Of a DNA stretch of 64,000 bases, positions 1 to 64,000 are shown one piece after another. Under the pieces are notes generated by a model. The model saw only the letters and a program-made list of their open reading frames with translations, did no database searches and had not been told where the DNA came from. Both the position numbers and the translations under genes were made by a program. How positions within the stretch are numbered: the first letter of the stretch is position 1; every line of letters starts with the position of its first letter. Source of the DNA: an uncultured Pelagibacteraceae bacterium (GTDB lineage Bacteria > Pseudomonadota > Alphaproteobacteria > Pelagibacterales > Pelagibacteraceae); assembly GCA_902567765.1 (NCBI GenBank), contig CACFNI010000002.1:62001-126000 (forward strand), read 5' to 3'.

Positions 1-674
1 AAATTTATGAAAATGGATGTCGGTTTATGCAACTTACTTACAACAATCAATCTCTTTTAGCGACAGGTTGTTATGAGAAAAACGATAGTGGCGTTACAAA
101 TTTTGGAAGAGAAGCTATTAGAGAAATGAATAGATTGGGGATTGTTATTGACATGTCTCACTCTAGTGAAAAAAGTACATTAGATGCAATTGAGATAAGT
201 GATAAACCTATAGCTATTACTCATGCAAATCCAAATTTTTGGTATAAAGCTTTAAGAAATAAATCAGACCAACTTTTAAAAACTTTAAGCGAAAGTGGAG
301 GGATGTTGGGTCTATCTTTATATTCTCATCATTTAAAAAATGGTAGTGATTGTACTCTAGATAGTTTTTGTGAGATGGCAGCAAAAACTTGTGAACTTAT
401 GGGTGTTAAAAATGTTGGAATTGGATCTGATCTTTGTCTAAATCAACCTGATAGTATTGTTGAGTGGATGCGAAATGGTACTTGGGCAAAGAATAAAAAT
501 TATGGAGAGGGATCAAAAAAAAAACCAGGTTTTCCAAAACAACCTGATTGGTTTAAAGATGCTAGAGGATTTAAAAATTTAGAAAATGGACTGCAGAAAG
601 TAGGTTTTAATGAAATTGAAGTAAATAATATACTAGGTAACAACTGGTACAATTTTTACAAAGGGATAAATTAG
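1..674 (+). CDS. Membrane dipeptidase (peptidase M19), 3' part only
   Basis: The C-terminal part of a zinc-dependent dipeptidase of the renal/membrane dipeptidase family (M19). The frame is open to the left edge, so the real start lies outside the window; the ATG at 27 is internal, in the family stretch RFMQLTYNNQ. Further family landmarks are DMSHSSEKST, ITHANPNFW and VGIGSDLC, which carry metal- and substrate-binding residues. The product hydrolyses dipeptides, sometimes with D-residues. The stop codon overlaps the GTG start of the next gene by one base, so it is translationally coupled to the unknown genes that follow. Family assignment is firm; the substrate is not known. Confidence 0.9.
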   Translation, partial: IYENGCRFMQLTYNNQSLLATGCYEKNDSGVTNFGREAIREMNRLGIVIDMSHSSEKSTLDAIEISDKPIAITHANPNFWYKALRNKSDQLLKTLSESGGMLGLSLYSHHLKNGSDCTLDSFCEMAAKTCELMGVKNVGIGSDLCLNQPDSIVEWMRNGTWAKNKNYGEGSKKKPGFPKQPDWFKDARGFKNLENGLQKVGFNEIEVNNILGNNWYNFYKGIN

Positions 675-2335
675 TGGAAATTAAACTTAGAGATCCAAAG
701 ATTGTTATGAAATTATCAAAACTTGGATCATTTCATCAATCAAAATTATCATTTTTAAGATCTTTTTTAAAAGAGTTTAGTGATTGGAATTTTAAAAGAG
801 ACTTATTTGATTTGGATGAGAATGGATATGGAAAAGCTGTTTATTCTCTTAAAAAAAATAATAAAATTTATTCCTTAGTTTGCTTCGCAAATAAATTAAG
901 CGATATAGAAAGATCTGATAGAGTAATAGCAACTAAATGGGATGCTGCATTTGCTTTACATGATGGAATTCCTACAAAGACAGATATAGAAAGATTGCAA
1001 AAAAATGTACCAAAACAAGAAGTTGGTAGACTTTCTTATAAAGAATTAACTTTATCTAGAGCAAATAAATCGATTAGAATTTTTAATTATATTGTTGAAT
1101 GTCTATCTCAAGGTAAACAACCTGATAAAAAAAAAGTTTTTGATGTTGGGTATTTATATAGAACTACAGCAGTTTACGGTTCAGGAAAATTTGGACTAGC
1201 AGATAGATTTAGAATAAAAAATAGAAATGAAATCTGTGGCCCATTTAGGTTAGAAATGATGTTAGTTTATTTAGTAAGACAATTTACTTTTGATCAGGTT
1301 AATTATATTGCTAAACAAAAAAATCCTAGTAGAGCTATAGAACTTGATAAGGAAATATGTAGAAATCTTGGCATAGGAAATTCTACCGGATTAGGAATGG
1401 CTCCTTTTATAGTTAATCATCCAACTCTCTTAAATAACTGGGTTATGTCTAGAGAAATATCTCTAAAAAAAATAAGGGAAATTAAAAATGTAAAAAATCA
1501 GGACGCAGAAATTTTTAAAGATATTTTAAAGAAATCACTTAAAAATATATCTTTTTGGAATACAGAAAGTGAATTCCAAAAAAAAAAAATAGTTGGTCTT
1601 TATAAAGATTTAAAGAAATTGATTGATTTTTTAGACAAAGATTTTGATTTTAAAAAAGATTATGCCTTCAACGATCTATATTTATGGTGTGAAAAAAATC
1701 TTAAAGATGAGTGTATCGAATATGCTGTTTCAACGTTTATGGAGCCATATGATGATATTATTAACCCTTTAATTTATAAAATGAGCGCAGATGAAGATAA
1801 ATATTTTACAATTCCTACACAAAAAAATATTGAAAATTTACGCAATATAATTGAAAAAAATTATTCAGAAATTCTTAAAATTGATTTTTCAAGAGAGGAA
1901 AATAACCAAAATTTTTGGTTTATCTCTAAAAATAAAGAAGAGCCAAGATTGGCAGATAGATACAAAGAGCAGGGCGCAGAATTAGAACAGCCACTTGCAA
2001 TTGCAAGGGATATTAAAAGATTATATGAAAGAATTGCTAATACAAAAAATACATTAAGTGTTGGAAAATTTTTGATTGAAAATAACGATTTAAGACATGC
2101 CGTAAGAAGAGTATTCATTTCTGAGTTTTTTCCATACTCAGAAATTCAAGATAATACCATTGGTTCAAAATTAATGCCCATAGATATGTTAAGATTAAAA
2201 TTATCTTTTTTTGGAGCAGTTAAGTTTGATCCAAGATCAGATAAATGGCTAAGAATTTGCATGTTTCAGGGAGCGCCTTTACCAAATGAACTTCAATCTT
2301 ATGATAGTGGGTGGATTTATAATTCTATTAATTAA
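674..2335 (+). CDS. Conserved hypothetical protein, 553 aa, in M19-DUF3726 operon
   Basis: I do not recognise a named family. The protein is soluble-looking, has no signal peptide or membrane segment, and is rich in Lys and Glu. Striking stretches likely to be conserved are GNSTGLGMAPFIVNHP (about residues 235-250) and RLADRYKEQGAELEQPLAIARDI (about 420-442). It starts with GTG overlapping the stop of the dipeptidase gene and ends at TAATG shared with the DUF3726 gene, so the three form one translationally coupled operon. The glycine-rich stretch could bind a ligand, but that is speculation. Reading frame and coupling make a real gene very likely. Confidence 0.8.
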   Translation: MEIKLRDPKIVMKLSKLGSFHQSKLSFLRSFLKEFSDWNFKRDLFDLDENGYGKAVYSLKKNNKIYSLVCFANKLSDIERSDRVIATKWDAAFALHDGIPTKTDIERLQKNVPKQEVGRLSYKELTLSRANKSIRIFNYIVECLSQGKQPDKKKVFDVGYLYRTTAVYGSGKFGLADRFRIKNRNEICGPFRLEMMLVYLVRQFTFDQVNYIAKQKNPSRAIELDKEICRNLGIGNSTGLGMAPFIVNHPTLLNNWVMSREISLKKIREIKNVKNQDAEIFKDILKKSLKNISFWNTESEFQKKKIVGLYKDLKKLIDFLDKDFDFKKDYAFNDLYLWCEKNLKDECIEYAVSTFMEPYDDIINPLIYKMSADEDKYFTIPTQKNIENLRNIIEKNYSEILKIDFSREENNQNFWFISKNKEEPRLADRYKEQGAELEQPLAIARDIKRLYERIANTKNTLSVGKFLIENNDLRHAVRRVFISEFFPYSEIQDNTIGSKLMPIDMLRLKLSFFGAVKFDPRSDKWLRICMFQGAPLPNELQSYDSGWIYNSIN

Positions 2336-2943
2336 TGATAAGTTTAAGTGAAATCGATACAACAGTTAAGAGGGCAACTAAAGCAATTGGATTTTCTTGG
2401 GGTATTGCTGAGGAAGTAGGAAAATGTATTCGAATTTTAGAAATGTTTGGGCTGCCTGGGATAAAAAATCTAAATCAATATTACAAAGTTTTTAGTAATA
2501 AAAAGTTTCAAAATGTAAGTCTTATAACAAAATCAAATATTTCAAAGGTATCTTATTGCCCTATAATTTCTGGTGTAAATTTTTTAGATCAAATTCATAA
2601 CTTGCAAAATTTAGAAGAAATAGAATTTGAAAACTTAGGTTTTCCTATTCTTTTTATACCATTTTTAAGTAGATCTTCCGAGATAATAGGAAAAAGAATC
2701 TTTTTAAAAATTGATGATAAGGAACTATTATTAAATTTTAATCAATCAATTTTCTCTAATTATTTAAGCAAAAAAGTAATTGAAAATGGAAATAGAATTA
2801 AAATATCTTTTATAGAAAACAAAGATTCTTTTACCAGTCAAGATTGGCAAGAACTTTATAAGCTATCTGAGAAAACTTTTGTAGAGGAAACAGATGAACT
2901 AAAAATAAAGACAGCTGGCGCGGGATTAACTGACAATGATTAA
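2335..2943 (+). CDS. DUF3726 domain protein
   Basis: The N-terminus (MISLSEIDTTVKRATKAIGFSWGIAEEVGK) fits my memory of DUF3726, a family of about 200 residues with no established function that opens with a SLxEIE...A.GxxWGLAEEAG pattern. Length (202 aa) is as expected. No membrane segment, signal peptide or obvious catalytic motif is visible. The ATG overlaps the previous stop by one base, and its own end overlaps the start of a small four-cysteine protein by eight bases. The constant neighbours suggest joint work with the 553-aa protein, but no function can be given. Confidence 0.75.
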   Translation: MISLSEIDTTVKRATKAIGFSWGIAEEVGKCIRILEMFGLPGIKNLNQYYKVFSNKKFQNVSLITKSNISKVSYCPIISGVNFLDQIHNLQNLEEIEFENLGFPILFIPFLSRSSEIIGKRIFLKIDDKELLLNFNQSIFSNYLSKKVIENGNRIKISFIENKDSFTSQDWQELYKLSEKTFVEETDELKIKTAGAGLTDND

Positions 2944-3088
2944 AGAAATAGATAATAGTTCAGATGAATTTAACGATATATGCGAGGATTGCAAAAAAGA
3001 GGATGTTAGCGTTTCTCAAAATTTAATTTTAACAGGATTTAAAATTTGCGAGTCTTGTAGACTTTCAAAAAATATTTTTCCAATTTAA
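2936..3088 (+). CDS. Small four-cysteine (zinc-ribbon-like) protein, 50 aa
   Basis: Not in the ORF track. The ATG at 2936 lies inside the end of the DUF3726 gene and the frame runs to TAA at 3086-3088. The product has two CxxC knuckles, CEDC near residue 16 and CESC near residue 41, the spacing of a small treble-clef or zinc-ribbon fold. The eight-base overlap and shared direction argue that it is the last gene of the dipeptidase/553-aa/DUF3726 operon. Its stop overlaps the end of the opposing Yip1 gene by four bases. Function unknown; metal binding is inferred from the cysteine pairs only. Confidence 0.6.
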   Translation: MIKEIDNSSDEFNDICEDCKKEDVSVSQNLILTGFKICESCRLSKNIFPI

Positions 3089-3630
3089 CTTATAGTGCTT
3101 ATCGGTAAAGAATTTAATTTGCTCATAACGAACGATATAGAAATGAAAGCAATAATCAAAAACGATAAAATTACTACTCCAAAAGCTTTAAAATTCGATT
3201 TTAAATTTAATGTTTGCTTAGTTGCGATTATTAATCCTGCAAAAATCCAAAATTGAGTAATAAAAATTATTGGAATTAATAAATCAGGCGTTACAGCAAA
3301 AAATCTTAATATCCCAGGTGCATGAGCATATCCAACGCTAATTAAAACTTTTTTAAAAGCAACCTTTGTATCTTTATCGGGAAATAATTTAACTCCTATA
3401 ACATATATAAATAATCCCCAAACTATCCAGGTAAAAATCGCAGTCAAACCAGATAAACCAATTGCAGTTTTTACTATTGTATTTGCAGCTACGGCGCCAG
3501 CTATACCATCTAATATCATGATAAGACCTGCAAAATATATTGCTGCTTCTCCAAAATTAGAATTATCTCTATAAAGAGTTTTATCTAATTTTAAAGAACG
3601 AAAAAAAATATTTAAAAATTCTCCAAACAT
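3085..3630 (-). CDS. Yip1-family integral membrane protein
   Basis: A 181-aa membrane protein with about five hydrophobic segments (for example around residues 28-50, 57-82, 105-135 and 148-170). The arrangement, with a charged loop KLFPDKDTKVAFKKVLISVGYAHAPG before the third segment and ATKQTLNLKSNFKAFGV before the last, matches the bacterial Yip1 domain family, which often has the same AxxQAL...R.A.GV pattern. The cellular role of bacterial Yip1 proteins is not established. It sits two bases downstream of an alpha/beta hydrolase gene on the same strand, so the two are probably co-transcribed. Confidence 0.7.
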   Translation of the reverse strand: MFGEFLNIFFRSLKLDKTLYRDNSNFGEAAIYFAGLIMILDGIAGAVAANTIVKTAIGLSGLTAIFTWIVWGLFIYVIGVKLFPDKDTKVAFKKVLISVGYAHAPGILRFFAVTPDLLIPIIFITQFWIFAGLIIATKQTLNLKSNFKAFGVVILSFLIIAFISISFVMSKLNSLPISTIS

Positions 3631-3632
3631 AT

Positions 3633-4292
3633 TTAAAATAAAGTAGTCTCTTTTTTAATATATTTATCCAAGACTTTACTTAAACTATCTTCAGATTTTG
3701 AGAAAAAATGATTTGCTTCATTTACTGGCTGAAATTCAACTTTAATTCCTTTTTGTGATGATAACCTTTTATTTAATTCATTTATAGATTCAATTGGAAC
3801 TAATTCATCTTTTTTACCGAAAACCATTAAACCCGAAGTTGGACACGGCGATAGAAAAGAAAAATCATATACATTTGGTTGAGGAGAAACAGCAATAAAT
3901 CTATTTATTTCTGGTCTTCTCATCAGTAACTGCATAGCAATCAAAGATCCAAAAGAAAAACCTGATATCCAGCATTGTGAATTATCAAAATTTTCTTTTT
4001 CTAACCAGTCTAAAGCTGCAGCAGCATCAGCTAGTTCACCTTGGCCATTATCAAAATCCCCATCACTTTTTCCTACTCCTCTAAAGTTGAATCTACAAAC
4101 AGAAAAATCATTATCCATAAATGAGTGGAAAGTTTCTACAACAACTTTATTATTCATTGTACCTCCATATTGCGGATGTGGTTGAAGGACTAAGGCAATA
4201 GGTGATGTATTTTTTTTACTTTTAAAATATTTTGCTTCAAGTCTTCCTGTGGGACCAGGAATAAATATTTCTACAATTTTATTCTTATCCAT
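3633..4292 (-). CDS. Alpha/beta hydrolase (COG2945-like)
   Basis: A 219-aa serine hydrolase-type protein. The nucleophile elbow is GFSFGS (about residues 112-117), preceded by the family stretch FNFRGVGKSDG and the oxyanion region LQPHPQYGGTMNN typical of the short COG2945/dienelactone-hydrolase-like group. Late in the protein GKKDELVPIE supplies the likely catalytic Asp and EANHFF the catalytic His. The substrate is unknown. It lies divergently from iscR across a 145-base promoter region and is followed closely by the Yip1-family gene, probably in one transcript. Confidence 0.85.
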   Translation of the reverse strand: MDKNKIVEIFIPGPTGRLEAKYFKSKKNTSPIALVLQPHPQYGGTMNNKVVVETFHSFMDNDFSVCRFNFRGVGKSDGDFDNGQGELADAAAALDWLEKENFDNSQCWISGFSFGSLIAMQLLMRRPEINRFIAVSPQPNVYDFSFLSPCPTSGLMVFGKKDELVPIESINELNKRLSSQKGIKVEFQPVNEANHFFSKSEDSLSKVLDKYIKKETTLF

Positions 4293-4386
4293 ATATGCAA
4301 TTGATAATTAATCTCAAAGTTTTTTAAGTTATTAAAAATATGTCTACCATATGTAGGTGACAAATTGCTATTTTAATTATCTAAAC

Positions 4387-4416
4387 TTGACTATTTTACT
4401 ATGGTATATATATAAA
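4387..4416 (+). promoter_or_regulatory. Probable iscR-suf promoter with overlapping IscR-like site
   Basis: TTGACT (4387-4392) and an AT-rich TATATA/TATAAA box (4409-4416) at 16-18 bases spacing form a good sigma-70 type promoter 22 bases ahead of the iscR ATG. The sequence TTGACTATTTTACTATGGTAT covering the -35 and spacer resembles the TTGAC-Tx-TAGTC type operators of Rrf2/IscR regulators, with an imperfect right half. Autorepression of the whole suf operon by its first gene is therefore likely, as known for IscR. The promoter is well supported by its spacing; the operator is inferred. Confidence 0.5.
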
Positions 4417-4437
4417 CTCTTGCAATTTAAGGATTTT

Positions 4438-4863
4438 ATGAAATTAAGTACAAAAGGTAGATATGCTGTGATGGCCTTGGCTGATATAGCCAAGTTCGAT
4501 GACAACAACCCCGTATCACTTAGAGATATATCTCTTAGACAAGGTATATCATTGCTCTATTTAGAACAGATTTTTTCAATGTTAAAAAAAAATCAAATCG
4601 TAGAGAGCGTTAGAGGGTCGAATGGTGGTTATAAATTAACTAAAAGCCCCGACCAAATAAAAATTTCAAATATTTTTTCTGCTGTTCAAGAAAATATTAA
4701 AACAGTTGGATGTAAAAAGGAGTCAAAAAAAGGTTGCAATGGAAAATCTGCAAAATGCATAACACACAACTTATGGGATGAGTTGGAACTACATATAAAC
4801 GAATTTTTCAACAAAAAGAATCTTAGTGATTTAGTTAAGGGTAAAAATGAAAACAGAGTCTAG
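4438..4863 (+). CDS. iscR: Rrf2-family Fe-S regulator IscR
   Basis: A 141-aa winged-helix regulator of the Rrf2 family. I place the start at 4438 ([13 protein letters not shown], the canonical IscR N-terminus) rather than the ORF-track start at 4357, which adds 27 residues and would overlap the promoter. Three cysteines (about C92, C100, C107) followed by ITHNLWDEL with H110 reproduce the three-Cys-one-His [2Fe-2S] site of IscR, with slightly wider cysteine spacing than in E. coli. Its end overlaps sufB by 17 bases. It should sense Fe-S status and control the downstream suf genes. Confidence 0.92.
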
Positions 4864-6307
4864 CCAAAATTCTCGAGAAAAAGAAATTGAGAAGTTGAAA
4901 AAATATAAATACGGATTTTCAACTGATATTGAAAATATCAAAGCTCCTAAAGGACTAAATGAGGAAGTAATTAGATTTATTTCTAATATTAAAAAAGAAC
5001 CAAAATGGCTTTTAGATTGGAGATTGAAAGCATACCAAAGACTTAAAGTTCTAAAGGAACCAAACTGGCAAAAACCAAAATATCCAAAAATAAATTATCA
5101 AGATTTGTATTATTATTCAGCTCCCAAAAGCTTTAAAGAAAAACCTAAAAGTTTAGATGAACTAGATCCTAAATTATTAGAAACCTACAAAAAATTAGGT
5201 ATACCTTTGCAGGAGCAAAAGAGATTGAATAATATTGCTGTAGATGCAGTTTTTGACTCAGTTTCTGTTGCAACTACTTTTAAAGATAAATTAACAGAAA
5301 AAGGAATAATATTCTGTTCTATATCTGAAGCGATACAAAAACATCCTGAACTTGTTAGAAAATATTTAGGGTCTGTTATACCTTTAACAGATCATTTTTT
5401 TGCAACCTTAAACTCAGCAGTATTTACAGATGGTTCTTTTGTATATGTGCCGCCAGGAGTAAGATGTCCAATGGAATTATCAACATACTTTAGAATTAAT
5501 GCATCTGACACAGGTCAATTCGAAAGAACATTGATTATAGCTGATAAAGGAAGTTATGTAAGTTATTTAGAGGGTTGTACAGCTCCAATGAGAGATGAAA
5601 ATCAATTACACGCAGCAAACGTTGAATTAATTGCTCTTGATGATGCAGAAATAAAATATTCTACAGTTCAAAATTGGTATCCAGGTGATAAAGATGGTAA
5701 GGGTGGAATATATAATTTTGTAACTAAAAGAGGACTTTGCAAGGGTAAAAATTCAAAAATTTCATGGACACAAGTTGAAACAGGATCAGCAATTACATGG
5801 AAATATCCCAGCTGTATTTTAAAAGGGGATAATTCAATAGGAGAGTTTTATTCTATTGCAATAACAAATAATCATCAGAAGGCTGATACTGGTACAAAAA
5901 TGATTCATTTGGGAAAAAATACTAAGAGTAAAATTATTTCTAAAGGTATAAGTGCTGGGTTTTCAGATATGACATATAGAGGATTAGTCGATATTTCAAA
6001 AAAAGCAGATAACTCAAGAAACTATACTCAATGTGATTCACTTCTTATGGGCAATAAATGCGGCGCTCATACAGTTCCTTACATTAAAAATAAAAATTCT
6101 GGATCAAATTTAGCGCATGAGGCTACCACATCAAAAATCAGTGAGGAGCAGCTACATTATTGTCAGCAAAGAGGTTTGAATTCAGAGGAAGCTGTAGGGT
6201 TAATTGTTAATGGTTTTTGTAAAGAAGTTCTTCAACAGTTACCAATGGAGTTTGCGGTAGAAGCTCAAAAATTAGTTGGAATTAGCTTAGAGGGGAGTGT
6301 GGGTTAA
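4847..6307 (+). CDS. sufB: Fe-S cluster scaffold subunit SufB
   Basis: A 486-aa protein of normal SufB length. SufB forms the SufBC2D complex on which Fe-S clusters are built in the cytoplasm, accepting persulfide sulfur from SufS. Landmarks include [37 protein letters not shown], the [11 protein letters not shown] stretch, and the C-terminal [18 protein letters not shown] region carrying the cysteine proposed to take part in cluster assembly. It overlaps iscR by 17 bases and runs directly into sufC, so it belongs to the iscR-suf operon. Confidence 0.97.
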
Positions 6308-7042
6308 GTGCTTAAAATCAATAATTTAAATGCTAAAGTTGGGGAAAAATCTATTCTAAATGATTTTTCATTAGACATAAAACCAGGCGAAGTACACGCA
6401 ATAATGGGACCTAATGGATCTGGAAAGAGCACTCTATCAAATATTTTGTCAGGAAAAAAAGGATATGATGTATCCGGTGAAATAAAATTTGAGGGTATCG
6501 ATCTGTTTTCACTCGAGACCGAAGAGAGGGCTCATAAGGGAATTTTTTTAGCATTTCAATATCCATTAGAAATACCAGGGGTAAATACAAACATATTTTT
6601 AAAAACCTCTCTTAATGCAATTAGAAAAGCCAGGGGAGAAAACGAGCTAGATGCTCTAGAATTCTTAAAGTTAGTTAAGCAGAAGTCAAAGGAATTAAAA
6701 TTTGATGAAGAAAAACTAAATAGACAATTGAATGTTGGTTTTTCTGGTGGTGAAAAGAAAAAGAACGAAATTTTACAAATGTCAATTTTAAATCCTAAAC
6801 TTTCTATATTAGATGAAACAGATTCAGGACTAGATATAGATGCGCTTAAAACTGTGGCACAGGGAGTTAATGCTTTAAGAAAAAAAAATAATTCCTTTTT
6901 AATAATTACTCATTATCAAAGACTTCTTGATTATATTAAACCAGATCATGTTCATGTTTTAATGAATGGCAAGATTACTAAATCAGGTGGTCCTGATCTT
7001 GCACTTGAATTAGAGAAGAAAGGTTATGAAGGCTTAAACTAA
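6308..7042 (+). CDS. sufC: Fe-S assembly ATPase SufC
   Basis: A 244-aa ABC-type ATPase without membrane partner that powers SufBC2D. Walker A is GPNGSGKST (residues 34-42), the signature is the SufC-type FSGGEKKKNEI, and Walker B with catalytic Glu reads LSILDETDSGLD. The H-loop histidine follows in LIITHYQR. The start is GTG immediately after the sufB stop. Gene order between sufB and sufD, with no intergenic space, confirms the assignment. Confidence 0.97.
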   Translation: MLKINNLNAKVGEKSILNDFSLDIKPGEVHAIMGPNGSGKSTLSNILSGKKGYDVSGEIKFEGIDLFSLETEERAHKGIFLAFQYPLEIPGVNTNIFLKTSLNAIRKARGENELDALEFLKLVKQKSKELKFDEEKLNRQLNVGFSGGEKKKNEILQMSILNPKLSILDETDSGLDIDALKTVAQGVNALRKKNNSFLIITHYQRLLDYIKPDHVHVLMNGKITKSGGPDLALELEKKGYEGLN

Positions 7043-8290
7043 ATGGAAAAACAATTAATAAAAGATTTTGAAAAATCGTTTAAAAATTCGAATTTAGATT
7101 CTGAAAAAATAAATCTTAAAAAAGAATTTTTAAATAAATTTATTAAAGAGGGATTGCCTGGCAAAAATTTAGAAAATTGGAAGTTTTCAGACTTAAGTAA
7201 AATTATTAAAACAGAAATTGGAGATTTAAGTTTTTATAATGATATATCATCACCAAATAAAATTGATCCATCAATATATCTTAAGGGAATGGAACATAAT
7301 TCCATTGTTTTTATAAATGGTAGAGTCGAAAAAATTAATTTAAAATTTGAGGAAATAGATAAGGTAGAAATTTCAGAGGATTTTCAATCGGATAAAACCT
7401 CTTTAGATATTAACTCCTTAGTAAATTTAAATTCTGCCTTCGCAGAGAAGAATTTTTTATTAACTGTAAAAGAGAACTATTCTTTTAAAAAACCATTAGT
7501 TGTTTATCATTATACAAACAAAAAAATAAAATCCCAAAACCTTAATCTTAGACTAAATTTTGAGTTAGAAAAAAATACTTCTTTAAAATTAATTGATGTT
7601 TTAGATGATTTTTCAGAAAAAAATTTCATTAACACTTTTTATAGTTTTAAATTAAACGAAGATGCAATTTTAAAGAATTATAAATTAGATATTAAAAATA
7701 ATAGTAATATTAAATATTCATTCACAAACTTTGAGCAAGAAAAAAACAGTTTATCAGAAACATTTATACTTTCATCAGGCTCTGACTTTAACAAAAATGA
7801 GATTAACTGTAATTTAAATGGAAATTATTCTTCTGCGTTTGTTAATGGAATTTTATCTTTAAACAAAAAAAAGCATCATGAAATTAGAACTAATGTTAAT
7901 CATTTAACAGAGTCTACTAAAAGCTATCAATTAATAAAGAGCGTTTTAGAAAATAATGCAAGAGCAGTTTATCAAGGAAAAATATTTGTTAGTTCTGATG
8001 CGCAGAAAACTGATGGATATCAACTTAGCAAAGCTATTCTTCTTGAAGATACAACTGAATTTAATGCAAAACCAGAATTAGAAATTTATGCCGATGATGT
8101 AAAATGTTCACATGGATCTGCATCTGGAAGTTTAAATGAAAATTCAATATTCTATATAATGTCAAGAGGACTTAACTATAAACAGGCTAAAGAGCTTTTA
8201 ATAAATGGTTTTTTATTAGATGTTATCAATAAAATTACTGACGAAGATGTTAAGAATTTAATAAAAACTATGATCGGGATTAAAGAATGA
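7043..8290 (+). CDS. sufD: Fe-S assembly protein SufD
   Basis: A 415-aa SufB paralogue that completes the SufBC2D scaffold. The N-terminal half diverges strongly and is Lys/Asn-rich, as is usual, while the C-terminal beta-helix keeps the family blocks VYQGKIFV, AKPELEIYADDVKCSHGSASG and FYIMSRGL. The His in KCSHG corresponds to the conserved SufD histidine implicated in iron delivery. It begins directly at the sufC stop and its stop region overlaps the sufS start by four bases (ATGA), so translation is coupled. Confidence 0.95.
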   Translation: MEKQLIKDFEKSFKNSNLDSEKINLKKEFLNKFIKEGLPGKNLENWKFSDLSKIIKTEIGDLSFYNDISSPNKIDPSIYLKGMEHNSIVFINGRVEKINLKFEEIDKVEISEDFQSDKTSLDINSLVNLNSAFAEKNFLLTVKENYSFKKPLVVYHYTNKKIKSQNLNLRLNFELEKNTSLKLIDVLDDFSEKNFINTFYSFKLNEDAILKNYKLDIKNNSNIKYSFTNFEQEKNSLSETFILSSGSDFNKNEINCNLNGNYSSAFVNGILSLNKKKHHEIRTNVNHLTESTKSYQLIKSVLENNARAVYQGKIFVSSDAQKTDGYQLSKAILLEDTTEFNAKPELEIYADDVKCSHGSASGSLNENSIFYIMSRGLNYKQAKELLINGFLLDVINKITDEDVKNLIKTMIGIKE

Positions 8291-9501
8291 ATATAGATAA
8301 TATAAAAAAAGAATTTCCAATATTTAATCAAAAAATCCAAAATAATGATTTAGTATATTTGGATAGCGCAAATTCATCACAAAAACCACAGGTAGTAATT
8401 GATAGAATTTATGATTTCTATTCAAAAGAATTTTCTAATGTTGGAAGAAGCATTCATTATTTAGCTGTGGCGGCAACAAATATGTATGAGAACACAAGAG
8501 TTTCCGTGCAAAAATTTATAAATGCAAGAGATAAAAATGAAATAGTTTTTACAAAAGGAGCTACAGAAGCTATTAATTTAGTTGCAAGTACATTTGGTCA
8601 AAAATATTTAAAATCAGGAGATGAGGTATTATTAACCGAATTAGAACATCATTCTAATTATGTTCCTTGGCATTATTTAAGAAAATCTAAGGGAGTAAAA
8701 ATAGAGTTTGCCGATGTAAACGAAGAAGGAGAAGTTACGCTTGAGAGTATAGAAAAAAAAATTACACCTAAAACAAAAATTATAGCTATCACTCATCTTT
8801 CCAACGTGACTGGTGCTATTTTGCCTATTAAGGAAATAACACAACTAGCTCACTCAAAAAATATTCCAGTATTGGTAGATGGTTGTCAAGGAGCTCCACA
8901 TTTAAAATTAGATATGCAAGACTTAGATTGTGATTTTTATGCTATATCTTGTCATAAAATGTACGGACCAACGGGCTTAGGAATTCTTTACGCAAAAAAA
9001 AAATGGTTAGAAGAATTACCACCATACCAAGGTGGTGGAGGAATGATAGGTGAGGTCAAAAAAGAAGGCATCACTTATGGTGATTTGCCTAACAAGTATG
9101 AAGCAGGAACAATGCAAACTGCACAAGTTATCGCTTTTGATGAGTCTATAAAGTTTTTAAATAAAATTGGAATAGAAAATATATCAAAACATGAAAATGA
9201 GATTTTGATGTATGGAGAAGAAATACTCAGAAAAAATAACTCAGTTAAATTAATTGGAAATCCAAAAAATAAAGGTGGAGTTTTGTCTTTTACAATTGAT
9301 GGAATACATCCACATGATATTGCTACTATTTTAGATGAAGATGGTGTAGCAATAAGAGCTGGGCATCATTGTTGTCAAATCCTCCATGATAAATTGGGTT
9401 TACCAGCAACAGCGAGAGCCTCTCTAGGTATTTATAACACCAAGGAAGATTTTGATATATTAGATAAGGCTATAAATAAAACCAAAAAAATTTTTAAATA
9501 A
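8287..9501 (+). CDS. sufS: Cysteine desulfurase SufS
   Basis: A 404-aa PLP enzyme that removes sulfur from cysteine and gives it as persulfide to the SUF machinery. The PLP lysine is about K224 in SCHKMYGPTG, the cofactor-binding His/Asn region reads ELEHHSNYVPW, and the catalytic cysteine is the first Cys of RAGHHCCQ (about C362), the position of C364 in E. coli SufS. A second adjacent cysteine is unusual but harmless-looking. It lies between sufD and the SufU-type gene, which would be its sulfur acceptor. Confidence 0.96.
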   Translation: MNIDNIKKEFPIFNQKIQNNDLVYLDSANSSQKPQVVIDRIYDFYSKEFSNVGRSIHYLAVAATNMYENTRVSVQKFINARDKNEIVFTKGATEAINLVASTFGQKYLKSGDEVLLTELEHHSNYVPWHYLRKSKGVKIEFADVNEEGEVTLESIEKKITPKTKIIAITHLSNVTGAILPIKEITQLAHSKNIPVLVDGCQGAPHLKLDMQDLDCDFYAISCHKMYGPTGLGILYAKKKWLEELPPYQGGGGMIGEVKKEGITYGDLPNKYEAGTMQTAQVIAFDESIKFLNKIGIENISKHENEILMYGEEILRKNNSVKLIGNPKNKGGVLSFTIDGIHPHDIATILDEDGVAIRAGHHCCQILHDKLGLPATARASLGIYNTKEDFDILDKAINKTKKIFK

Positions 9502-9975
9502 ATGAACTTAAAAGAACTTTATCAAGAAATAATTTTGGATCATGGAAAAAATCCAAGAAATTTAAGAAAGACCGATAATTTTAATAAAGATGCAAGGGGA
9601 CATAATCCTTTATGTGGAGATAAAGTACATGTTTATTTAAAACTTGATGAAAGTAAAAAAGTACAAGATATATCTTTTGAAGGTCAGGGATGTGCAATAT
9701 CAATGGCATCAGCATCTATTATGACTAGTATGGTAAAAGGCAAGGAAGAGCATGAGGTAAAAGAGATAGTAAATGATTTCTTAGAAATGATTAAGGAAAA
9801 AGAAACTCTAAATACAAAACTTTTAAGTGAAGATGAAAAAACTAAATTAATGTGTTTATCGGGTGTTAAACAGTACCCAATGAGAGTAAAATGTGCGACG
9901 CTTTCATGGCACACTTTAACATCAGCTATTGATAAATCTCAGAATGAAATTAATATGGAAAGTACGGAAATTTAA
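9502..9975 (+). CDS. sufU: SufU/NifU-type sulfur acceptor of the SUF system
   Basis: A 157-aa IscU-like protein. The three conserved cysteines lie in HNPLCGDKV, FEGQGCAISMAS and MRVKCATLSWHTL, and the extra 18-20 residue stretch between the second and third cysteines distinguishes SufU from IscU. SufU takes sulfur from SufS, in studied Gram-positive enzymes through a zinc ligand swap; whether it acts as scaffold here is unknown. It starts at the sufS stop and overlaps the next gene by one base. Confidence 0.92.
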   Translation: MNLKELYQEIILDHGKNPRNLRKTDNFNKDARGHNPLCGDKVHVYLKLDESKKVQDISFEGQGCAISMASASIMTSMVKGKEEHEVKEIVNDFLEMIKEKETLNTKLLSEDEKTKLMCLSGVKQYPMRVKCATLSWHTLTSAIDKSQNEINMESTEI

Positions 9976-10271
9976 TGAATTTAAAAGACAAAGTTATTAT
10001 AGAAATAAAAAAAATATATGATCCTGAAATTCCTGTTAATATTTATGAATTAGGTTTAATTTATGATATTTCAGTTAAGGACAAAGATATAAGTGTAAAA
10101 ATGACGCTAACAACACCTAATTGTCCAGTAGCAGAAAGTTTACCTAAGGAAGTGAAAGATAGCATTATGGCAATTAAAGAAGTTGGGAAAGTTGATCTTG
10201 ATTTGGTCTGGGATCCTCCATGGGATAAGTCAATGATGTCTGAGGCTGCAAAATTGGAATTAAATTTATGA
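9975..10271 (+). CDS. sufT: SUF-associated DUF59/MIP18 protein SufT
   Basis: A 98-aa protein of the MIP18/DUF59 (PaaD-like) family. The hallmark is YDPEIPVNIYELGLIYDI near the N-terminus, then TTPNCPVAESLP with the conserved cysteine, and the end VWDPPWDKSMMSEAA. SufT proteins help mature or deliver Fe-S clusters to client enzymes. It sits between sufU and sufA, overlapping both by a few bases, which fixes its assignment to the SUF system rather than to phenylacetate metabolism. Confidence 0.92.
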   Translation: MNLKDKVIIEIKKIYDPEIPVNIYELGLIYDISVKDKDISVKMTLTTPNCPVAESLPKEVKDSIMAIKEVGKVDLDLVWDPPWDKSMMSEAAKLELNL

Positions 10272-10603
10272 CAAAACAAATAATAACTTTAAGCGATAAT
10301 GCCGCTAAAAGAATTAAAGAGATAATGTCATCAGCTGATGGCAATTCTGTTGGAGTAAGAGTTGGAGTTAAAAGCGGTGGATGTGCTGGCATGTCTTATG
10401 TAATGGAATATACAAAAGAAGTTAATCCAAATGATGAGATGATTGAGGAAAAAGGCGTTAAGGTTTTTATTGATCCTTCAGCTGTAATGTATTTGCTTGG
10501 AACAGAAATGGATTACAAGAAAGAGGAGTTTTCATCTTCTTTTGTCTTTAAAAATCCCAATGAAACTGAGCGTTGCGGGTGTGGAGAGTCATTTAAAATC
10601 TAG
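10268..10603 (+). CDS. sufA: A-type Fe-S carrier protein SufA
   Basis: A 111-aa HesB/IscA-family protein that carries Fe-S clusters from the SufBCD scaffold to apoproteins. The three cluster cysteines are visible: one in KSGGCAGMSYVMEY and the pair in the C-terminal RCGCGESFKI. Length is normal. The ATG overlaps the sufT stop by four bases and it is the last recognisable gene of the iscR-suf operon. Confidence 0.94.
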   Translation: MTKQIITLSDNAAKRIKEIMSSADGNSVGVRVGVKSGGCAGMSYVMEYTKEVNPNDEMIEEKGVKVFIDPSAVMYLLGTEMDYKKEEFSSSFVFKNPNETERCGCGESFKI

Positions 10604-10613
10604 TATAAGTTTT

Positions 10614-10645
10614 ATGCATATCTGCATTGCAAAAAATGCATATCT
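10614..10645 (+). repeat. Two direct copies of ATGCATATCT, 22 bases apart
   Basis: ATGCATATCT occurs at 10614-10623 and again at 10636-10645, a repeat period of 22 bases, about two helical turns. The pair lies in the 58-base gap between sufA and a small ORF. Such phasing suits two regulator dimers on one face of the DNA. A related AAATGCATA occurs upstream of glnA. No named regulator is recognised. Confidence 0.4.
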
Positions 10646-10661
10646 TTGTTAGAGTGATTCC

Positions 10662-10832
10662 ATGAATGTTTTTGAATTTAGAAATTTGCTTAAGTCAGAA
10701 GATAAGAAATCGAAGAGAAAATCTTTCTTTAGATCTTTTATAAAACCTGTTGAAACAGGAGCAAATGGAACTCAAGATTACGTTGTTAAAAAAGGTACTG
10801 GCAAGAATAAAATAGCTTCTACAAGACAGTAA
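10662..10832 (+). CDS. Small basic hypothetical protein, 56 aa
   Basis: Not in the ORF track. ATG at 10662 opens a 57-codon frame ending at TAA 10830-10832, two bases before the end of the opposing glnA gene. The product is basic (SEDKKSKRKSFFRSF near residues 12-26) with a Gly/Thr/Lys tail, no cysteine and no membrane segment. The ribosome site is weak. It might be co-transcribed with suf or driven separately through the repeat-bearing gap. I do not recognise it; the frame fills the gap between two genes exactly, which favours a real gene. Confidence 0.5.
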   Translation: MNVFEFRNLLKSEDKKSKRKSFFRSFIKPVETGANGTQDYVVKKGTGKNKIASTRQ

Positions 10833-10834
10833 CT

Positions 10835-12241
10835 TTAACAACTATAATACATATCAAACTCAATTGGATGAGGTGTGTGTTCAAAATTATGAATTTCCTC
10901 AAACTTTAATGCGATGTATGCATCAATTTGGTCGTCTGTAAAGACATTGCCTTGTTTTAAAAAATCTCTATCTCTATCCAAGCTTTCCATAGCTTCTCTT
11001 AATGAGCCACAGACAGTTGGAACCTTTTTAACCTCTTTTTCTGATAAGGCATATAAATCTTTGTCGAATGATTTGCCTGGATCTATTTTATTTTTTATAC
11101 CATCTAATCCTGCCATTAACATCGATGCAAAAGTTAAATATGGATTTCCAGAAGCGTCCGGAAACCTTATTTCACATCTTGCTCCGTTTTTACTTAATGT
11201 AATCGGTATTCTACAAGATGCAGATCTGTTTCTTGCAGAGTATGCTAATAAAACTGGAGCTTCAAATCCAGGAATTAATCTTTTATAACTGTTTGTGGTA
11301 GCATTTGAAAAAGCATTGATAGCTTTAGCATGTTTTAAAATTCCACCGATATAATATAAAGCGGTTTGAGATAAACCAGCATATTTATCTCCAGAAAAAA
11401 CTGGAGTTTTTCCTTTCCAAATCGATTGGTGAGTATGCATACCTGAGCCATTGTCTCCTTTGACAGGTTTAGGCATAAAAGTTGCTGTTTTACCAAATGA
11501 ATGAGATACCATTTGCACAACATATTTATAAAGTTGGACGTTATCTGCTTGATTGACTAAAGTACCAAAGTACATTCCAAGCTCATGTTGGCTTGGTGCT
11601 ACTTCATGGTGATGCTTTTCTACTTTAATTCCAACATCTTTTAAACCTTTTAAATATTCACTTCTCATATCTTGAGCACTATCAACTGGCGGAACAGGAA
11701 AATATCCACCTTTAATTCCAGGTCTATGTCCCATGTTTCCGTTCTCATATTTTTTTCCCGAATTATATGGACCCTCTGTACTATCAATTGAGAAACCCGT
11801 TTCATTCATATCATTTTTAATTCTCACATCATCAAATACAAAAAACTCAGGCTCAGGACCAAAAAAGGCTTTGTCACCTATACCCGTTTTTTTCAGATAA
11901 GCTTCTGCTTTTTTTGCGATTCCTCTTGGATCCCTTTCATAAGTATCTTTTTTTATAGCGTCTAATATATCGCAGAATAAAACCAATGTATTATGAGAAG
12001 TATATGGATCTATTATTTTTCTACTTAAATCTGGTTTTAAAATCATATCTGATTCATTAATTGCTTTCCAACCTGCAATTGATGATCCGTCAAAAAATAC
12101 TCCTTCATTTAACATCTCACTGTTAACTACTGTTGAGTCCATTGTTAAGTGTTGGAGTTTGCCTCTTGGGTCGGTAAATCGCAGATCTACATACTCAATT
12201 TCCTTATCCTTCATTAGTTTTAAAACATCATTAGCGCTCAT
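10835..12241 (-). CDS. glnA: Type I glutamine synthetase
   Basis: A 468-aa GSI enzyme making glutamine from glutamate, ammonia and ATP; subunits normally form dodecamers. Visible blocks are FDGSSIAGW near the N-terminus, FFGPEPEFFVFD, HHEVAPSQHELG, the KPVKGDNGSGMHTHQS substrate region, RNRSASCRIP and IRFPDASGNPYL. Tyr397 in KDLYALSE corresponds to the GlnE adenylylation site, so regulation by adenylylation is likely. It stands alone, without glnB, and is preceded by AAGAGAGAGAAA as ribosome site. Confidence 0.97.
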   Translation of the reverse strand: MSANDVLKLMKDKEIEYVDLRFTDPRGKLQHLTMDSTVVNSEMLNEGVFFDGSSIAGWKAINESDMILKPDLSRKIIDPYTSHNTLVLFCDILDAIKKDTYERDPRGIAKKAEAYLKKTGIGDKAFFGPEPEFFVFDDVRIKNDMNETGFSIDSTEGPYNSGKKYENGNMGHRPGIKGGYFPVPPVDSAQDMRSEYLKGLKDVGIKVEKHHHEVAPSQHELGMYFGTLVNQADNVQLYKYVVQMVSHSFGKTATFMPKPVKGDNGSGMHTHQSIWKGKTPVFSGDKYAGLSQTALYYIGGILKHAKAINAFSNATTNSYKRLIPGFEAPVLLAYSARNRSASCRIPITLSKNGARCEIRFPDASGNPYLTFASMLMAGLDGIKNKIDPGKSFDKDLYALSEKEVKKVPTVCGSLREAMESLDRDRDFLKQGNVFTDDQIDAYIALKFEEIHNFEHTPHPIEFDMYYSC

Positions 12242-12400
12242 ATTTATTTCTCTCTCTTATTTAATTTGATCTGATTTCTTATCAAAAAAATATAGAATTT
12301 GGTTGTTTATTATTAAGATATCACCTATGCATTTCTTACATATATAAATGGTATTTGTATTAAAATTATCAATTCACTTATTGTTACAATTTTAAGTTGT

Positions 12401-12883
12401 ATGGAAAATTTATTAAATAAAGAATCGGTTAAAAGAGCAGAACAAGTACTCAAAAATTTTGACCAAAATTTAAAAGTTATAGTATTAAAAAATTCAGCAA
12501 AAACAGCCCTGGATGCTGCAAGCTCTTTAAACTGTGAAGTAGGAGCGATAGTTAAAAGTTTATTATTCAGAGCAGATGAATTTTTTGTCATGTGTTTGAT
12601 ATCTGGTGACAAAAAATGTTCCCTTAATAAGTTAAAAAAAATCATAAAAAAAAAAGATGTATCTATGGCAAATCCTGATGAAGTTAAAAATCAGACAGGG
12701 TACACGATAGGCGGTGTTTCACCAGTTGGACATATTAATACTTTCGATATTTTTATAGATAATACTCTTAAAAGATTTAGTAAAATTTATGCTGCAGCCG
12801 GTCATCCAAATTGTGTTTTTGAAATTAATTTTGAAAACTTAACAAAAATTACAAGTGGAAAAGTAATAGAAGTTGTAGAATGA
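12401..12883 (+). CDS. YbaK/EbsC-family aminoacyl-tRNA deacylase-like protein
   Basis: A 160-aa YbaK/ProX-domain protein. The family deacylates mischarged tRNAs, such as Cys-tRNA(Pro), in trans. Diagnostic stretches are CEVGAIVKSLLFRAD (with the conserved Lys), LISGDKKCSLNKLKK, and TGYTIGGVSPVGH followed by AAAGHPNCVFEI. The 3' end overlaps the DMT transporter gene by four bases. Which tRNA it edits cannot be told from sequence. It is divergent from glnA across about 160 bases holding both promoters and nothing else recognisable. Confidence 0.88.
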   Translation: MENLLNKESVKRAEQVLKNFDQNLKVIVLKNSAKTALDAASSLNCEVGAIVKSLLFRADEFFVMCLISGDKKCSLNKLKKIIKKKDVSMANPDEVKNQTGYTIGGVSPVGHINTFDIFIDNTLKRFSKIYAAAGHPNCVFEINFENLTKITSGKVIEVVE

Positions 12884-13755
12884 AAAAACCTAAATTAATT
12901 GATTATTTACTTCTTATTTTTTTAGCTCTGATTTGGTCTTCTGCGTTTTTTAATATTAAAATTGCTACAGATTCATTTGGTCCAATAACAATTGCTTTTT
13001 TAAGAGTGTTTTTAGCATCAATACCACTATTGTTACTTTGTTATTTTAAAAAAATTAAGATAGAGGCTTTTTCTAAGGAGTGGTATTGGTTTGCATTAAT
13101 AGGTTTTATTAACTTAGTTGTACCATTTTTTCTGATTGCTTATGGAGTAAAATCAGTTCAAAGTAATTTAGCTGCGATTTTAATGTCGAGTGGACCTCTT
13201 ACCTCAACAATACTTGGTCATTTTTTTACTAAGCATGATAAATTTAATTTTGTTAAAACCATCGGTATATTAATAGGATTTTCTGGAATCATTTATTTAT
13301 TTTCAGATAATATACTAATTAATGAAAATAACTTTTTATCAGCATTATTAATTTTAGCTGGTGCAACTGGATATGTAATTGGTGGTGTACTAACTTTAAA
13401 AATAAGCTCAAAGAGAAATGAAAATGTAACTACTTCAATTTGCATATGGGCTTCAATTATACTTTTGCCATTAGCACTTGTTTTTGAGCAACCTTGGACT
13501 TTAGATCCAAATATAAAATCTACAATTTCTTTAGCCTATCTAGGAATTGTTTGCACTGGTTTAGCTTGGCTGCTTAGATTTAGAATTTTAAAAAATAATG
13601 GATTAATTTTTCAGTCTCAAGTTTCTTATCTAATACCTATTTTTGCAATTATTTTAGGTTATATATTCCTTGGTGAGCTTATTACTTCAAAAGTTATTGT
13701 TTCCCTTACTGCTGTTATAATTGGAATTTATTTTGTGAAGAAATCATCAGATTAG
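12880..13755 (+). CDS. DMT-superfamily EamA transporter
   Basis: A 291-aa inner-membrane protein with ten predicted hydrophobic helices arranged as two EamA repeats. The start (LLIFLALIWSSAFFNIKIA) and the second-half landmarks (YLGIVCTGLAWLLRFRIL, QVSYLIPIFAIILGYIFLGE) are typical of RhaT/YedA-type exporters. Substrates of this family are metabolites or amino acids and cannot be predicted here. It is translationally coupled to the ybaK-like gene. One of three EamA proteins in this window. Confidence 0.9.
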   Translation: MKKPKLIDYLLLIFLALIWSSAFFNIKIATDSFGPITIAFLRVFLASIPLLLLCYFKKIKIEAFSKEWYWFALIGFINLVVPFFLIAYGVKSVQSNLAAILMSSGPLTSTILGHFFTKHDKFNFVKTIGILIGFSGIIYLFSDNILINENNFLSALLILAGATGYVIGGVLTLKISSKRNENVTTSICIWASIILLPLALVFEQPWTLDPNIKSTISLAYLGIVCTGLAWLLRFRILKNNGLIFQSQVSYLIPIFAIILGYIFLGELITSKVIVSLTAVIIGIYFVKKSSD

Positions 13756-13797
13756 TTTAACAATTTTATTATTTATTTAGAAATAATTATTAATAAA

Positions 13798-14544
13798 TTA
13801 AATAAAAATTTTATAACCCATTCTTAGGGCCACGAAAAGAACTAGACTAGATGTAATCAAAGCTAAGATTCTAGCAGGAAATACTTTTAAGTTTAAAAAA
13901 TTGCCTACCTGTCCTCCAATTAAAACAGTCAATAAAAGAAACCAATAACTTTGTATCTCGTTCAAAACTGTAGCTTTAGTTAAATGACCTATAATTCCTG
14001 ATACAGAATTTATTAAAATAAATAACGATGCAGCTGTAACTATTTGTTTCGGTTTAGCTACTTTTAGTAAAAAAAGAATTGGACTTAAAAAAATTCCTCC
14101 TCCAATACCTACAACTCCAGAAAAGAAACCTAATATTCCACCAATTAATATAGAAAAAAAAGTTGGGATTTTTTTAAAAATTTTATTTTCTTCATCATAA
14201 GACCTAAAATTTATTAATAGCAATGTCCCTGCTAGAGATAAAATTACAAATAAAAGTATTTCAAATATTTTTTTTTCAACCGTTAAAGATCCACCAAGAA
14301 AAGCAAAAGGCACAGATCCAATCAAATATGGTATTAATAATTTTAAATTTAGATTTCCTGCTCTTATATAGTTAAGACAATTACCCGATACGACAATAAT
14401 ATTGCATGATAAAGCTAAAATTGGGAATATACTGTAGGGAATTCCCCAAATTAATAACAATGCAAGATAGGTTGATCCACCTCCAAAGCCAACGCTGGAA
14501 TATAATATAGCAGTTACAAAAAATAAAATTGATAATATAATCAT
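13798..14544 (-). CDS. TauE/SafE-family permease (possible sulfite exporter)
   Basis: A 248-aa protein with seven to eight membrane helices. The duplicated glycine-rich motifs SSVGFGGGSTYLALL near the N-terminus and FFSGVVGIGGGIFLSPIL in the middle define the TauE/SafE family. Members export sulfite, sulfoacetate or other anions. Export of sulfite would fit the SorAB sulfite dehydrogenase about 10 kb away, but the gene is not in an operon with sulfur genes, so that is only inference. It is divergent from the moaB-like gene with nine bases between starts. Confidence 0.85.
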   Translation of the reverse strand: MIILSILFFVTAILYSSVGFGGGSTYLALLLIWGIPYSIFPILALSCNIIVVSGNCLNYIRAGNLNLKLLIPYLIGSVPFAFLGGSLTVEKKIFEILLFVILSLAGTLLLINFRSYDEENKIFKKIPTFFSILIGGILGFFSGVVGIGGGIFLSPILFLLKVAKPKQIVTAASLFILINSVSGIIGHLTKATVLNEIQSYWFLLLTVLIGGQVGNFLNLKVFPARILALITSSLVLFVALRMGYKIFI

Positions 14545-14553
14545 CTTAAACTT

Positions 14554-15054
14554 ATGAATGTAAATATAGCACTTTTAACTGTTACTGATACTAGAACTTT
14601 AGATACAGATAAATCTGGTAATATTCTTGAAAAAAAAATTAAAAAAGCAAGTCACAAATTAATTGATAGAAAAATTTGTAAAGACAGCAAAAAAGAAATT
14701 AAAAAAATTATTCAAAAATGGCTTAATAAAAAGAAAATAGATGTGATAATTACTACAGGGGGAACAGGTTTAACAGGTAGAGATATAACTCCAGAGGCAT
14801 TAAATGAAGTCGCAGATAAACATATACCTGGTTTTGGCGAAGTTTTTAGAACCCTAAGTTTAAAAACTGTTGGAACTTCTTCTATTCAATCAAGAGCCTG
14901 TGCAGTACTTGCAAATGGCAAATATATATTTGCTTTACCAGGTTCATCCGGCGGTGTAACAGATGCATGGGATAAAATTTTAATTCATCAATTAGATATA
15001 AATCACAAACCATGTAATTTTGTAGAATTATTTCCTAGATTAAAAGAAAAATAA
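14554..15054 (+). CDS. moaB: Molybdenum cofactor protein MoaB-like
   Basis: A 166-aa protein of the MoaB/Mog/MogA fold, which acts on molybdopterin, usually adenylylation. The binding motif TTGGTGLTGRDITPEAL (about residues 68-84) and the end ALPGSSGGVTDAWDKIL are typical of the alpha-proteobacterial MoaB group. It would act after the moaACDE products encoded near 22.5-24.8 kb. The gene stands apart from that cluster, divergent from the TauE/SafE gene. Confidence 0.88.
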   Translation: MNVNIALLTVTDTRTLDTDKSGNILEKKIKKASHKLIDRKICKDSKKEIKKIIQKWLNKKKIDVIITTGGTGLTGRDITPEALNEVADKHIPGFGEVFRTLSLKTVGTSSIQSRACAVLANGKYIFALPGSSGGVTDAWDKILIHQLDINHKPCNFVELFPRLKEK

Positions 15055-15057
15055 ATT

Positions 15058-15915
15058 TTATTTATATTCTCTTGTCGCAATAAAAACTCCAACTGAGGCA
15101 ATTATAAATCCAAAAATATCAAAAATATTTAAAGTTTCATTTAAAAAAATCCATGCAATCAAAGCTGAAGTAGCTGGAATTAGAAAAAATAGAGAGACAG
15201 TTTTACTAGCTGAATGATGCTTAATTAAATACATTAAAATAGTAAAAGCACCAAAGGAAACTAAAACAATTTGATGAGTCATCGCTATAATGAAAGTCGA
15301 AGAAAAATTAATATAAGGTTCAGTGAAAAACAAAACTATTAAAATATGAAATAAAAAACCACCAATAGCTTGATACATATTACTTACTGGTAAAGATAAA
15401 TTATTACTTAATTTTTTTTGCCATAGGGTGGCGCTTGTAACAGCTAATAAAGAAATAAAAACTGCAATTATTCCAATTGTTGGTAAAGTGGTACCAATAT
15501 CAAATCCTAGAACTATCGCTGCACCCAAAAACCCCATTATCACGCCGATCCATTGTTTGATTGAAACTTTTTCTTTTAATAATGGACCTGCAAGAGCATT
15601 AGTTAAAACTGGATTAAGTGTAACTATTAATGCTGCAATACCTGTAGGAAGACCTTTCGATATGGAAAAAAAAACTCCTCCTAAATAAACACCATGAAAT
15701 AAAATACCGCTAAAGATTGACTCTATAAAATTTTTTTTGGATACCAAAATTTTTTCTTTTCTAAAAATTGAAAATAAAAAAAAACCAAAAGTAACTAACA
15801 AGAATCTAAAAGCTAAAGCAGAAAAGGGATCGCTATAATCAACTATAGGTTTAGTAGTAATAAAGGCCGAAGACCAAAGGATAATAAATATTAGAGGAAA
15901 TAGTCTAAACATCAA
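15058..15915 (-). CDS. DMT-superfamily EamA transporter
   Basis: A 285-aa inner-membrane protein with two EamA domains and about ten helices. The start FPLIFIILWSSAFITTKPIVDYSDPFSALAFRF is a classic EamA opening, and GLPTGIAALIVTLNPVLTNALAGPLLKEKVSIKQW is the conserved middle block. A metabolite efflux role is the family norm; the substrate is unknown. It lies 12 bases downstream of the DUF1244 gene on the same strand and converges on the moaB-like gene. Confidence 0.9.
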   Translation of the reverse strand: MMFRLFPLIFIILWSSAFITTKPIVDYSDPFSALAFRFLLVTFGFFLFSIFRKEKILVSKKNFIESIFSGILFHGVYLGGVFFSISKGLPTGIAALIVTLNPVLTNALAGPLLKEKVSIKQWIGVIMGFLGAAIVLGFDIGTTLPTIGIIAVFISLLAVTSATLWQKKLSNNLSLPVSNMYQAIGGFLFHILIVLFFTEPYINFSSTFIIAMTHQIVLVSFGAFTILMYLIKHHSASKTVSLFFLIPATSALIAWIFLNETLNIFDIFGFIIASVGVFIATREYK

Positions 15916-15927
15916 AAAAAAAAATAT

Positions 15928-16173
15928 TTATTTTTGATATTTTTCTTTCCACTCAGAATAGGACATTCCGTAAACATGTTTTCTTGCATCAGGATCTGAA
16001 ATTTCAATCCCTTTTTTTTCTGCCTCTTCTCTATACCATTTAGATAAACAGTTTCTGCAAAAACCTGCAAGATTCATTAAATCTATGTTTTGAACATCCT
16101 TTCTCTCTCTTAAGTGACTTATCAATCTGTCGAAAGCTGCAGATTGTAATTCTTTTTTTGTATTATCATCCAT
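15928..16173 (-). CDS. DUF1244 family protein
   Basis: An 81-aa protein of the DUF1244 family, common in Alphaproteobacteria and of unknown function. The core FCRNCLSKWYREEAEKKG (about residues 38-55), with a CxxC pair, and YGMSYSEWKEKYQ at the C-terminus make the assignment clear. No membrane segment is present. It is probably co-transcribed with the EamA gene that follows. The CxxC suggests metal or redox chemistry, which is not established. Confidence 0.9.
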   Translation of the reverse strand: MDDNTKKELQSAAFDRLISHLRERKDVQNIDLMNLAGFCRNCLSKWYREEAEKKGIEISDPDARKHVYGMSYSEWKEKYQK

Positions 16174-16203
16174 AATTTTATATGTTAAGTTTTTATTACA
16201 CTT

Positions 16204-16779
16204 ATGAAACTAAATGGATCTTATCAAATAAATTTAGAAAAACAAAAAGTTTGGGAGGCCCTGAATGATCCAGAAATTTTAAAACAATCTATACCAGGTT
16301 GCGAAGAGTTTAAAAAAAACTCGAATACCGAATTTACAGCTACTGCTACAAATAAAATTGGTCCATTTAATGCTAGTTTTACAGGAGATATTGAACTTAA
16401 AAATATAAATGCTCCCGACAGCTATGTTATTGAGGGGTCTGGAAATTCCCCAGTCGGTTTTGCATCAGGTTCAGCACAGGTAAAACTTGAAGATTCTGAA
16501 GGTGGAACAAAGCTTACCTACGAAGTAGAAGCCAATGTTGGTGGTAAAATTGCTCAGGTCGGTTCGAGATTAATTGATATGACTGCAAAAAAAATGGCTG
16601 ATATTTTTTTTGGGAAATTTTCTGAATTGATTTCTAAAGAAAAACTAGAATTGAAAGATGAAAAAATCGACGATAACAAAAAAGAACCTTTAATCGCTAA
16701 AAAATCTAATACAAAAATTTACGTTTATTCATTAGCAACAATAATTACCCTAATAATTATAGGATATTTCCTATATTAG
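16204..16779 (+). CDS. coxG: CoxG-like SRPBCC protein with C-terminal membrane anchor
   Basis: A 191-aa protein of the CoxG (SRPBCC fold) family, with the opening MKLNGSYQINLEKQKVWEALNDPEILKQSIPGC and the middle GSAQVKLEDSEGGTKLTYEVEANVGGKIAQVGSRLI. CoxG has been implicated in membrane attachment of CO dehydrogenase and in quinone delivery. A hydrophobic helix at about residues 172-190 after a Lys-rich linker would anchor it to the membrane. It is about 90 bases ahead of coxSLM-type genes, which supports a shared role. Confidence 0.88.
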   Translation: MKLNGSYQINLEKQKVWEALNDPEILKQSIPGCEEFKKNSNTEFTATATNKIGPFNASFTGDIELKNINAPDSYVIEGSGNSPVGFASGSAQVKLEDSEGGTKLTYEVEANVGGKIAQVGSRLIDMTAKKMADIFFGKFSELISKEKLELKDEKIDDNKKEPLIAKKSNTKIYVYSLATIITLIIIGYFLY

Positions 16780-16871
16780 TTCGCGCGTTACTAGAATTTA
16801 TTTCTCATATGTAATTGAAGATCTATAGCTATTGTGTTTAAATAGATAAATTTTTTATAGGAGGGAAGACT

Positions 16872-17333
16872 ATGAAAAAAGTAAGTCTAGAAGTTAATGG
16901 GAAAAAAGTAAGCAAAGAAGTTCCAGATCATACTGTTCTTTCAGTATTTTTAAGAGAAGTTTTAAATTTAACAGGTACTCACATCGGTTGTGACACAAGT
17001 CAATGTGGAGCATGTGTAGTACATGTTGATGGAAAATCGATAAAAAGTTGTACTGCTTTAGCAGCTGATATTGAAGGTTCAAAAGTTACTACTATTGAAG
17101 GATTAGTATCGAACGGAAAAATGCACCCAATGCAAGAGGCATTTAAAAAACAACATGGTTTACAATGTGGGTTTTGCACACCAGGAATGGTAATGAGTGC
17201 AATTGATTTATTAAATCATAAAAAAAATCCAAGTGATAAAGAAATAAGGGATTGGTTAGAAGGAAATATATGCAGATGTACTGGTTATCAAAATATAGTT
17301 GCAGCGGTCAAAGAAGCTGCTTCAAAAATGTAA
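16872..17333 (+). CDS. coxS: Small [2Fe-2S] subunit of a CoxSLM-type molybdenum hydroxylase
   Basis: A 153-aa iron-sulfur subunit of the xanthine dehydrogenase family. The plant-type cluster motif [15 protein letters not shown] is in the N-terminal domain; the second cluster uses [10 protein letters not shown] and CRCTGYQNI in the helical domain. It passes electrons between the molybdenum subunit and the FAD subunit. A strong ribosome site (AGGAGGGAAG) precedes the ATG. Order S-L-M differs from the M-S-L order of classic CO dehydrogenase operons. Confidence 0.93.
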
Positions 17334-17351
17334 TGAAAGGAGAAATTTAAT

Positions 17352-19727
17352 ATGGCAAGTTTAGTTGGATCAAGAGTTGAGAGAAAAGAGGATAAAAAGC
17401 TTTTAACAGGTAGAGGCAAATATACAGCGGATGTGACTTTTGCCCATCAAACTTACGCATATTTTGTTCGGTCTCCTCATGCTAGAGCACATATCAAAAA
17501 TGTAGATATATCAAAGGCTGAAAAATCATCTGGGGTAGTTGCTGTACTAACTGGAAAAGATATTGCTAATGATAAAATTGGAGGATTGATAGCTGGATGG
17601 AGGATTAAAAGTGAAGATGGTTCCGACATGAAAGTGCCAGCGCATCCACCTTTAGCAAGTGAGAGTGTAAACTACGTTGGAGATCATGTAGCAGTAGTAA
17701 TTGCAGAAAGTCTTGATGAAGCAAGAAATGCGGCTGAATTAGTCAAAGTAGATTATAAAGTTTTAAAAGCAGTAGTTAAAACTGATCAAGCAATGGACTC
17801 GGAAAATATTTATAAAGATATTCCAAAAAACTTATGTTTCGATTGGTTGTTAGGAGATAGAGAAAAAGTAAAAGAAGCTTTTGATAAAGCAGATAAAATT
17901 GTAAAAATTGATTTAATTAATAATAGATTAATTCCAAATGCAATGGAACCTAGAGCAGCAAACGCAGATTACAATCCTTCAACAGAAGAAATTACTTTAT
18001 ATACAACAAGCCAAAACCCACATTTAGCTAGAATAATTATTTCTGCATTTAACGGAGTAGCTCCTGAAAATAAATTAAGAGTTATAGCACCAGATGTTGG
18101 TGGTGGTTTTGGATCTAAGATTTATCCTTATGCAGAAGAAGTAGTTTGTAGTTGGGCATCTAAGAAAATTGAAAGACCAGTGAAATGGATTGCGGATAGA
18201 ACAGAGTCGTTTTTATCTGATTGTCATGGAAGAGACCATGTAACTCATGCAGAACTAGCTGTTAAAAATGATGGTACATTTTTAGGTTTTAAAAACGAAA
18301 CTATAGCAAACCTTGGAGCTTATGCATCAGTTTTTGGAACTGTAACTCCAACATATTTATTTGGACCATGCGCGACCGGAGTTTATAAAATGCCTGCAGC
18401 TTATAGTAATGTCAAAGCAGTCTTCACTAATACTGCTCCGGTAGATGCTTATAGAGGAGCTGGAAGACCTGAAGCTACATACACTATTGAGACACTGGTT
18501 GAAAAGGCAGCAAGAGAATTAGGAATGGATCCAGCAGAAATTAGAATGAAAAACTTTCCAACACAGTTTCCATTTCAACAAACTTTAGTCCACTCTGTAG
18601 ACTCTGGAGATTATAACGCAGGATTAAAAAAAGCTATGGAAGTAGCAGATTACAAAGGCTTTGAGAAAAGAAAAAAAGATTCCGAGTCAAATGGAAAGCT
18701 AAGAGGAATAGGTTTTTGCAGCTATTTTGAGGCATGTGGTATTGCACCTTCTGCAGTAGTAATGTCATTAGGATGTGGAATAGGCTTATGGGAGTCTGCT
18801 GAAGTAAGATTTAATCCAACAGGAAATGTAACTGTATTTACAGGTTCACACAGTCATGGACAAGGGCATGATACGACATTTGCTCAAATAGCAGCTGATA
18901 GATTAGGTGTACCTTTAGAAAATATTGAAATTTCTCATGGAGATACTGACAAAGGACCTTTTGGATATGGAACTTATGGCTCAAGGTCTTTAACTGTAGG
19001 TGGAACAGCAATCGTTAAAGCTTGTGACAAGATAGTAGCAAAAGGAAAAAAAGTTGCTGCTAAAATGTTAGAAGTTAACGAAAGTGATGTAGAATTTAAA
19101 GATGGAGAATTTATTGTTGCTAAATCAAACAAAAAGAAGACAATAGGCGAAGTTGCTTTTGCTTGTTATTTACCTGGAACTTATGGAGAAGTAAAATCTC
19201 CGCTACCAGAAGGAGAAGAGCCAGGATTAAAAGAAACTTCATTTTTTGACCCAGGTAATTTTTCGTTTCCTGCTGGATCCCATATATGCGAAGTAGAGAT
19301 TGATCCTGATACAGGAAATACTGAAGTAGTAAAATATACTGCAGTCGATGATTTTGGAACAATCATAAACCCATTAATTGTTGAGGGACAAGTACATGGT
19401 GGTTTAGCTCAAGGTATAGGTCAAGCTCTTTATGAAAATTGCCATTATGATGATACAGGACAGTTAGTAACTGCTTCATATATGGATTATACAATGCCAA
19501 GAGCCGATAATTTTCCTGAATTTAATTTGGGATTTACTTGTACACCCGCAACTTCAAATCCATTAGGAACCAAAGGATGTGGTGAAGCAGGCGCTATTGC
19601 AGCTCCCCCAACTGTAATGAATGCTGTAATGAATGCAATTGGCACAGAAATTTCAATGCCAGCAACCGCTGAGAAAGTTTGGAAAGCATGCCAAAAAATG
19701 AACAAATCAAATTCTAAGGCAGCTTAA
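17352..19727 (+). CDS. coxL: Large molybdenum subunit, CoxL form II-like
   Basis: A 791-aa catalytic subunit of a molybdenum hydroxylase. The active-site loop is AYRGAGR (residues 366-372), the form II motif; form I CO dehydrogenases have AYxCSFR. Other landmarks are GGGFGSK (about 250-256), GSHSHGQGHDTTFAQIAADRLG and the C-terminal GCGEAGAIAAPP with the catalytic Glu. Form II enzymes are often annotated as CO dehydrogenase, but many probably hydroxylate other carbon compounds, so the substrate is open. It is co-transcribed with the small and FAD subunits. Confidence 0.92.
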   Translation: MASLVGSRVERKEDKKLLTGRGKYTADVTFAHQTYAYFVRSPHARAHIKNVDISKAEKSSGVVAVLTGKDIANDKIGGLIAGWRIKSEDGSDMKVPAHPPLASESVNYVGDHVAVVIAESLDEARNAAELVKVDYKVLKAVVKTDQAMDSENIYKDIPKNLCFDWLLGDREKVKEAFDKADKIVKIDLINNRLIPNAMEPRAANADYNPSTEEITLYTTSQNPHLARIIISAFNGVAPENKLRVIAPDVGGGFGSKIYPYAEEVVCSWASKKIERPVKWIADRTESFLSDCHGRDHVTHAELAVKNDGTFLGFKNETIANLGAYASVFGTVTPTYLFGPCATGVYKMPAAYSNVKAVFTNTAPVDAYRGAGRPEATYTIETLVEKAARELGMDPAEIRMKNFPTQFPFQQTLVHSVDSGDYNAGLKKAMEVADYKGFEKRKKDSESNGKLRGIGFCSYFEACGIAPSAVVMSLGCGIGLWESAEVRFNPTGNVTVFTGSHSHGQGHDTTFAQIAADRLGVPLENIEISHGDTDKGPFGYGTYGSRSLTVGGTAIVKACDKIVAKGKKVAAKMLEVNESDVEFKDGEFIVAKSNKKKTIGEVAFACYLPGTYGEVKSPLPEGEEPGLKETSFFDPGNFSFPAGSHICEVEIDPDTGNTEVVKYTAVDDFGTIINPLIVEGQVHGGLAQGIGQALYENCHYDDTGQLVTASYMDYTMPRADNFPEFNLGFTCTPATSNPLGTKGCGEAGAIAAPPTVMNAVMNAIGTEISMPATAEKVWKACQKMNKSNSKAA

Positions 19728-19737
19728 GGAGAAAACT

Positions 19738-20523
19738 ATGAAAACATTTAATTATCATTCTACTAAAGATGTTAAAGAAGCCACAAAGTTAGCTTCATCA
19801 AGTTCTGCTTTTTTAGCCGGAGGAATGACTACTCTTCCATCTATGAAATTAGGATTGGCTTCTTACAAAGATATCATAGACATTAAAAGGATAAAAAAAT
19901 TATCAGGTATAAAAGTAAGTGGCAAATCAGTAACTATCGGTTCAACAACAAAACATGCTGAAGTTGCTAATTCTAAAGAGGTTAAAAAAGCTATTCCTTC
20001 TTTAGCTGCACTGGCTGAAGGAATTGGTGACCCTCAAGTAAGAAATCGAGGAACTATCGGTGGGTCCATTGCAAATAACGACCCTTCTGCTGATTATCCA
20101 TCAGCTTGTATAGCTCTTAACGCAACAATTCACACAAATAATAGAAAAATAAGTTCAGATAAATTTTTCACTGGAATGTTTGAAACATCACTTAAAAAAG
20201 GTGAGTTGATAGAGGCAGTTGAATTTCAAATTCCTGAAAAATCTTGCTATCAAAAATATCCAAATCCGGCATCTAGGTATGCAATAGTTGGAGTATATGT
20301 CGCTAAGCACAAAAGCGATGTAAATGTTGCAATTACTGGAGCAAAATCATGTGTTTATAATGAAAAAAGTATAGCAAACGCACTCTTAAAAAATTTTTCA
20401 TCGTCATCTTTAGATAGTTTAAAAATTCCTTCTAGCGGAATGAATTCTGATATTCATGCTTCAGCAGATTACAGAGCAAATATGGTTAAAGTATTTGCAA
20501 AAAAAGCTGTTGATGCTTGCTAA
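19738..20523 (+). CDS. coxM: FAD-binding medium subunit, CoxM-like
   Basis: A 261-aa FAD subunit of the molybdenum hydroxylase. The two flavin-binding motifs are FLAGGMTTLPSMKLG (about residues 24-38) and RNRGTIGGSIANNDPSADYP (about 101-120). The C-terminal CO_deh_flav domain is present. It accepts electrons from the [2Fe-2S] subunit. The gene lies ten bases after the large subunit with AGGAGAAAA as ribosome site. Confidence 0.93.
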   Translation: MKTFNYHSTKDVKEATKLASSSSAFLAGGMTTLPSMKLGLASYKDIIDIKRIKKLSGIKVSGKSVTIGSTTKHAEVANSKEVKKAIPSLAALAEGIGDPQVRNRGTIGGSIANNDPSADYPSACIALNATIHTNNRKISSDKFFTGMFETSLKKGELIEAVEFQIPEKSCYQKYPNPASRYAIVGVYVAKHKSDVNVAITGAKSCVYNEKSIANALLKNFSSSSLDSLKIPSSGMNSDIHASADYRANMVKVFAKKAVDAC

Positions 20524-20553
20524 ATAAATATTTGAGTATTACCCTTACATCTA

Positions 20554-20883
20554 ATGAAAAATTCATTTGATGAAAAGATTCTAGAAGAAGCTAACGACTG
20601 GATAAAAACAAATCAAAAAGTAGTTCTCGCAACTGTAATACAAACTTGGGGATCATCTCCACGTCAAATCGGCAGTAGAATGATTGTAAATGAAAAAGGA
20701 GATTTTTCTGGATCTGTTTCAGGCGGGTGCGTTGAGTCAGCGGTTGTAAGAGAATGTCTTAATATAATTAAAGAAAACAAACCTTTTAAAAAAATTGAAT
20801 TTAAAGTTTCTAACGAAAGTGCATGGGAAGTAGGTCTAGCATGCGGCGGTGAAATTGCAGTCTACTTAGAGCAAATCAATTAA
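20554..20883 (+). CDS. XdhC/CoxI-family maturation protein, N-terminal domain
   Basis: A 109-aa protein equal to the N-terminal XdhC_CoxI domain. Hallmarks are WIKTNQKVVLATVIQTWGSSPRQIGSRM and SGSVSGGCVESAVV, ending in GLACGGEIAVYLE. XdhC-type proteins help insert sulfurated molybdenum cofactor into xanthine dehydrogenase-family enzymes. Here the usual single protein is split in two adjacent genes; the partner begins at this gene's stop codon. The split appears natural, because both halves have proper starts and intact ends. Confidence 0.88.
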   Translation: MKNSFDEKILEEANDWIKTNQKVVLATVIQTWGSSPRQIGSRMIVNEKGDFSGSVSGGCVESAVVRECLNIIKENKPFKKIEFKVSNESAWEVGLACGGEIAVYLEQIN

Positions 20884-21563
20884 TGAAATTAGAAGTCTTA
20901 CAAAAAATTATCAAAAAAAAACAAAACAAATCTGAATTTGCAATTGTAACCAACCTATCAACAGGCGAAAGTGAAATTTTTGAAAAAAATAAAAATTTAA
21001 GTGAAAATTTAGAAAAATATAAAAATCAAATAAATAAATTTTTCGAAACTAAAAAAAATGGAGTCATAGAGGGAACCGAAATATTTGTTGAATCATATAT
21101 AAGACCTATAAAAGTAATTATAGTTGGAGCAGTGCACATAGCTCAATATTTAGTAGAATTTGCAAAAAGTTTAAATTTTGAAATTTCAATAATTGATCCA
21201 AGAGGTTATTTTGCTTCAAAACAAAGATTCCCGGAAATAAATATAATTAACAAATGGCCGAACGAAGCTTTTAATGAAATTGACACAAGTTCTAGTACAG
21301 CTCTAATTGCTTTGACACATGATCCAAAAATTGATGATCCGGCCTTACAACATGCCTTAAATAAAAAATTTTATTACATTGGAGCACTAGGTAGTAAAAA
21401 AACTCATGAGAACAGATGTCAAAGATTAAAAGATGCAGGCTACAACGATGATCAAATTAAATCTATTCATGGACCAATCGGAATTAAGTTGGGAGGAAAA
21501 TCAGCTCCAGAAATCGCACTATCAATTATTTCTCAATTAGTTTCAGAAACATATAAAAAATAA
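20883..21563 (+). CDS. XdhC C-terminal (Rossmann) domain protein
   Basis: A 226-aa protein with the XdhC_C Rossmann domain. The first 75 residues are Lys/Asn-rich and variable. The dinucleotide-type fold starts at VIIVGAVHIAQYLVEFAK (about residue 80) and continues with IDPRGYFASKQRFP, ALIALTHDPKIDDPAL and GALGSKKTHENR, then GPIGIKLGGKSAPEIALSI. It should act with the preceding N-domain protein in maturing the CoxL-type subunit. Translation is coupled by a one-base stop/start overlap. Confidence 0.88.
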   Translation: MKLEVLQKIIKKKQNKSEFAIVTNLSTGESEIFEKNKNLSENLEKYKNQINKFFETKKNGVIEGTEIFVESYIRPIKVIIVGAVHIAQYLVEFAKSLNFEISIIDPRGYFASKQRFPEINIINKWPNEAFNEIDTSSSTALIALTHDPKIDDPALQHALNKKFYYIGALGSKKTHENRCQRLKDAGYNDDQIKSIHGPIGIKLGGKSAPEIALSIISQLVSETYKK

Positions 21564-21983
21564 ATGCATCAGATATTTGAAGAAATCGAATTAAAAACTA
21601 ATGGACAAGGTTTTTACAATTTTACTGCGGAAACTTTAAGTTGGTTAGATAAACAAAAAATCAAAAATGGTATATTAAACATCAATATATTACATACAAG
21701 CGCATCATTAGTTATTCAAGAGAATGCTGACCCAGATGTATTATACGATCTTAAAAATTTTTTTAATAAATTAGTTCCTATGGATACAAAATTATATAAG
21801 CATTCGACTGAAGGAAAAGATGACATGCCTGCTCATATTAAATCTGCTCTTACAAATAACCAATTAACATTAAGCCTTAAAAGTAAAAAATTAATACTTG
21901 GAACATGGCAAGGATTGTATTTATTCGAACATCGTATTGAAAAGCAAACAAGAGTTTTATCGCATCATTTAATTGGGGAATAA
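21564..21983 (+). CDS. YjbQ-family (UPF0047) protein
   Basis: A 139-aa protein of the YjbQ/UPF0047 family, which has been described as having a secondary thiamine-phosphate synthase activity. The signature region is LHTSASLVIQENADPDVLYDL, then the histidines in MPAHIKSAL, and the end GTWQGLYLFEHR. It sits inside the molybdenum hydroxylase maturation operon, between the XdhC half and the MocA-like gene. Whether it contributes to that enzyme or is a passenger is unknown. Confidence 0.9.
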   Translation: MHQIFEEIELKTNGQGFYNFTAETLSWLDKQKIKNGILNINILHTSASLVIQENADPDVLYDLKNFFNKLVPMDTKLYKHSTEGKDDMPAHIKSALTNNQLTLSLKSKKLILGTWQGLYLFEHRIEKQTRVLSHHLIGE

Positions 21984-21986
21984 AAT

Positions 21987-22559
21987 ATGATTAAAGCTAT
22001 TCTTTTAGCTGCTGGTCAATCGAAAAGATTAAAGGGTCAAAATAAATTAATTAAGAAATTTAAATCTATTCCTCTTATCAATCACGTTTTAGGATCTCTT
22101 CTGAAAAGTAAAGTAAATAAAATTATTATTGTTATTGGATATCAAAAAGAAAAAATAAAGAAAATAGTAAAAAAGAATAAAAAAATTTTATATGTAAATA
22201 ATAAAAATTATAAAAAAGGAATTTCTTCCTCGATAAAGTCAGGTTTAGTTAAAATATTTAAAAAAGATAAAGGGTTTATAATTGTTCAATCAGATATGCC
22301 TTTTATAAAAACTTCAGATATTAATAAAATTTTTGACTCTATAAAAAAAGGAAAACATTTAGTACACGCATTGAGTTTCAAAAATAAAATAGGAAATCCA
22401 ATCGGTTTTGATATTTCAACTATAAATAAATTTAAAAAAATTAAAGGGGATGTTGGGGCTAAGTTTTTAGTAAAAAAACTTAAAAAAAATACTAATTTTA
22501 TAAATGTTAAATCAAATAAAATATTCAAAGATTTTGATTTAAGTAGAGATTTCAATTAG
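21987..22559 (+). CDS. MocA/MobA-like NTP transferase
   Basis: A 190-aa nucleotidyltransferase. The NTP-binding opening is AILLAAGQSKRLKGQNKLIKKF and the metal-binding Asp lies in IIVQSDMPFIK. In operons with XdhC and CoxSLM-type genes, such proteins usually act as MocA, forming the molybdopterin cytosine dinucleotide needed by xanthine dehydrogenase-family enzymes. Here context favours MocA over MobA. The sequence is very Lys-rich. It ends eight bases inside the convergent moaE gene. Confidence 0.82.
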   Translation: MIKAILLAAGQSKRLKGQNKLIKKFKSIPLINHVLGSLLKSKVNKIIIVIGYQKEKIKKIVKKNKKILYVNNKNYKKGISSSIKSGLVKIFKKDKGFIIVQSDMPFIKTSDINKIFDSIKKGKHLVHALSFKNKIGNPIGFDISTINKFKKIKGDVGAKFLVKKLKKNTNFINVKSNKIFKDFDLSRDFN

Positions 22560-22998
22560 CTTGTATTGGATTCCCTTTTAACCATTCACTATCTTCATTT
22601 TCATAGTGTTCTTTTTTCCAAATAGGAGACCTTTTTTTAATTTCCTCAATGATAAACCTTGAGAGAGTATATGCTTCAGCTCTATGTGGGCAAGCAACTG
22701 CAATAATAATACTTATTTCACCAAGACCTACATAGCCTTTAACATGTTCAATAAAAACGGACTTGTCTTTAATATTCAGTTTTTCATCAACTTCTTTATA
22801 AATTTCCTCAAAACTTTTAATCACCATTACATCATGTGCATCATAAGTTATTCCAGTAACCTTTTTATTTTCATTATTATTTCTAACTGTCCCGTAAAAA
22901 ACTATGGAAGCTCCATAGTTTGCAGAGGCAATAAATTCTTCGGCATTTTCAGGTTTTATTTTTTCCTTCTCAAGGTCAATTATTTTTGCGTGAAGCAT
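22552..22998 (-). CDS. moaE: Molybdopterin synthase large subunit MoaE
   Basis: A 148-aa MoaE. It converts cyclic pyranopterin monophosphate to molybdopterin with sulfur carried on MoaD. Landmarks are ASIVFYGTVRNNNENKKVTGITYDAH, the histidine-bearing EHVKGYVGLGEISIII and the catalytic Lys region RSPIWKKEHYENEDSEW. It overlaps moaD by one base and is the last gene of the moaA-moaC-moaD-moaE operon. Confidence 0.94.
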   Translation of the reverse strand: MLHAKIIDLEKEKIKPENAEEFIASANYGASIVFYGTVRNNNENKKVTGITYDAHDVMVIKSFEEIYKEVDEKLNIKDKSVFIEHVKGYVGLGEISIIIAVACPHRAEAYTLSRFIIEEIKKRSPIWKKEHYENEDSEWLKGNPIQAN

Positions 22999-23267
22999 TA
23001 GCCACCTCCAATAGGGGGAATAATTCCAATTTTTTGGTCTTTATTAATTAAATAATTGTCTGAAATAATATTGTTATCTTCTGAGCAAAAAGAAGATGAC
23101 TCAATTATTTTTTTAAAATTATCATTCCCTTTAAAATTATTATCAACGTAGTTTAATATTTCTTTTTTAAGATCCTTGATTGAGCTTTTTTTATCTAAAT
23201 TAAATTCTATGAAATTTTTCTCACTTAAATCTCTACTCGCTCCATATAATTCAAGCTTTACTTTCAT
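22998..23267 (-). CDS. moaD: Molybdopterin synthase sulfur carrier MoaD
   Basis: An 89-aa ubiquitin-fold protein ending in IIPPIGGG, the Gly-Gly tail that is thiocarboxylated to deliver sulfur to molybdopterin. The tail has three glycines, common in MoaD. The body is divergent and Lys/Asp-rich, but position between moaC and moaE and the tail fix its identity. Spacing to moaC is two bases. Confidence 0.92.
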   Translation of the reverse strand: MKVKLELYGASRDLSEKNFIEFNLDKKSSIKDLKKEILNYVDNNFKGNDNFKKIIESSSFCSEDNNIISDNYLINKDQKIGIIPPIGGG

Positions 23268-23269
23268 AA

Positions 23270-23815
23270 TTAAAAAATATTTTCTAAAAATTTTGGTAGA
23301 CCGTCAGGATTGGTCCATAGTCCACTTTTTCCACCCTCTTTGATTAATAATTTAACATTATCAATTTTAAGATGTGGGTTTACTATTTTACTCAAATCAT
23401 AAATAGTAATTAATGCAGCGTTAACACCCATGATGGCTTCCATTTCGACGCCAGTTTTTGCAATTGCTGATACGACACAAAAGACTTCTAGCGAGCTATC
23501 AACTTCATTCATAATGATTTTTGTTGCCGTATGATCAATGGGCAGAGGATGGCATAAAGGTATTAGTTCACTTGTTTTTTTTACACCTAAAACCGCCGAT
23601 ACCTCAGCTAGTGTAATTGGATCACCTTTAGGCATTTTTTTATTTTTTATTAAATCGAAAACTTCTTTACCTACATAAATTTTTCCCGATGCAAGCGCTC
23701 TTCTAAAAGTCTCTTTCTTAGAAGACACATCAACCATGTTGAAAGTATTTTTTTTAAATATTTCTTTTGCCCAGTCTTTTAACTCTTCCTGATTTACTAA
23801 TTTAATATTTTTCAT
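23270..23815 (-). CDS. moaC: Cyclic pyranopterin monophosphate synthase MoaC
   Basis: A 181-aa MoaC, which completes formation of cyclic pyranopterin monophosphate from the MoaA product. Key stretches are GDPITLAEVSAVLGVKKTSELIPLCHPLPI with the conserved His, and KTGVEMEAIMGVNAALITIYDL. It has a slightly longer N-terminus than the E. coli protein. It overlaps moaA by one base. Confidence 0.95.
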   Translation of the reverse strand: MKNIKLVNQEELKDWAKEIFKKNTFNMVDVSSKKETFRRALASGKIYVGKEVFDLIKNKKMPKGDPITLAEVSAVLGVKKTSELIPLCHPLPIDHTATKIIMNEVDSSLEVFCVVSAIAKTGVEMEAIMGVNAALITIYDLSKIVNPHLKIDNVKLLIKEGGKSGLWTNPDGLPKFLENIF

Positions 23816-24807
23816 TATCCTCCAGTAGTTGACAGATTTTTAGTTAAACCTGTTTCACCAAGTTCTAAGTAATGAGATTCTTTTTTAAACCTCATTTGCT
23901 TTAAAATCAGATCCTTTAATTCTTCAAGTTGTTCATCTTTTTGTAATAAATGTCTAATACTTATTCCAGTATTGCCAAACAAACATAATCTCAAGTCCCC
24001 TCTAGAGGTAATTCTTAAACGATTACAAGATTTACAAAAGTCTTTAGAGTATGGAGCAATTATACCAAACTTTCCTTTATAATCAGGGTTTATATAATTC
24101 AATGAAGGGCCTGCATCTTTTCCAAGTGTTTGATAAATCCATTTATTTTTATTTAAATAATCTTTAAAAACTTTTGAAGAAACATGGTATTTATTAAAAT
24201 AATCTAAGTTGTCGCCAGTTCTCATTAATTCAATATATCTATAATCAATTTTATTATTTTTAATAAATTCAGACCACTTATTGAAATCTTTTTCAGATGC
24301 ATTAACTCCATTTAAAAGAACACCATTAATTTTTATATTCTCAAATCCTAGATCTTGAAGATTTTTTATTCCTTGTAAAATTTCTGGTAATCTATCGTGG
24401 TTTGTAATATTTTTAAAAGTTTCACGATCAAGACTATCTATACTAATATTTATTCCATTAAGCCCACTATCAACCAATTGCTTTGCTTTTTGATCTAAAT
24501 GATAGCCATTTGTTGTAATAACAACCTTTTTAATTCCCGATTCAAATTTTAATACTTTAACTATATCAAAAAAATCTTTTCTTACAGTTGGTTCTCCACC
24601 AGTTATTCTTATTTTACAAACACCTAATTCTGAAAAACATTTCGCAAGTCTTTTAATTTCATCTAGATGTAAGAATTTTCTATTGTCACTTTTGTCTACT
24701 TGGTAGCCATTTGGCAAACAATAACCACATTTAAAATTGCAAACGTCTGTTATAGACATTCTGATGTAAGGAAATTTTCTACCAAAATTATCTTGAAGGA
24801 GTTGCAT
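23815..24807 (-). CDS. moaA: GTP 3',8-cyclase MoaA
   Basis: A 330-aa radical SAM enzyme that starts molybdenum cofactor synthesis from GTP. The SAM cluster motif CNFKCGYC gives C23, C27 and C30; the second [4Fe-4S] cluster uses CKSCNRLRITSRGDLRLC. The protein ends in STTGG, the Gly-Gly tail required for MoaA activity. It heads the moaACDE operon, divergent from the sulfite dehydrogenase genes, a molybdenum enzyme likely served by this pathway. Confidence 0.96.
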   Translation of the reverse strand: MQLLQDNFGRKFPYIRMSITDVCNFKCGYCLPNGYQVDKSDNRKFLHLDEIKRLAKCFSELGVCKIRITGGEPTVRKDFFDIVKVLKFESGIKKVVITTNGYHLDQKAKQLVDSGLNGINISIDSLDRETFKNITNHDRLPEILQGIKNLQDLGFENIKINGVLLNGVNASEKDFNKWSEFIKNNKIDYRYIELMRTGDNLDYFNKYHVSSKVFKDYLNKNKWIYQTLGKDAGPSLNYINPDYKGKFGIIAPYSKDFCKSCNRLRITSRGDLRLCLFGNTGISIRHLLQKDEQLEELKDLILKQMRFKKESHYLELGETGLTKNLSTTGG

Positions 24808-24986
24808 AACTATCTAAATTTATACTAGAAAAAATGATTAATAAATTCAAAATTTTTTAACAATAGCTTGCAAAATAAGATTTATACAACTTGAAAGTGT
24901 AAAACCCAAAATTGAAAATATTTTCCTTTTTTTATTTTTGAGACCTCTTTTTTTTGATAACTTTCATCATTGTTTAAGGAGGGATT

Positions 24987-26204
24987 ATGAGAATAAAAGA
25001 GAAGAAACTAAATTTAAATAGAAGAAATTTTTTAGCAAGCACAGCATCAATTGCTGGATTGGCAGCAACAGCATCAGTTGTTCCAATAAGTATTTCTAAT
25101 GCAAACCACAAAGATGGTGAAAAAGGATTACCAGAATTTATTAGTTGGAAGGATAGAAACGCTTTAATCGTTCATTCAGATAAGGGAATTGAGACTCATA
25201 GAAGTGCAATTGGAGAAAGTTTAATTACCCCTAATAGAAATGTTTATATAAGAAACAATATGCCAACAATGACTGACGATCAAATTGGTAATAGAAATGA
25301 TTGGAAAGTTTCAATTGAAGGTGTGAAGAATCCAAAAACATTCACATTAGCTCAACTTAAAAAGTTAGGTCATACAACGATGGCTACAATTTTACAGTGC
25401 TCAGGTAATGGTCGAGGTTTTTTTGAACATAAAGTAAGAGGATCTCAGTGGAAGACAGGAGCAGCTGCTTGTGTATTTTGGACTGGAGTACCAATGAAGG
25501 CAGTTGTGGAAGCATGTGGTGGAGCAAACGCTAGCGCTGTATTTATGACTTCAGCCGGAGTTGATCATGAGCCAACTGGATTAGATCCAAAAAAAGCGAT
25601 GGTGGAAAGATCAGTTCCAAAAGTAGCTTTTAAAGACGCAATGTTAGCTTGGGAAATGAATGGTGTTCCGTTACCAAATGCTCATGGCGGACCTTTGAGA
25701 ATGGTTACACCAGGTTATTTTGGAATTAATAATGTTAAACATCTTGGCAGAGTAGCTTTTACTGAAAAAGAGTCATCAGTTAAATATATGAAAAAAAGTT
25801 ACAGAATTTCACCAATAGGTAAAAAAGGATCTCAGTATCCTTCTTGTTGGGAAATGCCAGTAAAATCTTGGATCACAAGACCAACTGATGAAACAGGAAC
25901 AGTAAGAGCTGGTAAAGTTCAGATAGTTGGTGTTGCCATGGGTGGTACTAAAAAAGTTAGAAGTGTTAAGGTATCTGTTGATGGAGGTAAAAGCTGGAAA
26001 AGAGCGAAATTCATCGGACCTGATTTAGGTAAATATGCTTGGAGACAATTCGCATTTGAAGCAAATCTAAAATCAGGAACTTACAATATAGCAAGCCTTG
26101 CTTCCAATGGTTCTAAAAAACAGCCAGAATTGAGAATGGAAAACAGAAGAGGTTATGCTCATAATGGTTGGAAGGATCACAGCGTAAATATTACTGTAGT
26201 ATAA
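24987..26204 (+). CDS. sorA: Sulfite dehydrogenase molybdenum subunit (SorA/SoxC family)
   Basis: A 405-aa periplasmic oxidoreductase of the sulfite oxidase family. A Tat-type signal (NRRNFLAS at residues 11-18, then a hydrophobic Ala-rich stretch) predicts export with folded cofactor. The molybdenum-ligand cysteine is C138 in ILQCSGNGRGFF. The C-terminal Mo-co dimerisation domain is present (VQIVGVAMGGTKKVRSVKVSVDGG). The next gene encodes a short monohaem cytochrome, which fits SorAB better than SoxCD, whose cytochrome is larger. The predicted reaction is sulfite to sulfate. Confidence 0.9.
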   Translation: MRIKEKKLNLNRRNFLASTASIAGLAATASVVPISISNANHKDGEKGLPEFISWKDRNALIVHSDKGIETHRSAIGESLITPNRNVYIRNNMPTMTDDQIGNRNDWKVSIEGVKNPKTFTLAQLKKLGHTTMATILQCSGNGRGFFEHKVRGSQWKTGAAACVFWTGVPMKAVVEACGGANASAVFMTSAGVDHEPTGLDPKKAMVERSVPKVAFKDAMLAWEMNGVPLPNAHGGPLRMVTPGYFGINNVKHLGRVAFTEKESSVKYMKKSYRISPIGKKGSQYPSCWEMPVKSWITRPTDETGTVRAGKVQIVGVAMGGTKKVRSVKVSVDGGKSWKRAKFIGPDLGKYAWRQFAFEANLKSGTYNIASLASNGSKKQPELRMENRRGYAHNGWKDHSVNITVV

Positions 26205-26231
26205 TATTACTAACAGTTATAAAATAAATTA

Positions 26232-26561
26232 ATGAAAATTTTGAGATTTTTATTAATTATTTTATTCTATTTTATAATTAGTATTCAAAATACAATTGCT
26301 GACGAAGCAAAGATGCTTAAAGGTCTTGAAATTTTTAATGAGACCGCAGCTTGTGCTGGTTGTCATACAATGAAAGCAGCAGGTGCCGAGGGCAATGTTG
26401 GACCAAATCTTGATACTGTAGCAGGTTTAACAGTTGAGTCAGTTATAGATATGGTTACTCATGGATTAGGGGTAATGCCAGCTTATGGAGAAGAGGAAAT
26501 TTTAACACCTGAAGAAATTGAAATTGTTTCTACATATGTAGTAAATTCTGCAGGTAAATGA
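26232..26561 (+). CDS. sorB: Monohaem cytochrome c, SorB-like
   Basis: A 109-aa periplasmic c-type cytochrome. A Sec signal peptide (hydrophobic residues 5-22, cleavage after TIADEA or just before) leads to the haem-binding motif CAGCH (C41, C44, H45). The distal methionine is probably in GLGVMPAYGEE. Size and position 27 bases after sorA suggest it is the electron-accepting SorB subunit. The stop overlaps the start of a glycosyltransferase gene (ATGA), likely an accident of compaction rather than function. Confidence 0.88.
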   Translation: MKILRFLLIILFYFIISIQNTIADEAKMLKGLEIFNETAACAGCHTMKAAGAEGNVGPNLDTVAGLTVESVIDMVTHGLGVMPAYGEEEILTPEEIEIVSTYVVNSAGK

Positions 26562-27352
26562 AAAACCCTCTAGTTTCAATTTTAATAGCAAGTTACAACA
26601 AAGAAAAGTATGTCAACAGATGTATTAAATCTTGCCTTAGTCAAACCTATAAAAATATTGAAATTATTTTTATTGATGATGGTTCAAAAGATAGCTCATA
26701 TAAAATTGCTAAAGAGTTTAAAGGAATAAAAGCCTATAAAAAAAAAAGAAAAAAATCCAAAGCAAAATTCAATACGTTTTTTCAAATTGATACTTATATT
26801 TATGCTTATAAAAAATCCAAAGGTAGCATTTTAGCTTGTTTAGACTCTGATGATTTTTTTAAAAAAAATAAGATAATGGATATTGTTAAAAATTTTAATA
26901 AAGATAAGAAAGCAAATATATTATTCGATAAGCCAATTATATATTATTCAAAAAAAAAGTATTTTTTGAGTGATAATTTTAAAAACTCGAGGGATAGAAA
27001 AATATGGCCAAAATTTCCACCTACTAGCTGTATTTCATTAAGAAGGAACTTTTTTAAAAAAATAATATATGAATTAAATCTCAAAAAATTTCCACTATTA
27101 ACAATAGATTTTAGATTGGCCGTAATTTCTAAAATTCTATTCAATAATTTTAAGATTATTAACAATCATTTAACTTTTTATTTTCAAGATAAAAAAGGGG
27201 AAAGTAATTCAAACTTTAAAAAATTTGGTAAAAATTGGTGGTCTAGAAGAATGCAAGCACATGAATATATGGTATATTTATTTAAAAAAAATAAGATAAA
27301 ATATAAAAACTTAGATTTTTTTCTTACCAAAACAATAAACTTATTTTTTTAA
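26558..27352 (+). CDS. Family 2 glycosyltransferase
   Basis: A 264-aa GT-A fold transferase. The start PLVSILIASYNKEKYVNRCIKSCLSQTYKNIEIIFIDDGSKDSS is the family 2 nucleotide-sugar region, and ACLDSDDFF provides the metal-binding Asp residues. The protein is extremely Lys/Phe-rich and has no clear membrane segment. The acceptor is unknown; a role in surface polysaccharide is usual. It is coupled to sorB by a four-base overlap, but that company gives no functional hint. Confidence 0.85.
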   Translation: MKNPLVSILIASYNKEKYVNRCIKSCLSQTYKNIEIIFIDDGSKDSSYKIAKEFKGIKAYKKKRKKSKAKFNTFFQIDTYIYAYKKSKGSILACLDSDDFFKKNKIMDIVKNFNKDKKANILFDKPIIYYSKKKYFLSDNFKNSRDRKIWPKFPPTSCISLRRNFFKKIIYELNLKKFPLLTIDFRLAVISKILFNNFKIINNHLTFYFQDKKGESNSNFKKFGKNWWSRRMQAHEYMVYLFKKNKIKYKNLDFFLTKTINLFF

Positions 27353-27357
27353 TTTAA

Positions 27358-28194
27358 ATGGAAAAAATACTTTCTAAAGAACAAATTAATCAATTCCAAA
27401 AAGATGGTGCTATATTTTTAAAAGGATTATTTGATATAAGTTGGATAAAAAAACTAGAAAAAGGAATTGAAAAAGATATAAAAAATCCCAGTCCAAGATT
27501 TAAATCTCATACAATAGAAAAAGGCATTCCTGCATACCTAGAAGATTATTGGACGTGGGATTTAGTTCCAGAATTTAAAGATTTTGTTTTTAATTCTCCA
27601 TATGCAAAAATTGCTGCTGAATTAATGTCTGCAAAAAAAATTAACCTTGTTATGGACAACTGGTTTCTAAGGGAAGGTGGATCTAAATCATCAACACCTT
27701 TTCATCACGATATAAGTTATTTTGATATGGACGGAACAATGTGTGTTTTGTGGTTACCATTACAACCCACAGGAAAAAATGAAGGAGTTGTTTGGGTTAA
27801 AGGCTCTCATTTGTGGAATAAACTTTTTTTAAGAGTTTTATTTAAAGATGGACATAAAGTTGAAGGGAAAGAATGTGTAATTGATGGAAAAAAATATGAA
27901 CTTCCACCAGATATATTAGGAAACAAAAATAAATACGAGTTTTTACAATGGGACTGTGAACTAGGTGATTGTGTTATCTTTGATATGAGAACACTTCATG
28001 GCACTTTGAGTTCAATAATACCAAATAAGACACTAAGTCGTTATACTTTAAGAGTTGCAAAAGAGGATGCTAAGATAAGTTATATTGGTGACTGGACAAG
28101 TTATAATTATAGAAAATCAATGCAAGAAGCTGGATATAAAAATGGAGACCCTTTAGGCGGCAAAATGTTTCCTACACTTTTTGAAGCAAGTTAA
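27358..28194 (+). CDS. Phytanoyl-CoA dioxygenase (PhyH) family protein
   Basis: A 278-aa Fe(II)/2-oxoglutarate-dependent oxygenase. The iron triad is H116 and D118 in TPFHHDISYFD and the distal His in FDMRTLHGTLSS; the 2-oxoglutarate Arg is likely in LSRYTLRVAKED. The substrate could be a lipid, a small metabolite or a natural product; the family is too diverse to say. A second PhyH protein lies at 53.2 kb. The gene ends in a 10-bp stem that probably terminates transcription. Confidence 0.88.
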   Translation: MEKILSKEQINQFQKDGAIFLKGLFDISWIKKLEKGIEKDIKNPSPRFKSHTIEKGIPAYLEDYWTWDLVPEFKDFVFNSPYAKIAAELMSAKKINLVMDNWFLREGGSKSSTPFHHDISYFDMDGTMCVLWLPLQPTGKNEGVVWVKGSHLWNKLFLRVLFKDGHKVEGKECVIDGKKYELPPDILGNKNKYEFLQWDCELGDCVIFDMRTLHGTLSSIIPNKTLSRYTLRVAKEDAKISYIGDWTSYNYRKSMQEAGYKNGDPLGGKMFPTLFEAS

Positions 28195-28220
28195 CTTCTA
28201 GCCTTTAAGACTAGAAGTTA
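28192..28220. terminator. Perfect 10-bp hairpin between convergent genes
   Basis: TAACTTCTAG (28192-28201) and CTAGAAGTTA (28211-28220) form a perfect ten-base stem with a nine-base loop. The stem begins at the PhyH stop codon and is followed by ATTTTAATAATTTA, a weak T-rich tract. It lies 12 bases from the end of the opposing GYD gene and could stop transcription in both directions. Confidence 0.6.
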
Positions 28221-28231
28221 ATTTTAATAAT

Positions 28232-28555
28232 TTATCCTGCAGGTTTATAAAGACCCATTGCTTTCCCAGCCATCTCAGCTGTTTTAGCCATATCCATTTC
28301 TTCTAATATAGTAAAATTGCTAATCGCACCTGAAGCTTCAACTGCTAATTTAACTGCAGCCATTGACTCAAAGTCTTTTCCGCTAACACATCCAACAAAA
28401 TCATAAGATCCTCTTGTAATTGAAAATGATTCCATTTTTGCATCCAATGCAGTTGCCAATGCATTTGCAGCAGCGGCTCTATCTTGTTTAGGATCTTTTA
28501 TAAATCCTTTAAATGCCTGAGCGGTATAATTTCCAATTATATAATATTTAGCCAT
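28232..28555 (-). CDS. GYD domain protein
   Basis: A 107-aa protein of the GYD family, a small ferredoxin-like alpha/beta fold of unknown function. Diagnostic is YYIIGNYTAQAFKGF at the start and SYDFVGCVSG (the GYD-type turn, about residues 49-58), then the helix MAAVKLAVEASGAISNFTILEEMD. A paralogue is at 43.35-43.67 kb. A strong ribosome site (AAAGGAGATC) precedes the ATG. It is divergent from the aldehyde dehydrogenase across a roughly 100-base promoter region. Confidence 0.85.
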   Translation of the reverse strand: MAKYYIIGNYTAQAFKGFIKDPKQDRAAAANALATALDAKMESFSITRGSYDFVGCVSGKDFESMAAVKLAVEASGAISNFTILEEMDMAKTAEMAGKAMGLYKPAG

Positions 28556-28658
28556 AATGATCTCCTTTCCTTAATTTTTAGAATATCATTATTGCAAAAA
28601 TGTAATAAGGAGTAAATTGCATAGTAGACACAACCTATAGTAATGTTAGATTAAATTA

Positions 28659-30101
28659 ATGTACGAAAAATTTGGACAATTCATTGACGGAAAATGGCAA
28701 GCATCTTCCAACAAAGAGACATATGAAGTCATAAACCCAGCCAACGAAGAAGTGATAGGTCTTGCATCAAAAGCTACTCCAGAAGATGTGGATCGGGCAC
28801 TTAAATCTGCTGAAAAAGGTTTAGAAGTTTGGAAAAAAACATCTCCTTGGAAAAGATCTTCGGTCATTAGAAAAATTGCTGATCTAATAAGAGCCAAACA
28901 AGATGTTCTTGCAAAATGGATAACGCTTGAAGTTGGAAAACCTTTTCTTGAAGGCAAAGGCGAAGTAGGAGCTACAGCAGATATATTTGAGTGGAATTCA
29001 GAGGAAACAAAAAGAATTTATGGACAAACAGTAGAAAGCAGATTTGAAGACACTAGAATTCATGTTTATTATCAACCAATTGGAGTTGTTGCAGCAATGT
29101 CTCCTTGGAATTTTCCTTTAGTTTTATCAGGAAGAAAAATATCAACTGCTTTAGCCGCAGGATGTTCAGTTATAATTAAACCTGATGTGATTGCGCCAGG
29201 AGGTGTGATGGAGTTAGTTGATATTTGTAGAGAAGCTGGAGTTCCTCCAGGAGTGGTTAATTTATTATCTGGCGATCCTCCAAGCATAGCTTCTCAACTA
29301 ATTGCGTCAGATATAATTAAAAAAATTTCTATCACAGGATCTACAAGAGTTGGAAAATTAGTGCTTAAACAAGCCGCTGAAAAAGTTCAAAGAGTTACAA
29401 TGGAGCTTAGCGGTCATGCACCATTTATTGTGTTTAGTGATGCAAATATCGAGAAAGCAACAGACATGGCAATAGCCTCAAAATTTAGAAACAATGGCCA
29501 AGTTTGTATTTCTCCAAGTAAATTTTATATTCAAGATAATAAGAAAAAAGATTTTGTAAATTTATTTGTAGAGAAAGCTAAAAAATTAAAAATAGGAAAT
29601 GGAATGGATGCGGATGTTCAATTAGGACCTATGACAACGAAAAAAAGGCTTAATGAAATTGAGAATTTGGTTGAAAAAACCAAAAAAGAAGGAGCCAAAG
29701 TTTTGTTAGGAGGAAAAAAACCTTCAGGGTTCAACAAAGGTTTTTATTACGAACCAACAATTTTTGATGATGTAAAAGATAATTTTACAATTATGAAAGA
29801 AGAACCCTTTGGACCTTTATGTCCAATGCTGTCGTTTAAAACATTTGATGAAGTTATTGAGAGAGCAAATAATCATGAACTAGGTCTTGCAAGCTACATT
29901 TGTACTAATTCAATGGAATTAGCAACAAAGGCTTCTGAACAAATAGAAACAGGAGCAGTTGCAGTAAATACACCTTTGGTAGCACAAGCTGAGGCACCTT
30001 TCGGTGGTATTAAACAAACAGGAGATGGTAGAGAGGGCGGCTCAATGGCAATCAAAGACTATTTAAATGTTAAATATACTCACCTTGGTATTAAAGGTTA
30101 A
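28659..30101 (+). CDS. NAD(P)-dependent aldehyde dehydrogenase (GabD-like)
   Basis: A 480-aa aldehyde dehydrogenase. The N-terminal NAD-binding block is MSPWNFPLVLSGRKISTALAAGCSVIIKP, the general-base Glu is in MELSGHAP, and the nucleophilic Cys lies in NNGQVCISPSKF. C-terminal EEPFGPLCP and GGIKQTGDGREGG are present. Overall style resembles succinate-semialdehyde dehydrogenases, but substrate calls in this superfamily from sequence alone are weak. It is followed after ten bases by ccdA, probably by chance. Confidence 0.92.
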   Translation: MYEKFGQFIDGKWQASSNKETYEVINPANEEVIGLASKATPEDVDRALKSAEKGLEVWKKTSPWKRSSVIRKIADLIRAKQDVLAKWITLEVGKPFLEGKGEVGATADIFEWNSEETKRIYGQTVESRFEDTRIHVYYQPIGVVAAMSPWNFPLVLSGRKISTALAAGCSVIIKPDVIAPGGVMELVDICREAGVPPGVVNLLSGDPPSIASQLIASDIIKKISITGSTRVGKLVLKQAAEKVQRVTMELSGHAPFIVFSDANIEKATDMAIASKFRNNGQVCISPSKFYIQDNKKKDFVNLFVEKAKKLKIGNGMDADVQLGPMTTKKRLNEIENLVEKTKKEGAKVLLGGKKPSGFNKGFYYEPTIFDDVKDNFTIMKEEPFGPLCPMLSFKTFDEVIERANNHELGLASYICTNSMELATKASEQIETGAVAVNTPLVAQAEAPFGGIKQTGDGREGGSMAIKDYLNVKYTHLGIKG

Positions 30102-30111
30102 TTAAATTGTT

Positions 30112-30819
30112 ATGGCTGAAATTTTTATTGCTTTCGGAGCAGGTTTAATAAGTTTTTTGTCACCGTGCGTATTACCATTAATACCCGGCTATATTTCATA
30201 CATTTCTGGAAGTTCTCTTAATGAATTATTAGAAAAAAAAAATATTAATTTATTACCTATAATTTTATTTACAGCTGGATTTTCAATAGTATTTATAATT
30301 TTTGGAGCATCAGCAACCTTTTTAGGTAAATTTCTATTAAGCAATTCATTTCCTTTAAGAATAGTTGCAGGACTTGTAATCATTATATTTTCACTTCATA
30401 TGTTAGGAATATTTAAAATTAAATTTTTGAATTATGAAAAGCGTATCCAAGCAGATAGAAATAAAAGTATTTTTAGTTCAGTTCTAATAGGAATGGCTTT
30501 TGCTTTTGGTTGGACTCCCTGTATAGGTCCAATTCTTGGATCAATTTTACTCTTAGCCTCAACCACAGAGTCTATTTCTAGAGGTATATTATTATTGTGT
30601 TCATACTCTCTTGGTCTTGCTCTTCCATTCATTTTATCTGGATATCTAATTCAAAAATTTATTATATTTTCAAAAAATATAAGGCAGAAGGTTAAGCTTA
30701 TTGAAAAAATAGGTGGAACTTTACTTCTTGTAACTGGTATTTTAATTATTACAAATCAACTTCAAGTTCTAGGTTTTTACCTATTAAATTATTTACCGTT
30801 TCTTCAAGGTATTGGTTAA
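30112..30819 (+). CDS. ccdA: CcdA/DsbD-type thiol-disulfide membrane transporter
   Basis: A 235-aa inner-membrane protein with six helices that moves reducing power from cytoplasmic thioredoxin to the periplasm, mainly for cytochrome c maturation. The two functional cysteines are in the family motifs SFLSPCVLPLIPGY (helix 1) and GWTPCIGPIL (helix 4). It would serve cytochromes such as SorB. The gene overlaps the convergent DMT transporter by four bases. Confidence 0.93.
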   Translation: MAEIFIAFGAGLISFLSPCVLPLIPGYISYISGSSLNELLEKKNINLLPIILFTAGFSIVFIIFGASATFLGKFLLSNSFPLRIVAGLVIIIFSLHMLGIFKIKFLNYEKRIQADRNKSIFSSVLIGMAFAFGWTPCIGPILGSILLLASTTESISRGILLLCSYSLGLALPFILSGYLIQKFIIFSKNIRQKVKLIEKIGGTLLLVTGILIITNQLQVLGFYLLNYLPFLQGIG

Positions 30820-31680
30820 TTTTTTTTTTGAGGCTTATTAAATACTATAAGCATAACTCCAAGAATAATTATAGATCCACCGATAAACAACTCTTTAGTT
30901 GGTTTCTCTCCTAATAGAAAAATTGCAGCCAATAATCCCGTCGGAGGTATACCCATAGTTACTATAGGTAAAACTTTGTAAATAGGATTATTTTTTAAAA
31001 CATAATAAAAGCAACCGTATGTGATAGGTTGCATAATAAAGCCTAAATATAGAGCAATCATCCACGTTTCAAGACTCGCATTCTTAAAATAATCAATTGT
31101 ATTACCATCAAAAATTGCTGAAAGTCCAATTAAGATTGGACCAGAAAAAAAACCTAACCAAGCTACAAGAGCCAATGAATTTAGTTCTTTACTTAAAGGT
31201 TTAACCAAAACTTGTCCAAGTGCCCAAATACCTGAGCCTAAAATTACTAACCCCACACCAAAATATTTACCATCTAAATTAGGTGATCCTGTTAAGATAT
31301 AAACACCGATAAAGGCTATACTAATACCAATTAAACTTCTTACGGTTGGTTTTTCTTTAAGCATAAAATATGCAAAGACTACTCCAAATGGAACCTCTGT
31401 TTGAACAAGTAATACAGCTGCGGATGCATCTATTAAACTTAAACCAGTATAGGTAATGCTATACTGAAGTGTATTCGCTATAAGAGATACAATAAATATT
31501 TTTTTAAGAAACCCTTTTGGTATTGGAAACCACCAAATTAATAATGATGCTACAAAAGTAAAACGCAAACCCATCAACAAAAAAAGGAGGAAGCTCAACC
31601 ATTGCTGGTTTAGCAATTACAAAACCAAATCCAAGGAAAATTGGAACTAATGAAGCAATTAATGAATCACGAAGTGTCAA
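30816..31680 (-). CDS. DMT-superfamily EamA transporter with a 5' frameshift
   Basis: The main frame (30816-31616) encodes an EamA exporter, but the ORF-track N-terminus LNQQWLSFLLF is not family-like. In the next frame, from TTG at 31680, the sequence reads TLRDSLIASLVPIFLGFGFVIAKPAMVELPPF, a typical EamA first helix. The two frames join at a run of seven A (+ strand, 31579-31585): six would give PPFLLMGLRF in one frame. So the gene is frameshifted, mis-sequenced, or relies on slippage. The in-frame ATG at 31574 would give a protein lacking helix one. The TTG overlaps the upstream gene's stop. Confidence 0.8.
31579..31585 (-). other. Frameshift site in seven-base homopolymer
   Basis: A run of seven A on the + strand (seven T in the coding strand) separates two frames that each encode part of the EamA transporter. 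Removing one base restores a continuous 288-codon-scale gene. This is the kind of site where both natural phase changes and sequencing or assembly indels occur. Confidence 0.65.
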
Positions 31681-32780
31681 ATATTAAATTTTCTTTTTAG
31701 ATGTCTTAATTTACCTTCTGTACTATCAAAATCTATATAACAACCCTGTAAAAATCTATTTCCCTCTTTTGGATCATACTCCGTTCTCCCATGTAACACT
31801 CTATAATTGTCCATCATGATAAGATCTTTTGGAGATAATTTAAATTCTATTCTATTTTTTTCTGAGTTATATAAATCAGATAATTTTTTTCGAGCTTTAT
31901 AATATTGATCTAATTTATTTTTTTCTAACATTGGAACATAATCTAACCTCGGGCTAAATCTTACCTGCTTAAAATTTTTTTCGTTATCTAATTGAATTAA
32001 TTCAGACCAATCTTCAAGCACAACATTTTTATCAGTGAATTTAAATCTTACTTTCACTTCAGTAAGAATTTTATAAGCATCAGGATCTTCTTTTTTTAAA
32101 TTTTCAGTAACAGTATAGCCATCAACCAAAGTTGAATAACCACCACTTACTTCATTTTCTATACAGTGTAATAATTGAATACATGGTACTGGATTCCTAT
32201 AAGGGTTATCGGTATGAGGGCTTAAGTTTAAAGTTGTGTATGCTAAATCATTTGGATTTATTTTTGACTTAACATTAAAATGTTCACCAAAATTAGTTCT
32301 TCTTACACTTCCAATAGAATTTGCAAACTTAACAATATAATTATTTTCGGTTGGTACATTTTTTATTATTACAAATCCATATTCATAAAAAGAAATTAAC
32401 AAATCATACATTTCTTTTGACTCATTAATACCTTCTTTAAATTTAAAGTTTTTTACATTTTGTAAAGTTGAATCCCATTTTTTTTTGGCAATTGATTTTA
32501 TTACTGTATCTTTATTTGAAAATTCACTTTCAATTTTACTTATATTAATCCTAGAATTGACACCATCATTGAAATTAACTTCAAGAAAACCATTTTTAAT
32601 TTCGGCTTTATTTATAATTATTTCTCCATTCATTGTTGATGGATCGAATAATCTTTGTTGAGTTTTTTGATCTAAATACTGATCATCATCTACTCTTTCT
32701 CTCAACCAAAAAGGGTGTATTTCTTGAACGGATTGCCCGTTGTTAAAGAAAATTTTATTTTCATTTAGTTCAATTTTCAT
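31677..32780 (-). CDS. Gamma-butyrobetaine hydroxylase-like 2-oxoglutarate dioxygenase
   Basis: A 367-aa oxygenase with a small N-terminal domain of the gamma-butyrobetaine hydroxylase type (HPFWLRERV at residues 22-30) followed by a TauD/TfdA catalytic domain. The iron triad is H189 and D191 in LSPHTDNPYRNP and H330 in VLHGRTEY, with R342 as the 2-oxoglutarate ligand. It resembles BBOX1/trimethyllysine dioxygenases, which hydroxylate quaternary ammonium substrates. A zinc-type N-domain cysteine set is not evident. The stop overlaps the start of the DMT transporter gene by two bases, so transport and hydroxylation may be linked. Confidence 0.88.
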   Translation of the reverse strand: MKIELNENKIFFNNGQSVQEIHPFWLRERVDDDQYLDQKTQQRLFDPSTMNGEIIINKAEIKNGFLEVNFNDGVNSRINISKIESEFSNKDTVIKSIAKKKWDSTLQNVKNFKFKEGINESKEMYDLLISFYEYGFVIIKNVPTENNYIVKFANSIGSVRRTNFGEHFNVKSKINPNDLAYTTLNLSPHTDNPYRNPVPCIQLLHCIENEVSGGYSTLVDGYTVTENLKKEDPDAYKILTEVKVRFKFTDKNVVLEDWSELIQLDNEKNFKQVRFSPRLDYVPMLEKNKLDQYYKARKKLSDLYNSEKNRIEFKLSPKDLIMMDNYRVLHGRTEYDPKEGNRFLQGCYIDFDSTEGKLRHLKRKFNI

Positions 32781-32848
32781 AAGGTTTTTTGAGGATTATT
32801 TAAAATTATGCTTTAATCAAGATAAATAAAATAGTATGTGATCACCTT

Positions 32849-33655
32849 ATGTCCGAATTAAATTCAAAAAAGATTAGATTTTTTGCTGCTTTTTTAAACA
32901 AGTTAGCCAAAGATATGACAAAGTACTACACTCAAAAACTAGACAAACCTTTTAAAGCCATAAACAAAAGCAAAGGAAAAGGTTATGATCCAGTGACAAA
33001 GGCGGACAGGGCTTTTGAAAAGTTTATAAGATTAAGAATTAAAAAGAAGTTTCCTAAACATAATATAATTGGAGAAGAATTTGGTAACAAAAAAACTAAA
33101 AGTGACTTTACTTGGGTAATTGACCCAATTGATGGAACAAGATCATTTATAATTGGTAACCCAACTTGGAGTAATTTAATTGGATTAAATTACAAAGGAA
33201 ATCCAGTTGTAGGATTAGCAAACTTTCCAAAGTTGAATAAGTATTATTTAAATACTTCAACGAAAAATGCTTATGTAATTGAAAAAGGTAAAAAAAGAAA
33301 ATTACAAGTTAATAAAAAAGCAACCTTAAAAAATATGAAACTTGCAGGAGCTTTTCATGGTTGGTTATCATTAAAAAAACAAAGTAGAATTCCAAAAGTT
33401 TTAAAACTCATGCAATTTCCTTGCTTTGATGCTTTAAGCTATATGCATTTTTGCGAAGGTAAAATTGATGTTGTACTTCAATGTCAAAATAAAATCTGGG
33501 ATGTCCATGCAATAATTCCGATAATTTCTGCGGCTGGCGGAATTGGTTCAACTTGGAATAATAGAGATGCAAAATATGCTGGAAATATTCTATTTTCTGC
33601 AAATAGAAATATTCACAAAAAAATGTTAAGTCTTTTAAAACCAGCGATAAAATAA
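32849..33655 (+). CDS. Inositol-monophosphatase-family phosphatase (HisN-like)
   Basis: A 268-aa Mg-dependent phosphatase. Metal-binding motifs are GEEFG, DPIDGTRSFIIG and the late WDVHAIIPIISAAGG. The YDPVTKADRAFEKFIR stretch near the N-terminus is also typical. The GNPTWSNLIGL continuation after DPIDGT fits the histidinol-phosphatase (HisN) subgroup, but substrate choice between histidinol phosphate and other sugar phosphates is not settled by sequence. It has its own promoter region divergent from the dioxygenase gene. Confidence 0.85.
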   Translation: MSELNSKKIRFFAAFLNKLAKDMTKYYTQKLDKPFKAINKSKGKGYDPVTKADRAFEKFIRLRIKKKFPKHNIIGEEFGNKKTKSDFTWVIDPIDGTRSFIIGNPTWSNLIGLNYKGNPVVGLANFPKLNKYYLNTSTKNAYVIEKGKKRKLQVNKKATLKNMKLAGAFHGWLSLKKQSRIPKVLKLMQFPCFDALSYMHFCEGKIDVVLQCQNKIWDVHAIIPIISAAGGIGSTWNNRDAKYAGNILFSANRNIHKKMLSLLKPAIK

Positions 33656-33667
33656 TCTAAAAAAAAT

Positions 33668-36001
33668 ATGAATCTTAAAAAACTTTACAGAGATTTTAAA
33701 TTTGGGGTTCTAAAACCAAAAATATTTATAATTTTATTTTGCTTATTTTTTTCATCACTAGCTTTTGCTGCAGCTTTATCAGTTACTTGGTTAGATGGAA
33801 GAATACCAGTACATAATTCAACTTGTCAGAATTCTGATGGACAGTTTGTAATGGATAAAGATTCAACAGAAGATCCTTATGATGTTGCTTTTAGCACAGA
33901 TGGATTACAAGTATTTACAGTAAACAATAAACAAGAAAGTGTTCGTTCTAAAGGTAATCTTTCTATGAATAGACTTATGGAGCCTTTTGATGTCTCTAGA
34001 ACTAAAAGAAGGGTTCTTGGAGATGTGGATTGTAACAATATTGATGCTTTTAAAATAACAACTTTAGCCGGTGTTTCTTCTGATGATAACGGAGAAAAGC
34101 TACGTAACATGGTAGTTGCTGATGAGGGTAGAAAATTTTTTTTTTCCAATAATAATGGAGTAATTATGAGATTTGATTTATCTACACCGAATGAATTTAA
34201 AACAAATACATTTGTTCAAAGTGTTGTTCCTAACGCTGAAATGCATGGTTTTGCATTAAGTAGTGATGGTACAAAACTTATTACTATACGTTTTACTGAA
34301 GAAACTCCGTTAGTAACAACTTATCAATTACCTAAGCCTTACGACATTAGCTCTATCACACAGATACATCAAGTCGATCTAACTAATATTGGTGTTACAT
34401 TACCAGATATATCGAATGGTAGTGTAAATTTTGGAAGAGATATTGAATTTAGCAAGTCTGGTTATGCAATGTTTGTTTTGATTCAAAACACTAAGGGTAA
34501 CACTACTGACACAGATGATATCTATCAATTTACTTTAGAAAAGAAATTTGACGTATCAACAGCTACACTTATTGGGAACTATGATGTTAATAATTTTAGA
34601 AACCAAGCAGATAGGTTTGGACATCCAATAGGATTTACTTTTTCGAATGACGGAATGCGGATGTTTATTGTAGACATAGACTCAGATGGCGGTGTTGACC
34701 AAATAAATTCATATCAATTAGAGTGTCCTTATGGTGTGGTGTCATGTACATCAGACTCAACTTCCAGCCTTGCATCACAATTAACTTTGGCAAAACAAAA
34801 CATCGCTTTAAATACTTCGACAATATTTAAAAGATTTGAGTGGGTAAAAAGAAATAGAGATACTGAAAATTTAAATAGCTTTAATTTTAATATAAATTCT
34901 GATGATATAATTCTATCTTCTCTAACAAATAAATTACAACATCTAGCAACTGTAAAGCAAATTTCATTAAGTAAAAATAATAAAGAAGAGACAAAAAAAT
35001 CAAAATGGTCATATTGGAGTCATGCTGATATCTCAATTGGAGATAATAGAAAAACTTTATTAGAGAAAGCACAACATTTTAGAACAGAAGGCTTAACCTT
35101 TGGGGCAGATAAGAAGTATGGAGATAATAAATTTTTTGGTCTAGCTTTAAGATATTCCGATAATAATAATGACATTAAAGGCTCTGTACAGAGAACTGAA
35201 ATGGAGTCTTTAACATTAAATTTCTATGGAGTTATTCCTAAAGATGAAGATCAGTATATAAATGCTGTTCTTGGCTTAAGTGCATTAAGATTTGATCAAA
35301 AATATTTAGACAAACTCACAGGAGAAAGAAATGGTAAACAAATATTTACTGCAATAAATTTTAGATCTAAAAAAAATTACAGTAGTTTAAATATTACCCC
35401 ATCAGGCAGACTTACATACGGTTTGACATATTTTTCTGAATATACTGATTTTATAAGCAATGTAAAAAATGCACAAAATGTTTTATATGACAATGATCAT
35501 TTTGAAACAGGCGATCTTGCAGCAGGATTCTTATTTAATACAGATGAAATTAAATATCCAAATGGAATATTTATAACAAATGGAGGTTTAGAATTTGTTT
35601 ATGATTTTACACCTGTCGCTGAATTAAATTATTCAAGCCCTGGTAGCTCAAATGTTAATATAGCAAGACTTGATAACTATTCTGAACAAAACATTAGAGG
35701 AAATATAGGATTTGAATTTGTATACTTAAGCGGGTTTACATTTTCAATGAATTATGAAAGATATCAGAGCATAAACTCTATAAGGAACTCACACACAGAT
35801 ACACTCTTAATAAAATTTAGTCACCTTGTTGATGAAGATAATGAATTTGCTTTCAACTTTGATCCACTAAAAAATAACTTAGCACAATTGAATTATTCAA
35901 AAAATATCAATGGATTTGATGTTAGATTTAATACTGATTATAATTTAAGCAGCGATATAGATCTTTATGGAGCAAACATAGAAGTTTCCAATAAGTTCTA
36001 G
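33668..36001 (+). CDS. Autotransporter-like outer-membrane protein with N-terminal propeller-like domain
   Basis: A 777-aa secreted protein. A long N-region with signal peptide (hydrophobic IFIILFCLFFSSLAFAAALS, about residues 20-40) is followed by a domain of about 320 residues with repeated DPYDVAFSTDGLQVF / HGFALSSDGTKLI / IGFTFSNDGMRMFIV units, like blades of a beta-propeller. From about residue 440 to the final Phe the pattern of alternating strands (YSSLNITPSGRLTYGLTYF, IRGNIGFEFVYLSGF) looks like an autotransporter beta-barrel. Cys pairs are rare. It probably displays the propeller at the cell surface; the ligand is unknown. Confidence 0.75.
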   Translation: MNLKKLYRDFKFGVLKPKIFIILFCLFFSSLAFAAALSVTWLDGRIPVHNSTCQNSDGQFVMDKDSTEDPYDVAFSTDGLQVFTVNNKQESVRSKGNLSMNRLMEPFDVSRTKRRVLGDVDCNNIDAFKITTLAGVSSDDNGEKLRNMVVADEGRKFFFSNNNGVIMRFDLSTPNEFKTNTFVQSVVPNAEMHGFALSSDGTKLITIRFTEETPLVTTYQLPKPYDISSITQIHQVDLTNIGVTLPDISNGSVNFGRDIEFSKSGYAMFVLIQNTKGNTTDTDDIYQFTLEKKFDVSTATLIGNYDVNNFRNQADRFGHPIGFTFSNDGMRMFIVDIDSDGGVDQINSYQLECPYGVVSCTSDSTSSLASQLTLAKQNIALNTSTIFKRFEWVKRNRDTENLNSFNFNINSDDIILSSLTNKLQHLATVKQISLSKNNKEETKKSKWSYWSHADISIGDNRKTLLEKAQHFRTEGLTFGADKKYGDNKFFGLALRYSDNNNDIKGSVQRTEMESLTLNFYGVIPKDEDQYINAVLGLSALRFDQKYLDKLTGERNGKQIFTAINFRSKKNYSSLNITPSGRLTYGLTYFSEYTDFISNVKNAQNVLYDNDHFETGDLAAGFLFNTDEIKYPNGIFITNGGLEFVYDFTPVAELNYSSPGSSNVNIARLDNYSEQNIRGNIGFEFVYLSGFTFSMNYERYQSINSIRNSHTDTLLIKFSHLVDEDNEFAFNFDPLKNNLAQLNYSKNINGFDVRFNTDYNLSSDIDLYGANIEVSNKF

Positions 36002-36025
36002 TATATTAAAATAAATACAGGAGGA

Positions 36026-36421
36026 TTGATGTCTATATTTAAACCGATACAGGAAAGTGAAGCAAAAGGAAAAGTCAAAGAAATATACGATGAAATAAAA
36101 ACAACAAGACAAATTACTGAAGTTCCAAATTTTTGGAAAATGTTAGCAAACGACCCTAATGAATTAGATAGAACATGGAGCTCTTTAAAAGATATTATGA
36201 AAAAAGGTGCTTTGGACCCAGTAACAAAAGAACTTATCTATGTCGCGGTATCTATAACTAATAGTTGTGAATATTGTATTAAATCTCATTCTGCAGCTGC
36301 AAAAAAAAAGGGAGCTACCGATGAAATGTTAAAAGAAATGTTTGCAGTAGTTGGATTAGCAAATAAAAATAATAAATTAGTAGACTCTTATCAGGTTGAG
36401 GTAGACAATATTTATAAATAA
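36026..36421 (+). CDS. Carboxymuconolactone decarboxylase/AhpD-like protein
   Basis: A 131-aa helical protein of the CMD/AhpD family. The active-site signature is NSCEYCIKSHSAAAKKKG (about residues 81-98), with the redox CxxC and the following His of AhpD-type alkylhydroperoxidase partners. True decarboxylases lack that CxxC, so a peroxide or thiol role is more likely. A strong AGGAGG ribosome site precedes the ATG. It is followed after 18 bases by the DUF952 gene. Confidence 0.88.
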   Translation: MMSIFKPIQESEAKGKVKEIYDEIKTTRQITEVPNFWKMLANDPNELDRTWSSLKDIMKKGALDPVTKELIYVAVSITNSCEYCIKSHSAAAKKKGATDEMLKEMFAVVGLANKNNKLVDSYQVEVDNIYK

Positions 36422-36439
36422 GAAAATTTAAGTTAAAGA

Positions 36440-36778
36440 ATGGACTTTGAATTTATTTATAAAATTTGTACTAAAGCTGAATGGCTTTTAGCTAAAAAAG
36501 AAGGCAAGTTTCTAGGATCAAAAAAAGATATAGAAGATGGTTTCATTCATTTTTCTAATAAAGATCAATTGAAAGGAACATTAAGTAAATATTTTTTAAA
36601 TCAAAAAGATTTAGTTTTATTAAAAGTTGAAGCATTAAATTTAAATAATTTAATATATGAGCAAGCATCAGATGGAAATATGTTTCCTCATCTTTATGCT
36701 CATCTAGATATCTCTAATGTTTGCAATGATTATGAAATCAACACAAACAAAGAAGGAAATCATATTTTACCAATTTAA
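36440..36778 (+). CDS. DUF952 family protein
   Basis: A 112-aa protein of the DUF952 family, function unknown. The start EFIYKICTKAEWLLAKKEGKFLGS and DGFIHFSNKDQL are the family hallmarks, and FPHLYAHLDISNV lies near the C-terminus. The fold is thought to resemble ADP-ribosyltransferase-like small domains, but no activity is established. It sits between the AhpD-like gene and the photolyase cluster with an 80-base gap on the right. Confidence 0.88.
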   Translation: MDFEFIYKICTKAEWLLAKKEGKFLGSKKDIEDGFIHFSNKDQLKGTLSKYFLNQKDLVLLKVEALNLNNLIYEQASDGNMFPHLYAHLDISNVCNDYEINTNKEGNHILPI

Positions 36779-36854
36779 GAAATTAAGTTTAAAATAGAGA
36801 AATCCTGCCGCATCGGAAAATTTTTATTTTGATATATATATTTTTCCTCAAATT

Positions 36855-38351
36855 ATGAAATTACTTTTAATTCTTGGAAATCAATTATTTCCTATGAAAA
36901 ACATAGATCAATATAAGCACAATCATATTGTATATATGTCTGAAGACTATGAGTTATGTTCATATGAAAAACATCATAAATTAAAAATTTTATTATTTTT
37001 ATCTTCAATGCGATCCTATGCTGAAAATTTAAAAAAAAACAACTTTAAGATAATATATACAAGAATCGACTCGACTGATTTTAGAAAAAATTATATAGAA
37101 AAACTTAAAAGAGTCATTGCATCTAAAAATATAAAAGAAGTAACTAGTTTTGAAATTGAGGATAAATTTTTTGAAAATAAAATAAAAAACTTTTTAAATA
37201 AATCAAAGATTAAATTGAATTATATAAAATCACCAATGTTTTTGAACTCTAGAGAAGATTTTAAAAATTATTTATCTAAAACAAAAAGACCATTTATGGC
37301 TAATTTTTATAAAGAGAGAAGACAAAAATTTAATATATTATTAAAAAAGGATGGAAGTCCAGAAGGCGGGAAATGGAGCTTTGATGAAGATAATAGAAAG
37401 AAATTGCCTGCAAATATTAATGTACCAAAGTTTCCAAAAATAAAACCATCAAAACATACAGAAACTTTGGCTCCAATAATTGAAAAATTATTTAAAAATC
37501 ACCCAGGTCAAACCAAAAATTTCTGGTTTGCAACAGAATACCAAGATGTGATCAAATTATTAAATTTTTTTATAAAAGAAAAATCCAATCTTTTTGGAGA
37601 CTATGAAGATGCGGTCAATCAAAAAGATAATATACTTTTTCACAGTGCTCTCAGTCCTTACTTAAATTTAGGTTTAATAACACCAGATATTATTATTAAA
37701 AAAATTTTAGAGTCTCATAAAAAAAACAAAATAAGATTAAATTCTTTAGAAGGTTATATTAGACAAGTTATAGGGTGGCGTGAATTTATGAGAGGTATTT
37801 ATCAAACTTATAGTTTAGAAATGGAAAACGGAAATTTTTTTAAACAAAACAGAAAAATGAAAAATTCTTGGTATGAAGGCACAACAGGTCTCCCACCATT
37901 AGATCATGCAATTAAAAATGCGTTAAACTACGGATGGTCACATCATATTGAAAGATTAATGATTTTATCAAACATAATGAACCTTTGCGAAATTAAACCT
38001 AAAAATGTTTATAAGTGGTTTATGGAAATGTTTGTCGATTCATCAGACTGGGTAATGACGCCCAACGTTTATGGGATGGGTCTTTATAGTGACGGAGGAA
38101 TTTTTGCAACAAAACCATATATTTGTGGATCAAGTTATTTTATGAAAATGATGGATTTTAAAAAAGGTGATTGGTGCAATACAATGGACGGTTTATATTG
38201 GAGGTTTATAAATAGAAATAGAAAATTTTTTTTAAAAAACCCAAGGCTTTCAATGATGGTTAGAGTGTTTGACAAAATGAAAGCAGATAGAAAAAAATTA
38301 ATTTTATCTGAAGCAGAAAGATTTATTGTACAAAATACATATGGCAATTAA
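36855..38351 (+). CDS. Photolyase/cryptochrome of the FeS-BCP (PhrB-like) family, apparently without its cluster cysteines
   Basis: A 498-aa protein of the deoxyribodipyrimidine-photolyase-related group. The N-terminal Rossmann domain begins LLLILGNQLF, and the FAD domain has RQVIGWREFMRGIY, NYGWSHHIERLMILSNIMNL and SDWVMTPNVYGMG...SDGGIFATKPY. PhrB-type enzymes bind a [4Fe-4S] cluster with four cysteines; here the YCxxC pair is replaced by DFKKGDW and the first cysteine position by Pro, leaving about C441. Repair of (6-4) photoproducts is the family activity. It overlaps the DUF393 gene by 11 bases. Confidence 0.85.
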   Translation: MKLLLILGNQLFPMKNIDQYKHNHIVYMSEDYELCSYEKHHKLKILLFLSSMRSYAENLKKNNFKIIYTRIDSTDFRKNYIEKLKRVIASKNIKEVTSFEIEDKFFENKIKNFLNKSKIKLNYIKSPMFLNSREDFKNYLSKTKRPFMANFYKERRQKFNILLKKDGSPEGGKWSFDEDNRKKLPANINVPKFPKIKPSKHTETLAPIIEKLFKNHPGQTKNFWFATEYQDVIKLLNFFIKEKSNLFGDYEDAVNQKDNILFHSALSPYLNLGLITPDIIIKKILESHKKNKIRLNSLEGYIRQVIGWREFMRGIYQTYSLEMENGNFFKQNRKMKNSWYEGTTGLPPLDHAIKNALNYGWSHHIERLMILSNIMNLCEIKPKNVYKWFMEMFVDSSDWVMTPNVYGMGLYSDGGIFATKPYICGSSYFMKMMDFKKGDWCNTMDGLYWRFINRNRKFFLKNPRLSMMVRVFDKMKADRKKLILSEAERFIVQNTYGN

Positions 38352-38691
38352 AGTTTTTTTTAATAATTCTTGTAATGTTTGTAAATTGGAAATTGATCAT
38401 TACAAAAAAATTTCTGATAGCAGCTTAGAGTGGATCGACATAACAAATAATGAAGAGGCTTTAAAACTTACCTCAAAATCACAAGCAGAGTTATTAAGAA
38501 GATTGCACGTTATCGACAACGGTGAAGTTATTGGTGGCGCAAAAGCTTTTGTTATTATTTGGTCAAAAATCCCGAAGTATAATTTTTTAGCAAAAATTTT
38601 TTCAATAAAACCTTTATTTGTTTTGTTTCATTATGGCTATGAAATTGTTGCATACTTTCTTTTTTTAAAAAATAAACATCAACTCAAATGA
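38341..38691 (+). CDS. DUF393 (DCC-family) thiol-disulfide oxidoreductase-like protein
   Basis: A 116-aa protein starting MAIKVFFNNSCNVCKLEIDHY, with the CxxC of the DCC family (usual motif DxxCxxC; here the first Asp is Asn). I choose ATG at 38341; the track start at 38326 is an upstream TTG. The end is hydrophobic with aromatic residues (KIFSIKPLFVLFHYGYEIVAYFLF). The family is often encoded next to photolyases in marine bacteria. It overlaps the photolyase gene by 11 bases and its stop forms ATGA with the DUF2256 start. Confidence 0.85.
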   Translation: MAIKVFFNNSCNVCKLEIDHYKKISDSSLEWIDITNNEEALKLTSKSQAELLRRLHVIDNGEVIGGAKAFVIIWSKIPKYNFLAKIFSIKPLFVLFHYGYEIVAYFLFLKNKHQLK

Positions 38692-38813
38692 AAAAACAGA
38701 ATTTACCCTCCAAAATTTGTTTAGTTTGTAAAAGATCCTTCATTTGGAGAAAAAAATGGAGATTAAATTGGGAGAGGGTTAAATATTGTTCAAAAAAATG
38801 TTCTTCTAAATAA
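38688..38813 (+). CDS. DUF2256 protein, 41 aa
   Basis: Not in the ORF track. ATG at 38688 overlaps the DUF393 stop by four bases and the frame ends at TAA 38811-38813. The sequence has KICLVCKRSFIWRKKW and WERVKYCSKKCSSK, matching DUF2256, a small treble-clef-like zinc protein with CxxC...CxxxC that is commonly encoded beside photolyases and cryptochromes. The end overlaps the convergent photolyase-like gene by eight bases. Family assignment is strong; function is unknown. Confidence 0.85.
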   Translation: MKKQNLPSKICLVCKRSFIWRKKWRLNWERVKYCSKKCSSK

Positions 38814-39951
38814 ATTCTGTTACTATTTTTGGAATATAATTTTTAAAATTAAAAAAACCTTTATTACAATATTTCCATGCATATTGATCAATTTTTCTGT
38901 AAAGATATTTAATATTTTTTAAATTATTTGAAATTAAAAAATCATTTATTTCGCCAATAGAGGGATATAGAGCAATATTATTTCCAACTAAATTTTTTAA
39001 ATCTTTAACATTTATTATTTCAATTTTATTAGATTGATTTTCTAGCCTTATTTTTTGGTCACTTATAAGATCCTCTTTAAATTTTAAAACTTTTTCATCT
39101 AACTTTATTTCTCTTGTGTCATTATTCTTTTTAACTAAATAAATATTCTTAAAATCAAGCTCTTTAAAATCTGAACACTCAATCGATAAACTGTTTTCAA
39201 ATACAATTAAATTGTCAATGTTATTTATTTCATTATTTAAAAAATCCTTTTTTGAAATACTATAGTTTTTATTATCTATAATGGGTTGTGGATTTTCGTT
39301 TAATTTTATTTGGCTGAAACGATTATTAGTAAATTTCTTTATATTCCACTCTGAAGCTATATAGTTTTTTCCTTTAGTTTGAACACCAGCTACCCACCTC
39401 CAACCAAGTGTATTTGACGCACTGTCACCATCTAAAAGATATTTCATAAAAAATTCTGCTCCTAACTGCCATGGAAGATTAAGAGTAAATATCCAAATAC
39501 TTGCGAACCACATCCTTGCATGGTTATGAAGATAATTATATTTTTTAATTTCTGATATCCAATAATTGAAGCACTCTATATTTGTTTTGCCTTCAATTGC
39601 ATTTAAATAATTTTTATTGGTATAAAAATCTTTTTTTAATTTTTTTAAATCAATAATATAATCTGACCAAACCATTGGTCTTAATTCTAACCATCCTTTC
39701 CAATAAATTCTCCAAAGAACTTCTTGAACAAATTTTTCATTCTTAGCAAAAGAAAATTTTTTTAATGAATTTTTAATAACCTCAGTTTCACTTAGAACGC
39801 CATGTGTTATATAAGGTGATATAGTAGAAACATTTTTTCTTTGTTCTGGTCCAAAATCAAAGTTTCTAAGCTTTGAATACTCATGAAGATTTTTATCAAT
39901 AAAATCTTCAAGCTTTTTTATTGCAAATTCTCTAGAGGGCTCAAAATTCAT
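38806..39951 (-). CDS. Photolyase-like FAD domain protein lacking the N-terminal antenna domain
   Basis: A 381-aa protein that begins directly with the FAD-binding domain: STISPYITHGVLSETEV (about 42-58), FVQEVLWRIYWKGWLELRP (about 74-92), YLHNHARMWFAS (140-151) and SNTLGWRWVAGVQTKGKNYI (about 179-198). The usual N-terminal alpha/beta domain is absent. The last 140 residues instead show alternating strands and helices (NLIVFENSL, NIYLVKKN, IEIINVKDL, IALYPSIGEINDFL). It belongs with the short photolyase-like proteins of marine bacteria. Its start overlaps the TIGR03643 gene by 11 bases. Confidence 0.82.
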   Translation of the reverse strand: MNFEPSREFAIKKLEDFIDKNLHEYSKLRNFDFGPEQRKNVSTISPYITHGVLSETEVIKNSLKKFSFAKNEKFVQEVLWRIYWKGWLELRPMVWSDYIIDLKKLKKDFYTNKNYLNAIEGKTNIECFNYWISEIKKYNYLHNHARMWFASIWIFTLNLPWQLGAEFFMKYLLDGDSASNTLGWRWVAGVQTKGKNYIASEWNIKKFTNNRFSQIKLNENPQPIIDNKNYSISKKDFLNNEINNIDNLIVFENSLSIECSDFKELDFKNIYLVKKNNDTREIKLDEKVLKFKEDLISDQKIRLENQSNKIEIINVKDLKNLVGNNIALYPSIGEINDFLISNNLKNIKYLYRKIDQYAWKYCNKGFFNFKNYIPKIVTEFI

Positions 39952-40162
39952 AATTACTGTATTTTGCTCTAGTCTTTTTCCTGTGCTTAGCCGGTCTACC
40001 TCTTACTCTTTTTCTCCAGAGAATATAACTATTTTTTTTTAAGTTATTTCTCATTATGGATATAACTTCAGCTTCTTTTAAACCTGTTCTTTTTTTTATT
40101 TCTTCAAAAGAAATTTTGTCTGACCAAGCCATTCCAATGACATCATCAATATTTACTTTCAT
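39941..40162 (-). CDS. TIGR03643/DUF2805 family protein
   Basis: A 73-aa basic protein: DVIGMAWSDKISFEEIKKRTGLKEAEVISIMRNNLKKNSYILWRKRV... The helix-turn-helix-like middle and the end RGRPAKHRKKTRAKYS are the marks of TIGR03643 (DUF2805), a small family found with photolyase and DUF2256 genes. The fold suggests nucleic-acid binding, which would fit a repair or regulatory role, but no function is known. It is followed with an 11-base overlap by the short photolyase gene. Confidence 0.88.
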   Translation of the reverse strand: MKVNIDDVIGMAWSDKISFEEIKKRTGLKEAEVISIMRNNLKKNSYILWRKRVRGRPAKHRKKTRAKYSNYEF

Positions 40163-40174
40163 TTAAGAATTATT

Positions 40175-40888
40175 TTAGTTTAAAGAAGATTTACCGCCAT
40201 CAACACCAATGATTTGTCCAGTTATGAACGGACTTTCATCTGTTAATAAAAATTTAGCCATAGAAGCAACATCCTCTGGTTTGCCTACTCTCTTCATTGG
40301 ATGTGATTTAGCTATTCCTTCAGCCATTAATTTACTTTTAAGAATATTTTGAGACATTTTTGAATTTGTTAAGGTTGGTGCAATACAATTTACTCTGATG
40401 TTTGGTGCGAATTCTGCAGCCAAAGAAACGGTCAAACCTTCGATTGCTCCTTTTGCTGATGCAATAATTGCATGATTAGTAAATCCTTTTTGAACAGCAA
40501 CAGTTGAAAAAAGAACAATTGAACCATTGTTTTTTTTTAAACTATCTTGAAGAGATTTAATTATTTCAATTACAGGAAAAAAATTTAAATCCAAACATTT
40601 TTTAAAATCTTCCTTTTTCGTATTTTTTAAAGGTTTAAGATCAATTGAACCAATGCAATAGGCGACACCAGATATATCCATACTGCTAAACTCTTCTTTT
40701 ACAAATTCTGATAAATTCTCTGAGAGAATATCTAAGACACTATAATCACAATCTAGTTTTGCAGAAAGGCTTTCAAGTTCATCTTCTTTCCTTCCAATTA
40801 AATGTATCTCTTTATTTGATTTGCTTAATTGCTCAGAGAGACTAGTACCAATTGATCCTGTTGCACCAAAAATTAAATATTTACTCAT
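40175..40888 (-). CDS. Short-chain dehydrogenase-like protein with altered active site
   Basis: A 237-aa SDR-fold protein. The nucleotide-binding motif is FGATGSIGTSL at the N-terminus, NHAIIASAKGAIEGL is the active-site helix, and the end FITGQIIGVDGGKSSL is typical. The YxxxK catalytic motif reads IxxxK here: the Tyr is replaced by Ile while the Lys and an upstream Ser (VLFSTVAVQK) remain. It may therefore be a binding protein or use another residue. It lies 12 bases upstream of the TIGR03643 gene and belongs to the light-repair cluster. Confidence 0.88.
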   Translation of the reverse strand: MSKYLIFGATGSIGTSLSEQLSKSNKEIHLIGRKEDELESLSAKLDCDYSVLDILSENLSEFVKEEFSSMDISGVAYCIGSIDLKPLKNTKKEDFKKCLDLNFFPVIEIIKSLQDSLKKNNGSIVLFSTVAVQKGFTNHAIIASAKGAIEGLTVSLAAEFAPNIRVNCIAPTLTNSKMSQNILKSKLMAEGIAKSHPMKRVGKPEDVASMAKFLLTDESPFITGQIIGVDGGKSSLN

Positions 40889-40891
40889 TTT

Positions 40892-41134
40892 TTAATTTAT
40901 TCTTGGATCTTTTATACTTTTCAAAAGTTTTGATATGCCAGTTATTTTTAAGCTAATAAAAATAATATAAACCAGCGTTGTTCCAAGAGCCATGGTTGAT
41001 AAAAACACAAATATTGCAGTTAAGAATTTTTCTGTAAACCAATTTTCTATATCTGAGTTAGATAAATATAAAATATTCCAAAATAGTAAGAATATTAATT
41101 CATAGGTTATGATTACTTTATATAATGAATTCAT
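40892..41134 (-). CDS. Small two-helix membrane protein, 80 aa
   Basis: I do not recognise this protein. It has two hydrophobic segments (about residues 5-25 and 37-67) separated by a short loop ending in DIENWFTEKF, and a basic C-terminal tail KLLKSIKDPRIN. It sits three bases upstream of the SDR gene on the same strand and is probably the first gene of the SDR-TIGR03643-photolyase operon. A role in that operon is an inference from position only. Confidence 0.6.
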   Translation of the reverse strand: MNSLYKVIITYELIFLLFWNILYLSNSDIENWFTEKFLTAIFVFLSTMALGTTLVYIIFISLKITGISKLLKSIKDPRIN

Positions 41135-41198
41135 AGTTTATAATGGTTATAAACTATAAATAATTCTTTATACTCTTTTTTCAATTATATAATAAAAT

Positions 41199-41537
41199 TT
41201 AGGTACCTGATTTACCTAATAAATTTACCATTAAGACACCAGCGACAATTAATCCAAGCCCAATTATTTCATAAAGATTTGGCATTTGATTAAATTTATA
41301 TATTCCAACCATTGTCGTAGCGATAATGCATAATCCTGCAAATGATGCGTAAGTTATTCCAACAGGAATAGTTTTCATCACTAGAGATAATGTGAACATG
41401 CATCCAACTATAGCTATTGCTGTTAGGATACTAGGTATTATTATGGTGAAACCTTGCGCACCTTTGGCAAATCCGTTAGCTACAGTTCCAAGCACAACAG
41501 CAATAATTAAAATTAAGTAAGCAGATGTATTTCCCAT
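41199..41537 (-). CDS. Small multidrug resistance (SMR)-family membrane protein
   Basis: A 112-aa protein with four membrane helices. The opening AYLILIIAVVLGTVANGFAKGAQGFT and the central FTLSLVMKTIPVGITYASFAGLCIIATTMVGIYKFNQ follow the EmrE/QacE pattern, but the conserved membrane Glu of EmrE (E14) is not where expected, so drug/proton exchange is doubtful. SMR relatives also export guanidinium or polyamines. It overlaps the upstream isomerase gene by one base. Confidence 0.82.
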   Translation of the reverse strand: MGNTSAYLILIIAVVLGTVANGFAKGAQGFTIIIPSILTAIAIVGCMFTLSLVMKTIPVGITYASFAGLCIIATTMVGIYKFNQMPNLYEIIGLGLIVAGVLMVNLLGKSGT

Positions 41538-42130
41538 TATTTTTTAGACCAGTTTATAGCATCTTCCATTCTATCATCTCCCCAAAAAATTTCATTATTT
41601 ACTATAAATGATGGACTGCCGAAAACTTTATCTTTTCTGGCACTGTCAGTATTCATTAAATATTGTTTTTCAATTTCATCAGAATTAGCTTTTTCAATTG
41701 TTTTGTCTTTATCTATATTTAAATCTTTGCAAATTTCTGAAATGTTAGGTTCAACGGCTGGTTCTTTTCCATCTTGAAACCATTTTTTATAAGTTATCCT
41801 TACGTAGTCGATACCCCAACCTTCTTTAAGTCCAGCTATTGCAATTTTATTAGCTAAATCAAACTCAGTTAAAGGGTAGGGGACTGGAGTCTTTGCAAAA
41901 AAACCATATCCTTCAGCACGTCTTTCAATATCTCTCCACATATAATTTACTTTGTTAATTTTTTCTTTTGGAAAAGGAATATTGTTCATCTCCTTCATAA
42001 TTGCTCTTACGCTAAATGGTTTCCAATTAAATTTTACTCCATGTTTTTTTTCTACATCTAAAATTCTTGTTATTGTTAGATATGTATATGTACTCCCTAT
42101 AGAAAAGTAAAAATCAATTTTTTTCATCAA
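41537..42130 (-). CDS. 2-hydroxychromene-2-carboxylate isomerase-like DsbA-fold protein
   Basis: A 197-aa thioredoxin-fold protein of the DsbA/HCCA isomerase family. The opening IDFYFSIGSTYTYLTITRILDVEKKHGVKFNWKPF lacks the DsbA CxxC and carries Ser at the usual active-site position, as in HCCA isomerases and kappa-class glutathione transferases. The end KDKVFGSPSFIVNNEIFWGDDRMED is also typical. A glutathione-dependent isomerisation or transfer is likely; aromatic degradation genes are not nearby. Confidence 0.87.
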   Translation of the reverse strand: MMKKIDFYFSIGSTYTYLTITRILDVEKKHGVKFNWKPFSVRAIMKEMNNIPFPKEKINKVNYMWRDIERRAEGYGFFAKTPVPYPLTEFDLANKIAIAGLKEGWGIDYVRITYKKWFQDGKEPAVEPNISEICKDLNIDKDKTIEKANSDEIEKQYLMNTDSARKDKVFGSPSFIVNNEIFWGDDRMEDAINWSKK

Positions 42131-42188
42131 ATTAACCTAGATTTTTCAAGATCATTTGCTCCTACCATAACAAAACTAATTATATTAT

Positions 42189-42740
42189 TCATATAGACTG
42201 TTTCTTAATAAGCAGGTTTAGTTTTTCTATCATTATCAAAGGCGTTTCCATAGCGGGATAAATTTTATGCGCTTCAATATAGCTGTCAATAGCTTTCTGA
42301 TAATTTTGTAGCGCCATTTGAACCAACCCTTGACCAGAGAGAGCTCCAAAATGTCTTTTTTCTAAACTTAAAACTATATCAATATCTTTTTGAGATAATT
42401 CGTAATTTCCCATCAAATATAAAACAGTAGCTCTTTTATTCCATCCTTCAGCCCAATCAGGATCTAACTCAATTACTTTTGAAAATACATTATGAGCACT
42501 AGTTAATTGGTTTTGAAACATAAACTCTGAACCTTTTGCCAAAAGATCAGTTAAACTTTTCTCTGTGGGATGTGTTATCCATAAATTCCAGATTTTTTCC
42601 TCAATTTTTTTTGCAGATTTAGGATTATTTATTTTCTTTAATTTTTCAAATAAATTATCTAATTCCGCACCAGTGTCATTCTGAGCAAATGTTCCAAAAG
42701 AAAATAAAAATATAATTAATATAAAAAATATTTTTTTCAC
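42189..42740 (-). CDS. Secreted TPR-repeat protein
   Basis: A 183-aa protein with a signal peptide (hydrophobic IFFILIIFLFSFGTFAQ, cleavage near AQN) and helix-pair repeats of the TPR type, clearest at SAHNVFSKVIELDPDWAEGWNKRATVLYLMGNYELSQKDIDIVLSLEKRHFGALSGQGLVQMALQNYQKAIDSY. It would be periplasmic and mediate protein contacts. It is the last gene of a tight run of seven small genes on this strand, adjoining the NTF2-like gene without a gap. Partner unknown. Confidence 0.85.
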   Translation of the reverse strand: MKKIFFILIIFLFSFGTFAQNDTGAELDNLFEKLKKINNPKSAKKIEEKIWNLWITHPTEKSLTDLLAKGSEFMFQNQLTSAHNVFSKVIELDPDWAEGWNKRATVLYLMGNYELSQKDIDIVLSLEKRHFGALSGQGLVQMALQNYQKAIDSYIEAHKIYPAMETPLIMIEKLNLLIKKQSI

Positions 42741-43061
42741 TTATTTTGACATTGGCGTAGCTCCAGTCTCTAGACTGATGATTTTTCCTTCTTTATATTT
42801 ATAAACTGCCATTACAGCCTCAACATTTCCATCATCAAAAGTAACAAATGAATGGTGTATACCTACTTCATTATTTTCGTATACCACTCTTGTCTTATCT
42901 TGTTTAATATCACCACTCATTGCCCACTTAATTACATCTGATTTTCCTAAAGTATTACCTGATTTATGCATAGTAAATTTAAAATCATCATGCAAAAGTT
43001 GATTCATAGATGCTTCATCTTTATTTTTTATTGCATCAGTATATTTTTGTAACATAGACAT
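42741..43061 (-). CDS. SnoaL/NTF2-like protein
   Basis: A 106-aa protein of the NTF2-like cone fold. The pattern MLQKYTDAIKNKDEASMNQLLHDDFKFTMHKSG, then VIKWAMSGDI and FVTFDDGNVEAVMAVYKYKEGKI, matches small SnoaL-like proteins. Such proteins may be isomerases, hydrolases or stand-alone binding domains. It is one of two NTF2-like proteins in the run at 42.2-44.8 kb (the other at 44386). It is three bases after the DUF1330 gene. Confidence 0.8.
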   Translation of the reverse strand: MSMLQKYTDAIKNKDEASMNQLLHDDFKFTMHKSGNTLGKSDVIKWAMSGDIKQDKTRVVYENNEVGIHHSFVTFDDGNVEAVMAVYKYKEGKIISLETGATPMSK

Positions 43062-43063
43062 AT

Positions 43064-43351
43064 TTATACTCCTTTTATTATTATTAAATTACCCTCAGAG
43101 TTTTCTACTCTTAAATTTTTGATTTGATTGTATTCATCTGAGTTATACCATTCCAAAGCTCTTTCATAGCTTGGAAATTTTATTATTACATTTCTTGTAA
43201 AATCCCATTTACCCTCTAATGACTTAAATTCTCCTGCTCTCACAAGATATTCACCTCCATACTTTTTTACAGTTTCTGGAACTTTATTTGCATAGTCTTT
43301 AAAACCATCTTTCTTTTTTAAGTTAACTTGAGCTATAATATAACCAGTCAT
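43064..43351 (-). CDS. DUF1330 family protein
   Basis: A 95-aa protein of the DUF1330 family, a small ferredoxin-like dimeric alpha/beta barrel of unknown function. Hallmarks are YIIAQVNLKKKDGFKDYANKVPETVKKYGGEYLVRAG and IKFPSYERALEWYNSDEYNQIKNLR. It overlaps the upstream GYD gene by one base, so both dimeric alpha/beta barrel types are co-translated here. Enzymatic activity is not known. Confidence 0.9.
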   Translation of the reverse strand: MTGYIIAQVNLKKKDGFKDYANKVPETVKKYGGEYLVRAGEFKSLEGKWDFTRNVIIKFPSYERALEWYNSDEYNQIKNLRVENSEGNLIIIKGV

Positions 43352-43674
43352 TATTTGCCAGGTTTAATAACCGTATTTGCAGCATTAGCAGCATTTTGAA
43401 AAGCTTTATTATAATCTATAACTTCATGCACCATTAAATCATCCATAAGGCCAGAATTTTTAAAAGCTATTTTTAAGGCAACGGCTTGCTCGTATTCACC
43501 CTCAACACAAGAAATTACGTCAAATCTACCCCTTACCCACTCGTAAGAAATAAGTTTTAAACCAGCTGCTTCTGTTACCTTTTTTGTAGATGCGAATCTG
43601 TCTGCAGTTGGTTCATTCTGCATTCTCTTCATTAACTCTCCACTTATTTTACCAATTAGATAAAACTTAGCCAT
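43351..43674 (-). CDS. GYD domain protein (second paralogue)
   Basis: A 107-aa GYD-family protein: AKFYLIGKISGELMKRM at the start and EWVRGRFDVISCVEGEYEQAVALKIAFKNSGLMDDLMVHEV in the centre. The GYD turn reads GRFDV. It is clearly related to the gene at 28232-28555, with the same length and same closing lysine/glycine tail. A strong AAGGAGG ribosome site precedes it. Its neighbours are DUF1330 and a secreted protein; no activity is known. Confidence 0.85.
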   Translation of the reverse strand: MAKFYLIGKISGELMKRMQNEPTADRFASTKKVTEAAGLKLISYEWVRGRFDVISCVEGEYEQAVALKIAFKNSGLMDDLMVHEVIDYNKAFQNAANAANTVIKPGK

Positions 43675-43686
43675 GTATCCTCCTTT

Positions 43687-44064
43687 TTAGTATAAAGTTT
43701 GCACAACTTTTTCTACTCGTTCTTTACCATTTGGAATTGTCTTCTCTAAAAATGCATGACAACTATCAGTCAACTCTTTGTCATACTTAGAACCATAATG
43801 TTTATCTACAGCTTTATTAGTTCCTTCGTCCCAATCTTTCTCTTTAATACCAATCTCTAAAGCATATGTTTTCCATACTTTAACTGATGATATAGATTTT
43901 TCTTTCATGCTGTATTCAAAAGTCTCTCCCGAAGGTAAAAAATAGTTAGCCATGTATATACCAACACAATCCCAGGCTTTTTCCATATCTTTCTTGCTTA
44001 AATCTCCTGCATTGGCAGAGTTAATAAAAACGATACTAAATAAAACCAAAAATAATTTTTTCAT
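43687..44064 (-). CDS. Small secreted hypothetical protein
   Basis: I place the start at 44064, where MKKLFLVLFSIVFINSANAG forms a clean signal peptide with cleavage after NANAG; the ORF-track start at 44115 adds 17 unlikely residues overlapping the upstream gene. The mature part (about 105 residues) has two cysteines (AWDCVGIYM and TDSCHAFLEKT) that could form a disulfide, and is helical. I do not recognise a family. It belongs to the same tight operon as the GYD and DUF1330 genes. Confidence 0.75.
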   Translation of the reverse strand: MKKLFLVLFSIVFINSANAGDLSKKDMEKAWDCVGIYMANYFLPSGETFEYSMKEKSISSVKVWKTYALEIGIKEKDWDEGTNKAVDKHYGSKYDKELTDSCHAFLEKTIPNGKERVEKVVQTLY

Positions 44065-44066
44065 AA

Positions 44067-44357
44067 TTAAACCTTTACTTTCGATAATTCCCATAGTTGT
44101 ACATTCTCTACACATTCAGCATAAATAGCTTTAGCTGTTGGATTATTTCCAGCAACAAATTCTTTCATTCCTGCTTCATTATGAACTGAAACCTTAAACA
44201 TAATACCACTTTTATCTGGCTTCATGGCTCCAATAGTTTTTTCTGGATAAGCAACACTTTTTCTTACTTCCATGCCTTCATCAGACTGCATCCATCCCAT
44301 AAAAGTTTCTAGTTTACCTTCTTTAAGGTTAATTAAAGCTAACATTTCTTTTTCCAT
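44067..44357 (-). CDS. Small hypothetical protein, possible dimeric alpha/beta barrel
   Basis: A 96-aa soluble protein, MEKEMLALINLKEGKLETFMGWMQSDEGMEVRKS..., with no cysteine pair, membrane segment or known motif beyond a beta-alpha-beta pattern like that of the neighbouring GYD and DUF1330 proteins. A good ribosome site (AAGGAGAAAAAA) precedes the ATG. Position two bases upstream of the secreted protein gene places it in the operon. The resemblance to dimeric alpha/beta barrel folds is a guess. Confidence 0.75.
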   Translation of the reverse strand: MEKEMLALINLKEGKLETFMGWMQSDEGMEVRKSVAYPEKTIGAMKPDKSGIMFKVSVHNEAGMKEFVAGNNPTAKAIYAECVENVQLWELSKVKV

Positions 44358-44385
44358 TTTTTTCTCCTTGATTGTTTTAAAATGG

Positions 44386-44769
44386 TTATTTTTTCATAGC
44401 ATTAAACATGCTAAGAGTGTCATCAAAAGTCATCATAATCTTAGTTTTTCCTTCATCACTAACTTCAAAATAATGACCAAACATAGTATCCATGTTGTCA
44501 GCAGTTGCATGTACTCTAACAAATACTTTATTGCCTTCACTGATCATATCTAAAATTTTTAAATGAAAATTTGGCCATGTTGCTGGAATTTTTGACATCG
44601 CAGCCATCATAGCTTGTTTACCTTTGTGAACTCCTGACAATGGGTGCACACCTTCTTTACCTGGAAATGTCCATACAATATTATCATCAATCATTTCATT
44701 AAAAAAAGTCTCCATATCGCCTTTACCAAAAAGCTCATATGCTTTTCTCGTTTGTTCTTTTACATCCAT
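44386..44769 (-). CDS. SnoaL/NTF2-like protein
   Basis: A 127-aa NTF2-fold protein. The start at 44769 (MDVKEQTRKAYELFGKGDMETFFNEMIDDNIVWTFPG) has AAAGGAGAAAT just upstream and matches the family, whereas the track start at 44859 runs into the cysK end. The block GVHKGKQAMMAAM and FGHYFEVSDEGKTKIMMTFDDTLSMFN are typical of SnoaL-like proteins related to ketosteroid isomerase. It is the first gene of the small-protein operon at 42.2-44.8 kb. Confidence 0.85.
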   Translation of the reverse strand: MDVKEQTRKAYELFGKGDMETFFNEMIDDNIVWTFPGKEGVHPLSGVHKGKQAMMAAMSKIPATWPNFHLKILDMISEGNKVFVRVHATADNMDTMFGHYFEVSDEGKTKIMMTFDDTLSMFNAMKK

Positions 44770-44849
44770 ATTTCTCCTTTGATTAATAGTATTTAAACTT
44801 AAAAAATTAAGAATATGTAAAGATTTTATTACAATGCAGGTATGCGGTC

Positions 44850-45851
44850 TTATATCCAATTAGGAAATGGTAAACCTTTTTCCTGAAGAAATTTTTTGTT
44901 GAACAGCTTAGAGTTGTATTTGTCTGATTTGTCGCAGAGTATTGTTACTATAGTTTTACCTGGTCCTAACTCTTTACCTAGTTTAATAGCGCCAGCTATA
45001 TTTACTCCACAACTAGTTCCTAAACTTAATCCTTCATTTTGTATTAAATCAAAAATTACAGGTAATGATTCATGATCACTAATTGAAAAGGCTCCATCTA
45101 TTTTAGCTTCAGCAAAATTTGCGGTTATTCTGCTCGATCCGATACCCTCAGTTATTGATCCACCTTCACTTTTTAATTCTCCATTTGTGATATAATTATA
45201 AAGAGAGGAGCCTGACGGGTCTGATAAATAAATTTTTATATCTTTATTCTTTTCCTTTAAATAACTACTTACCCCTCCAATCGTTCCTCCTGTGCCTGAA
45301 GAACATACAAAGGCGTCTACCTTACCGTCAGTTTGGTTCCAAATTTCTGGTCCTGTTGTCTCATAATGACCTTTGGCATTTGCCGTATTATCAAACTGAT
45401 TTGCCCAAACAACACCATGGTTATTAGTACTTTTTAATTCCTCAGCTAACCTTCCAGCAACTTTTACATAGTTTCCATCGTCTTTATATGGTTTTGGTGG
45501 AACCAACCTTAAGTCGGCTCCAATATTTTTTAGCATATCTTTTTTTTCTTGAGTTTGATTGTCATTCATTACAATCACGGTTTTATAACCAATAGAATTT
45601 CCAATAAGACATAATCCAATTCCTGTATTCCCTGCGGTTCCTTCGACTATTGTTCCTCCTTTAGAGATTAATTTTTTTTCTTCTGCGTCTTTGATTAAAG
45701 CTAATGCAGCTCTATCTTTTACAGATCCACCAGGATTTAGATATTCTGCTTTTCCATAAATATTACATCCAGTTATTTCAGATGCAGCTTTAAGTTTTAT
45801 TAATGGTGTATTTCCAATGCCCTCTACAAAATTATTTTGAGCATTTTTCAT
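44850..45851 (-). CDS. cysK: Cysteine synthase
   Basis: A 333-aa PLP enzyme that joins sulfide with O-acetylserine. I set the start at 45851 (MKNAQNNFVEGIGNTPLIKL), because the track start at 46013 overlaps the cysE coding region by 160 bases with non-family residues. The PLP lysine lies in NPGGSVKDRAAL, and the phosphate-binding loop is SSGTGGTIGG. The preceding gene is cysE, so the pair makes cysteine from serine and sulfide. The second-half sequence GTSCGVNIAGAIKLGKEL is as expected. Confidence 0.93.
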   Translation of the reverse strand: MKNAQNNFVEGIGNTPLIKLKAASEITGCNIYGKAEYLNPGGSVKDRAALALIKDAEEKKLISKGGTIVEGTAGNTGIGLCLIGNSIGYKTVIVMNDNQTQEKKDMLKNIGADLRLVPPKPYKDDGNYVKVAGRLAEELKSTNNHGVVWANQFDNTANAKGHYETTGPEIWNQTDGKVDAFVCSSGTGGTIGGVSSYLKEKNKDIKIYLSDPSGSSLYNYITNGELKSEGGSITEGIGSSRITANFAEAKIDGAFSISDHESLPVIFDLIQNEGLSLGTSCGVNIAGAIKLGKELGPGKTIVTILCDKSDKYNSKLFNKKFLQEKGLPFPNWI

Positions 45852-45852
45852 T

Positions 45853-46434
45853 TTAATTATTATTACTTTCTTTTGTAATTCCATATGGCTTGAAAGTTTC
45901 ATCACCAGATGAAGCTTCTCCAACATTTTTTGCTGGTATACCAACCATAACAGAATTTTCTTGAACATCTTTTGTAACCACAGCATTAGCACCGATCTTA
46001 GCATTGCTGCCAATAACTACTGGTCCTAAAATTTGCGCACCCGATCCAACTACGACATTATCCATCAATGTTGGATGTCTTTTAGTATTTCTTTGATCGT
46101 CTGAATTAATACTGGGAGATATACCACCAAGAGTAACAGCATGATAGATGGTAACATTATCTCCTATCTCAGAAGTTTCACCTATAACAACACCCATACC
46201 GTGATCTATAAATAAATTTTTACCAATTTTAGCTTTAGGATGGATTTCTATACCAGTTAAAAATCTTGAAAATTGTGAAATCATTCTTGCCACCAAATCA
46301 AACTTTGCTAATGAAAAAAAATTTGCGATCTTATGAAAAAATACAGCTTTGACACCAGGGTAAGTTAAAATTACACTTAGCTTAGATTTTGCAGCGGGGT
46401 CTCTTTTAATAATTGATTCTAAATAATCGTTCAT
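45853..46434 (-). CDS. cysE: Serine O-acetyltransferase
   Basis: A 193-aa left-handed beta-helix acyltransferase of the short EpsC/CysE type. Hexapeptide repeats start near [40 protein letters not shown] and continue to [26 protein letters not shown]. The product, O-acetylserine, feeds the adjacent cysteine synthase (one base apart). No long N-terminal regulatory domain is present. The final residues do not match the usual cysteine-feedback tail closely, so regulation is open. Confidence 0.93.
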
Positions 46435-46463
46435 AATTTTTTGAGAGTTTAATTAACTTAAAA

Positions 46464-46583
46464 CTATTTATTACAACAACAACTAGTTTCTTTGGGCATA
46501 CAATCGCACAATTTAATTCCATCACAGTGGCAAGCATCATTTATGCAATTAGCACATTTTAATTTTTCATTGTCGCATGACAT
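46464..46583 (-). CDS. Cysteine-rich metallothionein-like peptide, 39 aa
   Basis: Not in the ORF track. ATG at 46583 on the minus strand opens a 40-codon frame ending at TAG 46464-46466. Ten of 39 residues are Cys, in the order C-x6-C-x2-C-x4-C-x-C-x5-C-x-C-x6-CCC, plus one His beside the fourth Cys. This density and the CxC and CCC groups suggest a metal-binding metallothionein-like peptide. It matches no family that I recognise. It sits between the MBL hydrolase and cysE genes, on the same strand. A palindromic element lies just upstream. Confidence 0.6.
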   Translation of the reverse strand: MSCDNEKLKCANCINDACHCDGIKLCDCMPKETSCCCNK

Positions 46584-46605
46584 ATTAAAAATATAGGTAT
46601 AAAAT

Positions 46606-46631
46606 GGTAAATTACAATAAGTAAATTTACC
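46606..46631 (-). promoter_or_regulatory. Palindromic element upstream of the cysteine-rich peptide
   Basis: GGTAAATTAC (46606-46615) is followed by GTAAATTTACC (46621-46631); the two form an inverted repeat missing one base, and GTAAATTTAC is itself a perfect 10-bp palindrome. It lies 23-48 bases upstream of the peptide's start on the minus strand, in an AT-rich gap, where a dimeric repressor site could be. No specific regulator is identified. Confidence 0.4.
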
Positions 46632-46634
46632 TAA

Positions 46635-47327
46635 TTATAACTGATCTAGTGTAACACCTTTTAAATTTGCTGGAACTGCAACATCCATCATTTTTGGGTT
46701 TGCAAGTTTTAGATTGTTCATTATTTCAATATATTGATCAACACTATCTACTTGAAGTCTAGGATTATTATTTTTTTCATCCCCGATAGTTGAAAATTTT
46801 TTACCGTTATAATCATGTGCTGGGTAGACTATAGTTTTTTCAGGTAGTTTAAGTAATTTGTTAAAAAGTGAGTCATACTGAGTTTTTGCACTTCCATTTT
46901 GAAAATCAGTTCTACCTGTGCCGTTTATTAAAAGAGTATCACCTGTAAAAACTCTATCGTTCATTAAAAAGCTATAGGAGCAATCAGTATGACCTGGTGT
47001 ATAAATTGTTTTAAGTTCTATTTTATCTATTTCAATTTTATCATCTTCTTTTACTTTTAAATCGACTACTTCAGATTTTGATTGCTCCCCCATAATTTTT
47101 GTGCAGTTTGTTCTTTTACTTAATTCGTTAAGTGCAGTTATATGATCTGCATGAATGTGTGTATCAATTACCTTCACTAATTTAAGATCTAATTCTTGCA
47201 GGATTTTTAAATATTCCTCAGTTTTTTCTAAAACTGGATCAATAATTAAAGCTTCCCTTCCTCTATCACTAGCAATGATGTACGTGTAGGTTGAAGAAAC
47301 ATCGTCAAATAATTGATTGAAAATCAT
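46635..47327 (-). CDS. MBL-fold hydrolase, persulfide dioxygenase (ETHE1)-like
   Basis: A 230-aa metallo-beta-lactamase-fold protein. The metal motif THIHADH gives H57, H59, D61 and H62; TPGHTDCSYSF and VYPAHDYNGK add the other ligands. The end DVAVPANLKGV resembles the ETHE1/persulfide dioxygenase C-terminus rather than glyoxalase II. Such enzymes oxidise glutathione persulfide to sulfite, which would fit sulfur handling elsewhere in the window. It is 51 bases upstream of the cysteine-rich peptide and divergent from the peroxiredoxin. Confidence 0.82.
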   Translation of the reverse strand: MIFNQLFDDVSSTYTYIIASDRGREALIIDPVLEKTEEYLKILQELDLKLVKVIDTHIHADHITALNELSKRTNCTKIMGEQSKSEVVDLKVKEDDKIEIDKIELKTIYTPGHTDCSYSFLMNDRVFTGDTLLINGTGRTDFQNGSAKTQYDSLFNKLLKLPEKTIVYPAHDYNGKKFSTIGDEKNNNPRLQVDSVDQYIEIMNNLKLANPKMMDVAVPANLKGVTLDQL

Positions 47328-47350
47328 CTATTTAGAAACATTATAAAAAA

Positions 47351-47379
47351 TTGCATGACAAATCAATCTTGCATATAAT
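47351..47379 (+). promoter_or_regulatory. Sigma-70-type promoter of the peroxiredoxin gene
   Basis: TTGCAT (47351-47356) and TATAAT (47374-47379) are spaced by exactly 17 bases. The predicted start near 47386 leaves a short leader with AGGAG ahead of the ATG at 47409. This is the best-looking promoter in the window. Confidence 0.6.
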
Positions 47380-47408
47380 TTATTTATAAAAACTTATTAG
47401 GAGAAAAA

Positions 47409-48071
47409 ATGACATTAAAAATAAATAGCCTTGCTCCAGACTTTAAAGCTCAAACTCAAGAGGGAGATATATCTTTTCATGAGTGGCTAGGAGATAGTTG
47501 GGGGGTATTATTCTCACACCCAAAAGATTTCACACCAGTTTGTACTACTGAGCTTGGTGCGTTAGCAAAGATGAAACCAGAATTTGATGCTAGAAATGTT
47601 AAAGTTATTGGTTTAAGTGTTGATCCAGTTTCAGATCACGTTAAGTGGTTAGATGATATTAAAGATGTTTGTGGTATGAAACCGTCTTATCCAATTATAG
47701 CAGATGAGAAGTTAGAAGTTGCAAAACTTTATAACATGCTTGAAGGAGATGCTGGTACTACGTCAATGGGAAGAACTGCAGTAGATAATGAAACAGTGAG
47801 AACTGTTTATGTTATCAGACCTGATAAAAGAATTGGTTTGTTCTTAACTTATCCGATGACTACTGGAAGAAATTTTGGTGAGATACTAAGAGCAATAGAC
47901 TCAATGCAGCGGACTGCAAAACATAAAATTGCAACACCTGCAGATTGGAAGCCTGGTGAAAAAGTAATTATAGTTCCAAAAGTAACAAACGATGAAGCAA
48001 AAAAAATATATCCTGATGGATGGGAAACTATAAAACCATATTTAAGAAAAGTACCAGATCCACACAAGTAG
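47409..48071 (+). CDS. 1-Cys peroxiredoxin (Prx6 type)
   Basis: A 220-aa peroxiredoxin. The peroxidatic cysteine is C45 in HPKDFTPVCTTELG; the usual resolving cysteine is absent, as in the Prx6 group. The C-terminal domain continues with YPMTTGRNFGEILRAIDSMQ and the end WKPGEKVIIVPKVTNDEAKKIYPDGW. It reduces hydrogen peroxide and alkyl hydroperoxides. A clear promoter and a strong terminator flank it, so it is a single-gene transcript. Confidence 0.93.
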   Translation: MTLKINSLAPDFKAQTQEGDISFHEWLGDSWGVLFSHPKDFTPVCTTELGALAKMKPEFDARNVKVIGLSVDPVSDHVKWLDDIKDVCGMKPSYPIIADEKLEVAKLYNMLEGDAGTTSMGRTAVDNETVRTVYVIRPDKRIGLFLTYPMTTGRNFGEILRAIDSMQRTAKHKIATPADWKPGEKVIIVPKVTNDEAKKIYPDGWETIKPYLRKVPDPHK

Positions 48072-48085
48072 TTTAAAAAGAATTA

Positions 48086-48123
48086 AACCGGTAATCTTGT
48101 AAATAAGATTGCCGGTTTTTTTT
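48086..48123 (+). terminator. Rho-independent terminator after the peroxiredoxin gene
   Basis: AACCGGTAATCTT (48086-48098) pairs with AAGATTGCCGGTT (48105-48117), a 13-base stem with one G-T pair and a six-base loop, followed by eight T. It lies 15 bases after the stop codon. Confidence 0.9.
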
Positions 48124-48817
48124 ACAATTTGTACTTTTTCATAGAAACTTGAGCTAATAGTAAATTTGGATCAATAAAAATTTTAGATTCTTTAATTTTT
48201 TTGAAAGACTTATATGCAAATATTGCAACTGGCAATTCAGTACATCCAAGAATAATCTTTTTACATTTTTTTTTAACAAGATAATTAACAGCAGGTCTTA
48301 AAATTTTTTCAGCTTTTTTTACTTTACCCATTTTTACTAATTTAATTGCTTTATTAACATTTTTTTTTTGTAAAATTTTATTTGGAGTAACCAAGTTGTA
48401 GTCTTTAGTAAAATATTTACCATATATCCCAGTTTTAAGTGTTGCTTCTGTTCCAAGCAAACCAATTTTTGATTTTTTCTTACATAATTTTTTTGTATGA
48501 ATAAAAACTTCTTTAGGCATACTTAAAATTGGAATTTTAATTTTTTTTTTTAAATCATCGTACCAATAGTGTGCAGTATTACATGGCATAACAATAAATT
48601 TACACTTATTCCTTTCAAGTATTTTGCAACCACTTAAAAGACTTCTTAAAACATTTTGATATTTTTTAAGGTTTTGTGGTCTATTAGGTATATTGGATTT
48701 GTTATAAAGCATGAAAAGAGGGTAATTCTGATCAATTTTTCCTCTGTTGATTACAGCTAATTTATTACAAAAATCAAGACCTGCTTGAGTTCCCATTCCT
48801 CCTAAAATTCCAATCAT
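48122..48817 (-). CDS. Aspartate/glutamate racemase-family protein
   Basis: A 231-aa racemase. The N-terminal IGILGGMGTQAGLDF and the two catalytic cysteines in VMPCNTAHYWYDD and ILGCTELPV are intact. The family interconverts L- and D-aspartate or glutamate without cofactor. The sequence is exceptionally rich in Lys. The gene runs toward the peroxiredoxin terminator and is divergent from the LysE gene. Confidence 0.87.
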   Translation of the reverse strand: MIGILGGMGTQAGLDFCNKLAVINRGKIDQNYPLFMLYNKSNIPNRPQNLKKYQNVLRSLLSGCKILERNKCKFIVMPCNTAHYWYDDLKKKIKIPILSMPKEVFIHTKKLCKKKSKIGLLGTEATLKTGIYGKYFTKDYNLVTPNKILQKKNVNKAIKLVKMGKVKKAEKILRPAVNYLVKKKCKKIILGCTELPVAIFAYKSFKKIKESKIFIDPNLLLAQVSMKKYKL

Positions 48818-48894
48818 AAAATATGTTGATATTATTTTTAAAAATAATGCAAGAAATATATATACTATAAGTTAATAAGTAACATTTATCAAAA

Positions 48895-49506
48895 ATGAAC
48901 TTTATTGTTTTAGGTTTTTTAACTGGATTAAGTCTAATATTAGCTATTGGTGCCCAAAATATTTTTGTAATCGAACAAGGGCTCAAGAAACAACATGTTT
49001 TTTTAGTAAGTATAGTATGCTCAATATCTGATTTTATTTTAATATTTTTAGGGATCTTTTTATTTCATTATTTTAATCAGTTTTTCAATACAACAATTGA
49101 ATTTATTTTAAATATTCTATTACTAGTCTTTCTTTCTCATTTTATTTATAAAAAGGTAAAGGATTTTAAACATGAGGAAAATTTTATAATTAGAAAAAAA
49201 AATACAAAAGAAAATGCAATAAATGTCTTTTTAAAAACTCTAGGATTCACTTATTTGAATCCACATGTTTACTCTGATACTGTTTTTTTTCTTGGAAACT
49301 TTTCAAAAAATTTTTTGTTATTAGAAAAAATTTACTTTGGAATTGGAGCAACCATTTCTTCATTTATATTCTTTTTTTCTATCGCATATTTATCTAAATA
49401 TTTATCAAAATATTCAAAAAATAAAAAAATATGGAAGGCGATAAATTCTTTTATAATTACTTTTATGGGATTTTTAATTTTTTATATTCTTAAGGAAATG
49501 ACTTAA
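48895..49506 (+). CDS. LysE/ArgO-family amino acid exporter
   Basis: A 203-aa inner-membrane protein with five to six helices. The opening VLGFLTGLSLILAIGAQNIFVIEQGLKKQHVFLVSIVCSISDF matches the LysE/ArgO group with its GAQN motif, and TLGFTYLNPHVYSDTVFFLG is the conserved centre with the NPH turn. Arginine or lysine export is the family role. It is divergent from the racemase across 77 bases. Confidence 0.9.
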   Translation: MNFIVLGFLTGLSLILAIGAQNIFVIEQGLKKQHVFLVSIVCSISDFILIFLGIFLFHYFNQFFNTTIEFILNILLLVFLSHFIYKKVKDFKHEENFIIRKKNTKENAINVFLKTLGFTYLNPHVYSDTVFFLGNFSKNFLLLEKIYFGIGATISSFIFFFSIAYLSKYLSKYSKNKKIWKAINSFIITFMGFLIFYILKEMT

Positions 49507-49598
49507 TATAATGTGGCAAGATGTTACAGTAAATGAGGTTGATAAATAAAAATTTAAAATTAAATAACAATTATTAAAATGTTGAGAAAGAAGGATAA

Positions 49599-50033
49599 AT
49601 GTTAAAAAAACTATTGAAATTATCGACCTTAATTGGACTATTTTTGATGAGCAACTCTTTTGCAGGAGATGTAACAATCGAGATGTTAAATAAACTTGGC
49701 AAAGAGTCTATGGTTTACTCTGAAAAAGTAGTTAGAGTTGAAGTAGGCGATACTGTTTTTTGGAAAGCAACTACAAAGGGACATAATGTAGAATTTATTA
49801 AAGGTGGTGTGCCGACAGGTGTTGAAAAGTTTAAAACAAAATTTAATCAGGATGCACAATATAAATTTAATGTTCCAGGAATTTATGCTTATTGGTGTAC
49901 ACCACACAAAAGCATGGGAATGATTGGATTTGTTGTTGTAGGAAATGATAAATCAAATATAGAGGAAATCAAAAAAATTAAATTTGTAGGCAAATCAAAG
50001 AAAATTGCCGCTGAATTAATTAATTCTCTTTAA
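49599..50033 (+). CDS. Pseudoazurin-type blue copper protein
   Basis: A 144-aa periplasmic cupredoxin. The signal peptide (KLSTLIGLFLMSNSFAG) is followed by a domain with copper ligands H62 (KGHNVEF), C100, H103 and M108 in YWCTPHKSMGM, the exact spacing of pseudoazurin. It carries electrons to periplasmic reductases or oxidases; partner could be the SorAB pathway or a terminal oxidase, which is a guess. It is followed by a perfect 12-bp hairpin. Confidence 0.92.
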   Translation: MLKKLLKLSTLIGLFLMSNSFAGDVTIEMLNKLGKESMVYSEKVVRVEVGDTVFWKATTKGHNVEFIKGGVPTGVEKFKTKFNQDAQYKFNVPGIYAYWCTPHKSMGMIGFVVVGNDKSNIEEIKKIKFVGKSKKIAAELINSL

Positions 50034-50041
50034 AAATTGAA

Positions 50042-50072
50042 TTACTAAGGCTAATTTTAGTAGCCTTAGTAA
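50042..50072. terminator. Perfect 12-bp hairpin between convergent genes
   Basis: TTACTAAGGCTA (50042-50053) and TAGCCTTAGTAA (50061-50072) form a perfect stem with a seven-base loop between pseudoazurin and the HisD-family gene. On the plus strand it is followed by A rather than T, so it is not a classical terminator; it may stabilise the 3' end or stop transcription from both sides. Confidence 0.6.
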
Positions 50073-50085
50073 AAAAAATTCTTAT

Positions 50086-51372
50086 TTAATTTGAATATCC
50101 GTATTTTCTTAACCTTACATCCCCGGTACGAGCGTGAGCTTCCATACCTTCATATCTTGAAATTCTTGCAGCTGCAGCACCAACCTCTTTTGTAGATTCT
50201 TTAGTCATTCTTTGAAAACTTAATGTCTTAATAAATTTACCGACAAAAAGTCCACCCGTGTATCTTCCAGCACCTTTAGTTGGCAATATGTGATTTGTGC
50301 CTGAACATTTATCTCCATAGGCAACTGTAGTCTCCTCACCAATAAATAATGATCCGTAATTTTTCAAATTATCATGAAACCACTTTAAATTTTTTGTTTG
50401 TACTTCAAGATGTTCTGGAGCGTATTCATCACTTATCTTAACCATTTCCTCATTTGTGTCACAAAGCACAACTTCTCCATAATCTCTCCATGCTGCTTCT
50501 GCACTTGTTCTTGGGAGCTCAGGTAATTCAGCAATTAATTCTGGAACTCTTTTCATTACATCTTCAGCTAATTTTTTGCTTGTTGTATACAACCATGCTG
50601 GAGAATTATAACCATGTTCGGCTTGACCAACTAGATCAACTGCTACAATTTCTGGGTCAGCAGTTTCATCTGCAATTACCGCAATTTCAGTTGGACCTGC
50701 AAATAAATCAATTCCTACTTTACCAAATAATATTCTCTTAGCCTCTGCTACGAATTGATTTCCTGGACCTACCAAAATATCAGCTGGGGAATTTCCAAAC
50801 ATACCATAAGTCATAGCTGCTATTGCTGGAACACCTCCAAGGTTAAGTATTACATCTGCTCCACACAAGTCCGCTGTATAAACGATAGAAGGGTGTGCTC
50901 CTATGCTTTCTTTAGGTGGACTACAAGCAATAATATTTTTAACTCCAGCTACTTTTGCTGTGGTAACACTCATCACTGCAGAGGCTATATGGGCGTATCT
51001 TCCTCCAGGAACATAACAACCTGCTGTATTTACTGGTATTAGTTTTTGACCAGCATACAAACCATCGGAAAGCTCTACCTCAAAATCTTGCCCATAATTT
51101 TTTAATTGAGCTTCTGCAAATTTTCTTACTCTGTCAAAAGAAAATTTAATATCATCTTTTGTTTTATCATCTAATTTTTTTTTTATTTCTTCAATTCTTT
51201 CTTTAGAAACTATGATTTCGCCATCATATTTATCAAATTTTTTTGTAAGTTCTTTACAACCTTCCTCTCTAGATTTTTCTAAATCATTAAGAAGATTTTG
51301 AACTATTTCACGCGTTTTAAGATCATCAGTTGATGATGTTTTAGGTGATTTTTTTAAAAATTTGATCGCCAT
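50086..51372 (-). CDS. hisD: HisD-family dehydrogenase, HpsN-like (possible sulfopropanediol dehydrogenase)
   Basis: A 428-aa zinc-dependent dehydrogenase of the histidinol dehydrogenase family. Shared blocks include GCYVPGGRYAHIASAVMSVTTAKVAG, VGPGNQFVAEAKRILFG, DLVGQAEHGYNSP, YAPEHLEVQ and SGTNHILPTKGA. The N-terminus (AIKFLKK) and the C-terminus (MEAHARTGDVRLRKYG) are closer in memory to HpsN, which oxidises 2,3-dihydroxypropanesulfonate, than to biosynthetic HisD. No his genes are adjacent, and the next gene is Pta-like. An automated label would be histidinol dehydrogenase. Confidence 0.82.
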   Translation of the reverse strand: MAIKFLKKSPKTSSTDDLKTREIVQNLLNDLEKSREEGCKELTKKFDKYDGEIIVSKERIEEIKKKLDDKTKDDIKFSFDRVRKFAEAQLKNYGQDFEVELSDGLYAGQKLIPVNTAGCYVPGGRYAHIASAVMSVTTAKVAGVKNIIACSPPKESIGAHPSIVYTADLCGADVILNLGGVPAIAAMTYGMFGNSPADILVGPGNQFVAEAKRILFGKVGIDLFAGPTEIAVIADETADPEIVAVDLVGQAEHGYNSPAWLYTTSKKLAEDVMKRVPELIAELPELPRTSAEAAWRDYGEVVLCDTNEEMVKISDEYAPEHLEVQTKNLKWFHDNLKNYGSLFIGEETTVAYGDKCSGTNHILPTKGAGRYTGGLFVGKFIKTLSFQRMTKESTKEVGAAAARISRYEGMEAHARTGDVRLRKYGYSN

Positions 51373-51398
51373 AAATATTTAAAATTTTAATCCATTAC

Positions 51399-52310
51399 TT
51401 AATCTAATGCAACTACTGCCGCTGCAATAGAAGCAAGTCTTGCTGGAGCATCATCAGATCTACTAGTTATCACAACTGGTACCTTTCCTCCAATTACAAC
51501 TCCCGCAGCGCAAGCTCCCATAAAATAAACCATCATTTTCACAAGACCATTTCCAGTTTCAACACTTGGCACAAGTATAACATCAGCTTGGCCCGCTACA
51601 GAATTTTTAACACCTTTGATCGCTGCAGATTTTTTTGAAATACTATTATCAAAAGCTAAAGGACCAAAAATATCAGCATTTAAATTTTCTTTTGAGGCTA
51701 AATCGGTTATTTCTTTTGCATCCAAAGAGCTTTGAACACTTTCAAGCACTTCTTCTGTAGCAGATAAAATTGCTACTTTGGGTCTTGGTATCCCTATTCT
51801 ATGAGAAAAATCGATAGCATTTCTGAGAATATGCATTTTTGTTTTAAGATTTGGAATTACATTTAAAGCTCCATCAGTAATTATCAAAGGTTTATCATCT
51901 TTATTTAAAGTCATATGCCAAATGTGGCTCAACCTTGTTTTTCCCAATAGACCATATTCTTTTTTAATTACTTCTTTCATTAAAACATCAGTATGTATAT
52001 GACCTTTTACAATAATTTTTATTTTCCCTTCTGAAGCCAACTTAGCTGCAATTTTTGCAGTATTGTTTTCAACTGGTTCATGAATTATTTCGTATTTTGA
52101 AATATCAAATTTTAAATTATTAGCACAACTTTCTATTTCGTTTTTATCCCCAATAAAAATTGGAAAAATTAAATTTTCTTTTACAGCATCCATTGCTGAA
52201 ATCATTGCCAAAGGTTTTCCTGCATTAACTATAGCAGCTTCAATTCCTTTTTTATTATGAGCAATATTTAATAAATTATCAGGGCAAACTATTTCTTTAT
52301 TTGAGAGCAT
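51399..52310 (-). CDS. Phosphate acetyl/butyryltransferase-like enzyme (Pta)
   Basis: A 303-aa acyltransferase of the PTA_PTB family, interconverting acyl-CoA and acyl phosphate. Family features are KIIVKGHIHTDVLMKEV, IITDGALNVIPNLKTK and DVILVPSVETGNGLVKMM. The short length and the hints of the enoyl-CoA hydratase/Pta group suggest the stand-alone Pta domain. In sulfonate degraders a Pta of this kind follows Xsc, but no Xsc is visible here. It is 26 bases upstream of the HisD-family gene on the same strand, so they are probably co-transcribed. Confidence 0.87.
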   Translation of the reverse strand: MLSNKEIVCPDNLLNIAHNKKGIEAAIVNAGKPLAMISAMDAVKENLIFPIFIGDKNEIESCANNLKFDISKYEIIHEPVENNTAKIAAKLASEGKIKIIVKGHIHTDVLMKEVIKKEYGLLGKTRLSHIWHMTLNKDDKPLIITDGALNVIPNLKTKMHILRNAIDFSHRIGIPRPKVAILSATEEVLESVQSSLDAKEITDLASKENLNADIFGPLAFDNSISKKSAAIKGVKNSVAGQADVILVPSVETGNGLVKMMVYFMGACAAGVVIGGKVPVVITSRSDDAPARLASIAAAVVALD

Positions 52311-52372
52311 TTTTATTATTTTTTTTTATATATAATTTCAAATGTGTATATAGTAAGTTAAAATGTCTTAAA

Positions 52373-53221
52373 ATGGAAATTGTAATAAAAATCGCCCCAA
52401 TATCATTAGCTTTAATAATGTTAGCTCTTGGGATGGGATTAACCATACAAGATTTTACTAGAGTAATAAAACAACCGAGAGATTTTATAGTTGGTCTTGT
52501 CTGCCAATTAGTTTTTTTGCCAATTATTGCTTTTGCTTTAGTGTTCATGTTAGATGTTCCAGTAGAATTAGCGGTTGGTTTAATGATTATAGCTGCTGCA
52601 CCTGGAGGAGTTACTTCTAATATTTTAACCAAATTTGCAAATGGAGATGTGGCTCTTTCCATATCTCTAACTGCAGTTATTAGTTTATTAAGTATAATAA
52701 CTGTTCCTTTTATAATTTTTAAATCTATAGATTTTTTAAATGCATCAGCTAATACGAACGAAATTTCAATGGTTGGTATATCTACAAAAATGTTTTTAGT
52801 CGTGACATTGCCAGTAATTTTAGGAATGATTATAAGAAGTTTTGCAAATAATTTTATTTCTTCGAACGAAAAAATTATACAAACTATTTCGTTAATTTTA
52901 TTTCTCATTGTTCTTTTTGGAGCAATAATTCAAGAGAGAAGTAATATTATACCTTATTTGATGAAAGCGGGAACAATAACTTTTTTGTTAAATACAGTTA
53001 TGATGTTGGTTGGTTTTTACGTTGGAAAATTTTTTGCAACAGGAATAAAACAACGAAAATGTATTTCTCTTGAATGTGGTCTTCAAAATGGAACTTTGGC
53101 TATATTTGTTGCAACGCAGATTTTTAATGATGTTACTTTTATTATTCCTGCTGCAATATATTCTTTGATAATGTTTGCCACATCTTTAATTTTTGTTTTT
53201 TTGATCAAAAAAACAAACTAA
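52373..53221 (+). CDS. BASS-family (bile acid:sodium symporter) transporter
   Basis: A 282-aa inner-membrane protein with nine to ten helices. I choose the ATG at 52373 (MEIVIKIAPISLALIMLALGMGLT) over 52301. Typical blocks are LMIIAAAPGGVTSNILTKFANGDVALSISLTAV with the sodium-binding region, and CISLECGLQNGTLAIFVATQIF. Substrates of this family are organic anions, sometimes pantoate or sulfonates. It overlaps the PhyH gene by one base and is divergent from pta. Confidence 0.9.
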   Translation: MEIVIKIAPISLALIMLALGMGLTIQDFTRVIKQPRDFIVGLVCQLVFLPIIAFALVFMLDVPVELAVGLMIIAAAPGGVTSNILTKFANGDVALSISLTAVISLLSIITVPFIIFKSIDFLNASANTNEISMVGISTKMFLVVTLPVILGMIIRSFANNFISSNEKIIQTISLILFLIVLFGAIIQERSNIIPYLMKAGTITFLLNTVMMLVGFYVGKFFATGIKQRKCISLECGLQNGTLAIFVATQIFNDVTFIIPAAIYSLIMFATSLIFVFLIKKTN

Positions 53222-54048
53222 TGTCTTTCTTATCACCAGCTCAACTTAAACAATATAAAGATAAAGGATATGTTTCTCCAATAGATGCTTTATCGAAAGA
53301 TGAAGCTTTAGAAATAAGGGAGGAAATTGAATTAATAGAAAAAAAATGGCCCAAAGAACTTGAAGGTCTAGGGAGAAATTATATTCATTTAATTTCTCCA
53401 ATTTTTGACAAAGTTAGTCACAATCCAAAAATATTAGACGCCGTAGAAAGTATTATTGGCAGAGATATACTTATTTGTGGAACAACTCTATTTATAAAAA
53501 ATCCAAATCAAAAAGGGTTTGTTAGCTTTCATCAAGATGCAAAATATATTGGTTTAGAACCTTATAATTGGGTAACTGCATGGATAGCAGTTACAGATAC
53601 AAATGAAGAAAACGGCTGCATGAGAATGTGGTCTGGATCTCATAAAAATGAACTAAAGTATCATAATCAAAAGTTTGATGAAAATAATTTATTAACAAGA
53701 GGGCAAACTGTTGAAAACGTACCAATAAAAGATACCACCCCAGTTATTCTTAAAGCTGGTCAAATGTCTTTGCATCATCCTACTATTGTACATGGTTCTG
53801 GTTTGAACAGAAGTAGTGATAGAAGAATTGGATTTGTTATTCAGAGCTATATAGGCAGCAATGTAAATCAAGTTTTAGGTAAAATGTATGTACAACAAGC
53901 AAGGGGAAAAGACAATTATAGCTACCATGAACATGTATCAAGGGCAAAAGATCTGATGAATAAAAAAGATATCGTTACAAGAGATAAAGCTAATAAAGAA
54001 TTATCAAAAATTTTTTATAGCGGATCAAATAAAATTGGGAAATATTAG
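53221..54048 (+). CDS. Phytanoyl-CoA dioxygenase (PhyH) family protein
   Basis: A 275-aa Fe(II)/2-oxoglutarate oxygenase. The iron ligands are H104 and D106 in SFHQDAKYIG and the distal His in LHHPTIVHGSGLN; the 2-oxoglutarate Arg follows in RRIGFVIQSYIG. The region TAWIAVTDTNEENGCMRMWSGSHK is typical of the small-metabolite PhyH group. It is translationally coupled to the BASS transporter, suggesting that the transporter brings in the compound that it oxidises. That compound is unknown. Confidence 0.9.
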   Translation: MSFLSPAQLKQYKDKGYVSPIDALSKDEALEIREEIELIEKKWPKELEGLGRNYIHLISPIFDKVSHNPKILDAVESIIGRDILICGTTLFIKNPNQKGFVSFHQDAKYIGLEPYNWVTAWIAVTDTNEENGCMRMWSGSHKNELKYHNQKFDENNLLTRGQTVENVPIKDTTPVILKAGQMSLHHPTIVHGSGLNRSSDRRIGFVIQSYIGSNVNQVLGKMYVQQARGKDNYSYHEHVSRAKDLMNKKDIVTRDKANKELSKIFYSGSNKIGKY

Positions 54049-54049
54049 T

Positions 54050-54157
54050 TTATAATATAGTTATTCCATTTTTTAAAAAATATACAGCAAGAATAAAAAC
54101 TAAAGTTATATAAATTATAAAATATATTGTATATTTAATGTACTTTTTGATTTTCAT
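54050..54157 (-). CDS. Putative single-helix membrane peptide, 35 aa
   Basis: Not in the ORF track. ATG at 54157 (minus strand) gives 35 residues: a basic start MKIKKYIKY, then one long hydrophobic helix (TIYFIIYITLVFILAVYFL). Stop at 54050-54052. It is 10 bases downstream of bcp, in the gap between PhyH and bcp, without a clear ribosome site. Small single-helix peptides are common but chance frames in AT-rich DNA look similar, so confidence is low. Confidence 0.35.
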   Translation of the reverse strand: MKIKKYIKYTIYFIIYITLVFILAVYFLKNGITIL

Positions 54158-54167
54158 TTTAAAATAT

Positions 54168-54629
54168 CTAAATATTTTTTAATTCTTCCAAAACTTCTTT
54201 AGCGTGGTCTTTAACTCTTACATTAGACCATATTTTAGAAATTTTTCCTTTTGAATTTATTAAGAAAGTAGATCTTACAATTCCCATAAATTCTTTTCCT
54301 AAAAAAGATTTTTTACCCCAGACACCATATTTTTTAATAACTTTTAGATCTTCGTCAGATAATAGATTAAATTTTAATTTGTATTTTTTTTTGAACTTTA
54401 AATGACTTTCTATACTATCTTTTGAAATTCCTAAAACAATTGCATTATTTTTTAATATTATATTATTTAATTTACTAAAATCTTTAGATTCTAAAGTACA
54501 GCCAGGGGTGTCATCTTTAGGATAAAAATATAAAATTATATTTTTTTTAATTTTGTTTAGTTCAAATAATTTCCCATCAGTGCTTTGAAGTTTAAAATTT
54601 GGAGCTTTAGCATTTTCTTTTAAATTCAT
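54168..54629 (-). CDS. bcp: Thiol peroxidase Bcp (PrxQ)
   Basis: A 153-aa peroxiredoxin of the Bcp/PrxQ group. The peroxidatic cysteine is C44 in FYPKDDTPGCTLESKDFS; the resolving cysteine found five to six residues later in E. coli Bcp is replaced by Asp, so it would act through a 1-Cys or other mechanism. The end GKISKIWSNVRVKDHAKEVLEEL is typical. It reduces hydroperoxides in the cytoplasm. Confidence 0.9.
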   Translation of the reverse strand: MNLKENAKAPNFKLQSTDGKLFELNKIKKNIILYFYPKDDTPGCTLESKDFSKLNNIILKNNAIVLGISKDSIESHLKFKKKYKLKFNLLSDEDLKVIKKYGVWGKKSFLGKEFMGIVRSTFLINSKGKISKIWSNVRVKDHAKEVLEELKNI

Positions 54630-54706
54630 AACACTTAAATATATATTAAATTGAATGTGTCAATGGGGCTCATTGCTTATTTAATTTAAGTAAATTATTA
54701 TTAATT

Positions 54707-55204
54707 ATGATTAGGTTAATTTTTATATTCTTGTTATTCCCAAACTTAGTTTTTGCTGGGTCAATGAAATTAATAGGTGAAAAAGGTAAATTAGCAGAAG
54801 TTGATAAAACAATTAAAATTAAGATGTATGATAATTATTTTATACCTAAGACCATCAATATTAAAAGAGGTGAAACTGTTAAATTTGTTGTCTATAACTA
54901 TGGAGACTTAGTTCATGAATTCAATATTGCTACAAAAAAAATGCATTTAGAGCATCAAAAAGAGATGATGAAAATGATCGAACATGGAATTTTATTAGGG
55001 AACAGAATTGATAAAGTGAAAATGAAAAAAGTATCTAAAAAAGATCATTCTATGAGCCACAAACATTCAAACAGTATTTTATTAGAACCAAATAAATCAG
55101 GTGAAATAATTTGGAAGTTTAGCACTGATGTAGTTTTGGAAGCGGCCTGCAATGTGCCAGGTCACTACGAAGCTGGCATGATTTCAAAAATAAATAGTAT
55201 TTAG
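54707..55204 (+). CDS. Cupredoxin-like secreted protein with Met/His-rich loop
   Basis: A 165-aa periplasmic protein. The signal peptide (LIFIFLLFPNLVFAG) leads to a single cupredoxin domain: copper ligands are the His in GDLVHEFNIA and Cys, His and Met in ACNVPGHYEAGM. Between them lies an insertion with MHLEHQKEMMKMIEHG and KDHSMSHKHSN, rich in Met and His as in copper-handling proteins. It may be an electron carrier or a copper chaperone. It ends two bases before the convergent methyltransferase gene. Confidence 0.85.
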   Translation: MIRLIFIFLLFPNLVFAGSMKLIGEKGKLAEVDKTIKIKMYDNYFIPKTINIKRGETVKFVVYNYGDLVHEFNIATKKMHLEHQKEMMKMIEHGILLGNRIDKVKMKKVSKKDHSMSHKHSNSILLEPNKSGEIIWKFSTDVVLEAACNVPGHYEAGMISKINSI

Positions 55205-55205
55205 A

Positions 55206-56462
55206 CTATTTCACAATCTTTGGATATGGGAGAGGAAGTATGAATTTTCCTTTATAACCTTTTTTTTTTAAGTTTTTCATTACAGCCTTGCCGTAATGCC
55301 AAGATAAAACTAGTGCGTAGTCTGGTTGTTTTCTCATCATATTTTTTTCATCTATTATTTTAATGTGAGTTGTAGGAGTATACATATTTAATTTTAACGA
55401 AGTTTTTTGTTCTGCTATATAATCAATAATTTTATCAGTAATATTGCAATAAGATAATAGTGTGATGCTTCGACCAGGACATCCAACGCCAACAATTTTC
55501 TTCTTTTTTTGTTTTAAATGCCATAATAGATCAATTAAATTTTTTTTTACTTTTTTTACTTTTTTTGAAAAATTTTTATATTTTTCATTTTTATAGAAAC
55601 CTTTTCGTCTCTCTTCCTTAAGTATTTTGTTTACACTAGTCTTAGTTTTAATTTTTTGGTTTAAAGTTGCAGCAATCCTTATTGATCCAGCATAGTTTGG
55701 GATTTTGGATGCATCAATAACTTTGAAGCCATAACTTTTTAACAATAAAATTAGAGGTTTTAATAAAAAAAACCTTAAATGTTCGTGGTAAATTGAGTCA
55801 AATTGCATTTGATCAACAATATTCACTGCATAATGAGATTCTGTTACAAAGATACCAGTTTTAGGATTTATTAAAGATCTTACTCCTTTCATAAAAGTAT
55901 CGAGTTTATTTACATGGGCAAAAATATTTGTACCAGAAATTACATCTGCTTTTTTATAGTTTGCTTTAATATGATTTATTGCATCTTTTTCAAAAAATTT
56001 CTGTAAAGTTTTAATTCCTTTTTTATTAGCAATTTTAGAAATATTTGTAGGTTCGACTCCCAATACTTGAAAGTTTAACTTTTTAAATCCTTCTAGCAAG
56101 GTTCCATCATTTGATCCAATATCTATAGCTAATGGTTTTTTAGTAAAAGTAAAATTTTTAACACAATATTTGCCTGTACTTTGAAGTAAATCCTTTAAAG
56201 TTTTTGTAATACCACTCTTATAAGGGTACTGCTTATGAAAAACTTTCTGGTTATCTACCACATAATTTAACTGTAATAGTTGACATTTTTTACACCTCAT
56301 TAACTTTAAGGGGTAATTTTTTTCTTTCTTTTTTAATTGATTTTTATTGAGAAGGCTGTCGCATAATCCCGAATAGCCTAAATCTAAAACTTGATAAACA
56401 TTTTTAGAGTTACAAACTTGACAAGTTTTTATAATACCTGGCTTTGTATCTTTTAAATTCAT
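55206..56462 (-). CDS. Sugar C-methyltransferase-like protein (zinc finger plus SAM domain)
   Basis: A 418-aa protein with three parts: an N-terminal zinc-binding region (CQVCNSKNVYQVLDLGYSGLCDSLL and MRCKKCQLLQLNYVV, residues 15-70), a SAM-dependent methyltransferase domain (KPLAIDIGSNDGTLLEGFKKLNFQVLGVEP) and a C-terminal methyltransferase-14-type domain (GVGCPGRSITLLSY). That order is found in NovU/TylCIII-like enzymes that C-methylate nucleotide-linked deoxysugars. It faces the glycan genes at 56.5-60 kb divergently, fitting a role in surface polysaccharide. Confidence 0.87.
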   Translation of the reverse strand: MNLKDTKPGIIKTCQVCNSKNVYQVLDLGYSGLCDSLLNKNQLKKKEKNYPLKLMRCKKCQLLQLNYVVDNQKVFHKQYPYKSGITKTLKDLLQSTGKYCVKNFTFTKKPLAIDIGSNDGTLLEGFKKLNFQVLGVEPTNISKIANKKGIKTLQKFFEKDAINHIKANYKKADVISGTNIFAHVNKLDTFMKGVRSLINPKTGIFVTESHYAVNIVDQMQFDSIYHEHLRFFLLKPLILLLKSYGFKVIDASKIPNYAGSIRIAATLNQKIKTKTSVNKILKEERRKGFYKNEKYKNFSKKVKKVKKNLIDLLWHLKQKKKKIVGVGCPGRSITLLSYCNITDKIIDYIAEQKTSLKLNMYTPTTHIKIIDEKNMMRKQPDYALVLSWHYGKAVMKNLKKKGYKGKFILPLPYPKIVK

Positions 56463-56516
56463 ATATGCGGATCAAAAATATTGATATATTATTTACAAAA
56501 TTTGTTAAAGTAAATA

Positions 56517-57227
56517 ATGGATTACGATTTAGATATTATTGTTCCAGTTTATAACGAGCAAGATAATATTTTAAAAACTTTGTCTGAGATCAATAAACTT
56601 TTAAATGTAAATTATAGAATAATTGTTATTTATGACTATGACGATGATCCTACAATAAAAGTTGTGAACGATAATTTTAATAAAAAAGAAATTATTGTTG
56701 TCAAAAATAAGCATGTAGGTTTTAATGGCGCAGTAAAGACAGCATTTGAAATGTTAAATGCGAAAGCAATTATTTTATATCCTGCTGATGATCATAAAAA
56801 TTTTAATTTAATTAATGAAATGTTTAAAAAATTTAAGGAGGGGTATGATATCGTTTGCGCAAGCAGATTTATCGAAGGAGGTAGCTATAAAGGGGCACCT
56901 TTATTAAAAAGATTAATAGTCAAATTAGTTTCTTTTACGTTATCAAATCTAACTACTTTACCAACCAAAGATGCAACAAATGGTTTCAGACTTTTTTCGA
57001 AAGAAATAATTGAAAAATTTACAATAGAATCTAAAAGAGGTTTTACTTTTAGCATTGAGTTATTAGCAAAAGCACATAGAAATAATTATAAAATAACAGA
57101 ATTACCTGAACAATGGCCGGTAAGAAACTATGGGAAAAGTAAATTTAAATATTCCTCAATCTTTTTTTATATTCAATGGTATATTTATATACTCTTAACA
57201 CGTTTCAAAAATGAAAAAAAAAATTAA
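56517..57227 (+). CDS. Family 2 glycosyltransferase (DPM-like)
   Basis: A 236-aa GT-A enzyme. The start LDIIVPVYNEQDNILKTLSEIN and the acidic IILYPADDHKNFNLI stretch mark family 2; the end with NYGKSKFKYSSIFFYIQWYIYILL is like polyprenyl-phosphate mannose/glucose synthases (DPM1-like) but lacks the extra membrane domain. It would transfer a sugar from a nucleotide donor to a lipid carrier. It overlaps the next gene by 17 bases. Confidence 0.85.
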   Translation: MDYDLDIIVPVYNEQDNILKTLSEINKLLNVNYRIIVIYDYDDDPTIKVVNDNFNKKEIIVVKNKHVGFNGAVKTAFEMLNAKAIILYPADDHKNFNLINEMFKKFKEGYDIVCASRFIEGGSYKGAPLLKRLIVKLVSFTLSNLTTLPTKDATNGFRLFSKEIIEKFTIESKRGFTFSIELLAKAHRNNYKITELPEQWPVRNYGKSKFKYSSIFFYIQWYIYILLTRFKNEKKN

Positions 57228-58176
57228 TGTAGGAATTATAGGGCGGAATTTCGGATATAAGGTAATATTTCAATCAATCTTAAAAATAAAGACAATGAAC
57301 GTATATGGGTTTTCATTTAAACAACAAAAAAAGAAAATTAACCTCCCAAAAAAAATCAAGATTTATCGTAACTGGAAAAAATTAATTTCTGAAAAAAAAA
57401 TACAGGCAATTATTATTTCTGCACCACCTGTATTACATGAAGAAATGATACTCTATGCGATAAAAAAAAATAAACATATATTTTGTGAAAAACCTGTGAC
57501 CAATTCTTATAAGGCTATATCTAAGATATGTGAAAAAATAAAATATAAAAAAACAGTAAATATGGTTAATTTTGAATTTTTAAATATAGATGCATTTGAT
57601 TTTTTAAAAACAAAAATATTAAATAAAACAAAAATTCTTAAAGTAAAAATTAACTGGTTTATTCAATTTCCTAAAAATAACCGTTCCAAATGGAAAAATA
57701 GACATAAACTTGGAGGAGACATTTTCTATAATTACTTATGTCATCCATTTTATTATTTAGAAAAATTGTTGGGGAAAATAGATATTGATGAAAATAAATC
57801 TACTTATAAAAATGGTTCCAGTAATTATTATTCGATATTTGAAACAAAAAAAAATAGAGTAAAACTTTTTATTAATTTTAAATCATTTTTCAAATCAGCC
57901 TTTATTAGACCAAAACACGAAATAATATTTTATACTAAAAAGGGTAAATATGTCTTAAAAACAAAAATGAATAGTTTGTATGATCAGTTTAGTTTAATGA
58001 AAGGTACAAAAATTCTATTTAAACCGAAAAAAAAATTAGAAGATTTTAGAATAAAGCCAACTAATCGTAATTTAAGATTATTTAATAAAAGTATTACAAA
58101 TAATTTAAAAATTAGTCCAAATTTTAATGATGCTATGAGAGTACATTATTTAATAAGCAAAATAAGTAAAATCTAA
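57211..58176 (+). CDS. Gfo/Idh/MocA-family oxidoreductase
   Basis: A 321-aa Rossmann-fold dehydrogenase. INVGIIGRNFGYKVIFQSILK is the nucleotide-binding start and HIFCEKPVTNSYKA carries the EKP motif of the family. The C-terminal half (GGDIFYNYLCHPFYYLEKLLG) fits the sugar-binding domain. It probably oxidises or modifies a nucleotide sugar for the glycan assembled here. The sequence is extremely Lys-rich. It is coupled to the glycosyltransferase upstream. Confidence 0.87.
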   Translation: MKKKINVGIIGRNFGYKVIFQSILKIKTMNVYGFSFKQQKKKINLPKKIKIYRNWKKLISEKKIQAIIISAPPVLHEEMILYAIKKNKHIFCEKPVTNSYKAISKICEKIKYKKTVNMVNFEFLNIDAFDFLKTKILNKTKILKVKINWFIQFPKNNRSKWKNRHKLGGDIFYNYLCHPFYYLEKLLGKIDIDENKSTYKNGSSNYYSIFETKKNRVKLFINFKSFFKSAFIRPKHEIIFYTKKGKYVLKTKMNSLYDQFSLMKGTKILFKPKKKLEDFRIKPTNRNLRLFNKSITNNLKISPNFNDAMRVHYLISKISKI

Positions 58177-58225
58177 AAACTTATAATTATATTAAATTTA
58201 AATTTTTTAGTTAAAGTATATTTAT

Positions 58226-60025
58226 ATGAAAATTAATAAAAATATTTATTATTTTTTAATAATCATATTCTCTATTTCGATTAGTTATTTTTTGTGGTCT
58301 TCAATAAAATTTCCATTAAATAATTTTGAAATTGTAGGAAATTATTCTCAAAATAATTATAACGCTATTAATGAATATGTTAGATATTTTTTATTTATAT
58401 TAATACCTTCTATATGTTTTTTTTGTTCAAAACTATATTTTGAAAAAAAAAATATATCTTTATTTTTTAATAACTTTAAAAGCTATGAGCAAAAAAAAGA
58501 AGATACTTTTAAATTTATTTTATTATTTATTATTACAATTCTGATTTTATTAGAATTTTTATCTATCTCATTTCCATTAAATAAAATTGATATATTTCAT
58601 GATGGACAACAATTAAGTTCATTTTATAAGAATAAAAGTGATGGTTCTTTATGGTCGGGATCATACGTTGTAGTTGGTGTTTTTTATGAAATCTTAGTCA
58701 GTAAATTTTTATGGGATATTTTCTCAATTAATTCAATAGGTCTAATAAAATTTACCAATTTATTTTATATCCTAATTTCAAAGCTAATTCTTGTTTTTTT
58801 TATACTTGAAATAACAAAAAAAACAAATTTACCAACTTTTTCAAAACGAATTTTTTTCTTAATATTTAATCTAATATTATTAAATTTTATTGATTATAAT
58901 TTAAATAGTGGACAAATCTTATCATTTAGGGAAATTCCTATTTTATTGACGTTAATATTATTTTTTAATTCAATAAATACCAATAAAGTTCATAATTATA
59001 TTTTCATTGGAATAATAGCTGTTCTAACTTTTTTTTGGTCAATCGATAGAGCCATAGTATTAAATTTTTTTTTAGTATTTTTATTTATTTACTTACTTAT
59101 AAATAAAAAAAATATTCAAATATTTGCTCTAGCAATATCAGTTTTATTTTCCTGGCTTATAGTTTACTTAATTTTAAATGACGAATTTAGTTATTTTATA
59201 CAAAATACAATTTCAGTAATTAAAGAGCATAGCTATGTAAATGGAATTATCCATCCTATACCATTTTCAGGTGAAAAGGATTCTGCAAGAGCCTCAAAAC
59301 ATTTAATAGCTATTTTATTAACTATAATACTATCTATTAATATATTTTTTAAGAAAAAAAATAAATATCCTTACAGTTTAAGTATAATTTTATTTTCCTT
59401 AAGTATCTTTTCAATACTAAGTTATATATATGCCCTCGGTCGATCTGATGGCCCACATATTAAACAAACTTTATTTTTTCCAAGTATATTTTTAATTTTA
59501 TTTTTTTTAAATAAAGTTTTTATATTAATTTCTCAAAATAAATATAAATTTAAAAAAATAAATCATGGTTTGATTTATATTCCAATAATAATTTTATATA
59601 TTTTGATTATAAATCTTGAGTTAAACAATATAAGTAATTTTAAAGAAAGATTCGTAAAATACATAAAATTGGAAGATAGTAATTTTTTAAATGATGATGA
59701 TTTATTTTTTATAAATGAAGCATCTAATTTATTTAAGAAAGAAAAATGTATACAATTATTTACAAATGACTCGGCCTTATTATATCTTTTAAAAAAACCA
59801 AGTTGCTCAAAATTCTATTTTGCCTTCTCTATAGGCTCAATCAAAAATCAAAATATATTTATCAATGAGTTAAAAAATGCTAATTTTATTGTATTAAATG
59901 GAAGAACAGATAATTGGGTTTTTGACCTTAAAGTGAAATATCCTAATATAACTAGTTTTATTGAAAAAAATTATGAGGATTATAAAAAAATCGGCAATAG
60001 ACTAATTAAGATAAAAAAAAATTAA
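58226..60025 (+). CDS. Large multi-spanning membrane protein, glycan-locus type
   Basis: A 599-aa protein with ten or more hydrophobic helices spread over residues 8-460 and a soluble C-terminal part of about 130 residues. Notable is the loop NKIDIFHDGQQLSSFYKNKSDGSLWSG (about residue 125-150), acidic and located between early helices as in GT-C glycosyltransferases or polymerases, and YALGRSDGPHIKQTLFFPSIF in a later helix boundary. I cannot name a family. Context with a GT2, Gfo/Idh/MocA and methyltransferase suggests lipid-linked glycan transfer or polymerisation. Confidence 0.6.
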   Translation: MKINKNIYYFLIIIFSISISYFLWSSIKFPLNNFEIVGNYSQNNYNAINEYVRYFLFILIPSICFFCSKLYFEKKNISLFFNNFKSYEQKKEDTFKFILLFIITILILLEFLSISFPLNKIDIFHDGQQLSSFYKNKSDGSLWSGSYVVVGVFYEILVSKFLWDIFSINSIGLIKFTNLFYILISKLILVFFILEITKKTNLPTFSKRIFFLIFNLILLNFIDYNLNSGQILSFREIPILLTLILFFNSINTNKVHNYIFIGIIAVLTFFWSIDRAIVLNFFLVFLFIYLLINKKNIQIFALAISVLFSWLIVYLILNDEFSYFIQNTISVIKEHSYVNGIIHPIPFSGEKDSARASKHLIAILLTIILSINIFFKKKNKYPYSLSIILFSLSIFSILSYIYALGRSDGPHIKQTLFFPSIFLILFFLNKVFILISQNKYKFKKINHGLIYIPIIILYILIINLELNNISNFKERFVKYIKLEDSNFLNDDDLFFINEASNLFKKEKCIQLFTNDSALLYLLKKPSCSKFYFAFSIGSIKNQNIFINELKNANFIVLNGRTDNWVFDLKVKYPNITSFIEKNYEDYKKIGNRLIKIKKN

Positions 60026-61029
60026 TTTAATAGAATCTTTAAATCCCTTTCAATAATCTTAGAAACTTTAATTTTTTTACTAATATTTTTTTTGTATCTT
60101 AGATACTTATTTTCACCTGGATACAAAATTTTTTTTACCCCTTTTAGTTTAGGCAATGTTTTAATTCTTCTGATATTTTCTTTAATTTGTTTATTATAAT
60201 TTTTTGTAAACAAATTAGATTTCATTACAAAAAATAAATGCCCAACATTTTGTGGGCCAGTAAAATCATCAAAAGGATCTTTAACCTTTCCACCATGATT
60301 ACTGCCCGTGATAACGCCACTTAAAATATCAACCATCCATGCTAAACCTGATCCTCGAAATCCAGCTATTGGCAATTGAATTCCACTTAAAGCCTTTTTA
60401 GCATTTGTTGTAGGGTAACCATCCTTATCTAGCGCTACCCCTTTTGGTATTTTATTTCCAGTTTTAGCCGCAACTCTAATCTTACCTCTATTAATTAATG
60501 ATACCGATGTATCTAAAATAAATGGGACCTTAGAAGATGTTGGAGTTCCAAAACAAATTGGATTTGTACCAAACAAAATTTTTTTTGCACCATGCGGTGC
60601 TATTGCTGGTGGTGCATTTGTAAAGCATAAAACAGTCAAATTTTTTTTTACAGCTTGTTCAGCATAAAATCCAGACAACCCATAATGACCACTATTTTTT
60701 ACACCTACTAAAGCTATACCAGTTTTTTTTGCACTTTTAATAGCCTGTTTGATAGCAACATCTGCTGCAACGAAGCCGATACTATTGTTTGCATCAATAA
60801 GAAAAATAGATTGAGATATTTTTTTTATTTTTATTCTTGGTTTTGGATTAATAACTTTTCTTTGAATTCTATCACAGTACATTTTAAGTCTTGACAATCC
60901 ATGAGAATGAGCTCCTACAAACTCAGCATTTAATAATGCATTTGAACATATAAGAGCATGTTTTGAGGTTAAACCGTTTCTTTTTAAGATCTTAATTATT
61001 ATTTGTTTTATTTTTTTTCCATTAGCCAT
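60022..61029 (-). CDS. Ldh_2 family (malate/sulfolactate) dehydrogenase
   Basis: A 335-aa NAD(P)-dependent 2-hydroxyacid dehydrogenase of the Ldh_2 family. The conserved active-site region is VGVKNSGHYGLSGFYAEQAVKK, with ILFGTNPICFGTP and FRGSGLAWMVDILSG further on. Members act on malate, lactate, ureidoglycolate, sulfolactate or 2,3-diketogulonate. A sulfolactate role would match the possible sulfonate genes at 50-52 kb, but is not shown. It overlaps the sugar-dehydrogenase-like gene by 22 bases. Confidence 0.88.
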   Translation of the reverse strand: MANGKKIKQIIIKILKRNGLTSKHALICSNALLNAEFVGAHSHGLSRLKMYCDRIQRKVINPKPRIKIKKISQSIFLIDANNSIGFVAADVAIKQAIKSAKKTGIALVGVKNSGHYGLSGFYAEQAVKKNLTVLCFTNAPPAIAPHGAKKILFGTNPICFGTPTSSKVPFILDTSVSLINRGKIRVAAKTGNKIPKGVALDKDGYPTTNAKKALSGIQLPIAGFRGSGLAWMVDILSGVITGSNHGGKVKDPFDDFTGPQNVGHLFFVMKSNLFTKNYNKQIKENIRRIKTLPKLKGVKKILYPGENKYLRYKKNISKKIKVSKIIERDLKILLN

Positions 61030-62069
61030 AGTGCATTCTGACTTAAAAAATATATCTTACCAGTACTTGGATGTATTTGTATATCTCTTATTCTTCCAAT
61101 TATATTTTTAAATATAATTTTTTCCTCAACTTTATTTTGATTTTCAAAATTTAAACTTCTAAGAGATTTATCTTTAAGTGAGGTTATTAAAGCTAAGCCA
61201 TTCCATTCTTTAAACTCTTCACCTTTGTAAATTGTTATTGCGCTAACAGCAATTGAGGGAACCCAGTATTTAATTGCTTTAGTATAGCCAGGTAACCATT
61301 TTGGTCCAATTTTAGTTCCACTATAATTAGTTCCTCCCCATCCAAGAATTTTCCAACCATAGTTTTCGCCTTTTTTAACTTCACCAAACCAATCTCCACC
61401 TCTAGCTCCATGATTACTTATATAAATTTTCTCATCAAAAGGAGATAAAGTTAATCCTTGAGGATTTCTTACACCAATTTGAAATATTTCTGGTAACCAA
61501 TTTTTTTTATCTATAAATTTAGGGTTATCTGTTGGAATGCTTCCATCTGATTTAATTCTTATAATACTACCAGGATGTTTAGATGGATCTTGAGCTATCA
61601 TTCCTTGTCCTCTTTCACCTAATGATGCAAATAGGTATTCATCTTTTAAAGCTAATCTTGATCCAAAATGATAACCAGATTTTATTGGAGGATTTGCAAC
61701 AAATATATTTTCAAAATTTATTTGATTTGAATTAAATTTACCTTTTGCAATTGATGTAGTTGAATTATATTTTCCATGATCCTCAGAATAACTTACCCAA
61801 ACATTATTATTGTTGTATAAAATATCTAATAAACCACCTTGTCCATCTTCTAAAACTTTCAAATTATGATTTATTTCAGAAGAAGTTCCACTAGCAATAT
61901 TAATTAGTTTTATTTTTCCTGACTTTTCAGTAAGTAATAACTCGTCATTAGATATAAAAGTAGACCCCCAAGGGTCATCAAAATCTGCAACCTTTTTTAA
62001 CTCTACCTCGGTCGCCTCCGAAGTTATTGAAAAAATAAATAAAAATAAAATTATCCTTTTCCACGCCAT
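61008..62069 (-). CDS. PQQ-dependent sugar dehydrogenase-like secreted beta-propeller
   Basis: A 353-aa protein of the soluble aldose sugar dehydrogenase (Asd/YliI) family. A signal peptide (IILFLFIFSITSEA) is followed by propeller blades: PWGSTFISNDELLLTEKSGKI, HFGSRLALKDEYLFASLGERG, NPQGLTLSPFDEKIYISNHGARGGDWFGEVKKGENYGW. PQQ and calcium ligands are usually in those Arg/His positions. It oxidises aldoses in the periplasm if PQQ is present; no PQQ genes are in the window. It overlaps the permease gene by 19 bases. Confidence 0.85.
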   Translation of the reverse strand: MAWKRIILFLFIFSITSEATEVELKKVADFDDPWGSTFISNDELLLTEKSGKIKLINIASGTSSEINHNLKVLEDGQGGLLDILYNNNNVWVSYSEDHGKYNSTTSIAKGKFNSNQINFENIFVANPPIKSGYHFGSRLALKDEYLFASLGERGQGMIAQDPSKHPGSIIRIKSDGSIPTDNPKFIDKKNWLPEIFQIGVRNPQGLTLSPFDEKIYISNHGARGGDWFGEVKKGENYGWKILGWGGTNYSGTKIGPKWLPGYTKAIKYWVPSIAVSAITIYKGEEFKEWNGLALITSLKDKSLRSLNFENQNKVEEKIIFKNIIGRIRDIQIHPSTGKIYFLSQNALWLMEKK

Positions 62070-63976
62070 GGAATAGTTTTATCTATAATTTTTCTTAATG
62101 TAACGTCGAATAATAGTCCCAGCATACCCATTATAAAAATTGTTATCCATATTACTTCATACTGAAAGTATTTTTTAGCAACGTTTTCAACAAAACCTAT
62201 TCCTGTAGTTCCAGCTAAAAATTCAGCTGCGACCAGCGTTCCCCAACACATTCCAACAGCAACTCTTATTCCAGTTAGAATTTCAGGTAATGAATTAGGA
62301 AAAATTACATATCTCAAAATTTGTTTTTTTGAGGCACCAAGCGAATGAGCAGCATGGATCTTTGACAACTGTGTACCTGAGGCACCTGCTCGTGCTGAAA
62401 TTATCATAATAGATAGTGAAACCATAAATAATAAGAAAACTTTTCCTGTATTATCGATACCAAGAACAGATATAATAAGAGGTGCCCACGCCAGAGGTGG
62501 CACAGGTCTATACAGTTCAATTAATGGATCAAAAAAACCTTTTGCGAATCTATTTAAACCCATGAACAATCCTAAAGGAACACCAATTAGTATTCCAAAA
62601 ACTAAACCTAGAAAAACTCTTAAAAAAGAATCCCAAATATGTCCATATGGAACAGGTATCTTAAATAAATTAAAATCCCCAGTTACAAATTTAAGAACTC
62701 TACCTTTAAAATTTTGTTCAACTATTCCATCTTTAGTATGAACTGGATATTCACCAGGTAGAATATCTGCAATCCAATCTGGTAAAATGAATCCAATCAT
62801 TTTACTTACATCAACCATTTCTATCCACAAAAGAGGAATATCTTTATAACCAACACTAGGTTTTGACATCAATATGAATTTATTAAAAGTGTCTGATGGC
62901 TTAGGTAACCATCTTCCAGAGCCTTGTTCTGAACAACTTGGACCACTAGCAACTATTGTTCCAGCTGGGAATAAGAATATATCTATAAATCTAAGTCCTC
63001 CTTGAGCATCTTTTTGTGCGTTATCAAAATTGATAATTGCAGATTGCATCTTATCTAAAGCTTTTGGAGGATAGATACTTGCAAATTCAATTCTTCTTGC
63101 AATCTTAACAATGTTCTTAGCATAAGTAGAAGCCACTTCTTCGTTATCACTTAAATCATTTCTATAAACCTTAATCTGATCTTTAAGTTCCTTTATCTTA
63201 TTTTTAAATTGTGGATTATGATTTCTTAATTTAAAAAATTCATCACTAATTAAATTAAGTTCTTGTGCTGCAGTATGAAACTTTAAACCTCTATTTGTTG
63301 CGGGTACCAATGGTACCTCAAAAGTATTTTCAATAGAACCTGAGCCTGCATCTACTTTAGTGATGCCCCAACCACCTTCTTCATTTACAGCTTTAAGCCT
63401 GTCATTAAGTTCTTGTTTAGTTTCAAATGGATAATCAGTTTTTTTAAAATTTTCAGTTAAAAAATTAATTTTTCCTGTGATTTCACTTATTTTCTGCTTA
63501 GTTTCATTCTCAAGTAAATCTTCATTTGTAAGTAATGGGATAAGTTGATTGGTCTTATTTATAAAATTAACTAGTATCGTTTTTTGTTGATTATTTAATT
63601 CTTCAGAATTTTGAATTTCATCTTGAATGATCTTTAAGTTTTTGTTTTCTTTTTTTATTTGTGAAGTACTCTTGAACTCCCTTTCTTCTATTGGAAATTG
63701 ATATTTTAATCCAAGCAAAGAGTCATTTACTTTTGCAACTTGACAAAGTTCATTTGCAGACTTTGGATAAAATCCTTTAGCAATATCCCAAGAATAATAG
63801 AGCCAGATTAAAAGTAAAAAACTACTTCCAACAATTACCCAGTGTGTACCACCCAACGCTCTCTCAGGATTTCCAAATACTGCATCAACTTTTTCAGTTC
63901 TTATTAATCTTCTTCCATAAAGAATACAGCCAACTACTGCAAAAAAGATTAGAAAAGTGATTATTTGAGTTAACAT
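62051..63976 (-). CDS. ABC transporter permease with large N-terminal extension (taurine/nitrate type)
   Basis: A 641-aa inner-membrane protein. The C-terminal about 200 residues are a standard BPD permease domain with the EAA loop HSLGASKKQILRYVIFP, as in TauC/SsuC/NrtB. The first 430 residues are unusual: two helices (about 5-20 and 46-62), then a roughly 280-residue soluble, coiled-coil-rich stretch, and a segment FIDIFLFPAGTIVASGPSCSEQGSGRW. The start codon directly follows the stop of a preceding gene cut by the window edge. Substrate is probably a sulfonate or related anion, by context. Confidence 0.85.
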   Translation of the reverse strand: MLTQIITFLIFFAVVGCILYGRRLIRTEKVDAVFGNPERALGGTHWVIVGSSFLLLIWLYYSWDIAKGFYPKSANELCQVAKVNDSLLGLKYQFPIEEREFKSTSQIKKENKNLKIIQDEIQNSEELNNQQKTILVNFINKTNQLIPLLTNEDLLENETKQKISEITGKINFLTENFKKTDYPFETKQELNDRLKAVNEEGGWGITKVDAGSGSIENTFEVPLVPATNRGLKFHTAAQELNLISDEFFKLRNHNPQFKNKIKELKDQIKVYRNDLSDNEEVASTYAKNIVKIARRIEFASIYPPKALDKMQSAIINFDNAQKDAQGGLRFIDIFLFPAGTIVASGPSCSEQGSGRWLPKPSDTFNKFILMSKPSVGYKDIPLLWIEMVDVSKMIGFILPDWIADILPGEYPVHTKDGIVEQNFKGRVLKFVTGDFNLFKIPVPYGHIWDSFLRVFLGLVFGILIGVPLGLFMGLNRFAKGFFDPLIELYRPVPPLAWAPLIISVLGIDNTGKVFLLFMVSLSIMIISARAGASGTQLSKIHAAHSLGASKKQILRYVIFPNSLPEILTGIRVAVGMCWGTLVAAEFLAGTTGIGFVENVAKKYFQYEVIWITIFIMGMLGLLFDVTLRKIIDKTIPWRGKG

Positions 63977-64000
63977 TTAGCTTTCCTTACCCATAATTTC
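63977..64000 (-). CDS. C-terminal end of an upstream gene (partial)
   Basis: The last 24 bases, read leftward, give EIMGKES followed by TAA that directly abuts the permease start. Only seven residues are visible. In transporters of this type the preceding gene usually encodes the ATPase or binding protein, but this cannot be shown here. Confidence 0.4.
   Translation of the reverse strand, partial: EIMGKES

Follow-up and report, generated by a model that had tools for sequence, protein, structure and literature searches.

Bacterial metallothioneins of the SmtA/BmtA type (PF02069) are small cysteine-rich proteins with CxC and CxxC motifs that hold a tetranuclear Zn cluster. MymT, the copper metallothionein of mycobacteria, is very small, rich in cysteine and was missed by annotation. 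The alpha domain of vertebrate metallothionein (PF00131) carries 11 cysteines on a short chain with CxC and CC motifs and almost no aromatic residues. Short cysteine-rich reading frames are also known in a regulatory setting: in the polycysteine leaderless sORFs of mycobacteria, cysteine-dependent ribosome pausing controls downstream genes (Canestrari et al. 2020, as presented in PMC9094748 and PMC9031893).

The DNA analysed here, hereafter the window, is a stretch of 64,000 nucleotides from an uncultured Pelagibacteraceae bacterium. Its minus strand carries at 46464..46583, stop codon included, a gene for a cysteine-rich peptide of 39 aa (MSCDNEKLKCANCINDACHCDGIKLCDCMPKETSCCCNK, followed by the stop), recognized by translation, orthologues and selection. 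Translation confirmed the intact frame with 10 cysteines that an earlier note had described at this place. A chance open reading frame was ruled out, as the second-richest short ORF of the window (25-80 aa) has only 5 cysteines, and 200 first-order Markov simulations of the window yielded at most 8 and never 10 in 39 residues.

A peptide search of 150 related genomes revealed clear relatives within the same genus. Of 397 genomes taken from across the order, 52 were positive in profile searches; these all belong to one family, and profiles placed the peptide in several genera of Pelagibacteraceae. A named genome collection contributed 64 loci, nearly all of them titled Pelagibacteraceae or Pelagibacter, so that the peptide family belongs to SAR11. 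Apart from the window's own genome, no member was detected among 588 sampled genomes (289 from the class, 299 from the phylum), and none in the viral contigs searched. The family comprises 69 distinct proteins from 78 distinct DNA sequences, plus the sequence of locus L115 (about 70 SAR11 sequences). Its members measure 36-43 aa and contain 10-12 cysteines, about a quarter to a third of all residues, arranged in CxC, CxxC and CCC motifs; aromatic residues are rare. The family pattern is MxCx4CxCx2Cx4CxCx5CxCx6CCC, normally with 11 cysteines. The window copy, with 10 cysteines and a histidine at position 19, has the spacing C-x6-C-x2-C-x4-C-x-C-x5-C-x-C-x6-CCC given in the earlier note. Its first x6 gap is however derived, since almost all relatives have a cysteine at the position of Leu8; the spacing therefore holds for this copy and not for the family, some subclades of which have 12 cysteines. 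Frame and cysteine spacing were conserved in close relatives, and the proposal of a new family thus survived the comparison.

Several variants of this pattern exist. A 36-aa subtype (L042-L047 and L115; for example MACNNSHCKCKNCSCDRCVCKNCDCKPSSENCCCNK) combines an extra cysteine, 12 in total, with a three-residue deletion, and part of it was missed by the first profile. Other variants differ in the tail, which either gains a fourth terminal cysteine (CCCC) or ends right after the run (CCC-stop). Both the 36-aa subtype and the tail variants occupy the same syntenic place and are thus orthologues. The CCC run is near-universal across the family, with L069 as the exception. At this locus (L069:4001-4120) the tail reads SYCCYCC instead of SCCC, so that the run is broken and the number of cysteines kept.

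The family had no relative in Pfam, NCBIfam, PHROGs or the sequences of the PDB. The best PDB matches, to mucin and LDL-receptor modules (E values of 0.1 and worse), were discarded as chance similarity among cysteine-rich sequences. PF02069 (cut-off 33 bits) matched neither P0001 nor any of 49 family members at E values up to 10; the same search found the positive control SmtA (75.2 bits, 4.5e-21) and also human MT2. Profiles revealed no similarity to any metallothionein family, and PF02069 was not found in 41 SAR11 genomes, with Synechococcus elongatus positive as control. With SmtA/BmtA the peptide shares small size, richness in cysteine, the CxC and CxxC motifs and an expected tetranuclear cluster, but it is shorter, differs in spacing and is devoid of the zinc-finger-like region with histidine and aromatic residues. 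MymT is likewise tiny, cysteine-rich and overlooked by annotation, but no similarity of sequence pattern was seen; MymT itself matches no Pfam model, which limits the comparison. The earlier note had set the peptide apart from the known bacterial metallothioneins by spacing and length. With the vertebrate alpha domain the peptide has the 11 cysteines on a short chain, the CxC and CC motifs and the scarcity of aromatics in common, but there is no homology and the order of motifs differs. AlphaFold gave no confident fold (pLDDT 72, pTM 0.34) and Foldseek no structural match in the PDB; a missing predicted fold is to be expected of an apo metallothionein and is not positive evidence for one. This is a real, unannotated gene, and its family is new to Pfam, NCBIfam, PHROGs and the PDB as searched; a limited search of the open-access literature found no paper on it.

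Selection acts on the encoded protein. In 72 sequences aligned without gaps, each cysteine column was invariant or had a single exception, even though both TGT and TGC were used at every cysteine position. Among 27 disjoint close pairs, cysteine codons displayed 24 synonymous versus 2 nonsynonymous changes (omega 0.02-0.03), the low dN/dS for which the earlier note had proposed to look, and non-cysteine codons had an omega of 0.41-0.47. Strong conservation was also found at N5, K7, N12, D16, P30 and E31. As the cysteines are kept despite the exchange of TGT and TGC, and other residues are constrained as well, it is a protein and not a random frame that is under selection. Two marks of the metallothionein class are found here: a small chain with few aromatics whose cysteines are rich in CxC, CxxC and CC motifs, and a conserved cysteine array under purifying selection. 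Judged by its sequence anatomy, the peptide is metallothionein-like, and a member of neither PF02069 nor PF00131. The suggestion of a new metallothionein-like family thus stands in part, for a conserved, database-unknown gene of metallothionein-like composition; within this family the copy in the window is atypical.

We consider it most probable (roughly 0.6) that the gene encodes a genuine metallothionein-like thiolate peptide that wraps a cluster of soft metal ions, metal binding being predicted. The 10-12 invariantly spaced cysteines, on a chain with no conventional hydrophobic core, would enclose the thiolate cluster. Eleven ligands would most naturally give a stoichiometry of M4Cys11, as in the vertebrate alpha domain, and an M4 cluster is probably what the peptide would hold; in the window copy, the ligands would be 10 cysteines and His19. 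Histidine is a usual substitute ligand in bacterial metallothioneins. His19 occurs in three sequences only, namely the window copy and its nearest relatives L080 (1082-1198) and L086 (4001-4117), and two of the three have lost one cysteine, the window copy by C8L and L086 by C20S. With the exception of L069 and its rearranged tail, all other members of the 37-40-aa type have kept their cysteines. Because the members that lost a cysteine fall among the carriers of His19, this residue may replace the lost ligand, which in these three related sequences is suggestive of a metal cluster with some 11 ligands.

The usual gene order at the locus is a divergent 1-Cys peroxiredoxin, a metallo-beta-lactamase (MBL)-fold gene, the peptide, cysE and cysK. 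In the window, the peroxiredoxin (Pfam AhpC-TSA and 1-cysPrx_C; synteny) is encoded on the plus strand at 47409..48071, and the other four genes of this order lie on the minus strand. The MBL-fold gene at 46635..47327, which is persulfide-dioxygenase/hydroxyacylglutathione-hydrolase-like (Lactamase_B; synteny), is located about 54 nt upstream of the peptide. The serine O-acetyltransferase gene cysE at 45853..46434 (TIGR01172 and NF041874 of NCBIfam above cut-off; synteny) follows 29 nt past the peptide stop, and the cysteine synthase A gene cysK is found at 44850..45848 (NCBIfam NF007989 above cut-off; a further search matched the same stretch). Synteny thus bore out the sulfur-gene context to which the earlier note had pointed. 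The MBL-fold gene scored below the curated cut-offs (GloB, 115 of 200.8 bits; Blh, 102 of 625), and its identity as a persulfide dioxygenase (PDO) is therefore likely only. Between the peroxiredoxin and the MBL-fold gene, L065 and L098 have an SQR-like gene, resulting in the order SQR-PDO-peptide-cysE-cysK. The insert adds 1.3 kb; judged by spacing, an equal extra length is present at the same point in L073, L074, L085, L087, L088 and L094. No metal transporter or metal-responsive regulator was seen adjoining the peptide, which speaks against the metallothionein reading, as does the missing similarity to metallothionein families.

Beside the sulfide and persulfide enzymes and cysE-cysK, a metallothionein-like peptide would buffer Zn, Cu or Cd, and perhaps sulfane sulfur as well. 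Alternatively, the cysteine array might store sulfane sulfur and relay it between SQR, persulfide dioxygenase and cysteine synthesis. The usual PDO-like neighbour and the SQR-like gene in several loci (such as L065 and L098) speak for such a carrier, as does the reported binding of sulfane sulfur by metallothionein-3 (PMC12618007). However, the peptide is also found with no PDO-like gene adjacent (L030, L034-L037 and L039), the PDO identity is itself uncertain at scores below the curated cut-offs, and a density of CxC and CxxC motifs as seen here is what metal thiolate clusters need. We regard a dedicated thiol or persulfide carrier as very improbable.

Both ends of the gene carry nucleotide signals. 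Upstream, a promoter-like site on the minus strand (TTGTAA-16 nt-TATATT, 46590..46617; a consensus match only) ends 6 nt before the ATG; a consensus scan of the region gave 4 sites versus 2.8 expected. Across the family, 38 of 69 unique members have a -10-like hexamer (at least 5 of 6 matches) 4-9 nt before the ATG, compared with 5 of 70 genes from the window and 15% of upstream sequences after shuffling. Given this enrichment, a leaderless or near-leaderless transcript is a plausible prediction. The peptide would then be expressed from its own leaderless promoter, probably as the first cistron of peptide-cysE-cysK.

Downstream, a family hairpin of 19 nt (46466..46484, minus strand) covers codon 34, the CCC run, the last two codons and the first base of the stop. 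Pairing was observed in 88.3% of cells versus 82.9 +/- 1.0 in shuffles that keep relatedness in (0 of 500), with 17 doubly changed cells compared to 7.3 in the shuffles; slid registers were 23-68% paired. Under random synonymous codons, 5.55 +/- 0.19 of the 8 pairs would form, and 7.06 were observed. Together with the exchanges between the two arms (AGT..AAC, AGC..AGC, ACT..AAG, ATT..AAA, AAT..AAT), the synonymous-codon result argues for a real structure. In the window copy the hairpin forms only weakly, with 7 of 8 pairs, G-U included, and poor folding (z = +1.5), and it is missing in the CCCC-tail and CCC-stop clades. A general attenuator fold between the CCC run and cysE was unsupported, with a mean z of only -0.59 for the region, and only the 19-nt hairpin stood up. 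No intrinsic terminator was found in the window, and a sub-threshold snoRNA match in Rfam was taken as chance.

The peptide's place ahead of cysE-cysK and its 3' hairpin together hint at regulation at the RNA level, which we counted against the preferred reading. The main rival, by analogy with the mycobacterial sORFs, is that the frame would be a cysteine-responsive leader: scarce Cys-tRNA would slow its translation, the hairpin at the CCC run would control cysE-cysK, and the peptide would be a by-product. As those sORFs are presented in the two sources named above, the likeness lies in a short ORF with a run of cysteine codons, a promoter-like site near the start and a usual place before cysteine-synthesis genes; the differences are the fixed cysteine spacing over the full length, the constrained residues, the retention without cysE-cysK and a hairpin that is not universal. 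A leader agrees with the gap of 25-44 nt that separates the peptide from cysE in most loci, the -10-like hexamer close to the start codon, the run of three or four cysteines at the end and the covariation of a hairpin over that run beyond synonymous recoding. Yet the dispersed cysteines are as invariant as those of the run, other residues are constrained, the window copy and the two tail clades named above have a weak hairpin or none, and genomes without the peptide retain cysE-cysK.

Loci from which cysE has gone weigh further against a leader. In L036, L037 and L039 msrB follows the peptide at a distance of 3 nt, and in L079 the next gene is a small ABM-like one that has a Shine-Dalgarno-like site of its own. 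Queries that detected cysE and cysK in control genomes found neither in these four; the four are partial (70-80% complete where stated), but the locus itself clearly has no cysE or cysK. The cysteine pattern is intact in all four, which represent two lineages, and L079 keeps a perfect hairpin with a compensatory pair combination of its own. Neither the peptide nor, from L079, the hairpin thus depends on cysE-cysK, and a place before a cysteine-responsive operon is not obligatory, as msrB or an unrelated gene can follow instead. The cysE-cysK context claimed in the earlier note is accordingly usual and not obligatory. On this evidence, we hold a leader with a by-product peptide to be improbable. 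The lineages of L036, L037, L039 and L079 are possible cysteine auxotrophs.

The hairpin may serve the peptide's own mRNA, in its stability or as its 3' end, and might in addition couple it to cysE; a secondary regulatory role for the 3' end of the gene is possible. A peptide could then have both functions: metallothionein-like as a protein, its terminal cysteine codons and hairpin would also tie cysE-cysK expression to cysteine supply. Coupling is plausible in that a peptide of about 28% cysteine is a cysteine sink; protein and RNA signals coexist in most clades, and the usual gene order is peptide-cysE-cysK. Against it, the hairpin is not universal, that of L079 remains without cysE-cysK and may only protect or end the mRNA, and cysE and cysK of strain HTCC1062 were not induced by sulfur limitation (PMC5069961), an observation that we take as background. 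Such a double function strikes us as unlikely, though less so than a pure leader.

The history of the gene was followed in a cysE tree of 97 rows, a quick tree with many weak forks, midpoint-rooted for drawing and with hand-picked peptide-less rows. It contained three changes of peptide presence, a minimum count, with the peptide in the deepest branches. This suggests that the peptide is ancestral and was lost about three times, if the direction is read correctly. At peptide-less loci, the MBL-fold gene stands beside cysE with a gap of 23-43 nt, or other genes lie upstream.

SAR11 is the most abundant group of heterotrophs in the surface ocean. Should these peptides bind metals or sulfane sulfur, a gene that size filters overlook would matter to how these streamlined bacteria handle trace metals and sulfur. 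More speculatively, an ancient new SAR11 metallothionein family could use its terminal cysteine codons and the overlapping hairpin to gauge cysteine and set the output of cysE-cysK. We think this unlikely, but one short gene would then be both a cysteine-rich sink and a gauge for cysteine synthesis, and the family offers a direct test case for tying a cysteine-rich peptide to cysteine synthesis.

Downstream of cysK, the window has a cluster of small ABM/SnoaL-like proteins (42741-44859), named by sequence appearance only. Relatives of these proteins directly follow the peptide in L079.
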